59,816 bases of DNA from Methanobrevibacter sp. (lineage in GTDB: Archaea > Methanobacteriota > Methanobacteria > Methanobacteriales > Methanobacteriaceae), in NCBI GenBank assembly GCA_017459665.1, contig JAFUCN010000108.1:1-59816 (forward strand). The letters are read 5' to 3'. Below the pieces are notes generated by a model that did not search any database, had not been told where the DNA came from, and saw only the letters and a list, made by a program, of their open reading frames with translations. Of this stretch, positions 1 to 59,816 are shown piece by piece; positions within the stretch are counted from its first letter, which is position 1; each line of letters begins with the position of its first letter. Position numbers and translations under genes: made by a program.

Positions 1-125
1 ATACAAAAAACAAGAAAAATACTAAAGAAACCAAACAAAAATCTAAAACCCCATCAAAAACTGGGCAACAAGAACTTGAAATAGAAGAAAAACAAACGCA
101 TACAACGCTAGATTCATTTCAATAA
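1..125 (+). CDS. 3' end of a gene with a lysine-rich, PIP-box-like C-terminus (partial)
   Basis: The first 125 bases read open in one plus frame (codons from base 3) and stop with TAA at 123-125. The 40 visible residues are very rich in Lys, Thr, Gln and Glu and end in TTLDSFQ. This resembles the PCNA-interacting (PIP) tail of archaeal replication proteins, whose consensus is Q-x-x-hydrophobic-x-x-aromatic-aromatic; here the leading Gln is displaced and the last aromatic is Gln. A lysine-rich linker followed by a PIP tail is typical of the large subunit of replication factor C, but other PCNA clients have it too. The gene body lies outside the window, so identity is an inference. Confidence 0.45.
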   Translation, partial: TKNKKNTKETKQKSKTPSKTGQQELEIEEKQTHTTLDSFQ

Positions 126-132
126 ATCTAGC
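107..132 (+). terminator. stem-loop over the stop codon of the partial gene
   Basis: A perfect 8-bp stem (GCTAGATT / AATCTAGC) with a 10-nt loop contains the TAA stop. There is no long T-run straight after it, so it may be a 3'-end processing or stability element rather than a strong terminator. Confidence 0.4.
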
Positions 133-291
133 ACCCTATAGATTTATATGAAAAATATTTTTCAAAGAGCCCTATAAGTATACAATATTTTAATCTTATT
201 TGGAAACATAACATCTCAACATCACCCATAGACAAAATATACCATAAGTTTTTTAAAAACATTTAACTACTCCAAAACATTAAACATTATT

Positions 292-311
292 AAACTTATC
301 AAGATAAGTTT
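292..311. promoter_or_regulatory. palindromic operator candidate upstream of the HXXEE-MarR operon
   Basis: AAACTTATC and GATAAGTTT form a perfect 9-bp inverted repeat around a central AA, 45 bases before the ATG of the membrane protein gene. A related half-site (ATAAGTTT) occurs near 243-251. The next gene but one encodes a MarR-family repressor, and MarR proteins usually bind palindromes of about this size in their own promoters, so autoregulation is a reasonable inference. The rest of 126-356 is A/T-rich non-coding DNA. Confidence 0.5.
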
Positions 312-356
312 TAAAATCATGAGACAAAAAAATAATTTACAGAAAAGGTGAATTTA

Positions 357-1067
357 ATGTATGATATTTTATGGGCTGCATGGCCATGGATAGGATTCGG
401 AATGGGAATAATTTTAATTATACAGCTTTTATTTAGAGACAACTTAAGAAGCAACACTAACGTTTCAAGACTTAAAGACCCAACATGGCTTTCCTGGGCA
501 ATGGCAGCAGCATACCTGATTCACGTTTCTGAAGAATACGGAATATACTTTGCAAACGGACAGTACATACTAATCCAGAATTTCATCGACACAGGACTGT
601 TTTCCCTGTTCGGCCAGATACCACTGTTCTTCTTTCCGATGGTCAACATATCCCTTACATGGATTGCATTTCCGGCAGCTGCAATAATATCCAAAAAACA
701 TCCAGTAATCGGACTTTCAACACTTGGGTTCGTTCTTGTAAACGGGCTGACACATATGGGAGCCATGATAAACGGAGGCAATTTCATGGGTGGTGCAACC
801 GGAATATTCATATTCCTGCCACTCTTCATATGGACATTCTATGCATGCTCAAAATACAATCTACTTCCAAAAAAAGGACTGATAATTGCAGCTGCAAGCG
901 GTGTTGTCGGCCACATCGGACTCTTCGGACTCTACATTATTAACAAATTCTGCGGAAGCATGGTGCTTGTTCCTTCAATAATAATAGTGGCATTCCTCTC
1001 AATGATAGTCGCATGGATTCTATGCAGAGTATTAAACGTGGATGACACAAAAAAGGTGAGCTCATGA
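357..1067 (+). CDS. HXXEE-domain integral membrane protein
   Basis: This is a multi-pass membrane protein of about 236 residues with roughly seven hydrophobic segments. The motif HVSEE in an early helix is the H-x-x-E-E signature of the HXXEE family, and a second conserved-looking stretch GLTHMG follows near the middle. The function of the family is unknown; the acidic and His residues inside membrane helices suggest metal binding or an embedded active site. A GTG at 348 is in frame, but AGGTGA sits about six bases before the ATG at 357, so I place the start there. The stop overlaps the start of the MarR gene (ATGA), so the two are translationally coupled and probably functionally linked. Confidence 0.8.
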   Translation: MYDILWAAWPWIGFGMGIILIIQLLFRDNLRSNTNVSRLKDPTWLSWAMAAAYLIHVSEEYGIYFANGQYILIQNFIDTGLFSLFGQIPLFFFPMVNISLTWIAFPAAAIISKKHPVIGLSTLGFVLVNGLTHMGAMINGGNFMGGATGIFIFLPLFIWTFYACSKYNLLPKKGLIIAAASGVVGHIGLFGLYIINKFCGSMVLVPSIIIVAFLSMIVAWILCRVLNVDDTKKVSS

Positions 1068-1516
1068 AACATTTGGAAATAATAGAAAATATGGAAACTA
1101 TCCCCATTTATCCTGCATTATCTCTGATTACAAAAGGCCACAACACTTTCTTTGATGAGAAACTAAAAGAAACAGGCGTAAGTGCAGCCGAACTGCCTTA
1201 TCTTATTAGAATATATGTTGACAGCAATAAGCTGACCCAAAGGGACTTGTGCGATTTGTTTTTTGTATCCGAACCGGTTGTTGCAAGAACCCTGAAGAAT
1301 CTAGAAAAGAAAGGATTTGTCATAAGAAAAAAAGATCCAAAAAACAAGACAAGGAAATTATTGTCCCTGACAGACAAGGGAGTTGAAATCAGCAAAAGAA
1401 TGTTTGACATGAACGATGAATGGGAAAAGACCATTTTAAAAGGCTTGACAACCGAAGAGATTGAAAGCTTTAAAAAGACAATACAGAAAATAACATTAAA
1501 TACAATAAAGATTTAG
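1064..1516 (+). CDS. MarR-family transcriptional regulator
   Basis: A 150-residue winged-helix protein. The middle part (LTQRDLCDLFFVSEPVVARTLKNL, given here only as a pattern of helix-turn-helix and recognition helix) is followed by the wing around KKDPKNKTRKLLSLTDKG, the usual MarR layout, with dimerisation helices at both ends. Length is normal for the family. The ATG overlaps the stop of the HXXEE gene and has AGGTGAG upstream. It probably represses its own operon through the palindrome at 292-311 and responds to a small molecule, which the sequence does not identify. Confidence 0.88.
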   Translation: MKHLEIIENMETIPIYPALSLITKGHNTFFDEKLKETGVSAAELPYLIRIYVDSNKLTQRDLCDLFFVSEPVVARTLKNLEKKGFVIRKKDPKNKTRKLLSLTDKGVEISKRMFDMNDEWEKTILKGLTTEEIESFKKTIQKITLNTIKI

Positions 1517-1665
1517 AAAGAATTGAGATGATAAGATACAACTGGTTGGTTTGATGGTATTTTATTCCTTATTGAATCATCATAACTCTAATCTTTGGCT
1601 GAGATAGATTTTTAATGATTTTAAGTGTGATGGCGCTTCACATCGTCAATAATTGGATAAATAAG

Positions 1666-1737
1666 TAGTCCCGAGCGGGGTCGAACCGCTGTCTTTGGGT
1701 CCAGGGCCCAAAAGGATTGCCGCTACCCTACGGGACT
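1666..1737 (-). tRNA. tRNA-Gln (anticodon CUG)
   Basis: The minus strand folds as a cloverleaf: acceptor AGTCCCG/CGGGACT with discriminator A, T-arm AGCGG-TTCGACC-CCGCT, and anticodon stem TTGGG/CCCAA closing the loop CCCTGGA. The anticodon is CTG (Gln). A1-U72 and the discriminator fit archaeal tRNA-Gln. CCA is not encoded. Position 33, nearly always U, reads C here. A TATA element (TTTATATATT on the minus strand, 1761-1770) lies 28 bases before the 5' end. The flank 1517-1665 holds no gene I can support. Its Glu-charged form would be the substrate of the GatDE enzyme encoded at 53-56 kb. Confidence 0.92.
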
Positions 1738-1845
1738 ATGCAATTATTTATAGAAATCATAATATATAAATTAACTTCTAAAAAAATAGATTAACGAGAT
1801 AATCAATATTATCTCAAGTTTCCATAAACTCTCTTTAAATAATCA

Positions 1846-2235
1846 TTAATTAGGAATTACAGTCACGTTTGCCTCATAGGTGCAAGCCCGATACTTATCA
1901 TCACCACCAAATGAGAAATCGCCGTAATAATTATCGTTACCAGCATCCGGAAGATATTGGGCGTTTTCTATAATGAATCCACCATCCTCGTTTGTTACAA
2001 CATCTACAAGGGTTCCCAATTCATAACCCGGTTGGTGATAAACGATAGTTTTGTTTGCAACACCGTTTCCATAAGAGTCCATAAGCATTCCTGCAAATGA
2101 TTCCCCTTCCTGAACTTCTGTCTGGTTAATGATAATAACGGTAGCTACATCATTGTTGAACTGAAACCAGAATACTCCCAAACTGATTACTAAAGCAATT
2201 AATATGATTATTAGATAATAACTTTGTTTTTCCAT
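1846..2235 (-). CDS. small membrane-anchored extracellular protein with an Ig-like domain
   Basis: 129 residues: a short cytoplasmic start, one hydrophobic segment at about residues 6-24, then a beta-rich external domain. The stretch GMLMDSYGNGVANKTIVYHQPG followed by VVTNEDGGF has the look of a carboxypeptidase-regulatory or Ig-like fold, the same unit that is repeated in the large adhesin-like proteins of this window. GGTGATTAA just before the ATG supports the start. I do not recognise a specific function; a surface protein tethered by its N-terminus is the safest reading. Confidence 0.65.
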   Translation of the reverse strand: MEKQSYYLIIILIALVISLGVFWFQFNNDVATVIIINQTEVQEGESFAGMLMDSYGNGVANKTIVYHQPGYELGTLVDVVTNEDGGFIIENAQYLPDAGNDNYYGDFSFGGDDKYRACTYEANVTVIPN

Positions 2236-2277
2236 TTAATCACCTTATTAACATATTGGAAAACAAATCAAATAAAG

Positions 2278-2955
2278 TTAACTTTTAAGTTTTACCTGAA
2301 CCTTTTCACTTTCAAGTTCTTTAATTGCTCCGCGAGCAACCCACTTGCTTGCTTTGTTGTCAATTTCCATGATTTCATAAGCAAGTTCAAGTGCCTTTCT
2401 ATTATTTTCCATGTCAATTTTGCCGATTTGCCTTATTGCCCAATTGACAGATTTCTTTACGAAATTACGGTTGTCCTTTGAACCTTCTTTAATTATTTCA
2501 AAATATTTATCAAAATCCAAATTTTTGTTGTGAACTGCAAGAACAGCAATTAAGCTGAAAGCTGTCCTTTTGACAAATTCTTCATCGGAATTGCACCAAA
2601 TAAAAATATTGTCAAAGGCTTCTGGAATGAATCTCAAAAGATTAATGCATGCCTGGTCAACCAAGTCCCAGGAATAGAATGCGTGAACCCAATCGTTCAA
2701 CTGTTTGGAATCTACCTTATCGGACTCTTCCACAAGTGTTGCCAGAAGATATGTCTCATGATAGCCATGATTCCAGAGTTTTAATGCCAAATCATGATTC
2801 TTGTCACTCTCTTTAGCAATCTTTCTAATCTGAGGCAGTCTCAAACCATAGCTTTTAACGTATTGAATGCCGAACCTTTTCATGTTTTTGGCAAAATCAA
2901 CATCAGATGATTCCTCAAATTCATTGATAATCTGATTAAATTCCATTTTAATCAT
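2278..2955 (-). CDS. AlkD-like DNA alkylation repair protein (HEAT-like)
   Basis: 225 residues, almost entirely helical repeats, as in the AlkD/AlkC DNA glycosylase family that removes positively charged alkylated bases. The family landmarks are visible: GLRLPQIRKIAK in the first repeats, YSWDLVDQAC containing the Asp expected in the active site, and KKSVNWAIRQIGK near the C-terminus. The start codon overlaps the stop of the upstream RNA-binding protein gene by 8 bp; an alternative ATG lies nine bases on. The overlap suggests co-transcription with rpl15e. Confidence 0.85.
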   Translation of the reverse strand: MIKMEFNQIINEFEESSDVDFAKNMKRFGIQYVKSYGLRLPQIRKIAKESDKNHDLALKLWNHGYHETYLLATLVEESDKVDSKQLNDWVHAFYSWDLVDQACINLLRFIPEAFDNIFIWCNSDEEFVKRTAFSLIAVLAVHNKNLDFDKYFEIIKEGSKDNRNFVKKSVNWAIRQIGKIDMENNRKALELAYEIMEIDNKASKWVARGAIKELESEKVQVKLKS

Positions 2956-3367
2956 TTAAAATAGCCTGGCGGACTTTATCAACTGCAATTTCCTTTTTAG
3001 CAGGAAAAGCAGCAATTTTCACTTTAAGATGAATTGAATCGCCTGAGTCCTTAATGGTCCAGATTTCATCTAGAGCGTCTTTTTTATCAAACCTTAAAAA
3101 CCAGTTTCCCTTTTCATCGATTTTACGCTCCAAATCATCATTTAATTTTTCCAAATCTGTCCACTCAAGAAGTGTATTAAAAAAAGTCTTTGTGAATCGT
3201 TTTTTAGAAACAATTCCGGATAAGATTATTATCTTGTCTTCAAGTAATCCTTCAGCCTCTTCCGCTTCGATTTCGGCTTCAGGTAAAATATTTAAAATAG
3301 CCTGTGAGATTTCATCTATATCCTCATCCTTATAAACGAAAGCTCTGAATTTAATGTTGTGAATCAT
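2948..3367 (-). CDS. RNA-binding protein, predicted archaeal exosome-associated (COG1325 type)
   Basis: 139 residues beginning MIHNIKFRAFVYKDEDIDEI, the pattern of the archaeal family placed with ribosome and exosome genes (COG1325). The fold is alternating strands and acidic helices with conserved WFLRFDKK-like and IHLKVKIAAFP-like strands. It lies 34 bases downstream of rpl15e on the same strand, the arrangement found in many archaea, and its stop overlaps the AlkD-like gene. A role in RNA processing is inferred from family and context; no catalytic motif is visible. Confidence 0.8.
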   Translation of the reverse strand: MIHNIKFRAFVYKDEDIDEISQAILNILPEAEIEAEEAEGLLEDKIIILSGIVSKKRFTKTFFNTLLEWTDLEKLNDDLERKIDEKGNWFLRFDKKDALDEIWTIKDSGDSIHLKVKIAAFPAKKEIAVDKVRQAILND

Positions 3368-3401
3368 TTAAATCAAAAAAAGAAAAAAATATGAAGAAAA
3401 A

Positions 3402-3959
3402 TTAAATTTTTCTTCTTCTAGCTTGTTCAGATCCTTTTCCTTTAGATTTGATTCCACGTCCTTTATTACCAGCACTGGTTAAGCCTCTTAAAGCTCTGTT
3501 AGTGTGTTTTTTGGAACAAATCCAATTAATCTTTTTATCGTTAATGATAGAAGGACTGTTAGGATCTACTAAAATTACTTCGTAATATTTATGTTTTCCG
3601 GTAGACCATACCCAGTAAGAGTTTAATACTTCCATGTTAGGGTATTTTTTAGCTACACGTTCTTCAGCAATTCTTTGAATAGATTTTGCTTGGGTAATTT
3701 TATTTACACCCATTCTTTTAGGTTTACGACCATTGAAGTGACGGGTTTTTCTCCTTCCACCACGTCTTACTCTGGCTCTTACTACAACGAAACCTTTTTT
3801 AGCTCTGTAACCTAAACTTCTAGCTCTATCGAGCCTAGTAGGTCTGTCAATTCTTTGAACTGCTTTTTGATTTTTCCATTTAGGAGCTCTTTGCCACATG
3901 AGTTCACGTACGTAGGACTCATCTGGGTTTTTCCATGCGTCTCTAATATATTTATACAT
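3402..3959 (-). CDS. rpl15e: 50S ribosomal protein L15e
   Basis: 185 residues, very basic, starting MYKYIRDAWKNPDESYVREL and containing the Arg-rich RVRRGGRRK region typical of L15e, a protein shared by archaea and eukaryotes that binds 23S rRNA. Full length for the family. AGGTG eight to nine bases before the ATG sets the start. It heads an operon with the COG1325 protein and the AlkD-like protein, and is preceded by a leader of about 90 nt. Confidence 0.97.
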   Translation of the reverse strand: MYKYIRDAWKNPDESYVRELMWQRAPKWKNQKAVQRIDRPTRLDRARSLGYRAKKGFVVVRARVRRGGRRKTRHFNGRKPKRMGVNKITQAKSIQRIAEERVAKKYPNMEVLNSYWVWSTGKHKYYEVILVDPNSPSIINDKKINWICSKKHTNRALRGLTSAGNKGRGIKSKGKGSEQARRRKI

Positions 3960-4082
3960 AAATTAACACCTTTTTGTTCAGCCACTAGGGCCACATCCAT
4001 ATGGGAAATTATCCCAAAAAAAGTAATTTAAAACTGCTATAAAATAACAGTAATCAAATATTTGTTTTATGTATTTATAAAG
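3960..4082 (-). promoter_or_regulatory. rpl15e promoter and structured 5' leader
   Basis: A TATA box (CTTTATAAATA on the minus strand, 4072-4082) predicts a transcript start near 4050, leaving about 90 nt before the ATG. In transcript order the leader contains a 7-bp hairpin with ACTGTTA/TAGCAGT arms, a run of seven T (4016-4022), a short GGGA/TCCC hairpin (4002-4016) and a G/C-rich segment just before the ribosome binding site. Hairpin plus T-run before a ribosomal protein gene could be an attenuator; this is inference. Confidence 0.5.
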
Positions 4083-4131
4083 GTATCGCAGAAAATTGGA
4101 TTTTCAGCAATGAAAAATATGAAATTTAAAA

Positions 4132-4308
4132 TTACAAACCATATTTTTCTAAGAATTTATTTAGATGTTTTCTCCTATCACAGATATCCTCATCAGATAT
4201 TCCTTCAGGCCTCTCCATATCAAAATGATATTCAGCAGGATACATTGGAATCCCACAACATTTCTGAACATGACCCCAACCATTTCTCTGATTAACTTCT
4301 TCAGACAT
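4132..4308 (-). CDS. 58-residue protein, partner of the JAMM-like protein
   Basis: A short open frame that starts directly after the stop of the JAMM-like gene (TAA-ATG) with GGAG about nine bases upstream, so it is very likely translated from the same message. The protein begins MSEEVNQRNGWGHVQKCCGI, contains a Cys-Cys pair, is acidic in the middle (DMERPEGISDED) and ends in a helical KHLNKFLEKYGL. I do not recognise a family. The coding-like composition and tight spacing argue that it is real, and the opposite-strand frame here has no such support. Confidence 0.6.
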   Translation of the reverse strand: MSEEVNQRNGWGHVQKCCGIPMYPAEYHFDMERPEGISDEDICDRRKHLNKFLEKYGL

Positions 4309-5046
4309 TTAATCATACTCCTTTTTAATCAAAATTAACTCATTGCCATTTAAGTTTTTATCCAAACTCCATAATAAATAATTGCTTATAACATTTTCTA
4401 CAATAATATCCACATCACCTTCATCGTGCCCTAATTTAATTATATGCACCATCTTATTAATATCCACACCCAAAAGGAATTGAAAATTAAGTCTAAGAGA
4501 TTTATCCACAGATCCTTTAAATTCAACAATCCACATGGCACCAACTGAAGTAATAATCTCATAATCCTCAAATCCATTTTCCAATATATCAAAATTTTCT
4601 GGAGAAGGAAATGAATAGTAACCCCCAGTATGAGAGTGAATCGAAGCTATATTTCTACCCTGAAAATGAACACTATTATAGTCCCCACCACAATGTCCTT
4701 TTCTACCTTTCCAGCAATATATTACATCGCCAGTTTTGTAATCAAAGTACATCATCCATTCAACTTTCTCATTAACTGTTTTTCGTCTAAACTCATCAAC
4801 CAATCTGCATGCTTCATCACAAAAATCAGAAGGCAAATCCTCAGGATTTACAGGTTTAATCGTCCAGTCAACTTCCAACCTTTGATACTCTAAAAAGTCT
4901 TCATCATTATAGGCTTTGCCAGAACTAGGTAAAACCAATCCACCATTACTATCGTTTAATAATTCTCTAAAACTTTCCAATGAAACAAGTGAAAGTAAAA
5001 ATTGAATTATCAGAAAATAACTTTTTTTAAGATTACTCAAATTCAT
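4309..5046 (-). CDS. JAMM/MPN-like putative metalloprotease domain protein
   Basis: 245 residues. A hydrophobic stretch at about 10-22 could be a membrane anchor. The core has a JAMM-like arrangement: Glu in NEKVEW (about 93-96), then H137-S-H139 and S148-x2-N151, followed by D153. In active JAMM enzymes the last ligand is Asp in S-x-x-D; here it is Asn, so the protein may be inactive or may use D153. JAMM proteins remove ubiquitin-like tags or cut peptides; which applies here is unknown. A TATA box (TTTATATAC, minus strand, 5069-5077) lies about 27 bases before the ATG and no ribosome binding site is seen, so the message looks leaderless. Co-transcribed with the 58-residue gene. Confidence 0.6.
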   Translation of the reverse strand: MNLSNLKKSYFLIIQFLLSLVSLESFRELLNDSNGGLVLPSSGKAYNDEDFLEYQRLEVDWTIKPVNPEDLPSDFCDEACRLVDEFRRKTVNEKVEWMMYFDYKTGDVIYCWKGRKGHCGGDYNSVHFQGRNIASIHSHTGGYYSFPSPENFDILENGFEDYEIITSVGAMWIVEFKGSVDKSLRLNFQFLLGVDINKMVHIIKLGHDEGDVDIIVENVISNYLLWSLDKNLNGNELILIKKEYD

Positions 5047-5170
5047 AATCTTATATTAACTAATAAAGTATATAAATCATTTAGTTTTCAAAAATAATAA
5101 TTTTATGAGCTTAAATCAATATTTCAAGCTCAAAGCAATATTACGAAGTGAAAGCAATTTTACGAATCAT

Positions 5171-6361
5171 CTACAATAACTTTTTCATTGCATCCTCAAA
5201 CTTGTCAGTGATGGCTTCCCAGTCATTGGCTTTAACATATTCACGGGCAGTGCTTGCAATTTCATCATATTTGCCAGATGATAAAATCCCCTCAACAGTT
5301 TCCAAAACCTCAGTGGCATCCCGAATATATTCTATTCCGTTTCCATATCCAAATTCCTTTGAAATTCCAGGAAGTTCAGAAGCAATGACCACTTTCTTCA
5401 TTGCGAGATACTCGTAAATTTTGATTGGAACAATATCCTGCATTATCGGCTCATCGATGTGTGCCGGCAACAGACAGAAGTCAGCGGATGCCAAAAATTC
5501 CGGAATCTTTTCAAAGGGCTGCTTTCCGGTTAAAATCAGCTGGTCTTCAAGACCATATTCATCCCTGATTTGACACATCTCGTCAAATGCATCACCATCT
5601 CCAACGACTAAAATCTTATAGTTTGGATATTTGTCCTTGTTTTCACCTAGATGTCTTGCAAGTTCCTTCATTCCGGCAAACTCATATATCCAACCCATAA
5701 AAAACAGCACAATATCATCTTTTGCAATTCCATATTCTGCACGGATTGCTGAGTCATCCAAATCAGGATCATAACTGTTAAGATCAATTCCAGCATCAAT
5801 CAAGATTGTTGATTCCGGCTTTGCACCTACGCTGTATGCGAATTCGGATAATTTTTTATTGATTGTAATTACCAAATCAGCGTTTCTAATGGTTTTTTCT
5901 GTAAATAGCTGACCCAGTTTCTGGAATGCCTTTTCTGGAATCAGTGCGTAAATCACATCAATGAAGTAATATACAAATGGAATGTTATGTTTTCTTGCAA
6001 TTCTTGATGCATTGTATGAGTTTAAAATACCCAATGCGAGAATCACATCCGGTTTGAACTCTTCAACCTGATGTTCGATTTCACTTTTATGTGTAAAAAA
6101 CAGAGTTGCATAGTTTAAGCCTTTAATTTTGATAAACCCTGGCCTTATAACATCTATGTTTGCTCCGGATTTGATTTTACTTACGTTTTCATGAATTTCC
6201 TTGTGATAAATCAAACCTGAATCATCATCGTTTGGCCAGTCAATAGGATAATCTATGACTCTTATTTCATGACCCCTAATTGCCATTCTCTCCATCAGGT
6301 GATGCTGCTGGTGGGGGTTTCTCTCCAACCAGTCTGATTCCTGTACAACCAATATTTTCAT
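5171..6361 (-). CDS. glycosyltransferase family 4 protein
   Basis: 396 residues with the two-domain GT-B layout. The N-terminal half opens with KILVVQESDW and QQHHLMERMAIRGHEI, a donor/acceptor cleft typical of GT4; the C-terminal half has VLFFMGWIYEFAGMKEL, KILVVGDGDAFDEM and the donor-site stretch PIKIYEYLAMKKVVIASELPGI. It probably transfers a sugar from a nucleotide sugar to a lipid or surface glycan. The acceptor cannot be told from sequence. No ribosome binding site precedes the ATG; a TATA element 28 bases upstream, shared with the opposite gene, suggests a leaderless message. Confidence 0.88.
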   Translation of the reverse strand: MKILVVQESDWLERNPHQQHHLMERMAIRGHEIRVIDYPIDWPNDDDSGLIYHKEIHENVSKIKSGANIDVIRPGFIKIKGLNYATLFFTHKSEIEHQVEEFKPDVILALGILNSYNASRIARKHNIPFVYYFIDVIYALIPEKAFQKLGQLFTEKTIRNADLVITINKKLSEFAYSVGAKPESTILIDAGIDLNSYDPDLDDSAIRAEYGIAKDDIVLFFMGWIYEFAGMKELARHLGENKDKYPNYKILVVGDGDAFDEMCQIRDEYGLEDQLILTGKQPFEKIPEFLASADFCLLPAHIDEPIMQDIVPIKIYEYLAMKKVVIASELPGISKEFGYGNGIEYIRDATEVLETVEGILSSGKYDEIASTAREYVKANDWEAITDKFEDAMKKLL

Positions 6362-6383
6362 AAAGCATTATTTGTCATTAAAT

Positions 6384-6393
6384 AAATATATAA
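6384..6393. promoter_or_regulatory. single TATA element shared by two divergent genes
   Basis: AAATATATAA lies in the middle of a 56-bp gap between the ATG at 6361 (minus) and the ATG at 6418 (plus). Its centre is about 28 bases from one start codon and about 29 from the other, the usual archaeal TATA-to-start distance in both directions, and neither gene has a ribosome binding site. Confidence 0.5.
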
Positions 6394-6417
6394 CTTTCTT
6401 AAAACAGATTAGTTAAT

Positions 6418-6819
6418 ATGAAAATGCCTGATGAACTTGATTCAAAATTATTGGCTCCCTGCGGAATAAACTGTATCAGCTGTGAGAAATACCAGAATCC
6501 ATGTGCAGGTTGTTTAATAAGCGATGACGGCAAAAGCAAAGCCAGCTTAAAGTGCAAAATTAAAGCCTGTTTTGATTCCAAGAATTTCAGCTATTGCGGC
6601 AGATGCAGTGAATTTCCATGTCCCTTAATGAAAAAGCACTCTAAAAAATACATTAAAAGGCATGATTTGGATACTTTAAGTTCAGCCAAAAGGATAAAGA
6701 CTACAGGTATCGGACGCATGATGAGTCAGGATCGTGAAAGATGGTTGTGTCCTGAGTGTGGAGGGGTTGTGAAATTCCAGACAAAAGCCTGTAGCGAGTG
6801 CGGATTTAAAGTTGATTAG
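6418..6819 (+). CDS. DUF3795 protein with C-terminal zinc ribbon
   Basis: 133 residues. The N-terminal two thirds match the Cys-rich DUF3795 pattern: LLAPCGINCISCEKY, PCAGC, KCKIKAC, YCGRCSEFPCP. The last 30 residues add a zinc-ribbon-like pair CPECGG and CSECGF. The Cys clusters suggest zinc or an iron-sulfur cluster; no activity is established for the family. The start is the first ATG (a second in-frame ATG follows two codons later); absence of a ribosome binding site and a TATA box about 29 bases upstream point to a leaderless message. Confidence 0.8.
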   Translation: MKMPDELDSKLLAPCGINCISCEKYQNPCAGCLISDDGKSKASLKCKIKACFDSKNFSYCGRCSEFPCPLMKKHSKKYIKRHDLDTLSSAKRIKTTGIGRMMSQDRERWLCPECGGVVKFQTKACSECGFKVD

Positions 6820-6942
6820 ATGGAATAGTTGATTAATTATTTTTGTGTTTAATTTTATATCTACTATTTTTATTGTTTGAATATTTGATTTAAAATAAGT
6901 TTATTTGAAAAATACTTTTAAATTTTATTGCAGTATATATGG

Positions 6943-6984
6943 AAAAATAAAAAAAAGAATAAATATGTAAAAAACATATTTATT
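6943..6984 (-). terminator. terminator of the 1453-residue adhesin gene
   Basis: On the minus strand an 11-bp stem (AATAAATATGT / ACATATTTATT, 6958-6984) with a 5-nt loop overlaps the stop codon and is followed by a long T-run. Confidence 0.7.
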
Positions 6985-9900
6985 TAAATTGGAATTTCGC
7001 TTGCATCAAGGATTTTAGACATTTCAACTTCAAAAATTCTGTTTTCATCTTTTAGAGAACCAATAGATATCTTAATTTCATTGGTTGAATTTGTGAAGTA
7101 TTGAGCGTCAAAACCAAAGCTTCCAACACCATTGATTACGTTAAATACAACTTCAGTATCATTGTTTAATGTTGCATACATTTCAAATACAGGAATGTTG
7201 GATGCAATTTCCCCGTTTTTATAGAAAGTGATTGAATAATTTCCAGGTGCGATGCATTCTATCTCTTTAAATGCAATTCCGGAAGTGTTGATTCTTGGAC
7301 ACATTGTTCCATAACCTACAACACCTGTTTCAACGTCCCATTTGACAATCTGGTTTTTACCATACCAGTTTAGACCAATGTTTAGTCTTAAGGATTCATT
7401 CCACTCTCCTGCACCGTAAATTCCACCAGGATTTGCACTTAGCTCACCTAGAATCATCATGCTTGGGCCTCTTGCATTTCTATAAATTGCATTGTCTGTT
7501 ACGACCGGTTCTACTGCATTTTGCGCAAGGTCATAACCTGCATTAAATCTTATACCTTCCAGCACATTGTCAGAAATGAGATTACTGGTTATTTCTATAC
7601 CTGTACTGAAATTTGAATCAATTGAAATTCCCATATGGTTCCATGTGATATTGTTATTTGTTATTTTAACATCAACGGCGGAATTGTTTAGGAATATTCC
7701 GTATCCTCTTGGTCCTTCAGGAACAAGATTTGTATACAATCCTATGCTGTCAACAATTGTATTGTTGTCTATTTGAGTGTTTGAAACTCCAAATCCATAT
7801 TTGATTCCATAATTGTTTTCTTTTAGGATATTCTTACTGATTAATATGTTTGAAGAATCAGATGCGAATAATCCGCTTTCAAATTCCTTAATTTCATTGC
7901 TTATGACATTGATGTTGGTGGAATTTATGATGATTATTCCATAGCCCGGAAGTGGAACAGTACTTTCAAGATAAGCCTGCAGATTGGATTCATCCAACTG
8001 ATTTGAGATGGAATTGTTCAATATATTGGCCTTTGATGAATTTATGATTTTAATTCCCACATTTTCATGAGCAATGATTGAAAAGTTGGTAATGTTCACA
8101 TCAGATGCATTGATAGTAAATACTGCATTATCAACACCAGTTAGAGTTGTCTTATTTGAAGAATAGATATTTAAGCTTTTTTCGACATTTAATGAAATGT
8201 CTGAATAGCTGTTACCTAAAAATTCTATATTAGATCCTGCATCTGATGAATCCAAAACACGTTGAATCTCACTGTTCGGCAAGTTTTCATCAATCAGAAC
8301 TGCATTGGTGTTGTTTGAAATTTTAATTTGATTTTCAACACTGCTTTCGATGAATTGATCTGTACCGATGAATTCTGTGATTACACTAAATACTGTGGCA
8401 TTCTGATGAGCCAAATTGATTTTTGCCTGACCATTTGCATCAGTCAGTTGGGTAGAACTCTGATTTAAGAATGTAAATGTGATATTCTGATTTTCCAATG
8501 CATTGCCTTTTGAGTCTTTTAATGTTACGGCAAACTCCTGAGCGGAATCTTTGGAAAATGTTTTATTGTATCCAATGATTTCGGTTGCCAATTTAGCAAC
8601 ACTTATAGTTCCGGAAGCTTTGGATGCACCATAAATAGTGTTTCCACCATAGTTTACAACAACAGAATAATCTTTTTCCTCTGCTAAATTGAAATTTAAG
8701 CTAATTTGACCATTGTTACTGGTAGTTTTCGTGTAAGTAATACCATTAAGCTGAACTGTTACTTTCTGACTGGCTAAAACCTTATTATTTGAATCTTTTA
8801 ATGTTGCAGTATAAACACCCTCAGTTTTTGGAGTTATCTCCATGTTAGGTGCAGTTAATGAAGTAGATGTTTTGGCCACTTTGATGCTACCGCTAGCTGA
8901 AGCCTTTTTATATATCTTGCTTCCCTTATAGCTTGCAGTAACCTTATAAGTTTTCAAACTGGAGAATTTGACTTTAACGGTAACCTTACCTTTACTATTT
9001 GTCATTTTAGTGTAAGTTTTACCGTTGATTTTAACTGTTACTTTCTGTTTAGCTATTCCTTTGCCGTTTCCATCACTTAAAGTTACTGTGTATGATTTTG
9101 AAGTTTTTGGAGTTATTGTGACTTTAGGAACTGTTAGTTTAGAAGTTTTTGATGAATATTTCACTTTAATAGTTTTAGTAACTTTACTTGCTTTGTATTT
9201 ATTAGTGGCTTTGAAATTGATTGTTATCTTATATGATTTGGATTTTGTGAATTTTAATTTTAAGGTTGCCTGACCTTTAGAATTTGTTTTTTTATTGTAA
9301 GTTTTTCCATTCACTTTAAAAGTAACTTTTTGATAAGCCAGTGCTTTACCGTTTCCATCTTTTAAGGTAATTACATAGTTTTCAGCCATTTTCGGAATCA
9401 TATTAACATTAGATGCAACAATTTTGGTTGAATCCTTTTTAACAGTTATTTTGGCCTGAGCAGAACTTGGATCATAGTCATCATTTCCGTTGAATGTTGC
9501 AGTAACTGTATAGGTTCCCTCTTTTTGTGATATCTTAATTTTGGCCTGACCGTTCACGTCAGTATTTGCATTGATTATTTTTGAATTGATACTAAATGAA
9601 ACAACAGCGCCATTAATTGCAGATCCATTAACATCCTTTAAAGTTGCTGTGAAATATGCGTTGGATGACGGATATGTAGTCATGTCTGAAACGGTCAATG
9701 TAGACGGAACTATTACTCCCGGAATATTTGAATCATCAATAGCCAATGTTCTGTAATAATCAGTTTTTAAGACTGTGTATGGAGTTGGAACGGTTGCAGT
9801 GACTACATTTCCGGTTGCATTGAACTCATCGACTGTAAATCTGACAGTAGCGGTTCCGTTTTTCATCATGACAATCTTGTAAAGGTCCCCTTCCTGAGGA

Positions 9901-11345
9901 GTTGCCTGATTATTGTTTTTGTTCAAGTAAAATGTGACCGGAACAGAACTTAAGTCTTTTGCGATTTCACCGTTTTCATTGACAATTGAAATGGAGTATA
10001 CTCCTTTTGATGACTGTGTGATGTTGCTTAATTGCAGTTCATAATTACCACTGTCCATCCATGCTTTAGGACCATATGTATAATATATTACCGGACAGGT
10101 CACGTATTCATCTATTTCAAAGACATAACCTAAAAATACTGCATTTTTAATCTCATCATAATCTCCGTTATTTGAGCCTACATAATTATAGACATCATTT
10201 ACAGCATCATAAGTGTAACTGCCCAAATTAGCCCCCATATATTTGAATTCATTATTATAAACAGGCCTTTCCTTATGACCAATCATATAGTTGTTATTTA
10301 CTTCCTGAAGCTTTTCTCCACCTTTAACGGCAAGATTTCTGGTACGGTAATCATCATAGATTTCATACAATGAATTTTTATAAAAGAAGTTTCCGTTTAT
10401 AACGACTCTTGTAATTTCACAGTTTACATAAACTCCAAACCTATTTTCTGCAATATAATTGCTTAAGACATATTCATATTTGGCGGAAGTTGAATTTACA
10501 CCTGCAAGCTTGTTGCTGGTGATATTGTTGGAGATAATATTAGTGTTTGAAGATCCGCTTTGAATATTAATGCCTGCAACATTATTTGAGTATATGTTAT
10601 TTTCTGTTATCTGTGAGTTTGTTGAACCTACGATAATTATCCCATTGTCATTATTCCTTATAGTTGAATTTTTAACAGTAACCTTATCAGAATTGACAAT
10701 ATTAATACCATTTACAGAGTTAAAGACTTCAACATTTTCAATCTGAACATTTTTTGTACTTTCAAGCCTTATTGCATCGGCCATCTTTTTTGTGTTGATT
10801 GTGCAGTTGCGAATAACAACGTTTGACGCACCATTGACTAAAACACCATAGTCACTACTTTCACCATACATGCTTTGGTCAGCTAATGTAAATCCATCCA
10901 AAACAGACCCGCTGGCTTTAGATGTGAAATAGAATATGCCCACATGGCCTGAAGTGGCAGTAGATGTACATGGAGTCATTGTTGTTCCAACAGTGGATAT
11001 GATAGTCAACTGTTTGTCAACGATTATATGGCAGTGCTGATAGCTTTTTCCGTTGATAATTATTGTATCTCCAGAACTGGCACTGTCGATTGCGTTTTTG
11101 ATTGTTTTACTAGTCATTTCGTTGTTCGGTTCTCCGTCTTGAGATGGAACTTCCTCAACAACGATGACATTTCCGCTTAATAGATTATCTGATGACTGTG
11201 AAATTGCTTGAATATCATCAGATAAATCATCACTTAATAATCCCGTATTATTAAAATTATCCGCATCTGCAGCGCAAACAGAACTTATGGCTACAAATGT
11301 TATTAATAATACAAAGAAGATAAATAAAATTTTTTTAAATTTCAT
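6984..11345 (-). CDS. large adhesin-like protein: two beta-helices and Ig-like repeats
   Basis: 1453 residues with a signal peptide (MKFKKILFIFFVLLITF..SSVCA, cut near residue 26). A first right-handed parallel beta-helix (NosD-like repeats such as NVVIRNCTINT and NSQITENNIYSNN) covers about 60-340. About five tandem Ig-like repeats of 80-90 residues, each ending in a lysine-rich strand with NGKTYTK and NSKGK motifs, cover about 560-1030. A second beta-helix with NNSTNINVISNEI-type turns covers about 1060-1330, followed by a short beta-rich end. No C-terminal membrane anchor or wall-binding repeat is obvious, so attachment is unclear. Proteins of this type are abundant in Methanobrevibacter and are thought to mediate contact with partner cells or glycans. 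Confidence 0.88.
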   Translation of the reverse strand: MKFKKILFIFFVLLITFVAISSVCAADADNFNNTGLLSDDLSDDIQAISQSSDNLLSGNVIVVEEVPSQDGEPNNEMTSKTIKNAIDSASSGDTIIINGKSYQHCHIIVDKQLTIISTVGTTMTPCTSTATSGHVGIFYFTSKASGSVLDGFTLADQSMYGESSDYGVLVNGASNVVIRNCTINTKKMADAIRLESTKNVQIENVEVFNSVNGINIVNSDKVTVKNSTIRNNDNGIIIVGSTNSQITENNIYSNNVAGINIQSGSSNTNIISNNITSNKLAGVNSTSAKYEYVLSNYIAENRFGVYVNCEITRVVINGNFFYKNSLYEIYDDYRTRNLAVKGGEKLQEVNNNYMIGHKERPVYNNEFKYMGANLGSYTYDAVNDVYNYVGSNNGDYDEIKNAVFLGYVFEIDEYVTCPVIYYTYGPKAWMDSGNYELQLSNITQSSKGVYSISIVNENGEIAKDLSSVPVTFYLNKNNNQATPQEGDLYKIVMMKNGTATVRFTVDEFNATGNVVTATVPTPYTVLKTDYYRTLAIDDSNIPGVIVPSTLTVSDMTTYPSSNAYFTATLKDVNGSAINGAVVSFSINSKIINANTDVNGQAKIKISQKEGTYTVTATFNGNDDYDPSSAQAKITVKKDSTKIVASNVNMIPKMAENYVITLKDGNGKALAYQKVTFKVNGKTYNKKTNSKGQATLKLKFTKSKSYKITINFKATNKYKASKVTKTIKVKYSSKTSKLTVPKVTITPKTSKSYTVTLSDGNGKGIAKQKVTVKINGKTYTKMTNSKGKVTVKVKFSSLKTYKVTASYKGSKIYKKASASGSIKVAKTSTSLTAPNMEITPKTEGVYTATLKDSNNKVLASQKVTVQLNGITYTKTTSNNGQISLNFNLAEEKDYSVVVNYGGNTIYGASKASGTISVAKLATEIIGYNKTFSKDSAQEFAVTLKDSKGNALENQNITFTFLNQSSTQLTDANGQAKINLAHQNATVFSVITEFIGTDQFIESSVENQIKISNNTNAVLIDENLPNSEIQRVLDSSDAGSNIEFLGNSYSDISLNVEKSLNIYSSNKTTLTGVDNAVFTINASDVNITNFSIIAHENVGIKIINSSKANILNNSISNQLDESNLQAYLESTVPLPGYGIIIINSTNINVISNEIKEFESGLFASDSSNILISKNILKENNYGIKYGFGVSNTQIDNNTIVDSIGLYTNLVPEGPRGYGIFLNNSAVDVKITNNNITWNHMGISIDSNFSTGIEITSNLISDNVLEGIRFNAGYDLAQNAVEPVVTDNAIYRNARGPSMMILGELSANPGGIYGAGEWNESLRLNIGLNWYGKNQIVKWDVETGVVGYGTMCPRINTSGIAFKEIECIAPGNYSITFYKNGEIASNIPVFEMYATLNNDTEVVFNVINGVGSFGFDAQYFTNSTNEIKISIGSLKDENRIFEVEMSKILDASEIPI

Positions 11346-11443
11346 AAAATACCATTACCTTAAAATTAATTCTCAAAAAAACTTAACAATGTATAATAAT
11401 ATGCATGTTGATTATATTTAAGAATTTATAAAAAAAGGTAATG

Positions 11444-11478
11444 AAAAAAAAGAAATTAAACAACAGTAATCACTGTTG
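11444..11478 (-). terminator. terminator of the 711-residue adhesin gene
   Basis: CAACAGT/ACTGTTG forms a 7-bp stem (11461-11478) inside the last codons, followed on the minus strand by an eight-T run (11444-11451). Confidence 0.6.
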
Positions 11479-13591
11479 TTTTTGAAATAGCTTTATATTT
11501 TGCATTTCCTAAAAATTTGGCAGATACTGTGTATTTTTTGGCCTTAGGCAATTTAAATGAGAGCTTAGCAATTCCTTTTTTAGATGTTTTGAGTGTATAG
11601 GATTTGCCGTTCAATTTAATAATTACCTTTTGGGATGCCAATGCTTTACCGGCACTTGTTGTTAATTTTAAACTTAAAGTCTTTTTAGTATTTTTCTTAA
11701 CTTTCATTGCTGATAAACTAATTTTAGACTTTTTAGAACCAGTTTTAACAACTATTTTAGCGGAAGATTTTGATGATTTGTAATTCTCATCTCCTGCAAA
11801 ACTAATGGATGCAGTATAAGTTTTCTTGGATGTAAGAGAAACTTTAACCTTTGCGATTCCACTTTTATCTGTTTTTGCAGAATAAGTTTTACCATTAATC
11901 TTTATTTTGACTATCTTTGATGAAACCGCCTTGTTTGATTCATCTGTAAGTTTTACTTTAAAGTAAGAATCAGACAACGGATAGGTTGTTAATTTTGATG
12001 CTGTTAGTTTAGTTGCAAGTGCTTTAACAGGAATATTGCTATCAGAAACATTAAATTGAATTGGGTCTTCTGTCGGCAATACTGCCAAAATAGTATTTCC
12101 TGTTTTTAAATAGCTATCAATACTGTCTGTAAAATCAACAGTTGCACTTCCATTTTCAAGAGTGACTGTTTTGCTTACACTAGATAATGAATTTAGATAG
12201 AATTCAACATCAACAGAACTTAAATCAGCTGCCAGATTGCCTTTTCCATCTGCAAGAGTTAACTTATACACTCCTTTTTTAACTTGGGAAATGGAAGCTT
12301 TGATGTAATTTTCATCACTCCAATGAATGACAGGAGAATAATATGTAAATCCACATACAATATCATGAGCGACATAAGCGCTTTTCATGTAAAATATTGC
12401 TTTTGCAGGAAGATACTGTCCATTATCAGCCTTATAATAGACATCATTTTCTTCATCATAGTTATATGTCCCATATTCGTCTTTTTCAAAGATTCTTCTG
12501 TGAACAACCATGTCTTTGTGCCCGTCGAAATAGTTGTTTTCAATTAAAAGCAGATAGTCATCGCCTGCTGCAGTACCCATATTTCTCACACGATAATCAA
12601 GAAGTATTGCATGCAAGCCATTATTCATCATCAGATTGCCTTTAACCTCACTGTCTGAAATATTGCAGTTGATATAGACACCAGATCCTGTTTCTTCATT
12701 GAATTTACCATTGTTCATTATTACATTGTTTATAATATGAATGCCTTCAGCAGAACTGACGTTAATTCCTGAAGAGGTGCAATTTAAAATTTCATTGTTT
12801 TTAATTAAGATATTTTTAGAGTTATCATTAATTTCAACGGCACTGACTCTTCCATTTTCGATTTTGGAATTTGTAATTGATACATCAGATGAATTTTCAA
12901 TAACAAAGCTTCTTTTTGTATTGTTGAAGTAAATATTATCTATATTTACATTATCAGCATCCTTAATAATAATCCCATCATATAAAAATGACTCGTTCAA
13001 ATTCCAGTTGACAATACAGTCCTTGATGGTTATATTGTCTGCACCATCTGCAAAAATCGCAAAAGGATTTTGCGGCCCGTTAGCAATAGTATAATCAGTA
13101 TTTACAAAATTGAAACCTTCAATTGTGGTTCCACTTGCCTCAGGAGTTATATAAAAAATTCCGAACATGTTTGATCCAAGAGGATTATTGTGATGAGGGC
13201 ACGGACTTATTGTCGTTGTGCTTGAATATGATTTTATAATCAGCGGTTTTGTAACAACAAAGTGGCAGTGCACAAAGTTTCCCCTAAGAATTATTGTATC
13301 ACCCGGATTTGCCTCATCAATTGCTGGTTGGACAGTTGGCCTTAAAACCTGATTTGGAATATCACTATCTGGTCTAACCACAACTGTTTTTGGAGCAGTG
13401 ACATTTTCGGTTTCTTGAAGGTTAATGTTTTGGTTTTCATCTATAGCCAGTTCATTATCAATGGAATCACTACTTAAAATGTTATCATCGATTTCAGATA
13501 AATCTGAAACATCACTAGCTGCAATTCCATTAACAGTTATAAATAATATAATAAAAATTAAAAATAACGATAATACATTTATTAATTTCAT
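11456..13591 (-). CDS. adhesin-like protein: beta-helix plus two Ig-like repeats
   Basis: 711 residues from the ATG at 13591, which has GGTGA about seven bases upstream and gives a clean signal peptide (MKLINVLSLFLIFIILF); the longer frame from 13642 is unlikely. After an acidic Asn/Asp-rich spacer comes a beta-helix (about 90-370, repeats like NITIKDCIVNWN and NILIKNNEILNC), then a middle region that parallels the larger neighbour (AIFYMKSAYVAHDIVCGFTYYSP), and two C-terminal Ig-like repeats with NGKTYSAKTDKSG and NGKSYTLKTSKKG. Same architecture as the N-terminal part of the neighbouring 1453-residue protein, so the two are paralogues. Predicted surface or secreted. Confidence 0.87.
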   Translation of the reverse strand: MKLINVLSLFLIFIILFITVNGIAASDVSDLSEIDDNILSSDSIDNELAIDENQNINLQETENVTAPKTVVVRPDSDIPNQVLRPTVQPAIDEANPGDTIILRGNFVHCHFVVTKPLIIKSYSSTTTISPCPHHNNPLGSNMFGIFYITPEASGTTIEGFNFVNTDYTIANGPQNPFAIFADGADNITIKDCIVNWNLNESFLYDGIIIKDADNVNIDNIYFNNTKRSFVIENSSDVSITNSKIENGRVSAVEINDNSKNILIKNNEILNCTSSGINVSSAEGIHIINNVIMNNGKFNEETGSGVYINCNISDSEVKGNLMMNNGLHAILLDYRVRNMGTAAGDDYLLLIENNYFDGHKDMVVHRRIFEKDEYGTYNYDEENDVYYKADNGQYLPAKAIFYMKSAYVAHDIVCGFTYYSPVIHWSDENYIKASISQVKKGVYKLTLADGKGNLAADLSSVDVEFYLNSLSSVSKTVTLENGSATVDFTDSIDSYLKTGNTILAVLPTEDPIQFNVSDSNIPVKALATKLTASKLTTYPLSDSYFKVKLTDESNKAVSSKIVKIKINGKTYSAKTDKSGIAKVKVSLTSKKTYTASISFAGDENYKSSKSSAKIVVKTGSKKSKISLSAMKVKKNTKKTLSLKLTTSAGKALASQKVIIKLNGKSYTLKTSKKGIAKLSFKLPKAKKYTVSAKFLGNAKYKAISKTTVITVV

Positions 13592-13687
13592 GATAAATTC
13601 ACCCAGTGTTAATATAACAATTGATATATAATAATATAACAATCGACATATTTAAATTTAGTGTTAATAATTTATTTGGTGAAGATT

Positions 13688-13726
13688 AAAAAAAAGAAGA
13701 AAAAGTAATATTAAGAAATATTACTT
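13688..13726 (-). terminator. terminator of the 588-residue adhesin gene
   Basis: AAGTAATATT/AATATTACTT forms a 10-bp stem (13703-13726) with a 4-nt loop just past the stop codon, followed on the minus strand by T-rich sequence including an eight-T run. Confidence 0.75.
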
Positions 13727-15491
13727 ATTTTTTAACTTTAATAGTTCCTGTTTTACTTACAGCTTTGTAGGTAGCGTCACCAGCGAATTTAGCGGTGTAT
13801 TTGTAAGTTTTAGCTTTGGTAAGTTTTACTGTAACAGTAGCTTGACCTTTAGCATTGGTAGTTGCGTAGTAGGTTTTACCATTTACTTTTACAGTTACGA
13901 TTTTACCTTTAACTACAGCTGAACCAGATTTTAAAGTAATAGTTAATTTTTTAGTAGCTTTTACTTTGTAAGTTTTGGTAGGAGTAGTTAATTTGGTTGC
14001 TTTTAAAGTAGGAACTACAGGTGGAGTGTAAGTAACAGCAGCACTAGCTGCAGCTAAAGTTGCACTTCCTGCAAAGTCAAGAGTGACTAATCCGTTAGGG
14101 TTAGCAATGGTACAAGTACCGTTTTCATCGGTTTCAATAGTACCGTTAGTAGTACCCATGGTGTAAGCAATGGATTGACCAGCTAAAACTTTGCCGTTTA
14201 CATCTTTTAAGGTTGCAACTACAGCATTAGCTTCAACAGATTGGATTTCAAAGAATGTTTTTGCAGGGTCAGCAGCTGCTATGTAAACATCACCGGATTG
14301 ATCAGTACCCCAGTCGTAAGACCAGTAAGCAGCAGCTTTTGCACCGTTTAAGGTGTTAGCTGAAATGTTAATAGGTCCAATAGGGTTTAAAATACCAGAT
14401 TCACTGATAATGTTGAATAAAACAACAGTGGAAATGTCAGCACCTTCTGCTGCGGTTACAGTGTTACCGGTTACGAGAATGTTACCGATGTTACTTGGGT
14501 ATCCGTGAGCAGTGTTAGCTTCGTTAGCACCGATTAAGATGTTGTAACTGTTAGCAGTGAATTTGTTGTTTTGGATTACAAAGTCATCTGATGCTTTTTG
14601 TACACTAATTACAGGTAAAGTGTTAAAGCTTACATTTTTAGTAGTTCCGTTATCATCATAGGAAGTACTGAAACTACCACAGTTAATGAAAATGTTATCT
14701 TCAATTACACTTCCTCCAGTGGAAGCTCCACCGAAGTAAATGGAATAAGCGTTTCCATCAAATGTGTTACCTTTAACAATGGTACTGCCTGAACCACCAG
14801 CAATGGATACACCGTCACATAATGGACCGTAGAATGTGTTGTTTTGAACTACATTTCCTTTGGATCTCATAATACTGATAGCATATGCACCTCTGTCTTT
14901 TGGTCCACTAGGAATGTTGTTAATGAAAGTAGCATTACCAGTAAACCAACAGTTTTGGATAATGTTGGAAGGTGAGTTGGAAATGTATACACCATTGTTG
15001 AAGTCTGTGAATTTACAATTATCGATTACAACACCGGTTGCGCCGTTAGCGATTTGAATACCGTAACCATTTAAAGTTACTTTAGATACACCAGTGTATT
15101 TACCGTCTGCATCTACGTTAACAAAAGAGATTCCAGTAATTTTGGAATTAGAAGCTTCTTTAAGTACGTTTATAAAACCATCATAAAGGGAAGCGCCACT
15201 AACACCTTTGCTTTGACCTTCACCATTGAAAACAACATTGGTACCTACAATGTTAATTTCTTTATCAAGGGTAACGGTACTGTTGATAGTGTAAGTTTTG
15301 TCACTACCTAAATCAATAGTATCTCCTGCAGTAGCGTTATTAATTGCATCTTGAATAGCCACATCATCGGTACCAGTTACGTTGTAAGTGGTAGCAGTTG
15401 CAGTAGCATTGTCTTCTGCACAAACTGCACTCATAGAGATTGCAACTAATAAAACTAAGAGGAATGAAATTAATATTTTACTATTCTTCAT
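13725..15491 (-). CDS. adhesin-like protein with beta-helix and Ig-like repeats, probably strongly expressed
   Basis: 588 residues from the ATG at 15491; GGAG nine bases upstream overlaps a second, less likely ATG at 15506. Signal peptide MKNSKILISFLLVLLVAISMSAVCA. A beta-helix covers about 60-400 (repeats like GVVIDNCKFTDFNNG and FVIQNNKFTANSYN). Two Ig-like units follow, the last with VKVNGKTYYATTNAKGQ and a lysine-rich end. Codon use is visibly more restricted than in the other adhesin genes (GGT, GTA, GTT, CCA and ACC/ACA repeated), which usually marks high expression. A long A/T-rich upstream region (15492-15785, 294 bp) would hold its promoter. Confidence 0.88.
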   Translation of the reverse strand: MKNSKILISFLLVLLVAISMSAVCAEDNATATATTYNVTGTDDVAIQDAINNATAGDTIDLGSDKTYTINSTVTLDKEINIVGTNVVFNGEGQSKGVSGASLYDGFINVLKEASNSKITGISFVNVDADGKYTGVSKVTLNGYGIQIANGATGVVIDNCKFTDFNNGVYISNSPSNIIQNCWFTGNATFINNIPSGPKDRGAYAISIMRSKGNVVQNNTFYGPLCDGVSIAGGSGSTIVKGNTFDGNAYSIYFGGASTGGSVIEDNIFINCGSFSTSYDDNGTTKNVSFNTLPVISVQKASDDFVIQNNKFTANSYNILIGANEANTAHGYPSNIGNILVTGNTVTAAEGADISTVVLFNIISESGILNPIGPINISANTLNGAKAAAYWSYDWGTDQSGDVYIAAADPAKTFFEIQSVEANAVVATLKDVNGKVLAGQSIAYTMGTTNGTIETDENGTCTIANPNGLVTLDFAGSATLAAASAAVTYTPPVVPTLKATKLTTPTKTYKVKATKKLTITLKSGSAVVKGKIVTVKVNGKTYYATTNAKGQATVTVKLTKAKTYKYTAKFAGDATYKAVSKTGTIKVKK

Positions 15492-15711
15492 AGTTATTTT
15501 CTCCATTTAATTAAATATTGAAATATGACTAATATTAAAGTACATTTTTAAAACTAGTTTTAAACAGCCTAATTAAAATAAATTGTATTATAATACTAGC
15601 TGTAATATATTATATTCGATATGTAATATAAATATTATCGTTTAATTGAAATCGTTGAAATTAAGTTTAAATTGAAAAATAAAGCTTTTTAATTGATATT
15701 GAAAAATCAGA

Positions 15712-15728
15712 TAACATAAGTTATGTTA
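15712..15728. promoter_or_regulatory. palindrome upstream of the membrane-anchored beta-helix gene
   Basis: TAACATAA-G-TTATGTTA, 8-bp arms around one base, lies just before a TATA-like AATATTTAAAAAT (15735-15747) and 58 bases before the plus-strand start. It could be a regulator site for this gene or for the divergent adhesin gene. Confidence 0.4.
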
Positions 15729-15785
15729 AAAGCAAATATTTAAAAATTAAACAAATCGAATAAAAAAATAAACTAAAATAAGCAA

Positions 15786-17402
15786 ATGCAAAAAAATTAT
15801 ATATTAACCACGATTAAAAATAAGTTCATAAACGAACAGGAGGTGAAAGGAATAATTAAAAATCAAAAAGGATTATTGATTATTGTCATTTTAACCATTA
15901 TCTCACTAATAACAATTTCATCAGTTAGCGCTTCCTGCCTAAATGAAACTGGCTTTGACATTGCCATAATGCAGAATGATAATGAAATAACCCTTAAAAG
16001 TGATGATTCATCTTCTGAACTGGTTAACCAGATTATTAATGCAAAAAATGGTGATGAAATACTAATTAACCCTGGAACTTACAAAATCCATAATGTGTTA
16101 ATTGACAAAAACATTACCCTTCAGGGAAATGGAGACCCAAGAGACATCATTTTTGATGGTGAAAGACTATCCAGCATACTTTTAACCAGAAGTCCTGATG
16201 CTTACCTTACAGTGAAAAATATTACTTTCATTAATGGTTTAACATATAACTTCGGTGGAGCAATATCTATGGAAACCGGGCACGTTTATGTTGACAACTG
16301 CATTTTCACCAACAATACTGCTTTAGGCACTACCAATGCAGGAGGGATTTCCAATTATGGAACTAAAGAAAATCCCGGTTATTTGCTTGTAAATAATTCC
16401 CTATTTACCAATAATTATGCAGACCATGATGGCGGCGCAATAACAACTTGTTATGCTACTTCCGACATTTACAATTCTGTCTTTATAAATAACTCTGCAT
16501 TTCGTGACGGAGGAGCAATAAGAGTAAGCCTAGGAGGCTATGGAACTGTAGCAGATTGTATATTCATGTATAATTATGCCCATGAATGGGGTGGTGCATA
16601 TTACAGTTGGGCAAGTAATTCCCAATTAGACAGATGTATCTTCATGAATAATACAGCCGGAACAAATGGTGGTGCAGTCATGGTTTCAGGAAATCTTACA
16701 TTAACTAATTCCATTCTTGTAAATAATACTGCTCATGAAACTGGAGGTTCCTTTTTCATCTCACAACCAATGTTTGATGCAACAACAGTAATTAATGTAA
16801 ACAATAACATTATTACCAATAATACCTCCCCATTAGGAAAAGAAGTTTATATTGAATGGAAAACAATTCATTTACTGTTTACAAAATTCAACAATAATGA
16901 CTGGGGAAGTGAAGACCCAACCGATTCCAGTCTAATTGATCCCAATCATGTTACCAAAAGAAGTCAGGTAACCAGTACAATAAAATCAGATTTATTAAAC
17001 CAGTTAAACCTTGATTTATTGGGCAAATATAGTGATTTGATTGAAGATTATTTCCCGGAAAATTACTTAAATGACAATTTTGCAACAAATCACGAAAAGG
17101 ATGAATCCCAAAAACAAGCAGACATTAAACCGAAAACCAATATGGATTCAGAAAGTGAAATACCATCAAACACCCCAAACATTAGTTCAACCAATTCTAC
17201 AACAAAAGTAACTAATGAACAGTCAGCAATTTCAATTGGAAACTCCACTTCTTACGGTGATGATGCAAAAGCCTATGAACTTAACGAATCAAAGTCTGTT
17301 GCGAAAGCCACAACAGCAAACATTGAATATGCAATAATCGCATTTGTTATTGTACTATTCCTATTGTTCATAGGATATAAAACTAAAAGCAAAGAGGAAT
17401 AG
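15786..17402 (+). CDS. membrane-anchored beta-helix surface protein (PMP-like repeats)
   Basis: 538 residues as written. An uncleaved or cleaved signal segment lies at about 29-49 (GLLIIVILTIISLITISSVSA). Residues about 70-390 form a beta-helix with repeated FxNN..A and GGA(I/V) motifs like those of chlamydial polymorphic membrane proteins. A Ser/Thr/Asn-rich spacer leads to a C-terminal membrane helix (IIAFVIVLFLLFIGY) and a KTKSKEE tail, so the protein is anchored outside-in. The first ATG (15786) has no ribosome binding site, whereas a perfect AGGAGGTGA (15838-15846) lies inside the frame with only GTG 15843, ATA 15852 or ATT 15855 nearby; the true start is uncertain. Confidence 0.8.
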   Translation: MQKNYILTTIKNKFINEQEVKGIIKNQKGLLIIVILTIISLITISSVSASCLNETGFDIAIMQNDNEITLKSDDSSSELVNQIINAKNGDEILINPGTYKIHNVLIDKNITLQGNGDPRDIIFDGERLSSILLTRSPDAYLTVKNITFINGLTYNFGGAISMETGHVYVDNCIFTNNTALGTTNAGGISNYGTKENPGYLLVNNSLFTNNYADHDGGAITTCYATSDIYNSVFINNSAFRDGGAIRVSLGGYGTVADCIFMYNYAHEWGGAYYSWASNSQLDRCIFMNNTAGTNGGAVMVSGNLTLTNSILVNNTAHETGGSFFISQPMFDATTVINVNNNIITNNTSPLGKEVYIEWKTIHLLFTKFNNNDWGSEDPTDSSLIDPNHVTKRSQVTSTIKSDLLNQLNLDLLGKYSDLIEDYFPENYLNDNFATNHEKDESQKQADIKPKTNMDSESEIPSNTPNISSTNSTTKVTNEQSAISIGNSTSYGDDAKAYELNESKSVAKATTANIEYAIIAFVIVLFLLFIGYKTKSKEE

Positions 17403-17429
17403 ATTTATCTATTCCAAATTCTATTTTTT
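17396..17429 (+). terminator. terminator of the membrane-anchored beta-helix gene
   Basis: GGAATAGA-TTTA-TCTATTCC hairpin (17396-17415) over the stop codon, then a T-run at 17424-17429 that touches the end of the convergent DUF3021 gene. Confidence 0.7.
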
Positions 17430-17850
17430 AATTGTTTAATTTATTATTTAACTCACGTGCAAGTAAATAATAGTATATAAAGAAACCGAACCATGTGATG
17501 GCTGCAAACACGCAGGCTATTAAAATCCATGTTAAAATTGGCTCCCAACCCATGTCAATCGGCATCCATTTAAGGTAAATTGCAGTTATAAACAGCACAG
17601 TCATACTTATTCCCATCTGAAATATTATTTGAAGGGGGAATGCAATATCATCTCTCTCATAAATTAATCCAGTTAAAGAAAATGCCCAACCGACAACAAT
17701 AGATCCAAAAAATGCATTTATGACATCAGTACCTGAAAAAATAAGCTCATTCGGACCAATCTGATAAGAAATTAAAATCATAACAAGCATTACCATAAAA
17801 CAGCCTACAAAAGCACCCATTGCAAGTCTTTTAATTAAACCAACTTTCAT
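17428..17850 (-). CDS. DUF3021 membrane protein, likely partner of LytTR regulator
   Basis: 140 residues with four membrane helices and the DUF3021 look: RLAMGAFVGCFMVMLVMI at the start, then GSIVVGWAFSLTGLIYE, FQMGISMTVLFITAIYL and a last helix ending in a short charged tail. AGGTGG lies before the ATG, eight bases after the LytTR stop. In Firmicutes, DUF3021-type membrane proteins are encoded next to LytTR regulators and hold them in check; the same pairing here suggests a membrane inhibitor or sensor. Last gene of a four-gene operon. Confidence 0.83.
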   Translation of the reverse strand: MKVGLIKRLAMGAFVGCFMVMLVMILISYQIGPNELIFSGTDVINAFFGSIVVGWAFSLTGLIYERDDIAFPLQIIFQMGISMTVLFITAIYLKWMPIDMGWEPILTWILIACVFAAITWFGFFIYYYLLARELNNKLNN

Positions 17851-17858
17851 AATACCAC

Positions 17859-18299
17859 CTATATATCCAAAGCCTGTTTAAACTCAGGTAAATATTTTCT
17901 TGATATATTGTCCTTTAAACCGTTTTTAAGTTGAATAAACATCATTCCCCTAAGAGATGGAGCCACACGTTCTATTTTTTTAAGATTAACGATTGTAGTT
18001 TTTGAAATTCTGACAAAATCCATATTTAAGCTCTCTTCCACCTGATATAACGGCTTTTTAATGAGATATTCCTCATTATCCGTATAAACCTTAACCTGCT
18101 TATCCTCAACCCTTAACATGAAAATGTCACTTAATTCCAGAAGTGCAATGTCTGAACCTCTCTTTACTGCCAGCATGTCATTTGCATCATCGTTTTCCAG
18201 AATGGATATTGCCTTTGTAACATTTTCTGTCAATTCATTTGTGTGAATATCCGCATGCGGCTCTTCGATATCTCTTGAGACGAATAAATTTACCTTCAT
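17859..18299 (-). CDS. LytTR-family DNA-binding regulator
   Basis: 146 residues. No receiver domain: the first 40 residues form a short N-terminal extension, and residues about 45-144 are a LytTR domain (DIFMLRVEDKQVKVYTDNEEYLI.., FVRISKTTIVNLKKIERV, ISRKYLPEFKQAL). LytTR domains bind tandem direct repeats upstream of promoters. Without a phosphorylation domain, control probably comes from the adjacent DUF3021 membrane protein. LytTR regulators are common in bacteria and sparse in archaea, so acquisition by transfer is plausible but not shown. Confidence 0.9.
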   Translation of the reverse strand: MKVNLFVSRDIEEPHADIHTNELTENVTKAISILENDDANDMLAVKRGSDIALLELSDIFMLRVEDKQVKVYTDNEEYLIKKPLYQVEESLNMDFVRISKTTIVNLKKIERVAPSLRGMMFIQLKNGLKDNISRKYLPEFKQALDI

Positions 18300-18303
18300 G
18301 ATT

Positions 18304-18573
18304 TTATTCCTTTAACTTTTCCATTTCCTCTTGAATCTTACGTTCCCGGTAATCTTCACCAAATTTATCTGCAAATACAAAAGCCATTAAGAAGTCTTTT
18401 AAAACTCCTAACCCCCAGAAGAATAATGGAAATGCTACCCACCAGAATTCTGGAGTGAAAATCCAGTTTATAATAGCTAAAATTGCATTTATAATAATAT
18501 ATGCTGAGAAATTTCTGTAAAATTTAATTTTTCTGTCAACTCGCTCTTCAGCTCTTTGTCTTGCATTACTCAT
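18304..18573 (-). CDS. 2TM-domain membrane protein (second copy)
   Basis: 89 residues: basic helix RQRAEERVDRKIKFYRNF, two membrane helices (IIINAILAIINWIF; FPLFFWGLGVLKDFL) and a charged tail EEMEKL. This is the 2TM domain layout, often found beside LytTR genes or fused to histidine kinases. The ribosome binding site GGTGA lies in the last codons of the preceding gene, and the stop is followed four bases later by the LytTR gene. Clear paralogue of the preceding 88-residue protein. Function unknown; a sensor or partner of the regulator is an inference from context. Confidence 0.83.
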   Translation of the reverse strand: MSNARQRAEERVDRKIKFYRNFSAYIIINAILAIINWIFTPEFWWVAFPLFFWGLGVLKDFLMAFVFADKFGEDYRERKIQEEMEKLKE

Positions 18574-18840
18574 CTAATCACCCATTTTTGATAATTCTTC
18601 ATTGATTTTTCGCTCTCGGTAATTTGGATCCACAATATTTTTAAATGGATATGCCTTAAAGAAGTCATCCAAAACGCCAATTCCCCAAAAGAACATGACA
18701 AAAAATAGCAACCAGAAGCTTTTTAGAAATACAAAACAAATAATTGCTATTATTACATTTACAGTCAAATATTTATATAGATTTTCTTCAAATTTTATTT
18801 TCGCATCTGCTCTTCTTTCAGCTTCCATTCTTAAATTCAA
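18574..18840 (-). CDS. 2TM-domain membrane protein (first gene of the LytTR operon)
   Basis: 88 residues with the pattern AERRADAKIKFEENLYKY, two membrane helices and a tail ending NEELSKMGD, closely matching the next gene. The start is TTG at 18840: GGTGAT lies at the right distance before it, whereas the in-frame ATG four codons later is too far. The promoter region carries a TATA element and two copies of ATAGTC 12 bases apart, which could be a LytTR-type direct repeat. Confidence 0.78.
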   Translation of the reverse strand: MNLRMEAERRADAKIKFEENLYKYLTVNVIIAIICFVFLKSFWLLFFVMFFWGIGVLDDFFKAYPFKNIVDPNYRERKINEELSKMGD

Positions 18841-18964
18841 TCATATCACCAAATAAGTTTTCGTTAATATAACATAGTAAAAGACTATATAAATGACTAT
18901 TTAGCGATATGTTCAAGATGCAAAAAACAGTAGTTAAAATGCAAAAAATAGAAAATGAAAGTAG

Positions 18965-19636
18965 CTATAATACAGCTACCAAATAATATAAAATAGAAGT
19001 TACTGCAGGAACTGTTAAATTATCAATTCCACCATAACTGAATGCTTCACAAATTGTTGCAACAGCTGAAATACCAATAATGTAAACAATATTGAATTCA
19101 GGCATAGTATATCCAATTGATGTGAAAACCATCCATACAAATACGCTCATAACAGAAGTTACAACAAACATGGACAGTGATCCCTCAAGGGATTTTGTAC
19201 TTCCGAAAATGGAAAATTTGACTTTACCGAATTTAATACCAATTAATGCTGCAAATCCGTCACCATAAACCAAAGGAACAATAGCTAATGCAACAATCCA
19301 TAATTGATTACCAAATATTACTAACAATATTGTCCAGATTGCTGAATAGAAAAATAATCCTAAAGCATGTCCTGATTCGGTCATGCTGTTTTCTATTTTG
19401 ATTGGTGAATATTCAGTTAAAAGGAATGTTCCAATTGAAGCAGGTAGTGTCAAACCAATAATCATGACCCACGGGTTTGAGAAAAATGGCATGGCAAAAA
19501 TCATGTTACCTACCATAATATGGAGGAATTTACGTGAAAATTCCGGTCTTGACTTTAAAACCTTTTCTGCTATGATAAAGATTGCAATAACATAAATATA
19601 TACAACAATCAGTGCAATGATATCAGTGAATATCAT
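18965..19636 (-). CDS. phytol/dolichol kinase-like (VTE5/SEC59 type) CTP-dependent membrane enzyme
   Basis: 223 residues, about seven membrane helices. RKFLHIMVGN near residue 38 and YGDGFAALIG, GKVKFSIFGSTKSLEGSLSMF later are the hallmarks of the polyprenol/phytol kinase and phosphatidate cytidylyltransferase superfamily, which uses CTP to phosphorylate lipid alcohols or activate phospholipids. Its ATG overlaps the stop of the upstream tocopherol-cyclase-like gene (TAATG), so the pair is translationally coupled. The same two activities act together in plant vitamin E metabolism (VTE5 and VTE1). The archaeal substrate is unknown; geranylgeraniol or another isoprenoid alcohol is a guess. Confidence 0.75.
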   Translation of the reverse strand: MIFTDIIALIVVYIYVIAIFIIAEKVLKSRPEFSRKFLHIMVGNMIFAMPFFSNPWVMIIGLTLPASIGTFLLTEYSPIKIENSMTESGHALGLFFYSAIWTILLVIFGNQLWIVALAIVPLVYGDGFAALIGIKFGKVKFSIFGSTKSLEGSLSMFVVTSVMSVFVWMVFTSIGYTMPEFNIVYIIGISAVATICEAFSYGGIDNLTVPAVTSILYYLVAVL

Positions 19637-20526
19637 TATTTATCATACTCCCCGTACTCACAACCAGCATTTTCCATTTTAACATGGTCAATTAAGGTTC
19701 CGTCTTTTTTATACAATTTGATTTCACCCCAACCGTTTCCACCATTCCATAAACGGTTGTGCCTTTTTTGACCATCAGGAGCTTCATAATTGAATAACAT
19801 CATTTCGTCACGTTTACAGTATAATACCAATTCCATTCTGGAATTTTTGTTACTTGCATTGACTCTCCAGGTATGGACTTCATCTCCTTCTTCGAAGTCG
19901 AAATCTATTTTTACAAGATTCCAGAATCTTGCAAAGTTGTATTCATACATTTTTCCTTCGTAGTAAAATCCGATTAATAGCTTACGTGGAATTGAAATAC
20001 CAAATGCCTTTGGTCTTCCACCACCCGCTTCAAAAGCAGAGTTTTCTAATTTTTTACCAGTTATAAGGCTGGTTAAGTTACATGATGAAATCCAAAGCCA
20101 AGGTGAAGTGAAGTCTCCTCCCCAGTTTTTATCTGCATATCCGTAGGATTTTTCAGGAATTACTTCATATTCTTCACCATCAAGCCAGATGGTTCCTTTG
20201 TATTGGGTTTTTATTCCTTCGGCGTGCCAAAACATTTCAAAAGAGTTCAATTTTCTAAATAATGAATTTGCACCATAACCTACATTAAAAGTGATTTGTT
20301 TATCAATATCCAAATCCCACATCATGTCTCCAGCATCACTCATATATTCCGGGTGATTTTTAGCATCTTCTTCAGATACTCTGGAAAATCCACTCATATG
20401 AGTTTCTGTTAGACTACAGTCCCCAACCTGAATGTTTAATTCATCGTCAGGACAATTAAAATACTTCATTGAGTAAAAATTATGAATCTGTTTTGGATTT
20501 TTACCCCATGTACCTGCTTTAATCAT
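19636..20526 (-). CDS. tocopherol cyclase (VTE1)-like protein, main part of a frameshifted gene
   Basis: 296 residues from the first ATG after a frameshift. Trp- and Gly-rich beta structure, with PRKLLIGFYYEGKMYEYNFA, YGYADKNWGGDF and SPWLWISSCNL, the features of the tocopherol cyclase / carotenoid-hydratase-like lipocalin-type family. The reading frame is open upstream of this ATG back to an A8 tract (plus strand 20626-20633), where it must join the 44-residue frame at 20621-20755. Removing one base gives a continuous 372-residue protein beginning with a good ribosome binding site. This piece alone has no ribosome binding site. Coupled by TAATG to the VTE5-like gene. Confidence 0.7.
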   Translation of the reverse strand: MIKAGTWGKNPKQIHNFYSMKYFNCPDDELNIQVGDCSLTETHMSGFSRVSEEDAKNHPEYMSDAGDMMWDLDIDKQITFNVGYGANSLFRKLNSFEMFWHAEGIKTQYKGTIWLDGEEYEVIPEKSYGYADKNWGGDFTSPWLWISSCNLTSLITGKKLENSAFEAGGGRPKAFGISIPRKLLIGFYYEGKMYEYNFARFWNLVKIDFDFEEGDEVHTWRVNASNKNSRMELVLYCKRDEMMLFNYEAPDGQKRHNRLWNGGNGWGEIKLYKKDGTLIDHVKMENAGCEYGEYDK

Positions 20527-20620
20527 ACAATATGATGGCCTTTTACCAGCTTTCTGATTTTCAGGAAGTTGTCCGAGTGTAGGTTCTTCTTCAGCTAATG
20601 CTGGATTACATACGAAATAT

Positions 20621-20755
20621 TCAATAAAAAAAAGGTCTAGGTTCGCCAGTTTTCTTATTATATGCAGTTAAAGAATGCCACCACCAGTCATAACCTTTTT
20701 TAGCAAGTGGTCCTTTGAGCATATAATAATCTCTTTTCAAATCACTTTTATTCAT
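20621..20755 (-). pseudogene. N-terminal fragment of the tocopherol-cyclase-like gene, cut off by a frameshift
   Basis: 44 codons from ATG 20755 with a strong GGAGG seven to eight bases upstream: MNKSDLKRDYYMLKGPLAKK, then GYDWWWHSLTAYNKKTGEPRP, the usual start of the family. It runs into TGA straight after a T8 run on the coding strand. With seven T the frame continues FFIEYFVCNPALAEEEPTLG into the downstream part. This is either a sequencing error in a homopolymer, a real inactivating mutation, or a tract read by slippage. Confidence 0.75.
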
Positions 20756-20856
20756 AAATTAATCCTCCAAAGATAAGATATGAATAAATTTGTTTTAGAT
20801 ATAATAAATAAGTTATGCTTAATTTTGAAAAAAAAGAAGAAAAAATAGATGAATTT

Positions 20857-22929
20857 TTACATTTTTGATTTCATTTCTTTAATATCTTCACGATAGTAAA
20901 AACCTATTGTTAAAATTATTAACAATACTATAAATGAAATTCCAGTTACTCTGAAAAATTCATCTTCGTCAATAATTATCTGTTTTGCTACACTTTGACC
21001 GGCAGCACTTCCTGAAGTTGAAGCACCCGCATCGGATGAGGCAGATACATCTGCACTTTGTGAAACATCGCTAATCGGGTTGTTCGGATTGTTGGTTGGA
21101 TTTTGTCTTTGAGTTGTAGTAGAATTTCCTTCAGACTGTGAGTTTCTATTATTGTTTCCACTGCCAGATCCACTACCTGGATTACCGTTTCCCTGACCAG
21201 TTCCACCATTACCCATGTCATATAAGTCATCATACTGTATACTTGGATAATCCGGTCCGGATACTGAGTTGGTTGGAGGCACATAGTTATTTTGATTATT
21301 TCCATCAAATGCAGTTATCCTATCGGATTTATCAACTGTGGCTTTAATTTCATCCCCACTATCCGCTTCAGCCTGGAAAGTGGCAATTCCTCCACTGATT
21401 GTTAGTTTGGTTATTTTGCCATTGACTTCAACAGTCAGTTCCCTATCAGGAAGCAAACTAGCCAAATTGCCTTTAGAATCATAAAATCCTGCAGTGAAAG
21501 TGTTTTTACCAACCTGTTTAATTGCAAATTGAATATTGAATGTGTTTACCTTAGGACAGATGATATTATAATCGGTGTACCAGTTATCACCAACAGATAA
21601 GCGCTCACCATTATCCTCATAATAAGTATCTTTTGCTTCAAGTTCTTTATGAGCTCCGTAAATTACATTGTAGCTTAAATCATGATCTTTGGTTTTAATG
21701 TATCCATAAGCAAACTGCACACCCGCTCCATAATTTGAATATATCTCATTGGATTGGATTTTATAGCTTCCTATTTTAGATAAAGTCAAACCATCATCAC
21801 TATTTTTATTAATTGTATTTCCGGTTATTTTTACATTATCTCCAGCAACATCCACATAGATTCCACTAGCCTTATTCTCATTAATGGTATTCTTACCTAT
21901 ATACAGGTTTTCCGGTCCTGAACCGTATTTGGTACTGCCCACCTTATCTGATGTAAAAATACCATTTTTACCATTCTTTTTAATAGTATTATGGTAAATA
22001 TAAGTATTTTTAGATTTGGATAATACAATACCATTTGCACCATTATTACTAATCTCATTGTTAAGAATATATGAATTAGTTGATTGTGTAAGCACAATAC
22101 CATTACCACTATTTTTAACAATATCATTTTTGGTAATATTAAGATATTTGACACTGTCAGCAACTATACCATCAGAAGATGTTGTTATCTCATTTTTGGA
22201 AACAATTACATAATTAGAATTTGAAATGCTTATTCCCTGTTTGGATTTGATAACAAAACCCTGCACAGTAGTGTATGAACTGTCCTTTCCACTAACTGTA
22301 ATTACTGGGCTGTTTAAGCTAGATTTCAAAACAGTACCAGATTTGGAAAGCAATGTTAACCTTTTATTGATTGCCAAGTTGACATTTTCATAGCTACTTC
22401 CAACAAATAAAATTATGTTGTTTACTTTTGCATTATCAATGATTTGCTGAATTTGAGCATTTGATAATCCTTCGCCCACAATACGTGTATTGTTGACAGT
22501 GATTGTAGTGGAACTGGATGAGGCTTTAAATTTTGAATCTCCTAAGAATTTGCTGGTGACATTATAATCTCCATCAACCAAACCTATCTTAAGTGATGCG
22601 ACACCATTTGAGTCTGTATTTCTCACATAAGTTGCATTGCTAAATATGAATGAAATCTGAGCATTGGAAATTGAATTATTATTTACATCGGATAACTTAA
22701 CCTTAAAATAATCTCCAACAACATCAAAAGTAGTATTGCTTACAATATCAATATGAGTATCGATTAAAGAACTGTCCTTTAAACTAGATTGATTTAAATC
22801 CATCTGAAGTTCACTTGAAGTATCTTCAACACTTATGACTGCTGAATCATCGACTTCATGAGCCATGCTGAAGTTCAGTGAAAATAACACTAAAATGCAT
22901 AATACAACAATGAAAGTTTTCTTGTCCAT
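20857..22929 (-). CDS. membrane-anchored adhesin-like protein: Ig-like, beta-helix, linker, TM
   Basis: 690 residues. Signal peptide (MDKKTFIVVLCILVLFSLNFSMA); one Ig-like unit at about 60-145 (NNSISNAQISFIF.., NTDSNGVASLKIGL); a NosD-type beta-helix at about 150-430 with regular 22-23-residue turns (LNITKNDIVKNSGNGI, TYIYHNTIKKNGKNGI); a further beta-domain; a Gly/Ser/Asn/Gln-rich linker at about 570-650; and one C-terminal membrane helix (GISFIVLLIILTIGFYY) followed by a basic tail. GGAGGTGA before the ATG marks the start. The TM end and low-complexity stalk suggest a surface-displayed protein, unlike the anchorless paralogues nearby. Confidence 0.88.
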   Translation of the reverse strand: MDKKTFIVVLCILVLFSLNFSMAHEVDDSAVISVEDTSSELQMDLNQSSLKDSSLIDTHIDIVSNTTFDVVGDYFKVKLSDVNNNSISNAQISFIFSNATYVRNTDSNGVASLKIGLVDGDYNVTSKFLGDSKFKASSSSTTITVNNTRIVGEGLSNAQIQQIIDNAKVNNIILFVGSSYENVNLAINKRLTLLSKSGTVLKSSLNSPVITVSGKDSSYTTVQGFVIKSKQGISISNSNYVIVSKNEITTSSDGIVADSVKYLNITKNDIVKNSGNGIVLTQSTNSYILNNEISNNGANGIVLSKSKNTYIYHNTIKKNGKNGIFTSDKVGSTKYGSGPENLYIGKNTINENKASGIYVDVAGDNVKITGNTINKNSDDGLTLSKIGSYKIQSNEIYSNYGAGVQFAYGYIKTKDHDLSYNVIYGAHKELEAKDTYYEDNGERLSVGDNWYTDYNIICPKVNTFNIQFAIKQVGKNTFTAGFYDSKGNLASLLPDRELTVEVNGKITKLTISGGIATFQAEADSGDEIKATVDKSDRITAFDGNNQNNYVPPTNSVSGPDYPSIQYDDLYDMGNGGTGQGNGNPGSGSGSGNNNRNSQSEGNSTTTQRQNPTNNPNNPISDVSQSADVSASSDAGASTSGSAAGQSVAKQIIIDEDEFFRVTGISFIVLLIILTIGFYYREDIKEMKSKM

Positions 22930-23167
22930 GTTTCACCTCCTTTGCCTCGATTTAGAAGAATTAATTATTGAAAATTAACCTTATTATGTATATATGATAA
23001 TTATTAGTATATATTATTGACTTTTTTGGGATTTAAAAAAAGAATTGGAAAAATTAACTGTTTTTATTAAATAGATGATAAAAATACTGATTTAAAATAA
23101 ATAATAAAAATATGATGTGTTATGAAAATACAATCGAACAAAATAAGGCCAATAAGAAAATAATGAG

Positions 23168-23596
23168 CTAAAAATTAATTAAAATTAATCCTACCATACA
23201 GACAATTATTCCCAATATCTGATTAAATGAAACATTTTCACGGTAAAGCAAATAACCAACAACAATCAAAACGCATGCAAGACCAATATTTGCAACAACA
23301 CTTGCTGTACTTACTGTCCAACCTGCACGATATACAAAGACATATCCAACCTCCAAACCCACAACAGCTAAAGCAAGAACAATTGAAGTCCAGTTGACTT
23401 TGGTTATCTCTGTACCAATATTTGACGGGCCAACCATGTACGCAAATATAATGGCAGATATTATTGCTGCACCCAAATATGTAACCATCAAAGCTCCAAA
23501 TGGATTTACATCACCCGGCATTGATTTCATACAGATGTTATAAAAAGTATTTGCTAAAATAACCATTAAAATTAGCCAAACGAGATTCCAGTTCAC
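23168..23596 (-). CDS. small EamA/DMT-superfamily transporter
   Basis: 142 residues with four to five membrane helices, one EamA unit (half the size of standard ten-helix exporters), so it probably works as a dimer. The family motif region LALAVVGLEVGYVFVYRAGW and the last helix LGIIVCMVGLILINF are clear. The start is GTG at 23596, with GGTGATTAG just before it. The substrate is not predictable. It lies just downstream of the uracil operon, but a terminator hairpin stands between them. Confidence 0.8.
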   Translation of the reverse strand: MNWNLVWLILMVILANTFYNICMKSMPGDVNPFGALMVTYLGAAIISAIIFAYMVGPSNIGTEITKVNWTSIVLALAVVGLEVGYVFVYRAGWTVSTASVVANIGLACVLIVVGYLLYRENVSFNQILGIIVCMVGLILINF

Positions 23597-23605
23597 CTAA
23601 TCACC

Positions 23606-23639
23606 AAAAAAAGAAAAAGAAAGTGAAGTTTCCTTCACT
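23606..23639 (-). terminator. terminator of the uraA-upp operon
   Basis: AGTGAAG/CTTCACT stem with a GAAA loop on the minus strand (23622-23639) over the upp stop codon, followed by a T-rich run. Confidence 0.75.
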
Positions 23640-24264
23640 ATTTTGTACCATATACTCTGTCACCAGCGTCACCAAGACCCGGTAAGATATATGCATTGTC
23701 GTTTAATTCCCTGTCAACAGTCGCACAGAATATTTCAACATCAGGATGTTCTTCCTCAATTGTTTTAATACCCTGTGGAGCCGCAACAATACATAACAGT
23801 TTAATTTTTTTTACACCATCCAATTTCAGTCTTGAAATTGTAGCTGATGCACTTCCACCTGTTGCAAGCATAGGATCGACGACTAAAACTTCCCTATTTG
23901 CAATTCCTTCTGGCATTTTGTAGTAATATTCTACCGGTTGGAAAGTTTCTTCGTTTCTGTAAAGACCAATGTGGCCTATTTTTGCATTTGGAATAACATT
24001 TAGAATTCCGTCAACCATACCCATTCCAGCTCTGAGGATTGGAACAACAGCATAATGATCTTCATTCAGCATTCCAGTATCCATCTTTTCAAGTGGAGTT
24101 TCGATTGTGGTTTCTTCAAGTTTTGCATCCCTCATAGCTTCATACATCAAGATGGTAGAGATTTCAGTTACCAATTCCCGAAATTCCTTGGTTCCTGTAT
24201 TAACATCTCTTAAGATTGCAAGCTTATGAGTTATTAACGGATGATTTAAAACAAACTCATTCAT
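23638..24264 (-). CDS. upp: uracil phosphoribosyltransferase
   Basis: 208 residues. It converts uracil and PRPP to UMP in the cytoplasm. The PRPP-binding loop [15 protein letters not shown] and the C-terminal flexible uracil loop [16 protein letters not shown] are both intact. Length is standard. Its ATG overlaps the end of the permease gene by 8 bp, so import and salvage of uracil are coupled. Confidence 0.97.
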
Positions 24265-25555
24265 GTTTTTCCTCCGGAATACATAAGTTTAAGATTACAC
24301 CGACAATAGCTGCAAGAGCCATTCCGGATATTGAAAGGGACAAGTCACCTGATACAACAGATAAAGTTGCACCACCTAAACCTAAAACTAGCATGGTTGC
24401 AGCAACTACAACGTTTTTAGTGTTGTTGAAGTCAACTTGGTTGTGGATTAAAATTTTAAGACCATTTACACAAATAAAACCGTATAACAATACTGAAATA
24501 CCACCTAAAACAGGTGCTGGAATTGCAGTTAAAAGTGCAGTCAAGTGACCTGAAAATGCAAATAGAATTGCAACAACTGCTGCAAGACCAATTACATATG
24601 TAGAAGCTAAACGAGTCATACCTACAACAGATGTGTTTTCACCATAAGTTGTATTAGCAGGACCACCTAAGAATGCTGCTACAAATGTTGCGATACCGTC
24701 ACCAAGCAAAGTTCTTTGAAGACCTGGATCTTCAATTAAATCACGACCAATGATTTCACTTAATACTTTGTGGTCTCCTACATGCTCCACCATTGTTACT
24801 AATGCAATCGGAACTATTGTTAAAACCGCTGCGAAATTTAAATCATAATGCATGAAAGGTATGTAGAATTTAGGAATTTCAATTACATTAGCAGTCAATG
24901 CTTGGGTGAAATCCACCATACCAAGAGCAGCTGCTACAATATAACCAACAATGATACCTATTAAAAACGGAATAACTTGTATAATTCCTTTTCCACGAAC
25001 TGCAACCAATGCAGTTAATAAAAATGAGATAAATGCAACAACCAGATTTTGCCATGGAATAACTGCTAAATCCAAACCAATTTCTTGAATAGCAGTTGGA
25101 GCAAGGGACAACCCAATTACCATAATCATCGGACCAACAACAACTGGAGGCAGTAACTTGTTAATCCAACTTGGACCAGAAACACGTATTATCAATGAAA
25201 TAATTACATAAACAATACCTACAATCATCAAAGCTGTAAATACACTTCCAGTACCCCCAATTGCATAACCTGCAATCATAGGATCAATGAACGCAAACGA
25301 ACTTCCCAGATATACTGGACTTCTATTACGAGCACATATTAAATAAATTAATGTACCAATACCGGATGAAACTAATGCTACAGGGATTGACAAAATATCT
25401 GCACCAGCAGTGGTGTTTACTACAATAGGAACTAAGATTGTAGCTCCAAACATTGCACAAATGTGCTGGATAGCAAGCAGAAGCCACCTAACTGCAGGAG
25501 GTTTTTCACCAGTGCCGAGTAGCATATTACTATTTTCTTCGACAATATCTATCAC
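24257..25555 (-). CDS. uraA: uracil/xanthine permease (NCS2 family)
   Basis: 432 residues, about 14 membrane helices. Family motifs are visible: [19 protein letters not shown] near the start, [32 protein letters not shown] with the substrate-binding Glu, and [24 protein letters not shown]. The overlap with upp makes uracil the likely substrate. The start is GTG at 25555 with no clear ribosome binding site; TATA-like sequence at about 25572-25590 would give a very short leader or none. A 23-bp palindrome lies 56 bases upstream. Confidence 0.93.
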
Positions 25556-25610
25556 AAAATTTTCCTATATATCATAAATTATTAAAGATTTGATTAATTT
25601 TTACAGAAAA

Positions 25611-25633
25611 AATTATTGAATGTTTCAATAATT
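25611..25633. promoter_or_regulatory. palindrome upstream of the uracil operon
   Basis: AATTATTGAA and TTCAATAATT form 10-bp perfect arms around TGT. The site lies about 25-40 bases beyond the likely TATA region of uraA, a position suited to a regulator controlling uracil uptake. No regulator gene is adjacent. The rest of the 236-bp gap is A/T-rich and non-coding. Confidence 0.45.
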
Positions 25634-25761
25634 AATTAAAAACTATCTATAATTTGTAAAATGATTTTGAACGATTGTTTTAATAATTTCTGATTATTAC
25701 TATATATCTGAATGAAAGTATAAAATATTTTCTTATCGACAACATTGATATGAAAAAAATT

Positions 25762-25785
25762 AAAAAAAGATGGGAAAAAATTCCC
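25762..25785 (-). terminator. terminator of the queuosine-precursor transporter gene
   Basis: GGGAA/TTCCC stem on the minus strand (25772-25785), followed by a seven-T run and a second T-rich stretch. Confidence 0.7.
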
Positions 25786-25791
25786 TAAAAT

Positions 25792-26433
25792 TTAAGCTTC
25801 TACAGGTTTTCCTTTCTCAGCCCATTCAACAGTTTTGTTTGTGAACGGTTGAGCGATTACATTCCAAATCAAACTTAAAACCCAGTGAGAGAATATCATA
25901 ATTAAGATATCCACAACTGAATATACTCCAATGAATGCAAGTCCAATGAATATGAAGTTATCAATTAATTCACTGAACGCAATAACTCCTAAGTTTTTAA
26001 CAGTGGAATAACCTCCACTTTTATTAACAATAGTTGTTATTCTTGCATTCACAAAGTTACCGATTAAGTAACTGATGTATGATGCAACAAGGATTCTCGG
26101 AGTTTGAGTGAATACGAATTGCAGGCTTGCATCTCCAGTATAGAATGAAGGAGAAGGCAAGAACAATATCAATGTTGTCATGAAGACAAATAAAATATCT
26201 ACACAAAGACCTAAAATAATAGTTCTACGTGCAGCACTCTCACCATAAACTTTTGCAATTACATTGGTTAAAATATAAACTAAAGGATAAATGAGAACTC
26301 CTGCAGGAGTTTCCATGCCTATGAAGTCTATACTTATAATCTTTACAGTAATTAAGTTTGCAATTGTGAATGCCATACAGAAAAATGCTGTAATAATTAC
26401 ACGTTTTTCAGTAAAGTCAAAATTCAAATCCAT
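25792..26433 (-). CDS. queuosine precursor transporter (VUT/YhhQ family)
   Basis: 213 residues, six membrane helices. Family motifs: NLITVKIISIDFIG, AGVLIYPLVYILTNVIAKVYGE and SELIDNFIFIGLAFIG. Bacterial members import preQ0/preQ1; in archaea the same precursor feeds archaeosine in tRNA. No ribosome binding site is seen and a TATA-like element (CTTTTAAAAT) lies about 22 bases before the ATG, so the message may be leaderless. Confidence 0.87.
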   Translation of the reverse strand: MDLNFDFTEKRVIITAFFCMAFTIANLITVKIISIDFIGMETPAGVLIYPLVYILTNVIAKVYGESAARRTIILGLCVDILFVFMTTLILFLPSPSFYTGDASLQFVFTQTPRILVASYISYLIGNFVNARITTIVNKSGGYSTVKNLGVIAFSELIDNFIFIGLAFIGVYSVVDILIMIFSHWVLSLIWNVIAQPFTNKTVEWAEKGKPVEA

Positions 26434-26472
26434 ACAAAGTAATATTACATTTTAAAAGTATTTAAAATTACT

Positions 26473-28314
26473 TTAATAATAATTAGATTCTATTTGGGCG
26501 AGTCTCTCAGAAGTATCTTGTCTAGCCCAATTAGTACCCATACTTGAATAAAAAGTATTTATTTTTGTTTTAGTGGCTTTACTTAAAGAATATTTGAGTT
26601 TAACAATCAGCCCAGAAGTATCATAATTATTGAACCTCTTTTTCATATAGCTTACAGTAAGCCATTTTGTAGGAATTGAATGGCTTCCAGTATCATAACT
26701 TCCTGAAGGATTACCTACTAAAACTTTTTTCCCATCAGCACTAATATCCAAAATAGCCACATAATGACTCCAAGTATGGAATACAAGTGCACAACCACCT
26801 TTTTTAAGTTGTTTTAAAGCCTTATCAAATGTACTTTTGTAGTAAATGGTGCATTTGAAATTATTCTTCTCCAAACCTTTTTTAAGACCTTTAGTACTTG
26901 AACCCCACATTACACTAGTTCCTGATTGCTTTGTAAGTTGTTTTTCACAAACATAATTTCTTAAAACCTGACTGCACATACTGGAAGATGTCGGGCCACA
27001 GCTGTAACCAGTATTTTGAACATCCCTTACCTCCGGATAACTATATGATTTTCCTTTTAGTGAGACTGTAATCTGACTCGGCCAGTAGTTATTCTTATTT
27101 TTCTTAACAATTAATGTATTAATCGCCCTTTCAATAACATTCCATTTTTCCCTTTGAATAATATGATTTATAGTTGGTTCGCCTTTAGTTTTAAAGAATG
27201 TATATTTGCTTAATTTGTTATTTAAATATAAACAGTAACTATCCCGTTTAATAACATCCCTATACTGGGCTTTTAGAAGAGTGTAAGTCATATCCCCATC
27301 AGCCATCACATAGTTTAAAGTCATATAATCAACATCAGGAACTCCATTTTTTAATGGAATTTTTGCTTTTAATGGGCTTTTCGGACTTCCTACAACTCCA
27401 GTGACAATTTTAGAATTATTGCATCCTATGATTTTAGAGTTCCCATTAAATGTTACGCTAACATTAAAAGTTCCAACTCCCATATTTGGTTTTAAAACGA
27501 TTACTCCCTCGGAATTAGTTGTCTTATTGAAAGTTTTATTTCCAATGGTTATGATGACTGTCTTTTTGGAAATGGCTGATAGAGTTTCACTTTTAAGATA
27601 AACTCTCAAATAACCGTTAGTCAATAACTTGTCATTTCCAATTTCAATTGATGTTGTTGCTTGGATTAGCATCTTAAATGCTTCATAAGCAGAATTATAA
27701 TAATCATTTCCAGCAAAATAAACATACATCGAATAAGTAGCTGCATTTAATCCTATCTTTAAGCTTGCCCTACCGTTCAAATTAGTGGTTTTGGTGTAGT
27801 CTTTTCCGTTAACATTAATTATTACACTTGTTTGAGAAATCGCTTTGTTGTTTTGATCTTTAAGATGAACATACAGGTAATCCCCTTTAACATAAGTTGG
27901 GTCATCCGGAATGATAATCCTTGAATCAAGCTTTAAAACATTTATGTTGAAAGTTTGATTAACACCAGAATAGTTTTCATTTCCTTCAAAAAATACGGAA
28001 AGCAGATAGGACTTTGATTTTAATGGTAATTGAAGACTTGATTTACCTTGTGAATCTGTAAAAAGAGAATGATTTTTGTTGTTGATGTTTGCTGTAAAAT
28101 ACTGGCCTGACAGAGGTGTCTGATTAGAATCCTTTAAATAAATATTTACAGAACTACCAGTATACACGTTTGAATTGTCAATTTCAATAGTAGGGACTTC
28201 CAAATCAGTCCCATTAATATCCTCATCAGTTATATTGTCCTCAGCAGACACAACAGCAATATTAACTAACAAAAATAATGATAAAAAAATAACAAAAAAT
28301 ATTCTCCAATTCAT
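26473..28314 (-). CDS. secreted cysteine peptidase with Ig-like repeats, pseudomurein-cleaving type (C71/C39-like)
   Basis: 613 residues. Signal peptide (MNWRIFFVIFLSLFLLVNIAVVSA), three Ig-like repeats at about 35-310, then a pseudomurein-binding-repeat-like segment (YTLLKAQYRDVIKRDSYCLY..), and a papain-like domain. C439 lies in GYSCGPTSSSMCSQVL; H517 in WSHYVAILD; N535 (VLVGNPSGS) occupies the third position where many relatives have Asp. This matches archaeal pseudomurein endoisopeptidase-like proteins, which cut the peptide cross-links of the wall. It could serve wall growth, or act against neighbours. AGGTGAATTT before the ATG sets the start. Paralogue of the next gene. Confidence 0.82.
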   Translation of the reverse strand: MNWRIFFVIFLSLFLLVNIAVVSAEDNITDEDINGTDLEVPTIEIDNSNVYTGSSVNIYLKDSNQTPLSGQYFTANINNKNHSLFTDSQGKSSLQLPLKSKSYLLSVFFEGNENYSGVNQTFNINVLKLDSRIIIPDDPTYVKGDYLYVHLKDQNNKAISQTSVIINVNGKDYTKTTNLNGRASLKIGLNAATYSMYVYFAGNDYYNSAYEAFKMLIQATTSIEIGNDKLLTNGYLRVYLKSETLSAISKKTVIITIGNKTFNKTTNSEGVIVLKPNMGVGTFNVSVTFNGNSKIIGCNNSKIVTGVVGSPKSPLKAKIPLKNGVPDVDYMTLNYVMADGDMTYTLLKAQYRDVIKRDSYCLYLNNKLSKYTFFKTKGEPTINHIIQREKWNVIERAINTLIVKKNKNNYWPSQITVSLKGKSYSYPEVRDVQNTGYSCGPTSSSMCSQVLRNYVCEKQLTKQSGTSVMWGSSTKGLKKGLEKNNFKCTIYYKSTFDKALKQLKKGGCALVFHTWSHYVAILDISADGKKVLVGNPSGSYDTGSHSIPTKWLTVSYMKKRFNNYDTSGLIVKLKYSLSKATKTKINTFYSSMGTNWARQDTSERLAQIESNYY

Positions 28315-28379
28315 AAATTCACCTTTAACATTATTAAATTCTATTAAAAATCACTTAAATAATTAATGTGAAAAAATAG

Positions 28380-30245
28380 TCATAGAAATGCAATATTCTG
28401 ATTAGTATTTTTACCAACCCAATTAGCACCCATACTATTGTAATAAGAGTTTACACTATCTATGGTGGAATTTGATAAATTGTAGTTAAGCTTGACTATT
28501 AAACTCTCATCCCAGTCCGGAGAGAACTTATTTTTTAGATAACTAACTTTTTCCCATCTGTTTTTAATATTGTCAAAACTGCCATAGGAATTACTTACTA
28601 AAACCTTTTTGCCGTCTTTACTAATATCCAAAATTGAAACATAATGATTATCAGCATGGAATATTAAAGCGCAACCTCCCTTTTTAAGTTCATCCAATGC
28701 ATAATTGAACGATGATTTATAGAAAAATGAACAGTTGAAATTATTCTTTTCCAATGCTTTGCATATTGCCTGACATCCGGTTCCTGCCTTATCCGTTTTC
28801 ATAATTTTTGCAAGATATCCTTCGCAGAAATAATTCTTTAAAACCTGGCTGCACATACTTGCAGAAGTTGGGCCGCAGGTATACGGAGTATTTTGGACAT
28901 CCCTTACTTCCGGATAAATATATGATTTGCCTTTAAGAGAAACAGTGATTGAGCTAGGCCAATAATTATTCTTATTTTTGACAACTAGTTTTGCATTTAT
29001 TGCCCTTTCAATAACATTCCATTTTGCCCTCTTAATAATATGATAAGTATTTGGATGATTTTTTGTTTTGAAAAATGTAAATTTTGGCAATTTATTATTC
29101 AAAAACAGACAATAACTATCTCTCTGAAGTACTTCACGATATTGTGCTTTAGTTAATGTATACTTTGCATTTTCATCACCCATCACATAATTTCCCGTCA
29201 TAAGATCAATGTCTGGAAGGCCATTTTTAAAAGTTATATTTTCTTTTAGAGGATCTTTTGCATTGCCCTCATAACATTTGAGTTTTTTGGAAATTGCATA
29301 TTTTCCGTATTGAACTTTAACAATGTATGATTTTGCATCCGCCTTTGGTTTGAAAACCACTATTCCTTCAGAATTTGTCTTTTTGCTCAGTTTTATTTTA
29401 CCAACAGTCAAAGTTATTGTCTTTTTCGAGACAGAAGTAGAATCTTTTAAATAAACCCTTAAAAAACCATTTGTAAGCAATTTGGAATTTCCTACTTTAA
29501 ATGACATGGCAGATACTCTGTAAAACTTAAATCCTTTGGAAGATGATTTGTAAAAGTTATCTGCTTTAAAATTAACTTTAACAGAATTTTTCCAATTTCC
29601 TGATTTGATTTTAAATTTAACACAACCATTTTTATTAGTTGTTCTCAAATAGGACTTGCCATTGAATTTTAAAGTAATTTTTTTATTGGAAATGGAATTT
29701 AGGCTTTGATCATACAAATAGAAATATAAATGCCCACCAGCTATAACAAAATTGTTCAGCAAGTTTAGTCTGGTGGCTAATTTTGATACTTTAATCTTGA
29801 ATATCTTAGAATTAGAATTATATAATTCATCACCCGTAAAAGAAACAGTCAATTTATAATTTTTTGAAGCTAGACTTGTTGTAAGCTTTGCAATACCTTT
29901 TGAGTTTGTTTTAAGATTGTACTTTTTACCATCAAGGGCAACAGTTAGATTTTTTGATTTCAAAGGAGTTCCCTTTGAGTCTTTAAGATTGATTTCTAAA
30001 GTGTCTTTGGATTTTATCTTCGTTGATTTAACAGTTATTAGAGGGGTTGTTTTTTCAAATGTCTGGTTTTCACTAACATTTAACCCATCAACTGATTCTT
30101 CCATCACTTCAATGTCATTCTGTTCTGCTGTTTGGTTAGAAATTATTTCAGCACCATCAAAATCATTATTCTGGGCTGAAACTACTGTTAAATTAATAAA
30201 CAAAAAGGAAAACAAAATTAAAAACAATATTTTGTTTATTTGCAT
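28380..30245 (-). CDS. secreted cysteine peptidase, tandem paralogue (C71/C39-like)
   Basis: 621 residues from the ATG at 30245, which has AGGTGA at the right distance and begins a signal peptide (MQINKILFLILFSFLFINL); the frame upstream to 30272 is probably not translated. Ig-like repeats occupy about 45-340. The catalytic domain repeats that of its neighbour: C457 in YTCGPTSASMCSQVL, H534 in DNHYVSILD, and Asn in VLVSNSYGS. The N-terminal repeats differ much more than the C-terminal catalytic half, so the pair arose by duplication and the surface repeats then diverged. The 65-bp gap allows co-transcription. Confidence 0.82.
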   Translation of the reverse strand: MQINKILFLILFSFLFINLTVVSAQNNDFDGAEIISNQTAEQNDIEVMEESVDGLNVSENQTFEKTTPLITVKSTKIKSKDTLEINLKDSKGTPLKSKNLTVALDGKKYNLKTNSKGIAKLTTSLASKNYKLTVSFTGDELYNSNSKIFKIKVSKLATRLNLLNNFVIAGGHLYFYLYDQSLNSISNKKITLKFNGKSYLRTTNKNGCVKFKIKSGNWKNSVKVNFKADNFYKSSSKGFKFYRVSAMSFKVGNSKLLTNGFLRVYLKDSTSVSKKTITLTVGKIKLSKKTNSEGIVVFKPKADAKSYIVKVQYGKYAISKKLKCYEGNAKDPLKENITFKNGLPDIDLMTGNYVMGDENAKYTLTKAQYREVLQRDSYCLFLNNKLPKFTFFKTKNHPNTYHIIKRAKWNVIERAINAKLVVKNKNNYWPSSITVSLKGKSYIYPEVRDVQNTPYTCGPTSASMCSQVLKNYFCEGYLAKIMKTDKAGTGCQAICKALEKNNFNCSFFYKSSFNYALDELKKGGCALIFHADNHYVSILDISKDGKKVLVSNSYGSFDNIKNRWEKVSYLKNKFSPDWDESLIVKLNYNLSNSTIDSVNSYYNSMGANWVGKNTNQNIAFL

Positions 30246-30306
30246 GCATTCACCTAACTTACAATCATACATTAATAACTGAAGTTATAAGTAATTTTTC
30301 AAAATT

Positions 30307-30345
30307 AAAAAAAGAAGTTTCCAAAAATCTTAAAGAAAGATTTTT
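30307..30345 (-). terminator. terminator after the epimerase gene
   Basis: AAAAATCTT/AAGATTTTT 9-bp stem (30323-30345) with a 5-nt loop, then a T-run on the minus strand. It closes the possible read-through transcript from the eha operon. Confidence 0.7.
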
Positions 30346-30357
30346 AGGAAAAATAAT

Positions 30358-31353
30358 TTAAAATTCTGCGGATTTTTGAATATTGTCCCAATTTTCGACA
30401 AACCAGTCATGAGTTCTCTCAAGACCGTCATCGAATGATACTTTTGGAGAATATCCTAAAATGTCTTTAGCTTTTTCAATTGAAGAGAGCAACTTGGTTT
30501 TAGCATCCCAATCACGACGTGGCACATAGTTAATACCTGCTTCATTTCCAGTTAATGCGTTGATTTTGTTTGCCATGTCAATTACTCTGTGGTCTTTTCC
30601 GGAACCTAAGTTAATAGCTTCACCGATTGCTTCTTCTTCAACACCCATAGCAACTAGACCATTACATATATCTTCAACAAATGTCCAATCCCTTGTTTCA
30701 GACCCATCACCAGTAATAGGTAGCGCCTGTCCATTTTTAGACCAGTACATGAAGTTTGGAATTACATTTCTGTATTTTCCAGGAACTTCTCCCGGTCCGA
30801 ATACATTAAAGAATCTTGCGTTAACAATGTTCATATCATATAAATTGTGGAAATAGTTAGTGTAAAGCTCACCAAGGAGTTTAGTTACTTGGTATGGGGT
30901 GTGAAGTGAAATAGAAATATCATGTTCCTCAAATGGCATTTTGGAATCAAGCCCGTAAACTCCACAACCAGATGAAGAATAAACAAACCTTTCAACACCA
31001 GTTAATTGTGCGTATTGGAGTACTTTTAAAATACCAATTCCGTTTACCATCAAATCTTTTTCGGGGTTATCTACACTGTTTTGGTTTGCAAAGTGTGCTG
31101 CAAGATGATAAACATAGTCAGGTTTTTGTTTAAAGACCCTTTTAAGTACTGCATCATCCAAAATGTCGCCCCTAATAAATTCTATTGCATCTCTGTCGGA
31201 AATATTCCATTCGTATGCTGAAGACATATTATCCAATATGATAACTTTCTCAGCACCTAAGTCTGCAAATTTGCGTGTTAAGTTACTTCCAACACATCCC
31301 GCACCACCAGTTACAAGGATTGTTTTATCTTGATATTCGTTATATTCACTCAT
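30358..31353 (-). CDS. NAD-dependent epimerase/dehydratase (extended SDR)
   Basis: 331 residues. Rossmann motif TILVTGGAGCVGSN, catalytic Y-x-x-x-K in TPYQVTK with SSSGCGVYG upstream, and RDWTFVEDIC near the sugar site: a nucleotide-sugar 4-epimerase or 4,6-dehydratase-like enzyme for surface glycans. I take the ATG at 31353, with AGTGAT before it, over the GTG at 31362. Only 16 bases separate it from the CBS-domain gene, so it may be transcribed from the eha operon even though the function is unrelated. Confidence 0.88.
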   Translation of the reverse strand: MSEYNEYQDKTILVTGGAGCVGSNLTRKFADLGAEKVIILDNMSSAYEWNISDRDAIEFIRGDILDDAVLKRVFKQKPDYVYHLAAHFANQNSVDNPEKDLMVNGIGILKVLQYAQLTGVERFVYSSSGCGVYGLDSKMPFEEHDISISLHTPYQVTKLLGELYTNYFHNLYDMNIVNARFFNVFGPGEVPGKYRNVIPNFMYWSKNGQALPITGDGSETRDWTFVEDICNGLVAMGVEEEAIGEAINLGSGKDHRVIDMANKINALTGNEAGINYVPRRDWDAKTKLLSSIEKAKDILGYSPKVSFDDGLERTHDWFVENWDNIQKSAEF

Positions 31354-31369
31354 AATTATCACTTTAAAT

Positions 31370-32005
31370 TTATTTTCTTGCCCTACCTACTCTGCGAGCA
31401 ATTACCATTTCTCCAACAGATATTAAACCTGCGAAGAATTTTTCCAAACCGCCTGTTGCCCAAATAGCCTCACCAAAAGTTGCATTCATAATGTTTGATT
31501 CATATTCTTCTGGAGTAATTTTTACACCAGTGGTTTTTTTAGATACTAAAGCAGATGCTGACATTAACTCTTCCCAGGTAACGCCTTTCAATTGGTTTTG
31601 CATTGCCTTATATAATTTTTCAACCTTAATATCGTAAAGGTCAGACAATAATTCTACAATATCACAAGCACGTACCATTCCTATGACCTGATTATCATCA
31701 TTTACTACAGGCACTGTTACAAACTTGTTGTTAGCAGTCAGGATCACTGCTTTTCTTGCAGGATCATTTTCATGAACAGTTGAAACCTCACTGGAACTGC
31801 TCATAATTTCGGATATCTTATCATTTCCTTCCCTTAAACCTCTTGTAATATCAAATGCTGTAATCCATCCGACTAATTGCTTATTTTCATTTACAACCGG
31901 ACAGGTAAAACGCCTAACCTCTTCCATTGCTTTGGAAGCTTCGATTACACTGTCATCACAGTTTAAATATACAAAATCTTTATCCATCAATTCTTTAGCT
32001 TTCAT
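31370..32005 (-). CDS. CBS-domain protein at the end of the eha operon
   Basis: 211 residues: a pair of CBS domains (LMDKDFVYLNCDDSVIEASK.., IGMVRACDIVEL) covering about 1-120, and a conserved C-terminal domain (LKGVTWEELMSASALVSKK.., GLEKFFAGLISVGEMVIARR) with no known function to me. CBS pairs bind adenine nucleotides and usually regulate a partner, here plausibly the hydrogenase. ATG 32005 is preferred over TTG 32011. This gene is 13 bases from the polyferredoxin gene. Confidence 0.78.
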   Translation of the reverse strand: MKAKELMDKDFVYLNCDDSVIEASKAMEEVRRFTCPVVNENKQLVGWITAFDITRGLREGNDKISEIMSSSSEVSTVHENDPARKAVILTANNKFVTVPVVNDDNQVIGMVRACDIVELLSDLYDIKVEKLYKAMQNQLKGVTWEELMSASALVSKKTTGVKITPEEYESNIMNATFGEAIWATGGLEKFFAGLISVGEMVIARRVGRARK

Positions 32006-32018
32006 AAACAAACCCCAT

Positions 32019-32846
32019 TCATTTCATTTCAACTCTCTTTAGTGCTCCTACAGGACAATGATTAGTACATTCAACACATCGTATACATTTATCATTGTCT
32101 AAAACAACTTCACCATCCACTAACTCTATAGCCCCTGTCGGACAGTTTTCTTCACATAAATAACAGTTTACACACAAATCGTGATCCACATCAATGAACC
32201 TACTATGGACAATAGGTCCAATATAACGATCCAATTCTATTGCAAAGTCATTTAATGAAATTTCAGTACAAGCCCCACAGCCAATACACATTTTTTTGTT
32301 AATGTGAGGATATAATTCATCATCAATTAATTCGATGCCTAAATCCATATTTTTATCTTCAAAGAATTCTCTAAATTGAAGAGTAAATGCATTTGTAGGA
32401 CATAATGTCGCACAATCATCCCAATTATTATCAACTGAATAGTCAATTGAAATATCATTCATTCTAACTACTCTATGAGGATATCTGACATTGGATAAAT
32501 TGTATTCAACAACCTCTCTTTCATCTTCCCCATCATAGACAACTGAATTTTTAATTAGTTTAATTGCTGAAATAGGACAAGACTGAACACAAATTTCGCA
32601 TTTAACACATTTATCAGTTATCTTAGCTATTCTAAAAATATTAGCTGGTTCGATTGCATTAACTGGACACTGGCCAACACAGGTATTGCACCTTACACAT
32701 TTTGGTGCTACAGCAATAATTTCTTGTTCTGTACTAAAATTGTCTAGTTCAAATTCGAAATCATCGCCATCATCATCTAATTCAACAGATTTAAGAAGAA
32801 CTTCACGTTCTAAGCTTTTCCTCTGTTTAATAAAAGATACATTCAT
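32019..32846 (-). CDS. polyferredoxin of the eha operon
   Basis: 275 residues. Four complete C-x2-C-x2-C-x3-C-P motifs (CVRCNTCVGQCP, CVKCEICVQSCP, CVNCYLCEENCP, CIRCVECTNHCP), plus a partial DDCATLCP and a CIGCGACTE lacking the usual last Cys-Pro, so five to six [4Fe-4S] clusters at most. Probably an electron carrier between the hydrogenase module and its acceptor. The start has TTGGTAAT before the ATG. Tersteegen-type eha operons carry extra hydrophilic subunits at this end; I do not assign a letter. Confidence 0.82.
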   Translation of the reverse strand: MNVSFIKQRKSLEREVLLKSVELDDDGDDFEFELDNFSTEQEIIAVAPKCVRCNTCVGQCPVNAIEPANIFRIAKITDKCVKCEICVQSCPISAIKLIKNSVVYDGEDEREVVEYNLSNVRYPHRVVRMNDISIDYSVDNNWDDCATLCPTNAFTLQFREFFEDKNMDLGIELIDDELYPHINKKMCIGCGACTEISLNDFAIELDRYIGPIVHSRFIDVDHDLCVNCYLCEENCPTGAIELVDGEVVLDNDKCIRCVECTNHCPVGALKRVEMK

Positions 32847-32899
32847 ATTATTACCAACTAAATAAATTTTTATTTTATTAATTTATAAACTTTAATTTC

Positions 32900-33832
32900 C
32901 TAAAAGAATTCCTCCAAATCTTTTAGTGAAGGGAATTTTTCCATCCCAAATCCTTCAATCGATTTACTGGCAACCCAATTACCAATTTTACAGGATTTTT
33001 CAAGGTCATAACCTCTTAAAAAGGAATATAGAAAACCACTATTAAAACTGTCACCTGCTCCAGTAGTATCGACAACATCACATTCATAAGATTCAACAAA
33101 ACACTCCTTTGAAGAGTTTATTGCAAATACTCCTTTTGCACCCTGTTTTATGACAACGGTTTCAATTCCAAAGTCTAAAAGACCAATAGCCAATTCTTTT
33201 AGAGAAGATTCATTATTATCAAATAATAATCGTAATTCAGATTCATTGATAAGTAAAATATTACAACGTTCAAGTATTGGTTTTAACTCATCAAAACCTT
33301 TTTTAACATAAAGCATACCCGGATCAAAGCTTAATATTACATCATCCTTTAAGGATTCTAATAATTCAATTTGAGTTTTAAATGAATCGCCTACAAATGA
33401 CGTATAATGCATTATTTTACATCTCATAATGTTTAAAGGATTTATTTCACCAATCTTAATATCATCATTAACACCAGGATCAATGTATAAACATCTCTCA
33501 CCGTTTTCATCTACAAATCCCAAACATTTTCCGGTTGAACCTGATTCTGAGTAAATTAAATTGTTGGAGTAAACACCATTAACAGCCAAATTATATTCTA
33601 TTAAATCACCTTCATCATCTTCGGCTATCTTTCCAATAAGTGAAGTAGAACAACCCAATCTGGACAGACCTATTATAGTATTAGCTGCTGAGCCTCCCGG
33701 AGTAACAGTTTCGCTTTTGATGAAACTTTCCTCATCGGCACCTGCAATACTTTCTACTGAATAGAGCTTATCCACATTTAATGCTCCAAATCCAATTATT
33801 TCTGCATTTAAATCATTGTCAAAAATTTCCAT
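32900..33832 (-). CDS. PfkB-family carbohydrate/nucleoside kinase in the eha operon
   Basis: 310 residues. Ribokinase fold with the two PfkB signatures: GGSAANTIIGLSRLG in the N-terminal half and DTTGAGDSFNSGFLYSFLRG, which contains the catalytic Asp, near the C-terminus. The substrate (ribose, adenosine, or another sugar) cannot be told. It follows the formyltransferase gene by nine bases and lies within the eha transcript; a kinase at this place is also found in other Methanobacteriales eha operons, but its role there is unknown. Confidence 0.85.
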   Translation of the reverse strand: MEIFDNDLNAEIIGFGALNVDKLYSVESIAGADEESFIKSETVTPGGSAANTIIGLSRLGCSTSLIGKIAEDDEGDLIEYNLAVNGVYSNNLIYSESGSTGKCLGFVDENGERCLYIDPGVNDDIKIGEINPLNIMRCKIMHYTSFVGDSFKTQIELLESLKDDVILSFDPGMLYVKKGFDELKPILERCNILLINESELRLLFDNNESSLKELAIGLLDFGIETVVIKQGAKGVFAINSSKECFVESYECDVVDTTGAGDSFNSGFLYSFLRGYDLEKSCKIGNWVASKSIEGFGMEKFPSLKDLEEFF

Positions 33833-33841
33833 TCTAAAACC

Positions 33842-34732
33842 TTACTTTAAAATATCTAATAAATTTATATTTTTATCTCCAAGTTTGCCGTCAAAATTAC
33901 CAGCAGAAATTCCAACGACTCCATCAAATTCCAATGCTGCATCAATACCTGCTTTAATAGCTTCATTCATCGCATCTTCATTGATTGCATTGATTACAAC
34001 TTCAGGAATATAGTTAACACCCTCCGGAACTTTAGAAACATCACCTAAAGACTCCTTTAAAGAAGGGCAGTAAAAATGATTTGTAGTAGGTCCGATTTCT
34101 GGGTAGTTTGTTTCCGGTTTGGAAGCTGCTGAACAGATATCAAATGGAGCAGTTGCACCTTCAACATCCATTATTGCATCAATAATAGCTTCACCAGCAT
34201 CCAGCACCGCTTCTTGAGTGGCACACAGATACCAGAAATTACCTCCCATGATACCGTCGTTAATTTTGAATTTTTCTTCAATTTGGAAATCCGGAACTGC
34301 TATTGGAACATTTATCATCTTTCTTCCATACTCTTCTACAATCCATTCATAGCCATCTCCGCAATGCCCAACACTATTCATCATTTCAATATAATCATCA
34401 CTGTCATCGTCAGCATAATCAAAAATACGGGTAAACGGCTTTACTAGAATATCCTGCCTTAGTCTGTAAGACAATTCAAACTCAAATTTTTCCATATTGT
34501 CCCCATCTAACCAGTATTGCACTATTGCACCGAATCTACCATCAGGAGTTTGTGATCCATCCAAGAAGCCTTCAACTCCACCTTCAACTCTCCCAATAAC
34601 TGCACTTGGAGTTGAAGTTGAATCATATGCTGCTCTTTTTACAATCGCTTCTGTAGGCCCTGTAATTAAAGCCCTAACATATTTTCCTTCAAAAGCTTCA
34701 AAGAATGTATCTTCTATTTTTTCATAACTCAT
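33842..34732 (-). CDS. ftr: formylmethanofuran:tetrahydromethanopterin formyltransferase, eha-linked copy
   Basis: 296 residues, full length. It moves the formyl group from formylmethanofuran to H4MPT, the second step of CO2 reduction to methane. Family features: [42 protein letters not shown], and the end [14 protein letters not shown]. Most Methanobacteriales carry a second ftr in the eha operon, called ftr-II in Methanothermobacter; this is presumably that copy, and a main ftr should lie elsewhere. GGTGATTAA-ATG marks the start. Twelve bases separate it from the preceding gene. Confidence 0.93.
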
Positions 34733-34744
34733 TTAATCACCAAA

Positions 34745-35791
34745 TTAACCTAATCCGCCAATATCCTGGCCACGAATATTATTTCTCATTTCTTTACTTA
34801 CTTTTAATATTTCATCAAAGTTTTTCTCATCAACAATTTCTATTAATGGAAATTCATCATCATTGAAAGTTGAGAAAAACTTCTCAGCAATTTCTAAATC
34901 AATATTATAATCTTTAAACAGTATTTCTAAACCATCACAATTATTGTAATCATTTATAAATTCTAAAACTTTCTTTTTATCATTATCCGCGTAAATATTT
35001 GCAATTACTGCTGTAACACAAGCACTCGGAGATACAATTGCAATTTCTGCTACCTTTAGCGGATATTCATTTCCATTAAACGATATACTTATCCCATTGT
35101 TTTTTCTTGCAAATTCCAATGGCTCAACATCGGTTATGCTGTCTCCAATATAAAGCATTTCATTAACGTTAATGCCATCACATTTTATTATATCGTCAAT
35201 TGCCAATTTCTTACCTTCCCCGCCGACAACTTCAATATCTTTGATGTTTTCATAAAAACCCATTTCTGCAATCTGATTGAAGAAAATGTCATCGAACAAC
35301 TCATAATCATCAGGGTTTTTCAATATCAAATCTTTAAACTCAGTGATTTTTTCATTTTCCTTTGCTGTTAGAGTAAGGTTATCTAGATTGACCTTTGTGT
35401 AAAATGTATTTTTGAAAGGCACATCCATATAATTGGATACTGCTTCGATATATTGGCCATAACTAGTGCTAACTATATAAATATTCATCGCATTTTTCAA
35501 ATAAGTTAAAAGGAATTTTGAATCATTTACTGAGCAAATATTATTTTTTGAAAACTTAACCAAATCAGCATTTGTCAAGTTTTCCTGAATAAAGAAAGGT
35601 AAAATTAATTTTAAAGTATTACCTGCTTTATAATTTTCCTTTTTTACAATATCTACCAAATAATCATCATACAAACTAAGAATTTTAAATAATTCCCCAC
35701 CATCTTCAATGAAATGCTCTGCTAGTTCAAAAGCATTGTCATTTAATGTTAGTGGCCCCTCACAGTCTGTAATAAATGATTTTTCAAACAT
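34745..35791 (-). CDS. ehaR: Eha subunit R, HAD-like hydrolase
   Basis: 348 residues from the ATG at 35791, which has AGGTGAGA before it; the frame from 35824 would overlap ehaQ without a ribosome binding site. The N-terminus SFITDCEGPLTLNDNAFEL is a HAD-like first motif in which D-x-E replaces the classical D-x-D; a later GDSITDVEPLEFARKN is the acidic HAD motif IV. It resembles archaeal phosphatases. The letter R is taken from its place after ehaQ in the known eha gene order and is less certain than A-Q. Confidence 0.72.
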   Translation of the reverse strand: MFEKSFITDCEGPLTLNDNAFELAEHFIEDGGELFKILSLYDDYLVDIVKKENYKAGNTLKLILPFFIQENLTNADLVKFSKNNICSVNDSKFLLTYLKNAMNIYIVSTSYGQYIEAVSNYMDVPFKNTFYTKVNLDNLTLTAKENEKITEFKDLILKNPDDYELFDDIFFNQIAEMGFYENIKDIEVVGGEGKKLAIDDIIKCDGINVNEMLYIGDSITDVEPLEFARKNNGISISFNGNEYPLKVAEIAIVSPSACVTAVIANIYADNDKKKVLEFINDYNNCDGLEILFKDYNIDLEIAEKFFSTFNDDEFPLIEIVDEKNFDEILKVSKEMRNNIRGQDIGGLG

Positions 35792-35795
35792 CGTC

Positions 35796-37154
35796 TCACC
35801 TAAAGTTAATGATTCTAATTGCATCTAACGGACAGATAGCTTCACAGTTTCTACAATAAATACATTTCTCCTCATCAAAGTCTATTTTATCATCATTTAA
35901 TGTTAGAGCCTCAGTCGGACAGTTTTTAACACAAATTGCACATGCCTGACACTTGGTGCTTGAAAGTGAATAATCACCTTGTCTTTGATAGTGCAAGTAA
36001 GACCTTGCATAGTATAAATCAGTGTCTTTACTGTAGAAGTAATCGTCATATGCTCCAATTGCATCGAATTTGCATTGTTCCACACATTTTCCACAATATA
36101 TGCAGTCATCTGTAATTTCAATCGGACTTGGTCCATTCAACTTAATTGCACCTACAGGACATACATTGAAACAGTCTCCGCATGCAATACATTTGTTATC
36201 ATAAACTTCAATATTCCTATCCATTAAATAGGAACCGAACAGTTTTGAGAACTTGTCTATTTCAATACTTGTATCAAGACTGACCTTTAATTCTTTTTCC
36301 ATCATATCATTTACTTTACATTCAATGAAATTTTCAAAATTTTGATCATTGAATTCTAAAGCAATAGATTTGCCCACTTTTTCTAAAACTTTATTTAAAC
36401 TGATTAAATCAAGAGACAACCTTTTGATATCATGGTCAATAATTCCAGATACGATATCGAATGATTTTATCTCACTGTACATCTTATAAGCTTTTTTACG
36501 TGAAGAATACTTGATAGCTGTTGACGGACATGAATGCATACATTCCTCACATCTCGCACAGTATCCTGGATTGATATAAGGCAATTTATTTGTACGGGCA
36601 ACATTAATAGCACCCATTGACGGACAGACTCTTGTACAAGTCATACATCCAATACATTTATCCTGATTTATAACAACTGCCTTACCTCCTTTAACTGTTT
36701 TAGGAAGCAACTGACCATATTTAATTGCATCAGTAGGACATACTCTAAAACAATATCCGCAACGAACACAAGTGTCTTTGTCTATCTCACTGTGAGGTTC
36801 CTGTTTTCCATCAGCTACAATATGTATTGAACCATTCTTACATGCCTGAACACAAGCTCCACAAGCCTTACATAGCTTGACATTAATGTTTGGCACATTT
36901 TCTTTTAATGGAGGATCCATATGTACATCAAGGGATATTGCATCATGAGGACATGCATTACGGCATAATACACAACCAAAGCAAGTATTTTTTATTTTGA
37001 CAAGACCGTCATCCTCATCCATGTAGATTGCATCAATTGGACATGAGTTTAGACACGGTTTGCCTTCACATTCAGCACATCTGGTCTGGTCAATCAAATA
37101 ATCAACATCAACATGCCTTAATGGTCTTGGTGTTTTAGTATAACTATCAATCAT
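35796..37154 (-). CDS. ehaQ: Eha polyferredoxin subunit Q, ten [4Fe-4S] motifs
   Basis: About 452 residues. Ten Cys clusters of the C-x2-C-x2-C-x3-C type (with minor variants such as CAECEGKPCLNSC and CKACGACVQACK) in two blocks: six in the first half and four in the second, separated by about 90 residues without Cys. Ten clusters is the number reported for EhaQ. It conducts electrons from or to the hydrogenase small subunit. ATG 37154, with GGAG eight bases before, is preferred to GTG 37163 that overlaps the ehaP stop. Confidence 0.9.
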   Translation of the reverse strand: MIDSYTKTPRPLRHVDVDYLIDQTRCAECEGKPCLNSCPIDAIYMDEDDGLVKIKNTCFGCVLCRNACPHDAISLDVHMDPPLKENVPNINVKLCKACGACVQACKNGSIHIVADGKQEPHSEIDKDTCVRCGYCFRVCPTDAIKYGQLLPKTVKGGKAVVINQDKCIGCMTCTRVCPSMGAINVARTNKLPYINPGYCARCEECMHSCPSTAIKYSSRKKAYKMYSEIKSFDIVSGIIDHDIKRLSLDLISLNKVLEKVGKSIALEFNDQNFENFIECKVNDMMEKELKVSLDTSIEIDKFSKLFGSYLMDRNIEVYDNKCIACGDCFNVCPVGAIKLNGPSPIEITDDCIYCGKCVEQCKFDAIGAYDDYFYSKDTDLYYARSYLHYQRQGDYSLSSTKCQACAICVKNCPTEALTLNDDKIDFDEEKCIYCRNCEAICPLDAIRIINFR

Positions 37155-37159
37155 AACAC

Positions 37160-38191
37160 TCACTCCATGAAAATATCCTCATTTAAATTTGACGCTTTAA
37201 CGGTCGTATAAATAATTTTGTCATCTTCCAGTGAAAATTTAGCAATGAAATATTTGATTACTGAAAATGGACAGGTCTGATAACAGATACTGCAACGTAA
37301 ACATCTGTTTTTATCCCTTACAATAGTATCTTCCTTTTCATCAAAAGAGATACATTTTGTTGGACAGTCGGGAATACAGAGTTGGCATTTTTTACATTTG
37401 TCCTTGTCCCAATCAATAATTCTAATCTTAAGCCTATTTACTGCATTGGTTATAATTTCCAAAGCCACTTCATCATCAGGAATGATTTTTATTGCTTCAT
37501 CCCAGAAATCTGCGAGAGGCACTTCATACTGTAAAAGTCCATCTTTTTCCAATGCCCTTAAATCTTCTTCCTTATTATTGATATAATCTTCAAGGTAATT
37601 TACACATAAAAGGATTAAATCTTTTTGATCCTGCAGATTATCAACAAATACACCTTTCATTGCACCGTTAACCGGACAGACTTCCAAACATTCCCCGCAG
37701 GATATGCATTTTAACTGGTCTACAAACATTTTTCCATCAACAAGACTTATTGCTCCAACAGGACACTTTTTCATACATTTCTTACATTTTATGCATAAAT
37801 AGTCATCAATAATATATTGTCTTTTTGATGGGATAATATTGAATTCCGGAAGAATCAAATGATTTAAACCACATTCCAATGTTTTAGGCTCAGTCGGACA
37901 GACTTCAGCACAAAAACCACATCTGATACATGCACCAGGAGTAATGACTGGATAAGTTAATCCTTCGCCTGTTTCATCATCCTTTTCCCTTACGATTTTA
38001 ATAGCATTTGGAGAAGGACAAGATACTGTACAAGCTCCGCAACCTATACAATATTCCTTATTTACTTTAGGAAAATCTCTAAATCTTTCCGGTTTTTCGG
38101 CGATTTCAGGAGAAGTTTTTGCATCAGCAAATGCATCTGTCCAAGCCTTTCTTGCAAAATCATAAATATACCATATAAGAGATGACATCAT
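37160..38191 (-). CDS. ehaP: Eha polyferredoxin subunit P, six [4Fe-4S] motifs
   Basis: 343 residues. Six cluster motifs: [48 protein letters not shown], then after a gap [12 protein letters not shown] and [12 protein letters not shown]. Six clusters fits EhaP. The start overlaps the ehaO stop (ATATGATG); either of two adjacent ATGs may be used, and the second is better spaced from GAGGTGAT. Confidence 0.9.
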
Positions 38192-39312
38192 ATCACCTCA
38201 TAAAAGTCTTTAATGGATGTTTTTCCATGTTCATTAGTTATCGCTACTCTTTCTGCACATGCAACACAAGGATCACTTGTGGCATAAGTTGCAACTGCGT
38301 CTGCAACAGTTGGAACATCACGAATCATGTATTTTGCACATGAATCCATATTAGGAATACTTGGAGTTCTGATTGAAATATTTTTGATTAAGTTTCCATT
38401 AGTTTCAATCATGTATGTGACTTCACCACGAGGAGCCTCATTTTTACGCATTGCATAACCTGATTTCAAATCAACAGGAGTACGAACTTCACCATCAGGT
38501 ATATTTTCAATAGCTTGTCTAATTAAACTAATGGATTCTGGAATTTCATCAAATCGGGTTAATGTTCTTGCGTAATTATCTCCTTCACTACGCCTAATCA
38601 CTTTAAAGTCAAAGTGGTCATCATATGTGTAGTGGCCTTTCCTGTAATCCTCCTTAACACCTGAAGCTCTACCTATTGGGCCGACTGCACGTCCTTTAAT
38701 GGCTTCTTTTTTAGTCATCAATCCTATTCCTTTACATCTTAACGCTAAAGCTGGACCTTCGGCAAATAATGCACGGGTTCTTTCAAATTCCTCTTCAATT
38801 TTATTGAGGTTTTCAAGAATCGGTTTGAAATAACGTTCATCAGCATCCATTCTGACTCCACCAACTACATTCCATCCCATATTAACCCTATTTCCAGTTA
38901 ACAATTCAATTGAATCCATTGCATATTCCCTTAACTCCAAAACACGCATGAATAATGTTTCATGGTCCATTGATTTGAAAAATGTTGAATTACCAAGCAA
39001 ATGGCTTTGGATTCTGTCAAGCTCATTTGTAATTACCCTTAAGAATTGCGCCCTTAAGGGAACATCAACATCGGAAATTTGTTCAATTGTTTCTGCGAAT
39101 GTCTGTGTGTGTTCATATGAACAGATACCACATACACGTTCTGAAAGGTAAATTCCTTTCTGCCAAGTTTGACCTTCAATAATCTTTTCAATACCTCTGT
39201 GAACATAACCGTATTCAATTTCTGCCTTAACAACACGTTCTCCTTCAGTTTGCAGTTTTAATCTGATAGGTTCTTTTAAAGCAGGATGAATAGGACCAAT
39301 AGGTACTATCAT
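38188..39312 (-). CDS. ehaO: Eha [NiFe]-hydrogenase large subunit O
   Basis: 374 residues, NuoD-like. Nickel-iron ligands are intact: C61 and C64 in [11 protein letters not shown] and C349 and C352 in DPCVACAER. The stretch [19 protein letters not shown] and the [12 protein letters not shown] helix are typical of group 4 hydrogenases. With no long C-terminal extension after the second Cys pair, no maturation cleavage is apparent. The start overlaps the ehaN stop (ATGA). Confidence 0.95.
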
Positions 39313-39758
39313 TGTCTCTCCCTCCCGCGGTCGGCAATAGCCTGTGGACCAACAGCCAAAATAGCTTCCAGAATTTCGCTAGGTCTTGGCGGACATCCTG
39401 GAATTTCTGCAGCCACTGGGATGAAATTAGATGCAGGTGCATGTACATGACCTCCTTCCTGATTAAATACATCACCAGAAACCGGACAGTTTCCAACAGC
39501 TACTGCGATTTTTGGTTCAGGAGCCTTATCATAAATTCTTTTTAAATTATCGACCCATTGTTCTGTAACTGCTCCAGTCAACAATAGGACATCAGCTTCA
39601 CGAGGATTATTGTGAACATAAATACCATATTGCTCTAAGTCGTATCTTGGAGATAATAATGCAACACATTCTACATCGCATCCATTACATCCACCACAAT
39701 TTACGATACAGACATGAATTGAGCTTTTTCTCACAACATCCCTAATAGCGTCTAACAT
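39309..39758 (-). CDS. ehaN: Eha [NiFe]-hydrogenase small subunit N
   Basis: 149 residues from ATG 39758 (GAGGGAG seven bases upstream); an upstream TTG at 39788 is unlikely. NuoB-like, one [4Fe-4S] cluster held by C24 and C27 (GGCNGC), a Cys in VGNCPVSG and one in PGCPPRP. It accepts electrons from the nickel-iron site and passes them to the ferredoxin subunits. Confidence 0.94.
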
Positions 39759-39795
39759 TGTACTCCCTCTTAGTTTTTTATAAATCAAATAAACA

Positions 39796-40188
39796 TTAAA
39801 TTTTACTTTCTTTTTTTAATAATTCAAATAATTCTAATCTGCCCTCTTTAAGTGCATCTTCATAGGATTTTCCATTTTTAACTTCTTGAACTAATTTATA
39901 TTTGAGATTTTTACCTTCCTCTCTTGGAATAATTTCTAAAGTATCTATAAGCCAGCATAATCTTAAATCAGCATTGAATTTTTGATATAGGCAAATGTCC
40001 TGTGCTGATTCAAAAGTTGCATGCAACGCTTCAAGAGAATCCATATCCAATAAGTCAAATAGAACTTCCTCTAATTCATCAACAGTACAATCAAATTCCT
40101 CAGAAAGTGGAACAATAATATCTCTCTGCCAAGCATAACTTTTTACTATTCTTTTTTGCATTAATCTTAATTTAGCACTATCATCCAT
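39796..40188 (-). CDS. ehaM: Eha subunit M
   Basis: 130 residues, soluble, helical and charged, starting [20 protein letters not shown]. No catalytic motif is seen. It is identified by its place just before the small subunit in the conserved eha order. ATG 40188 with GTGAT before it is preferred to GTG 40197. Confidence 0.82.
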
Positions 40189-40198
40189 TGAAATCACA

Positions 40199-40501
40199 TC
40201 ATACTGTAAATCTTAATAACAAATATACAATTATTGCAATGATTAACCCTATAGCAGTTTCTTTTCTGCCGTATCCCGGCCTTTCACCCATTATAAATCC
40301 TGCAAGGATAAAACCTACTGCAGACAAAATAACATTGCCAGAATTAAATGCCAAAACCCATCCAACAATAGAAATTACTGCTGCAGGAGCATTTAACTTA
40401 GTGACTGCAACAAAAGGTTCGCCATGCTGCTTGTAGCTGTAAACCAAACCAAGAATGGACCCAACAGCAAATGCAAGTATATAAATCATATAATCTAACA
40501 T
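40199..40501 (-). CDS. ehaL: Eha membrane subunit L
   Basis: 100 residues, three to four membrane helices, with a conserved-looking SYKQHGEPFVAVTKLNAPAA loop and GERPGYGRKE loop. GGAGATATT before the ATG. Identified by operon position. Confidence 0.82.
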   Translation of the reverse strand: MLDYMIYILAFAVGSILGLVYSYKQHGEPFVAVTKLNAPAAVISIVGWVLAFNSGNVILSAVGFILAGFIMGERPGYGRKETAIGLIIAIIVYLLLRFTV

Positions 40502-40509
40502 AATATCTC

Positions 40510-40764
40510 CTACATCGGTCTATAAAGCAATATGAATGAACAGATTATTGCTATAAGTGTTATGACAAAACATATTTTTTCAATACTTTCAATTTTATGT
40601 GAAAAGTTACCTTTAGCCTTCAATACAAATATCGCCAGGATTATTCCAATAACTATTATTGGAGCCAAAGTAGCTGAGTGGAACGCTGTTGCTAAAATAC
40701 CAACAACTATTATACCAATAGCAACCAAAGAAGTCAAGTAAACAATTATATCTTCACTATTCAT
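40510..40764 (-). CDS. ehaK: Eha membrane subunit K
   Basis: 84 residues, three membrane helices joined by short loops. ATGA overlap with the end of ehaJ and GGTGG before the start. Identified by operon position; no motif of its own. Confidence 0.8.
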
Positions 40765-41633
40765 GCCACCACCCCAGTAAATATCATTAGAATTGTTCCA
40801 AAGAAGCAGATTGCTCCAATTGTAATCTGAGTCATGACTGAATGATTAGGACTTAAAATCGGCGTAGTTGCATTAATAAATCCTGTAATGAATGTGATTA
40901 CAATCATACCAATCAAGTAACCTACTGCAGTCAAAGGTCCAAAGAAAATTGTTAAAAATACCCAAAGCATCACATACCATGCAATGGACTCTGAAAATAA
41001 CATGAATCCCCTTAACAATCCGAAGTGCTCGGTTTCAAATCCTGAAACTAAAACTTTATCTTTTGTAATTGCAAATGGAGAATACGGAGATTTTGTAATA
41101 ATCAACATAAAGAACATTAAGGCTGCAAGAGGAATTGTAAATATCAAAGGACCATGAACTGATTGATAAGTAATGATTTCTCCAATGTTCATAGTACCAG
41201 TCACCAGATATACAAATACGATAGCTGCAAATAAAGGAAGTTCAGTTGCCGCTGATAAAACAGCCCTTACACAACTTAATTTACCATATGGTGAACCTGA
41301 ACTGGATCCTGAATTGTGTTCAACAATCTTATAAACTGCATAAACACCAAATAAGATTAATAATGAGTCATGAGCCACAGGCCCTGCAATAACCCCAACA
41401 ATCCAAATCAATGCAAGGATAAATACAATACCAATGTAGAATACCTTTGATACTGTTTTCGGGATTGCAGTTTCTTTGAAGAAAAATTTCAAGGAGTGTA
41501 TCAGATGCTGGACTATAGGTGGTCCCGGACGTTTTTGAACACGTGCCATGATTTTTCTATGCAAACCTAAAAGCAGGCTACCTGCCAGAAATGCAATAAT
41601 AACATTAATTAAAATATCTGCCATCAAATTCAT
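40761..41633 (-). CDS. ehaJ: Eha ion-translocating membrane subunit J (NuoH-like)
   Basis: 290 residues, about eight membrane helices. The loop [26 protein letters not shown] is the NuoH/HycD signature at the interface with the hydrogenase module, where electron transfer is linked to ion movement. AGGGTGGTATT before the ATG. This is the best conserved membrane subunit of the operon. Confidence 0.93.
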
Positions 41634-41642
41634 AATACCACC

Positions 41643-41858
41643 CTAATACCCAGTAAATGGTTCTTTCACCCTTTCTTCCGCATCTCCAGGTTCTGGTTTA
41701 GCCATAGTCAATAAACCTAAAGATAAAATCCATAATGGAATACCAAATATAGCTACTGCATATACAATCCATGCGTCAAAGTCTATAACTAGACATGCAA
41801 GTATAGCTATTGTTGATAAAGCCAATAATACAATATATAAACCTTTTTGACTATCCAT
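41643..41858 (-). CDS. ehaI: Eha small membrane subunit I
   Basis: 71 residues, two membrane helices and a Pro/Glu-rich tail ending EPFTGY. GGTGAG before ATG 41858 is better than the GTG pair upstream. Identified by operon position. Confidence 0.8.
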   Translation of the reverse strand: MDSQKGLYIVLLALSTIAILACLVIDFDAWIVYAVAIFGIPLWILSLGLLTMAKPEPGDAEERVKEPFTGY

Positions 41859-41867
41859 TCTCACCAC

Positions 41868-42539
41868 TTACCATAATACCAATAACAATATTTCTACAGC
41901 TCTTACAATAATAAACAAAGAACTCAAGTGAATAATAACAATATATGGAGAACCAGCTGTCCTAAACATCTCTGCTTTACTTGCAAAGAATGGTGCAACT
42001 CCACTTTCACCCAAAATACCTATCAACATCAATACGGCACCAAATACCACCATCGGACTTGCAGACATTTGAGATAAAACTGCAAGAGACAATGTTCCGG
42101 CAGATGCAAGAATTATTGCTGCACCTCCAAATAAAGGCAAACTACACATCATAGCTATTAAACCATAATTGAATGCAGAATTCAATACACTGGTCTGTTT
42201 AACTGCTGATACAATACCAATATTCAATATACCAACCAAAGCCATGAACAAAGTAAAGTTAAATAAATCTCCAGTTATCATTGCTCCGGCTGATGCAAGA
42301 CCACAAACAATTGATAAAAATCTTCTTTGTTTAAGTTCTTTTTGACCAACTTTCACTTCAGTATTATTTAAATAATGAAGAGTAGCTTCTACTTGTGTTT
42401 CAGGTTTACTTAATGCAATCAATACAGTAAATCCTAGCAAAACAGCAAAAAGGAACAAATTAAACGGAGTTAGGTATAATACGATATCCCCCAGCGGAAT
42501 TGTTCCAAGTAAATTTCCTCCAAGTGTAACAAAATCCAT
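41868..42539 (-). CDS. ehaH: Eha membrane subunit H (antiporter-like segment)
   Basis: 223 residues, about six membrane helices. [22 protein letters not shown] and [21 protein letters not shown] resemble short parts of the NuoL/M/N and Mrp antiporter subunits, so it probably helps to form the ion path. ATG 42539 with GGTAGG just before is preferred to the upstream TTG frame. Confidence 0.83.
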
Positions 42540-42546
42540 CCTACCA

Positions 42547-43242
42547 CTACTCCTTATCAATGTCCTCTCTCATAAGCAAGCCGATAAGACCAACTTTTGA
42601 AGCTACTTTTAATAATAATCCACAAGCTGCCAAGAATAAGCTTAACAACCAATATTGTGGTGCAACAAAGAATAATAAAAATCCAATTATCCATAGACAC
42701 CATGCGATACCAGAAACTCCAGCAATACCATCCAACATCAACACAGGCAATCCTCTTGCTTTTTTAGATAATGCATACAATACAATACCTCCACCAGCTA
42801 CTGCTCCTCCAGTAAAACCTGTTAAGAAAATACCATAACCAATTAAGACTAAAGCTATGAAATTTGGTGCTGTAGTCATTATTTCCATGTCAAGTGAAAA
42901 TGCCTGTGGAAACATTGAAGAAGATACAGCTAAATTTCTTCTTGGGTCTTGTTCTATTTTACGCATTTCTCTTGTAAGCAAAATCTCTGAAATAGCCAAA
43001 GTTTCTGCAAGTTCTACTACCAAACCAGGCAATATTAAAGCTTCTGCCAAATCAGTTCCAACAGCAGAAACTACAAAAATCATTGCAAGACCAACCAAAT
43101 CAGTCAGGATAAGAATATGAATTTCACGCCTTTTCATTGCAATTGCCATGGTTCCGATAAAACCGATTATCAGCCCCGCATAGATTGCCGGCAAATACAT
43201 TGAAATGAAAGCCTGTGGGACAAATTGAGGTATGACTACCAT
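42547..43242 (-). CDS. ehaG: Eha membrane subunit G
   Basis: 231 residues, seven or eight membrane helices, with the cytosolic loop [24 protein letters not shown] before the ATG, whose A is shared with the ehaF stop. Identified by operon position and overall pattern. Confidence 0.83.
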
Positions 43243-43835
43243 TAATTATCCCTCCTTAACTGTTTTGATCTGGCTTTAACATCATTCGCCTTCACTTCTC
43301 TTGCAACATTATTAGAATCTTTAATGGCTTTTTTTACATCCTGCCTAATTTCTTCACCGTCATTTTTTCTATTCATGGTATAATTAACTGACAACCATGA
43401 AGCAATAATAAATGACATCATTAAAATGCTTGATTCTAAAATTGTATCGAATCCCCTAGTATAATACAAGATTTCATCTATAAGTCCACCAGGAGATGAA
43501 TAAATTGATGTTCCAAAGTATGGTGAAATAGAAGACACCCATTGCGCCAGTGGAGACATATATCCTGTTATCATGCCCAAACTAGCTGCATTATCCGGAT
43601 ATTGAGGATTAATTATTCCAGCTTGAGTTAAAACTTCACCGCCTCTGTCGTAAGGTGCGATAGCTAATCCTTCATCAATTTGTTCTTGTGGAGCAGGCCT
43701 AACATATAACTGGTCAGGATTTAATGCCAATGGAACAACCAAACCAATTATCAGAATAATTCCAAGACTGAATGCGAAAAGGCGAGGAATATTTTTTGGA
43801 TCTGCCAATTTGTTCCATAATACTCCAATCCTCAT
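43242..43835 (-). CDS. ehaF: Eha membrane subunit F
   Basis: 197 residues: an N-terminal membrane helix, a large external domain with the loop [22 protein letters not shown], a second helix near 140-160 and a basic C-terminal tail. Start overlaps the ehaE stop (ATGA). Identified by operon position. Confidence 0.83.
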
Positions 43836-44092
43836 ACATCTGCCCCCATTTCTTCTAAACGAATAATAGCTCTAAATAAAATTAAAGTAATAATAACAGT
43901 AGTTGCCAGTAATGTTAATAAAGCCAAAACATGATTATAACATAACAATACCAAACAAACTCCAATAGATGCAACTTCAGTATTAAAAGTCCTGACAATA
44001 GGGTCATTGACTCCAGGACCCCATGCAGTAGCAATACTTCCGATTATTGCTAAAAAGATTCCAAAGTAGAAAAACAAAGAAACACTAATCAT
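43832..44092 (-). CDS. ehaE: Eha membrane subunit E
   Basis: 86 residues from ATG 44092, which has GGTGAG upstream and overlaps the ehaD end by 8 bp. Two to three membrane helices; resembles MrpG/MnhG-like small subunits. The longer frame from 44143 lies inside ehaD. Confidence 0.78.
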
Positions 44093-44354
44093 TTGCCTCA
44101 CCACTTTCCAAGTTTCTTTTCCTGATTTCGTAAATCTTAACAATAGCTAAAATGAATACAATAGTTGACAACGGATCAACTAATGCTGCAAATAAAGCTA
44201 CATCCAAGTATTTGAATAAGACGACAACCAATATGAATCCTGCATCAAGTATAGTAAACATTATGACTTTGTCTAATGGTTTTTTAAGGAAAATTATACC
44301 AAATGCACCTATAATCATTAAGGCAATAGCAATTATTGATACGAAAAACTCCAT
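44085..44354 (-). CDS. ehaD: Eha membrane subunit D
   Basis: 89 residues, three membrane helices with KIYEIRKRN before the tail; resembles NuoK/MrpC-like small subunits. ATG 44354 with GGAG upstream preferred to GTG 44363. Confidence 0.8.
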
Positions 44355-44359
44355 CCAAA

Positions 44360-44608
44360 TCACTCCAATAGTATTTCCTTATCAAGCCTATTTAAAGTAT
44401 AGGCAATTGCATTAGCACTGATTGTAGAACAAATAAAGACTGCCGCTGCAACTATAAGAGCAAAAGGAGTGTTAATTACCAAAGCAATAATGGCTGAAAC
44501 ACCAAAACCTATTACGTTTAAGTACAATAATCTTTCAGCCCTATTTTGAGTTATTAAAGCTCTTAATGCTACGAATATGACTATAACTCCAATAATTTCA
44601 ACATACAT
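44360..44608 (-). CDS. ehaC: Eha membrane subunit C
   Basis: 82 residues from ATG 44608 (MYVEIIGVIVIF), three membrane helices. GTGGT just before this start. The frame extending to 44647 would overlap ehaB and lacks a ribosome binding site. Confidence 0.78.
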   Translation of the reverse strand: MYVEIIGVIVIFVALRALITQNRAERLLYLNVIGFGVSAIIALVINTPFALIVAAAVFICSTISANAIAYTLNRLDKEILLE

Positions 44609-44618
44609 ATAACCACTC

Positions 44619-45110
44619 TCAAGCATGCCTATTGAATTTCTCTGCAATTTTTCCTAAAAGTACAGAAGCTCTAACCTGATCAATGCCCTGAATAGTTAAA
44701 ATAGCAATGACCATTCCAACAATAAACATTTCTGGAGTCATTCCGATAAATGAACAAATGAAAATTATTGCTGTTGCAGTTAAACTTCCTGTAGTTCCCG
44801 CATATCCTGGATCAGCGCACAATCTATTTCCTATAAATACTAAAAACGCTGCTATGATACCTCCAGGAATTCCTAAAAGCAAGTATCCAATAGAAGCCAT
44901 TAAAGTACCGGCAGATGCATCCGGAGAACATAAGATGTTTCCTTGGAAAAATCCACCAGCTATATCTCCACCTCTTTTTTCGACATCTCTTCCAATTATC
45001 CCGGCCCCTCTAACACCAGGCTGTTCGGGAAGTCCGAAATATGTATCTACAATTACAAAATTCAACCAACAAAGAATTGCAGCAATTATAATTCCAATTA
45101 CCTCATTCAT
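44619..45110 (-). CDS. ehaB: Eha membrane subunit B
   Basis: 163 residues from ATG 45110 (GGGGAGG upstream), overlapping the ehaA end by 8 bp. Four membrane helices with a long external loop rich in Gly ([20 protein letters not shown]). Identified by operon position. Confidence 0.83.
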
Positions 45111-45492
45111 TAATATCCTCCCCATTATCTTCACTTAGAGGTTTTGGAAATACAAAATCAAATAAATATTTCACAAATAATGCAGATAAAACACCTATAA
45201 TAACAGCTAAAACTAATCCATTATACATAAAAGTATAATTCAAAACTAAAAATAATGATAAAATTCCAATAGCTATTATTGGAGTCGGATATATTGCACT
45301 TACATCAAAAGAATACCTATATGGTTTGCTTGGAAGTAATGGTAGTCTTAAAATAAGGGCTACAATAATAGAGCAAATAATAGCAACAATATAAGCTAAT
45401 AAAATATCAAATCCACTTATGCCTATATTGACAAGCCCATAAAAATTACCATTAGAAGCAACTGATACGGTATTATACAACAAATCAAACAT
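45103..45492 (-). CDS. ehaA: Eha membrane subunit A, first gene of the operon
   Basis: 129 residues, three to four membrane helices and the loop [26 protein letters not shown] nine bases before the ATG. From here 18 or more genes follow with overlaps or gaps under about 55 bases. Confidence 0.84.
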
Positions 45493-45501
45493 ATTATTAG
45501 A

Positions 45502-45541
45502 CTCCTCTTATTATAATACTATACATATAAAAATATATAAA
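45502..45541 (-). promoter_or_regulatory. eha operon promoter and ribosome binding site
   Basis: On the minus strand TTTATATATT (45532-45541) and an overlapping TTTTTATATG form the TATA region, followed by GAGGAG at 45502-45507. No other comparable promoter is seen inside the operon. Confidence 0.6.
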
Positions 45542-45543
45542 TA

Positions 45544-45586
45544 TTGTTACTTAAAAATAATACATAATAGCTTATTGTAACTTAAA
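45544..45586. repeat. imperfect direct repeat between eha and the divergent epimerase gene
   Basis: TTGTTACTTAAA (45544-45555) and TTGTAACTTAAA (45575-45586) differ in one base and start 31 bases apart, about three helical turns. They flank the point where the divergent promoters meet. Confidence 0.4.
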
Positions 45587-45604
45587 TTAATTATTGGTGG
45601 TTTA

Positions 45605-46537
45605 ATGAAAAATAAAAATATTTTAATAACTGGTGGACTTGGATTTATTGGTTCTCACATCGCTGATGAAGTAATAGGTAATAATGAAGTTACTATTCTT
45701 GATAATTTATCCACTGGAAATATTAATAATATAAAAACCACTGATGATGAAAATTTAAAAATCGTTAAAGAAGATATCCGTGACGCTAATTTAGATGATT
45801 TGACTTCCGGCATTGACTACATCTTTCACTTGGCAGCCATGGGAAGTGTTCCATTAAGTGTGGATAAACCTGTAGAATGCTGTGACATCAATCTTAATGC
45901 TACAATCAAACTTTTAAAGTCTGCCGTTGACAATGATGTTAAAAAAGTTGTGTTTTCATCTTCTTCTTCTGTTTATGGGCAAAATAGAAATATGCCTTTA
46001 AAAGAAACAGAACGTCCAATGCCAACTTCACCATATGCATCATCCAAAGCAAGCTGTGAGCTATATTTAAAGTCATTTTATGACAGTTACGGTTTAAACT
46101 ACACTTCATTAAGGTATTTTAATGTCTTTGGACCAAGACAGGATAAAAACTCTCAATATGCTGCAGTCATTCCAAATTTCATTGGCACTATTCTAGAAGG
46201 AAACCAGCCCGAGATTTACGGAGACGGTGAACAGACCCGTGACTTTGTATTTGTAAGAGATGTTGCAAAGGCAAACATTGCTGCATGCAAATCCGATTAT
46301 AACGGAATAGTCAACATTGCATCAGGTGAGAAAATAACAATCAACCAACTGTATGATATTGTTAAAAAGACTTTAAATAGTGATTTGGAGCCAAAATATT
46401 TGCCTGAAAGACAAGGAGATATTAAACATTCACTGGCTGATGTTAAAAATATGGAAAAAATCAATTTTAAAATAGATTCTACTGATTTTGAAAAACAGCT
46501 TGAAGAGACAATAAACTGGTTTAAAACAATATTATAG
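45605..46537 (+). CDS. UDP-glucose 4-epimerase-like SDR enzyme
   Basis: 310 residues. ILITGGLGFIGSHIADEV NAD site, DNLSTGN, SSSSSVYGQ and the catalytic pair in YASSKASCELY, RYFNVFGPRQD and RDFVFVRDVAKAN: an extended short-chain dehydrogenase of the GalE/UDP-GlcNAc epimerase type used for surface sugars. GGTGG four bases before the ATG. Eight bases before the next gene, so likely an operon with the CPBP protein. Confidence 0.92.
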   Translation: MKNKNILITGGLGFIGSHIADEVIGNNEVTILDNLSTGNINNIKTTDDENLKIVKEDIRDANLDDLTSGIDYIFHLAAMGSVPLSVDKPVECCDINLNATIKLLKSAVDNDVKKVVFSSSSSVYGQNRNMPLKETERPMPTSPYASSKASCELYLKSFYDSYGLNYTSLRYFNVFGPRQDKNSQYAAVIPNFIGTILEGNQPEIYGDGEQTRDFVFVRDVAKANIAACKSDYNGIVNIASGEKITINQLYDIVKKTLNSDLEPKYLPERQGDIKHSLADVKNMEKINFKIDSTDFEKQLEETINWFKTIL

Positions 46538-46545
46538 GCGTTTAT

Positions 46546-47355
46546 ATGGACCGAAGCGTAGCCAATTTCAATACCCGATTAAGAACCATTAGGATAAGAG
46601 ATCTTCTTGTAGGTTTAATTGTCTCGTTTATCTTATTAATTGTTTTAATGGGAATTTTTCCAGAAATTTGGGAATCTGATGACTTGTTTTTCATTATTTA
46701 TGTAGGATTAATTCTACTGTTCTTTGCATGGGCTTTAAAGGGAACAAGAGGGTTGAATTCTGATTTTCAGGATGTTTTGAAAAAAGAAAACTTTAGAGAA
46801 ATCATTTATGTCTTCGCAATAAACATTATTTTTGCATGCCTATTCCTGTATCTGATTTCACTTTTGGATATGATACTGGGATTTGGTGACCCTACCTGGG
46901 TTTCCATTTGGGATATAGACAGCGTAAGTGTTGATTCATCATTATTGCTCTTTGACGCCATAGCTTCAATAATATTTGCCCCAGTTGTTGAGGAACTTAT
47001 TTTCAGAGGAATATTATTCAATAGATTAAAAATTAGAATTGGAATAATCCCTGCAATGATTCTTTCATCATTCTTGTTTGGAATTGGTCATGATTTCGGT
47101 GGAATAACAAGTGCATTTCTATTTGGAATGTGTATGTGCATATTATACTTAAAAACAGACAATATTCTAATTCCTATTAGCGTTCATTTTATAAATAACG
47201 TTGTGGCAACGGTTATGGAATTAACTCCATTTGATGCAGTTACAGCACAATTCCCATTGATAATTCCTTCATTAACAATAACACTGATTGGAACTTATTA
47301 CCTAATCAAATACATTGTTGATAAAACAACTGAAATTAAAAAGCAATATAGCTAA
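46546..47355 (+). CDS. CPBP-family intramembrane metalloprotease
   Basis: 269 residues, about eight membrane helices. EELIFRG (catalytic Glu pair), FGIGHDF and SVHFINN give the three conserved motifs of the CPBP (Abi/CAAX protease) family. Its substrate is unknown. The start has only a weak AGGCG upstream. Downstream it converges with the 123-residue gene. Confidence 0.88.
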   Translation: MDRSVANFNTRLRTIRIRDLLVGLIVSFILLIVLMGIFPEIWESDDLFFIIYVGLILLFFAWALKGTRGLNSDFQDVLKKENFREIIYVFAINIIFACLFLYLISLLDMILGFGDPTWVSIWDIDSVSVDSSLLLFDAIASIIFAPVVEELIFRGILFNRLKIRIGIIPAMILSSFLFGIGHDFGGITSAFLFGMCMCILYLKTDNILIPISVHFINNVVATVMELTPFDAVTAQFPLIIPSLTITLIGTYYLIKYIVDKTTEIKKQYS

Positions 47356-47367
47356 AAAAAGTTAAAA

Positions 47368-47739
47368 TTAGTGGAATCCACATCCACTACAAGTTTCACA
47401 TTTCTCTTCTTCAACAGGATCATATTGTTTATCCTCCTGAAGGGTTGCAGATATGAAATACTGATCCATTTCATCTTTATTTTTTAAAACTGGAGATATG
47501 CCTTTAAATTCACATCTCATATCACCGGTTCCACCAATATCTACTAAAATTGGCTCACCTAATTTAAATCTTTTGAAATATGCTTCGATTTCATCTTTTA
47601 AAGAGCCTGGAATTCTGAAATTGAAAGATAAGATATTATTTTCCTTCATTTTTAAACCGACATATTTTTGATCAATTTCATAATTCAAACCTAACTGTTT
47701 TTTGAAAATTATGTTTGTACCAATCTCATTAGATGTCAT
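47368..47739 (-). CDS. conserved hypothetical protein with Cys-rich tail
   Basis: 123 residues. The main part is soluble alpha/beta with LKDEIEAYFKRFKLGEPILVDIGGTGDMRCEF; the last 13 residues EEKCETCSGCGFH contain three Cys and a His likely to hold a metal. I know no function. GGAG before the ATG and a TATA element (47782-47792) support a single-gene unit divergent from the XRE-cupin gene. Confidence 0.65.
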   Translation of the reverse strand: MTSNEIGTNIIFKKQLGLNYEIDQKYVGLKMKENNILSFNFRIPGSLKDEIEAYFKRFKLGEPILVDIGGTGDMRCEFKGISPVLKNKDEMDQYFISATLQEDKQYDPVEEEKCETCSGCGFH

Positions 47740-47966
47740 TTATAATCTCCTTATTTTTAATTAAATTAGAATTATTGTTTGAAATATATAACTTTCCTAT
47801 AACATTCAACAAATCTGTACAATTTAAAAAATTTTCAAAATTAAAATTTATAACGAATTATCATGATTTTTAATAAGATTTATATAAAGTTAAATTCAAA
47901 ATTTATTATATGTTATAATATTATATTATTATATCAAAATCAATTAGAAAAATAGGTGTTTATAAA

Positions 47967-48518
47967 ATGAATGAATACAACAAAGATATTGGAAACAGAA
48001 TTAGAGAATTGAGAGAACTTTCAGACATTACAATTAAAGAAATTGCTGAAGAATTGAATATTAAAGAAGAAACTTACATCCAATATGAAAACGCTGAAGT
48101 AGACATTCCAGCAAGTTTTTTATATGAACTTGCACACATTTTCAAAGTTGATTTAGGATTATTATTAACTGGCGAAGAAAGCAGAATGAGCATCTTCGAT
48201 GTTACTCGTGCAAACAAAGGAGTTTCAGTTGATCGTAGGGAAGAATATACCCACGAGAATTTATGCTCCAATTTCATTCATAAACAGGCTGAAACATTCC
48301 TGGTTGTTGTGGACCCTGAAAAAAATCCCGTGCCTTCACTAAATTCACACCCTGGCCAAGAATTCAATTATGTTCTTGAAGGATCACTTAAAATTTACAT
48401 ACACAATAACGAAATCGTGTTAAACGAAGGAGATTGCATCTTCTTTGATTCAACACACAGACACGCAATGGTAGCACTTAACGATAAACCAGCTAAATTT
48501 TTAGCAGTAATCATATAA
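47967..48518 (+). CDS. XRE-type helix-turn-helix regulator with cupin domain
   Basis: 183 residues. Residues about 8-65 form a lambda-repressor-like HTH ([21 protein letters not shown].., [23 protein letters not shown]). Residues about 105-183 form a cupin ([37 protein letters not shown]) that binds a small ligand. Twenty bases before the acyl-CoA synthetase gene, so it probably controls this operon in response to a metabolite. GGTG before the ATG. Confidence 0.92.
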
Positions 48519-48537
48519 TACTTACAGGAGATTAATA

Positions 48538-50211
48538 ATGACTTCACTTATAGAAAATTTTGTTGAGAGAGTTAATTTTGACTCTTATGAAGACTTTTTT
48601 GAGAATTTTAAACTTAAATACGATGATGATTTTAATTTTGGATTTGATGTTGTAGACAAATATGCAGAAATTGACCCTGATAAGATTGCATTAATCTGGA
48701 CCAATGACCACAATGAACATCATACTTTCACATTTAAAGACATGAAAGAATATTCCAATAAAACCGCAAATTTATTCAAACGTTTAGGAATTAAAAAAGG
48801 CGATTCAGTAATGCTAACCCTTAAAAACAGATATGAATGGTGGTTCTGTATGGTTGCATTACACAAAATCGGTGCAATAGCTATTCCTGGAACCCATATG
48901 TTAAAACTTCACGACATTGACTTCAGATTAAAACAGGCAGAAGTAAAACTCGTCGTATCAATAGAAGAAGATTCCCTTCTTCCCGATTATGAAAAGGCTC
49001 AAGAGGAATTAGGAATTGACCTTAAAAAATTAGTTATCGAAACTGAAAGAGATGGTTGGATTAATTTCAACGAAGCAATTGAAAAGGAAAGCCCTGTATT
49101 TGAAAGACCAACCGGTGAAGATAAAACCTATGCAGAAGAAGTATTCTTAATCTATTTCACCTCAGGAACCAGCGGACTTCCAAAAATGGTTTCACATAAG
49201 CATACCTATGCTTTAGGACACATTCCAACTGCTAAATATTGGCACAATGTCGTGGAAGATGGAATACACCACAGTGCAGCAGATACCGGATGGGGAAAAG
49301 CTGTATGGGGAAACATCTATGGCCAATGGATCAGCGGAACCGGAATATTCATTTATGATTATGACAGATTTAACGGAATCAAATTGCTTGAAAAGGTAAT
49401 TGAAAATAAGGTAAATACTTTCTGTGCTCCTCCAACAGTTTACAGGTTCTTGATTAAGGAAAACATCAAAGGTTATGACTTTTCAAATTTCACTTATGTA
49501 ACTACTGCAGGAGAACCTTTACCTCCTGAAGTTTCAGACAGATTCTATGACATTTCAGGTTTAAGAATCAAAGAAGGATTCGGACAGACTGAAACCGTAT
49601 TATCCATCGGAACATTCATCTGGTTAGATGCTAAAGTCGGGTCCATAGGAAAACCTTCTCCATTATTTGATTTAAGATTATTAGATGAAAACCATGAAAG
49701 AGTAGAAATTGGAGATGAAGGAGAACTTTGTTTCAAACTTGAAGACGGACCAAATCCAGGATTATTCAAAGAATATTACAAAGATCCTGTTAAACAGGCT
49801 CAACAAATCCATGACGGATATTACCATTGTGGAGATACCGCTTGGGTTGATGAAGACGGATATGTACACTTTGTCGGAAGAAACGATGACATAATCAAAT
49901 CTTCAGGTTACCGTATCGGACCGTATGAAGTTGAAAGTGCAGTATTGTCTCACGAAGCAGTATCAAACTGTGCAATTACCGCTTATCCTGATGAAGTCAG
50001 AGGCCAAATTGTAAAAGCAACCATTATATTGCAACCTGGCTTCGAACCATCAGAAAAACTTACAAAAGACATACAAAATCATGTTAAAAACGTTACAGCT
50101 CCTTATAAATACCCAAGAATGATTGAATATGTGGATGAAATCCCAGAAACAATCAGTGGTAAAACAAGGAGAGTTGAAATTAGAGAAAATGATAAAAATA
50201 AACTAAATTAG
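48538..50211 (+). CDS. AMP-forming acyl-CoA synthetase (acetyl-CoA synthetase-like)
   Basis: 557 residues. It activates a carboxylic acid with ATP to acyl-AMP and then to acyl-CoA. P-loop YFTSGTSGLPKMVSH, EGFGQTETV adenylate site, GDTAWVDEDGYVHFVGR hinge and SGKTRRVEIRE with the catalytic Lys are all present. Together with the Vor enzyme next door, the likely substrates are branched-chain or aromatic acids whose CoA esters are reductively carboxylated; this is inferred from context. GGAG before the ATG. Confidence 0.9.
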   Translation: MTSLIENFVERVNFDSYEDFFENFKLKYDDDFNFGFDVVDKYAEIDPDKIALIWTNDHNEHHTFTFKDMKEYSNKTANLFKRLGIKKGDSVMLTLKNRYEWWFCMVALHKIGAIAIPGTHMLKLHDIDFRLKQAEVKLVVSIEEDSLLPDYEKAQEELGIDLKKLVIETERDGWINFNEAIEKESPVFERPTGEDKTYAEEVFLIYFTSGTSGLPKMVSHKHTYALGHIPTAKYWHNVVEDGIHHSAADTGWGKAVWGNIYGQWISGTGIFIYDYDRFNGIKLLEKVIENKVNTFCAPPTVYRFLIKENIKGYDFSNFTYVTTAGEPLPPEVSDRFYDISGLRIKEGFGQTETVLSIGTFIWLDAKVGSIGKPSPLFDLRLLDENHERVEIGDEGELCFKLEDGPNPGLFKEYYKDPVKQAQQIHDGYYHCGDTAWVDEDGYVHFVGRNDDIIKSSGYRIGPYEVESAVLSHEAVSNCAITAYPDEVRGQIVKATIILQPGFEPSEKLTKDIQNHVKNVTAPYKYPRMIEYVDEIPETISGKTRRVEIRENDKNKLN

Positions 50212-50219
50212 AGGATAGA

Positions 50220-50504
50220 ATGACAGAAGAAATATCTTATCCAGTTATTGATAAAGAACTCTGCAAAGGATGTCACAGATGTATCGTGGGATGTCCTCAA
50301 AATGCAATTTTACTTAGTGATGAGATGAACAATGCTGGATACCAATTTGCTTATTATAGCGGAAATGGTTGTACAGGATGTAAAGACTGTTATTTTACAT
50401 GTCCTGAACCATTAGCGCTTGAAGTACATCAATATAAAAAAATCGTTAATGATGAAGTTGGAAGAATGATTAAAGCCAAAGTTGCTAACAAAGGGGGAAA
50501 ATAA
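50220..50504 (+). CDS. vorC: 2-oxoacid:ferredoxin oxidoreductase, ferredoxin (delta) subunit
   Basis: 94 residues with two [4Fe-4S] motifs, CKGCHRCIVGCPQNA and CTGCKDCYFTCPEP. It passes electrons from the TPP site to ferredoxin. GAGG before the ATG, directly before vorB. The Vor naming follows the C-B-A order and the fused A subunit of Methanothermobacter; an indolepyruvate or ketoglutarate enzyme is less likely. Confidence 0.85.
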   Translation: MTEEISYPVIDKELCKGCHRCIVGCPQNAILLSDEMNNAGYQFAYYSGNGCTGCKDCYFTCPEPLALEVHQYKKIVNDEVGRMIKAKVANKGGK

Positions 50505-51620
50505 ATGAGCAATCAAATGGTAAAAGGAAATACTGCCGTTGTCATTGGTGCAATGTATGCCGGCTGTGACTGTTTCTTTGGATACCCGATTACTCCTGCA
50601 AGTGAAATTTTACATGAAGCATCCAAATATTTCCCGATGGTTGGAAGAAACTTTGTTCAGGCTGAAAGTGAAGAAGCATCAATCAACATGGTTTATGGTG
50701 CATCAGGTACCGGACACAGAGTTATGACTTCCTCATCAGGACCGGGCATCAGTTTAATGCAGGAAGGATTCACTTTCCTTGCAGGTTCTGAATTGCCTGC
50801 AGTTATAGTTGATATTATGAGAGCAGGACCTGGACTTGGAAATATCGGACCGGAACAAGGAGATTATAATCAGGTTGTTAAAGGTGGAGGTCATGGGAAC
50901 TATAAAAATATAGTTTTAGCACCTAACAGCGTTCAAGAGATGTGTGATTTAACCATGAAAGCGTTTGAACTTGCAGACAAATGGAGAAATCCTGTTGTAG
51001 TTCTTGCTGACGGTACACTCGGCCAGATGGCTGAACCATTGGTTTTCCCTGAAAAAGCAATTGAACCTAAAAACGACAAAGACTGGGCAGTAAAAGGAAC
51101 CAAAGAGACTATGGACAATCTCATTACTTCAATTTTCAATGACTTTAATGACCTTGAAGATTTCAACTATAAACTTCAGGAAAAATATGCTAAAATCGAT
51201 GCTGAAGAAGTTATTGTTGACGAATATATGGTGGATGATGCTGATATCGTTTTAGTTTCATATGGAATAAGTTCAAGAATTGCAAGGTCAGCTGTAGACA
51301 AAAGTCGTGCAAACGGTTTAAAAGTTGGACTTTTAAGACCTATTACATTATCACCTTTCCCAGTTGACAGAATAAAAGAATTGTCAGATAAGGGCGTCAG
51401 TTTCATTTCTGTTGAAATGAGTAACGGTCAATTATTAGCAGATGTTCAATTTGCAGCTTTAAGAAAAGAAGACACTTATCTTGTAAACAGAATGGGCGGC
51501 AATCTGATTGAACTGAAACATATTCTCGCAAAAATCTATGAAATTGCAGGATATGAAGGCGAAGAAATAGATACTTCAAGAAGAAGTGATGAAAAGGCTA
51601 GTCCGAATATTATCGATTAA
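50505..51620 (+). CDS. vorB: 2-oxoacid:ferredoxin oxidoreductase, alpha subunit
   Basis: 371 residues. [29 protein letters not shown] opening and [10 protein letters not shown]-like pyrimidine-domain stretch ([19 protein letters not shown]) are typical of the alpha subunit, with the C-terminal domain II ([16 protein letters not shown]). Works with vorA and vorC in reversible oxidative decarboxylation of 2-oxoacids to acyl-CoA. In methanogens it probably runs in the synthetic direction. Its ATG follows the vorC stop at once. Confidence 0.88.
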
Positions 51621-51633
51621 GGATGTGGAAAAA

Positions 51634-53073
51634 ATGAGTGAAGAAATTAATAAAGATTATGAATTGCAGATACGTAGAAATCCACAATCCCTTTTAGAAG
51701 AGTATCCTAGAAAAGGAACTAATATTAAATCAACACACTATTGTGCTGGCTGTGGACATGGAATTTTACACAAATTAATTGCTGAATGTATGGACGAACT
51801 TGGAATACAGGAAAGATGTGTTATGATTTCCCCTGTAGGTTGTTCAGTATATGCATATTTCTACTTTAACTGTGGAAACTTCCAGACTGCACACGGAAGA
51901 GCTCCTGCTGTTGCTACAGGTATTTCAAGAGCTGAAGATAATGCCATTGTTATGAGTTATCAGGGAGACGGAGACTTAGCTTCAATCGGTTTGAATGAAA
52001 CTCTGCAGGCTGCAAACAGAGGAGAAAAGATTGCAGTATTTTTCGTAAACAACACAGTTTACGGAATGACTGGTGGGCAAATGGCTCCAACAACATTAAT
52101 CGGAGAAAAAACCGTTACATGCCAAACCGGTAGAGATCCAGATTATGCAGGACACCCTACCCACATGTGTGAGTTAATCAACACATTAAAAGCACCTGTA
52201 TTTATTGAAAGAGTGTCTCTTGCAAATCCTTTAAAAATCAGACTTGCTAAATATGCAATCAAACAGGCATTAACCGTTCAAAAAGAAGGAAAAGGATATT
52301 CATTTGTTGAAGTATTATCACCTTGTCCTACCAACTTAAAACAGGATGTTGTAAGTGCTCAGAAATTTATTGAAGAACAGATGGAAAAAGAGTTCCCTGT
52401 TAAAAACTTCAGGAATAATTTATATACAAAAGAGCCTGTCCAAAGACCTGCAAGTGACTTTTCAACAGAATCATTAGATAAAATCTTTAATGTTTCAAGA
52501 AGCGAAGATGCAGGTTATGTTGATGATGATATCAAACCGGTGAGCATTAAAGTTTCCGGATTCGGAGGTCAGGGAGTTTTAAGTGCAGGACTTACCATTG
52601 CACAGGCAGCATGTGCTGAAGGAAGACATGTTTCATGGTATCCTAGTTACGGACCGGAACAAAGAGGTGGAAAATCCAATTGTTCTGTTGTAATTTCCAA
52701 TGAAACAATAGGAACTCCTGTTGTTGATGATATTGACATTCTTATTGCTTTAAACAAACCTTCTTTAGAACAGTTCTCACAGGATGTTAAAGAAGGCGGA
52801 GTAATACTTTACGATGCAAAAATTGGTGAATTTGAAACCGATAGAGATATCAAAGTTATTTCAATGCCTTGTGTAGACATTGCAGAAGAACATGGAAATG
52901 CCAGAACTGCAAACACTGCACTTTTAGGTGCATTAACAGAATTAAGTGATGTTTTAAAACGTGAAAGTTATGAAAACGCTATTCGTGAAATGTTTGCATC
53001 CAAACCTAAAGTTATCGATGTAAATATTGAAGTCTTAGAAGCTGGAGCTGAATGGTTAAAAAACAATTCATAA
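51634..53073 (+). CDS. vorA: 2-oxoacid:ferredoxin oxidoreductase, fused beta-gamma subunit
   Basis: 479 residues from ATG 51634, with AAGGATGTGG upstream; the frame starting 51586 lies in the end of vorB. Residues about 35-260 are the TPP-binding beta part ([43 protein letters not shown]). After a linker, about 305-479 are the gamma part ([32 protein letters not shown]). The beta-gamma fusion is the arrangement of VorA in Methanothermobacter, where three genes rather than four encode the enzyme. Confidence 0.88.
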
Positions 53074-53083
53074 GTGTGATTTG

Positions 53084-54394
53084 ATGACATATAAAGAAAT
53101 TTCAAGAAGTTATTTGGAAAATTACGGTTTAGGTATAGGAGACACCATTAAAGTAAATAAAGAAGACATTTCCTATACTGGTATTTTACTTGACCGACCA
53201 GAAGATGCCGATGACGGATATATCGTTTTGAAGTTATCAAGCGGATATAATATAGGCATAGCTATTGAAAGCACTACTGCAGAGTTAATTGAAAAAGGAG
53301 ATAAACCTAAAATCGGTTACGATGAAACTGAAATTCCTAAAGATGAATCCAAACAGAATATTTCAATCGTGTCAACCGGCGGTACCGTATCATCCGTTAT
53401 TGACTACAGAACTGGAGCTGTACATCCTAAGTTTACTGCATCAGACCTTGTTAAGGCCAACCCAGAATTATTAGATTATGCCAATTACAATGTAAAGGCA
53501 TTATATAATATTTTAAGTGAAAATATGAAACCTGAATACTGGGTTAAAGCTGCTGAAGAAATAGCTTCAGACATCAATGATGGAACTGACGGTATTGTAA
53601 TAGCTCATGGTACTGATACAATGCACTATACTGCAGCTGCATTAAGCTTTATGATCAAAACACCTGTTCCAATTATAATTACAGGAGCCCAAAGAAGTTC
53701 AGACAGACCTTCAAGTGATGCCAACATTAACTTGATTGATTCTGTGATTGCTGCAAAATCTGACATTGCAGAAGTTTGTGTCTGCATGCATGGAAGTTTA
53801 AATGACCAATACACTTACCTGCACAAAGGAACCAAAGTCAGAAAGATGCATACTTCCAGAAGAGATACTTTCAGAAGCATCAATGCTCAGCCAATAGCTA
53901 AAATCCAGAATAGAAAAGTCAACATTAATCCTGATTACGAGTACACTAAAAGAGGAGAAAATGAACTTGAACTGAATACTGGAATTGAAGAGAAAGTCGG
54001 ATTCATCAAGAGTTTTCCGGGAATTTCTGAAGAATATGTTGAATATCACATTGACAAAGGATATAAAGGTCTCGTTATTGAAGGAACAGGACTCGGACAT
54101 GTTCCGAATAATTTAATTGACTCATTTAAAAGAGCAAGAGACGAAAATATTCCAGTAATTATGACCTCACAATGTCTTTACGGAAGGGTAAACATGAATG
54201 TTTACTCAACAGGCCGTGAAATACTTGATGCAGGAGTAATATCAGGTCTTGACATGACACCGGAAACAACTTATGTCAAATTATGCTGGGCATTGGGTCA
54301 AAGTGACGATTACAGTAAAGTAAAAGAGATTATGCATGAAAATATTGCAGGTGAATTCAGCAAGAAATCATCAATCAAGGATTTCTTAAATTAA
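53084..54394 (+). CDS. gatD: Glu-tRNA(Gln) amidotransferase subunit D
   Basis: 436 residues. Residues about 1-85 form the AnsB-like N-terminal beta domain; the rest is an L-asparaginase fold with the catalytic Thr in [23 protein letters not shown] and [16 protein letters not shown]. It frees ammonia from glutamine for GatE. The start is ATG 53084 rather than TTG 53081. Archaeal GatDE makes Gln-tRNA(Gln), since most archaea lack a glutaminyl-tRNA synthetase. Confidence 0.96.
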
Positions 54395-54406
54395 GGAGCT
54401 GTTAAG

Positions 54407-56272
54407 ATGGATTATGAAAAATTAGGATTAAAAATGGGACTTGAAATTCACCAACAATTAAACAGTGAGCATAAATTATTCTGTCCTTGTAAAACAGAAC
54501 TTGTTGATGATGATTTTGATGAAATGGTTCAAAGAAAATTAAGGCCAACCCAATCTGAACTTGGAGAAATCGACAGAGCAGCTTTACAGGAATCTCTAAG
54601 AGGTCTTAACTTCAAATATGAAAACTTCGAAAAACATACATGTCTTGTTGAAAACGATGATGAACCACCACACAGTCTAAACGAAGAGGCTTTAGACATT
54701 TGTATTACAATAGCTTGTTTGATGAACATGCATATTGTAGATGAATTCCATACCATGAGAAAACAGGTTATTGATGGAAGTAACACCGGAGGTTTTCAAA
54801 GAACAGGTATGGTTGCAACCGACGGTTACCTAGACACTCCATATGGAAAAGTAATTATTGAAAGCCTTGGTCTTGAAGAAGATGCTGCAAGAAGAATTGA
54901 AACCAAAGATGGATTTACCGAATTCAGACTAGACAGGTTAGGTATTCCTCTTGCTGAAATTACAACAGACCCTTCAATGCACCATCCAGACCAGGTAAGA
55001 GAAGTTGCATACATGCTTGGTCAGATATTAAGAAGTACCAATGTTAAAAGAGGTCTTGGAACAATCAGACAGGACTTAAACATTTCAATTGCCGAAGGTG
55101 CACGTGTGGAAATCAAAGGTGTGCAAGATTTAGACTTAATGGCTGAAATCGTAAACCGTGAAGTCACAAGACAACTTGAATTAATTGACATCAAAAAAGA
55201 GTTAGCTTCAAGAAACGCTGAAGTTTTAGAAGAAATTCACACATTAGATGAATTATTCGAAGATACTGAATCCAAAATTTTAAAATCAGCTGAAACAATT
55301 AAAGCAGTTGTTCTTAAAGGTTTTGATGGTTTGATTGGTCGTGAAGTCCAACCTGGCAGAAGATTTGGAACTGAAATTGCAAGTTATGCTAAAAAACGTG
55401 GCGTTTCAGGAATATTCCATTCCGATGAACTGCCAGCTTATGGAATTACAGCTGAAGAAGTTGAAAAGGTTAATGACTTTTTAAACATTGGCGATGATGA
55501 TGCATTCATTATTGTAGCACATGACGAAGACATTGCTCTTTCTGCATTAGAAGAAGTTAAAAGAAGAGCTAACTTAGGTCTTGAAGGCGTTGTTGAAGAA
55601 ACAAGAAAAGCACTTGAAGACGGAAATACTGAATACATGAGACCACTTCCGACTGCAAACAGGATGTATCTTGAAACTGATATACCATTATTTAAGATTA
55701 CATCTGATAGAATCGAACCGATAGCTAACAATCTACCTGAACTTCCTGATGTTAAACAAGCAAGAATTATTGAAGAATATGATTTAAGTGAAGATTTGGC
55801 AACACAACTTGTTAAAAGACAGGAAGCAGACATGTTTGAAGCTATTTTAAGTGATGTTGATGTTGATGCAACCCCTGTTGCTTCACTTCTCGCATACGAT
55901 TTACGTGAAATCAAAAGGGAAGGCCATAACATTAATGTGTTAACATTAGACCACTTCAAAAGCATTTTCACTTTACTTGCTGAAGGTAAAATTGCAAAGG
56001 ACAGCATTCGTAAATTAGCAATTGAAACCATCAAAGCGCCAGAAATGGAAATTTCCGAAATTGCTGAGAAAAACAACTTGACTATGCTCAGTGAAGATGA
56101 CGTTAAAAATATCATTGCAGAAATTGTAGCAAACAATGAAGGAATGGTAAAAGAACGTCAAATGGGAGCTATGGGTCCTTTGATGGGAATGTGCATGAAA
56201 CAACTTAAAGGAAAAGCTGACGGAAGCTTAGTCAACCAGGTTGTTCGTGAAGAAATTCAAAAATTAATTTAA
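54407..56272 (+). CDS. gatE: Glu-tRNA(Gln) amidotransferase subunit E
   Basis: 621 residues, full length. [19 protein letters not shown] start, EDAARRIE and [18 protein letters not shown] in the cradle domain, an AspRS-like insertion at about 290-400 (archaeal hallmark) and the C-terminal YqeY-like tail. It binds Glu-tRNA(Gln), activates the Glu with ATP and amidates it with ammonia from GatD. GGAG before the ATG, 12 bases after gatD. A strong terminator follows. Confidence 0.97.
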
Positions 56273-56300
56273 GTTAATCATATGATTAACTTCTTTTTTT
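56271..56300 (+). terminator. terminator after gatE
   Basis: A perfect 11-bp inverted repeat (AAGTTAATCAT / ATGATTAACTT, 56271-56292) followed by a seven-T run, starting at the gatE stop codon. Confidence 0.85.
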
Positions 56301-56395
56301 ATACTTTTTATACATGAAAAACTTGCTCATAACTCATTTGTTCAATTTAACTATTATATATACTTGAAAAAACAAATAAGCATATAGGTGATAAA

Positions 56396-57184
56396 TTGAA
56401 CAAGTTAGATGATATTATTGTTTCAAGAGCAATTATCGAAGAATTCATGAATGATTTTCTAGACTACACAGATATTGATGTAGCTATCGGTGGTGGAGGA
56501 CCATCCGGAATCACCGCAGGATACTATCTTGCAAAAGCAGGATACAAAGTGGCATTATTTGAAAGAAAACTCTCCATTGGTGGAGGAATGTGGGGAGGAG
56601 GAATGATGTTTAACAAAGTAGTTGTGCAAGAGGAAGGATGCAGAATCCTTGATGAGTTTGGAATCAACTACAAAAAATATCAGGACAATTACTATACCGC
56701 AGACTCCATAGAATGCACTTCCACACTTACATCTAAAGCAACTCAAGCTGGCCTTAAAGTGTTTAACTTAATGTCAATTGAGGATTTAATGGTGCGTGAA
56801 AACGGAATAAACGGAGTTGTCCTCAACTGGAGTTCAGTTGAAATGAGTGGCCTACATATAGATCCACTTACAATCAGATCCAAAGCGGTTATTGATGCAA
56901 CAGGACATCCATTAGAAATAATCAAGATTGTTCAAAACAAAATGGAAGCTCCACTAAACACTAAAACCGGTAAAATCATGGGAGAAAAATCCATGTGGGC
57001 TGACCGTGCTGAAGGGAAAATCTTAGATAATGTAAATGAAGTCTATCCAGGATTATACGTTACAGGTATGACTGCAAATGCTGTTCACGGTTCACAGCGT
57101 ATGGGACCAATCTTTGGAGGAATGCTTTTAAGTGGTGAATACGTCGCTAAAAAAGTAGCTGAAGATTTGGAAAACAGGAAATGA
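56396..57184 (+). CDS. thi4: thiazole synthase Thi4 (archaeal, His-type)
   Basis: 262 residues. It makes the thiazole part of thiamine (as adenylated thiazole) from NAD and glycine. Rossmann motif [38 protein letters not shown] and [21 protein letters not shown]-terminus. The position of the sulfur-donating Cys of yeast Thi4 is His here (DATGHPLEI), as in other methanogens that use free sulfide instead, so the enzyme should be catalytic. The start is TTG 56396 after AGGTGATAAA; there is no ATG in a suitable place. Confidence 0.93.
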
Positions 57185-57271
57185 ATAACTAAAAAACCAT
57201 CACCAACAACTAACCATTTTCAAAAAATATTTTTATTAGCGATTTATAAAAATATCCATAACGAATGTTAA

Positions 57272-59128
57272 ATGGTGAGTATTATTAAAAAAATTCTAAT
57301 TTTATCAGTTTTAATTATATTATTGTCTATTCCTTTTGTATCAGCAGAAGATACAACTATTGATAACTCTACAACTATTCAGAACGCTGTTGACAATGCC
57401 AACGCAAGCGATACAATTTATTTAAATCCTGGAGTCTACAAGCAGTCAGGAATTAAAATTGACAAAAATTTAACCCTGCAGGGACTTGGTGATGCAAGTG
57501 AAATTGTAATTGATGCAGAACAGAAAGATTCCATCATTCTAGTTGATTCAATATCAAAAATAACAGTTAAAAACATCACATTCATAAATGCATTTTCTGA
57601 CAGTAACGGAGGTGCAATAAAAGTTACAAACGGAGGCCATCTGGTCGTGGACAACTGTAATTTTGAAAATAACAGTGTTGATGACAGCATGGGTGGAGCA
57701 ATTGCAGTTTATGGCCATTACTATGTAAACCCATCCAAATCCAATTGGGGATCTCTAACAATAACAAATTCAAATTTCACAAACAATTACGCAGGCGTTG
57801 ACGGTGGAGCGACAACAACTTACCTATCAGTAGCACATATTTCAAACTCCAATTTTATCAATAACTCAGCAGGACGTGACAGTGGAGGAGTTAATACCCG
57901 GGGGACCGACATAACATTTATCGACAACTGCACATTCATTGGCAATTATGCTGAAGAGGCAGGAGCTGCAATCAAAAACTACCTAAGTGAAATGACAATA
58001 ACAAACTGTTATATCTACAATAATACTGCAAAAATTATCGCAGGTGCAATCAGAAACTGCGGTCCTCTAACAATGACTCATACCAGTGTTATCAACAATA
58101 CTGCTGGCAGAATCGCAAGTATTCTGGAAGTTTACCTTGAAGAGCCAAATCTCATCCCACTTACCAAATTCAATTATAACGAATTTATTGGAAATTACGC
58201 TCCAAAAGAGTCCATTGCCCACATTTATGACATGGGAACTGTTGCACATGACTTTAACTACAATTACTGGGACATTACACCAAATACTTCCGAGTGGAAT
58301 GCATCTTTCATTTGTGAGGCATGTCCAAATCCAAGCATCTGGCTGGAACTCGTTAATGAAACAATTATTGCATCCAATATGACTCGAGGATACAACAGCG
58401 CATATGATTTTAATGCAATATTTTTAGACAAATATGGAATCGGTTTAATAAACAAAGAAGTTCACTTTAATGTCAATGGTAAAAACCATACTGTTTTAAC
58501 CGATGAAAACGGCCTTGGGAAATTAACCCTAAAATTACCAGTCGGATCTTATGAAATTACATCCGTTAATCCTGCTACAGGAGAGGAAGTTACTTCAAAT
58601 GTTAAAATTGTTTCAAGAATTACTCAAAATAACGATTTAACCAAAGATTATCTTGATTCAAAAACATTTACTGCAAAAATCATTGGTGATGACGGCAATG
58701 CAGTTGGAAGTGGAGTGAAAGTGAAAGTTACACTTAATGGAGTGACAAGCACATTAAAAACCAATTCCAAAGGAATCATTACAAAAACTATCAGTTTAAC
58801 AAGTGGAAAATACACCATCAAGGTTAACTACAAAGGTTATACTGCTTCAAATAAGATTACTGTTAAAAATATCTTAAAATCAAAAAATGTTGCAGTTAAA
58901 GTTAAAAAGCCGATTACAGTTAAAGCTACTTTAAAATACTCCAATGGCAAAGTTTTAAAGAACAAAAAAGTTACCTTTAAATTTAAGGGAAGAACCTATT
59001 CTGCCAATACCAACAGCAAAGGAACAGCGAAGGTTTCCATAAAAAACACTTATAAAGTTGGCACATATAAGATTTACATCAAATATGTTGACCAGCAAAT
59101 AAAACAGACCGTTAAAATCAAAAAATAA
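57272..59128 (+). CDS. adhesin-like protein: PMP-type beta-helix plus Ig-like repeats
   Basis: 618 residues. Signal peptide (KKILILSVLIILLSIPFVSA). A beta-helix at about 30-340 has FxNN/GGA(I/V) repeats like the protein at 15786-17402, with an extended DAEQKDSIILV segment. Three Ig-like units follow at about 375-618 (NGKNHTVLTDENG, NGVTSTLKTNSKG, KGRTYSANTNSKG). No C-terminal anchor. TTTATAAAAAT at 57243-57253 places the transcript start almost at the ATG and no ribosome binding site precedes it, so the message looks leaderless. Confidence 0.87.
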   Translation: MVSIIKKILILSVLIILLSIPFVSAEDTTIDNSTTIQNAVDNANASDTIYLNPGVYKQSGIKIDKNLTLQGLGDASEIVIDAEQKDSIILVDSISKITVKNITFINAFSDSNGGAIKVTNGGHLVVDNCNFENNSVDDSMGGAIAVYGHYYVNPSKSNWGSLTITNSNFTNNYAGVDGGATTTYLSVAHISNSNFINNSAGRDSGGVNTRGTDITFIDNCTFIGNYAEEAGAAIKNYLSEMTITNCYIYNNTAKIIAGAIRNCGPLTMTHTSVINNTAGRIASILEVYLEEPNLIPLTKFNYNEFIGNYAPKESIAHIYDMGTVAHDFNYNYWDITPNTSEWNASFICEACPNPSIWLELVNETIIASNMTRGYNSAYDFNAIFLDKYGIGLINKEVHFNVNGKNHTVLTDENGLGKLTLKLPVGSYEITSVNPATGEEVTSNVKIVSRITQNNDLTKDYLDSKTFTAKIIGDDGNAVGSGVKVKVTLNGVTSTLKTNSKGIITKTISLTSGKYTIKVNYKGYTASNKITVKNILKSKNVAVKVKKPITVKATLKYSNGKVLKNKKVTFKFKGRTYSANTNSKGTAKVSIKNTYKVGTYKIYIKYVDQQIKQTVKIKK

Positions 59129-59162
59129 GTGATTTTTTTAATCACTTCCTTCTTTTATTTTT
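59127..59162 (+). terminator. terminator of the adhesin gene at 57272
   Basis: AAGTGATT/AATCACTT stem with a T5 loop (59127-59147) over the last base pair of the stop codon, then a T-rich stretch that runs into the first DtxR-like palindrome. Confidence 0.7.
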
Positions 59163-59177
59163 AGGTTAACCTAAAAA
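59158..59177. promoter_or_regulatory. DtxR-like palindrome 1 (TTAGG-N4-CCTAA)
   Basis: TTTTTAGGTTAACCTAAAAA, a perfect 20-bp palindrome. The core matches the half-sites recognised by metal-dependent DtxR/IdeR/MntR repressors. It lies 11 bases before a TATA box. Confidence 0.6.
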
Positions 59178-59187
59178 AATGAAAAGC

Positions 59188-59197
59188 TTTATATACT
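59188..59197 (+). promoter_or_regulatory. TATA box of a plus-strand promoter between two palindromes
   Basis: TTTATATACT with purine-rich GAAAAGC before it. It predicts a transcript start around 59219-59222, just before palindrome 2, though no coding gene follows. Confidence 0.5.
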
Positions 59198-59225
59198 ACC
59201 ATGACAAATTACTATATAGAGAAAG

Positions 59226-59243
59226 ATTTAGGCGAACCTAAAT
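59226..59243. promoter_or_regulatory. DtxR-like palindrome 2 (TTAGG-N4-CCTAA)
   Basis: ATTTAGG-CGAA-CCTAAAT, with the same TTAGG-N4-CCTAA core as palindrome 1, centred 67 bases downstream and overlapping the predicted start of transcription. Confidence 0.6.
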
Positions 59244-59378
59244 AATCTCACATCATTAGTCAATAATGATAAACTCTCCAAAATTAGAAAATGTGTTAAA
59301 TTAGATTTCCACAATTTGCTAATTTGATACAAGTCGGAAAAATGAAAAAAATCTGCCAAAATTCATAAATTTTTCCTC

Positions 59379-59430
59379 AAAAAAACAAATGGTGTTTATA
59401 AGCCTAAACACCTATTATCTCTCTTTTTTT
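59379..59430. terminator. bidirectional terminator
   Basis: GGTGTTTA/TAAACACC stem (59391-59412). A T7 run follows on the plus strand (59424-59430) and another on the minus strand (complement of 59379-59385). It can end the aldo/keto reductase message and any plus-strand RNA. Confidence 0.6.
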
Positions 59431-59473
59431 ATTCAACAAAACATTAACGATATTTATTTTAAAATATAAACAC

Positions 59474-59815
59474 TTAAATTCCGTAGAATTCCACTATTTT
59501 ATCTAACTTATCGGTTATTTTAACATCAAACATGCAATAGTTTTCACACTTCATGCATTTTTCACATTCACTTGCATGATGAGACAGTTTAAGGTAATGA
59601 GTTTTAGCCAGTTCATCTCCAATCATGGACAAGTCATATAATTTTGAAATCAATGAAATTGGAATTTCATTTGGACATGGCTCGCAATGACCACAATACA
59701 TGCATTGCCCTTCAATATTAACACCGATATCACCAATAACTGAATAATCACAATCTTTGGGTTCAGCATTCAGATAATTCAGACTTTCCTTAAGTTGGGA
59801 TAATGATGATATTCC
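59474..59815 (-). CDS. C-terminal part of an aldo/keto reductase with ferredoxin domain (partial)
   Basis: About 113 residues are visible; the frame is open to the window edge, so the gene continues to the right and the internal ATG at 59701 is not the start. GISSLSQLKESLNYLN is the usual end of the aldo/keto reductase barrel in this group. Then come GQCMYCGHCEPCPNEIPI and ECEKCMKCENYCMFDVKI, two Cys clusters for [4Fe-4S] centres. This is the COG1453-type oxidoreductase, common in anaerobes; its substrate is unknown. Confidence 0.82.
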   Translation of the reverse strand, partial: GISSLSQLKESLNYLNAEPKDCDYSVIGDIGVNIEGQCMYCGHCEPCPNEIPISLISKLYDLSMIGDELAKTHYLKLSHHASECEKCMKCENYCMFDVKITDKLDKIVEFYGI

Positions 59816-59816
59816 C

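Follow-up and report, generated by a model that had tools for sequence, protein, structure and literature searches.

The window analysed here is a stretch of 59,816 nucleotides of Methanobrevibacter DNA, near the end of which a non-coding region lies between a gene for an adhesin-like beta-helix/Ig protein and a convergent gene whose product gives a weak 4Fe-4S match. The region (Table 1) contains two palindromes with the exact sequence TTAGG-N4-CCTAA, placed 67 bp apart with a TATA box in between, followed by a predicted small RNA that ends in a terminator. Transcription is predicted to start at ~59217-59222, i.e. 25-30 nt 3' of the TATA box, and the second palindrome therefore lies just inside the transcript. 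The search for plus-strand ORFs of at least 25 aa between 59244 and 59388 gave none, and comparison with the copies present in relatives revealed no short ORF conserved between species. Rfam gave no match in 59158-59430 at E values up to 1.

A preliminary description of this DNA had proposed a metal-repressor-like promoter, with two identical-core palindromes around a TATA box, for a candidate regulated small RNA carrying only short junk frames and closed by a hairpin and T-run. Our analysis supports this proposal: both cores are exact, the hairpin and the T-run are present, the region and its palindromes are kept in relatives, and the motif also occurs at metal-uptake operons. A point to be amended is the location of the second palindrome, which had been placed on the predicted start site; it is indeed near the predicted start, but just inside the transcript.

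Table 1. Position of the features of the locus within the window
Feature	Position	Strand	Remarks
Upstream gene	57272-59128		adhesin-like beta-helix/Ig protein
Upstream operator (DtxR/IdeR-type palindrome)	59158-59177	.	core TTAGGTTAACCTAA 59161-59174; just 5' of TATA box; kept in relatives
TATA box TTTATATA	59188-59195	+	sRNA promoter; among the best conserved promoter blocks
Predicted small RNA, ~205-215 nt	59217-59430	+	start predicted from TATA spacing, end from terminator
Downstream operator	59226-59243	.	core TTAGGCGAACCTAA 59228-59241; just inside predicted transcript; RNA form is hairpin H0
Hairpin H1	59252-59270	+	AUCAUUA-GUCAA-UAAUGAU
Unpaired conserved box CUCUCCAAAAUUA	59274-59286	+	proposed Shine-Dalgarno-pairing seed; reverse complement TAATTTTGGAGAG
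Hairpin H2	59292-59331	+	UGUGUUAAAUUAG...CUAAUUUGAUACA; covarying stem; conserved loop with CACAAUUU
Hairpin H3	59336-59376	+	GGAAAAAU/AUUUUUCC; highly conserved loop AAUCUGCCAA 59350-59359 (AUCUGCCAA)
Terminator	59391-59430	+	hairpin GGTGTTTA/TAAACACC 59391-59412 (RNA GGUGUUUA/UAAACACC), then TCTCTCTTTTTTT (U-run UCUCUCUUUUUUU)
Downstream gene	59474-59815	-	convergent; weak 4Fe-4S match

The RNA family and its structure

Copies of the region were detected by BLASTN (query 59140-59440) in 64 of the 67 Methanobrevibacter genomes analysed, M. thaueri included, and in all 37 of the good ones. A covariance model built from 27 orthologues recognised the family in 62 of the 67, with several copies in each, and in none of 84 genomes from 18 other genera of the order; the window copy was matched at 59255-59428 with 137.8 bits. 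Two types of copies can be distinguished. Type 1 comprises the orthologues of the window copy, which in many species are located beside gatE/thi4, while type 2 comprises paralogues, several of which adjoin feoB and some of which are arranged in tandem. The twin sites are a common feature of both: their spacing is 67-70 bp at 26 of 30 type 1 loci, and among the 65 type 2 copies there are 46 in which they lie 68-73 bp apart.

The predicted fold of the window RNA (-42.1 kcal/mol) is far more stable than those of shuffled sequences (-24.0 +/- 3.6 kcal/mol; z -5.0). Its five hairpins, the unpaired AAUCUCCAAAAU/CUCUCCAAAAU box (the form AAUCUCCAAAAU being that of type 2 copies) and a UCUGCC loop are kept among the family copies. 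The 5' hairpin H0 (UUUAGG/CCUAAA) is the RNA form of the downstream operator, a single sequence which may thus be kept for two functions. In the window copy the flanks of H0, GAGA (59219-59222) and UCUC (59246-59249), can pair, and this flank pairing varies among copies (GAGA/UCUC, AAGUGA/UCACUU or AGUGAUGU/ACAUUACU). Covariation is evident in the stem of H2, where pair positions 7, 8 and 10 are occupied by several Watson-Crick or wobble types and are paired in fractions of 1.00, 1.00 and 0.92, compared with 0.85, 0.94 and 0.70 in re-paired controls; at position 12 the values are 0.82 and 0.52, respectively. For the H0 flanks, H1 and H3, the own arms fit better than swapped arms. The region combines several of the features by which intergenic trans-acting sRNAs are recognised: its own promoter and terminator, conserved sequence, covarying structure and no conserved ORF. 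In our view it is very probable that the copies form a genuine and conserved family of RNAs, new to Rfam, with a promoter of the metal-repressor type.

The presence of short ORFs in some copies might suggest that the locus is a small-protein gene, or else the leader of a downstream gene. This is extremely improbable: no ORF is shared between species, for which reason a small-protein gene was rejected, the indels are not multiples of three, and the terminator closes the RNA. Moreover, the gene that follows the window copy runs towards it, and in G001, G002 and G008 the copies examined beside feoB point away from that gene, so that a cis-acting leader of feoB was likewise rejected.

Several copies depart from the general pattern. 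A sub-group of type 1 (L037, L048 and L050) carries an inserted domain of ~80 nt, starting with AGTCTTATAGTTAAGACATACC, between H2 and H3, and L144 contains at 10370-10522 a truncated copy, reduced to H3 and the terminator, which lies at the 3' end of a gene of the same orientation and may have been reused as the terminator of that gene. Tandem arrays of at least three copies are present in G002:C1:712780-714100 (L145), where the seed differs (AAAACUCCAAAAUUA), G005:C7:86350-87340 (L184) and G017:C22 (L187). In the genome of the window, the locus at which relatives have a type 2 copy (L014, 550-840; G000:C25) retains a twin-site promoter and TATA box, but the RNA sequence behind them is another one, has a terminator of its own and is unmatched by the covariance model; the copy may have diverged or been replaced. 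In L146, L147, L148, L131 and L144, a conserved gene cluster located between feoB and the gene for EF-1 beta is repeatedly flanked on both sides by type 2 copies. Judged by eye only, this cluster includes pilus-type ATPase/TadC-like genes as well as genes for a secreted DUF4012-like protein and a regulator of MarR type.

The multiplicity of copies per genome, the tandem arrays, the truncated copy and the extra domain would also fit a repetitive and perhaps mobile element (a miniature insertion with promoter and terminator) that is kept by duplication and not by function. We regard such an origin as very improbable, since synteny with gatE/thi4 is seen for type 1 copies throughout the genus, H2 covaries, and the motifs are near-invariant while the spacers drift; in addition, no terminal inverted repeats and no transposase came to notice in passing next to the copies that were examined.

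The operator motif and its putative repressor

The number of motifs within the window itself does not stand out, 3 sites having at most one mismatch where 1.98 are expected. At the genome level, the exact TTAGGN4CCTAA occurs 13 times in the window's genome, compared with 5 occurrences of the reversed pattern, and in the 67 Methanobrevibacter genomes TTTAGGN4CCTAAA is found 770 times, compared with 85 for its reverse. The exact sites of the window's genome precede, among others, a cbiM cobalt/nickel transporter operon, a P-type (heavy-metal) ATPase cluster and an ABC transporter (names assigned by eye). In G001, feoB and feoA each have sites upstream; feoB also has them in G008, G002 and G023, and in G008 they precede cbiM operons as well. 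Genes for ferrous iron uptake and the sRNA locus thus carry an operator in common, as expected of a DtxR-type regulon. Judged by this distribution, the motif probably is a genome-wide operator.

A half-site arrangement of TTAGG and CCTAA is typical of DtxR/IdeR operators (PMC7762939). The bacterial consensus has 19 bp (TTAGGTTAGCCTAACCTAA; PMC7762939), and the 14-mer TTAGGTTAGCCTAA within it shows the same N4 arrangement as the putative archaeal operator. Strong matches to a DtxR-family protein were found in 59 of the 67 genomes, which makes it near-universal in the genus; the protein of G008, on which the domain make-up was checked, contains Fe_dep_repress (N-terminal, DNA-binding), Fe_dep_repr_C (metal-binding/dimerisation) and FeoA domains. 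The assembly to which the window belongs (81% complete) yielded no DtxR gene, a search for PF02742 included; incompleteness accounts for this in part, since the genus has DtxR.

The RNA might instead respond to another metal or regulator, such as manganese, nickel/cobalt, or the MarR-type repressor encoded beside feoB. This possibility draws on the sites preceding cbiM-type cobalt/nickel transporters and the heavy-metal P-type ATPase, on the best NCBIfam match of the DtxR protein, which is MntR-like (below the cut-off), and on the MarR-like ORF of the feoB cluster as an alternative regulator. It appears unlikely in view of the sites at the ferrous-iron uptake genes feoB and feoA in several genomes, the DtxR/IdeR layout of the half-sites (PMC7762939) and the wide occurrence of DtxR in Methanobrevibacter. 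Control of the RNA family by iron and DtxR is likely.

The preliminary description had assigned the TTAGG-type core to DtxR-family repressors, which agrees with the published half-sites (PMC7762939), and had suggested a search of related genomes for conservation of the RNA region and for the motif upstream of feoAB or ABC metal-uptake genes; both the region and the palindromes proved to be kept, and the motif is present at feoB, feoA and cbiM operons. That description was right on the regulated RNA candidate, but missed the multicopy nature of the family, the copies adjoining feoB, and the complementarity, described below, between the unpaired box and the sites of ribosome binding in genes for Fe-S enzymes.

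A second conserved non-coding stretch with TTAGG-N4-CCTAA and a TATA box was observed in L015 (~245-410; G000:C7:3645 onward). It adjoins argH, is convergent with the next gene, and has a homologous stretch in L137 near 2293 (G008). Its sequence is unrelated to the sRNA family described here, and it can be considered a further candidate metal-regulated RNA.

Predicted targets and proposed mechanism

Target candidates were obtained by pattern searches: TTTTGGAGA, the reverse complement of the box, was sought at Shine-Dalgarno distance in 12 genomes, with TTAAGGAGA as a control. The genes preceded by TTTTGGAGA include fdhA, fwdF, hypC, a NifU-like gene (GGGtGRT-like), mrp/apbC, nifS, tfrB and a ferredoxin gene, as well as the non-iron genes birA and those for a carboxymuconolactone decarboxylase-like protein and a small membrane protein. 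In many species the box is complementary over 10-15 nt to the Shine-Dalgarno region of fdhA and of fwdF, and in some species it also matches that of hypC, mrp, nifS and tfrB. Methanogens are rich in Fe-S proteins. Iron-related families (counted by hand) make up 9 of 25 families preceded by TTTTGGAGA and 6 of 40 preceded by TTAAGGAGA, a difference that is not significant (Fisher p 0.07); another Fisher test on iron genes, also with hand-counted families, gave p 0.12, likewise not significant, and the enrichment is only suggestive.

Over the block complementary to the box, the start region of fdhA is nearly the same, with TTTTGGAGATTAT(T)AAAATG, in every one of the 16 genomes with the sRNA that were examined besides G002, G007 and G066, while the sequence further upstream diverges. 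In these three divergent lineages the block is shortened to ATTTGGAGATT. As regards covariation of seed and target between lineages, two genomes without an sRNA match point in opposite directions: G061 also lacks the fdhA motif, yet G029 has kept the fdhA start sequence. In G008, the best four duplex energies among 150 start regions are those of ferredoxin, fwdF, fdhA and hypC; these genes had been selected by the motif, and their low energies are therefore not independent evidence. With the window copy alone in its own genome, birA and a MATE transporter gene score best and fdhA ranks 17th; no intact type 2 copy was found in that assembly.

The H3 loop is a possible second recognition loop. 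No Shine-Dalgarno partners were found for its UCUGCC sequence, and its role as a Shine-Dalgarno seed was rejected, the matches of the reverse complement TTTGGCAGAT lying inside reading frames (LAD codons) and not at start sites. The H2 loop (CACAAUUU) and the H3 loop (AUCUGCC) are conserved as strongly as the CUCUCC box, with no mRNA partner found, and this, together with an enrichment of iron genes that is only suggestive, could point to a metal-regulated sRNA with another job, acting via a protein (e.g. an Sm-like or other RNA-binding protein recognising the conserved loops) or on genes of surface or transport functions. We consider this unlikely, since the box looks as seeds usually do, being C-rich, left unpaired by the predicted fold and complementary to Shine-Dalgarno regions, and its complementarity to fdhA and fwdF recurs across many species.

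A promoter located between iron-repressor-type sites, joined to an RNA segment matching the ribosome-binding sites of iron enzymes, probably serves to switch iron-rich enzymes off at low iron. Iron sparing through Shine-Dalgarno pairing is, in our opinion, the best mechanism, with a reasonable though limited degree of confidence, and we find it rather probable that 59158-59430 is the gene for a trans-acting, translation-blocking, iron-sparing sRNA under repression by DtxR and iron. When Fe2+ is plentiful, the DtxR-family repressor would occupy both operators around the TATA box, blocking access to the latter as well as early elongation, and the promoter would be shut. At low iron the repressor would leave, with feoB, feoA and other metal-uptake genes with the same site being derepressed alongside, and the ~210-nt RNA of five hairpins would then be made. 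Its exposed box (CUCUCCAAAAUUA; AAUCUCCAAAAU in the paralogues) would pair with TTTTGGAGA in the Shine-Dalgarno region of transcripts that encode iron-rich proteins, i.e. formate dehydrogenase FdhA, the FwdF polyferredoxin of formylmethanofuran dehydrogenase, the hydrogenase maturation protein HypC and Fe-S assembly proteins, and translation of these would be blocked as an iron-sparing response. The conserved family, the conserved twin operators, the covarying structure, the absence of an ORF, the sites shared with feoB and feoA, and the complementarity were established here by computation; transcription, the roles of DtxR and Fe2+ as regulator and signal, and the pairing with and repression of targets are inferred.

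Comparison with known systems

Iron-sparing sRNAs are a classic bacterial invention, which has arisen several times. FsrA of Bacillus, RyhB of E. coli and PrrF1/PrrF2 of Pseudomonas repress the synthesis of Fe-S enzymes under iron limitation, and the same is proposed here. FsrA directs a C-rich box against the Shine-Dalgarno sequence, and PrrF1 and PrrF2 are tandem duplicates, like some of the Methanobrevibacter copies. All of these bacterial RNAs, however, are Fur-controlled and differ from the Methanobrevibacter RNA in sequence and structure, and RyhB and PrrF need Hfq.

The closest working analogue seems to be IsrR of Staphylococcus aureus, an experimentally tested sRNA of 174 nt with an intrinsic terminator, described in a study which also mentions FsrA, RyhB and PrrF1/PrrF2 as iron-sparing sRNAs (PMC9410917). 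IsrR has one metal-repressor operator (a Fur box) in its promoter and a second just past the start, several unpaired C-rich boxes, and iron-enzyme mRNAs, including fdhA, targeted at the Shine-Dalgarno region (PMC9410917), as predicted for Methanobrevibacter. It differs in relying on Fur and Fur boxes instead of DtxR-type sites, in its bacterial sigma promoter, and in being encoded by a single gene (PMC9410917). The likeness to bacterial iron-regulated sRNAs suspected from the first inspection of the window extends to the IsrR-like twin-operator promoter, the C-rich box and the presence of fdhA among the predicted targets. As regards descent from IsrR, FsrA or RyhB, there was no Rfam match, and the covariance-model searches, which covered genomes of the order, placed the family in a single genus of Archaea. 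The best explanation would be convergence on a like function, with common descent not indicated.

Among methanogens, sRNA154 of Methanosarcina mazei is likewise an intergenic sRNA linked to nutrient limitation, with an anti-ribosome-binding-site sequence (in its case in a loop), but it belongs to another genus, acts in nitrogen and not iron regulation, and also stabilises targets (PMC5867862). No archaeal iron-sparing sRNA was found in the literature searched (open-licence papers). We see an even chance that the family represents the first such system in Archaea, being multicopy, governed by twin DtxR-type operators, and lowering formate dehydrogenase and the FwdF polyferredoxin, at the entry to methanogenesis, at low iron.

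Regulatory RNA is little known in Methanobrevibacter, and the family provides a covariance model, a conserved seed and predicted targets. If the proposal is true, it would make the way in which the supply of iron governs the use of formate and the formation of methane accessible to testing. It would also represent a case of cross-domain convergence in the main methanogens of the gut and rumen, in which even the twin-operator promoter and fdhA as a target would be shared with IsrR.
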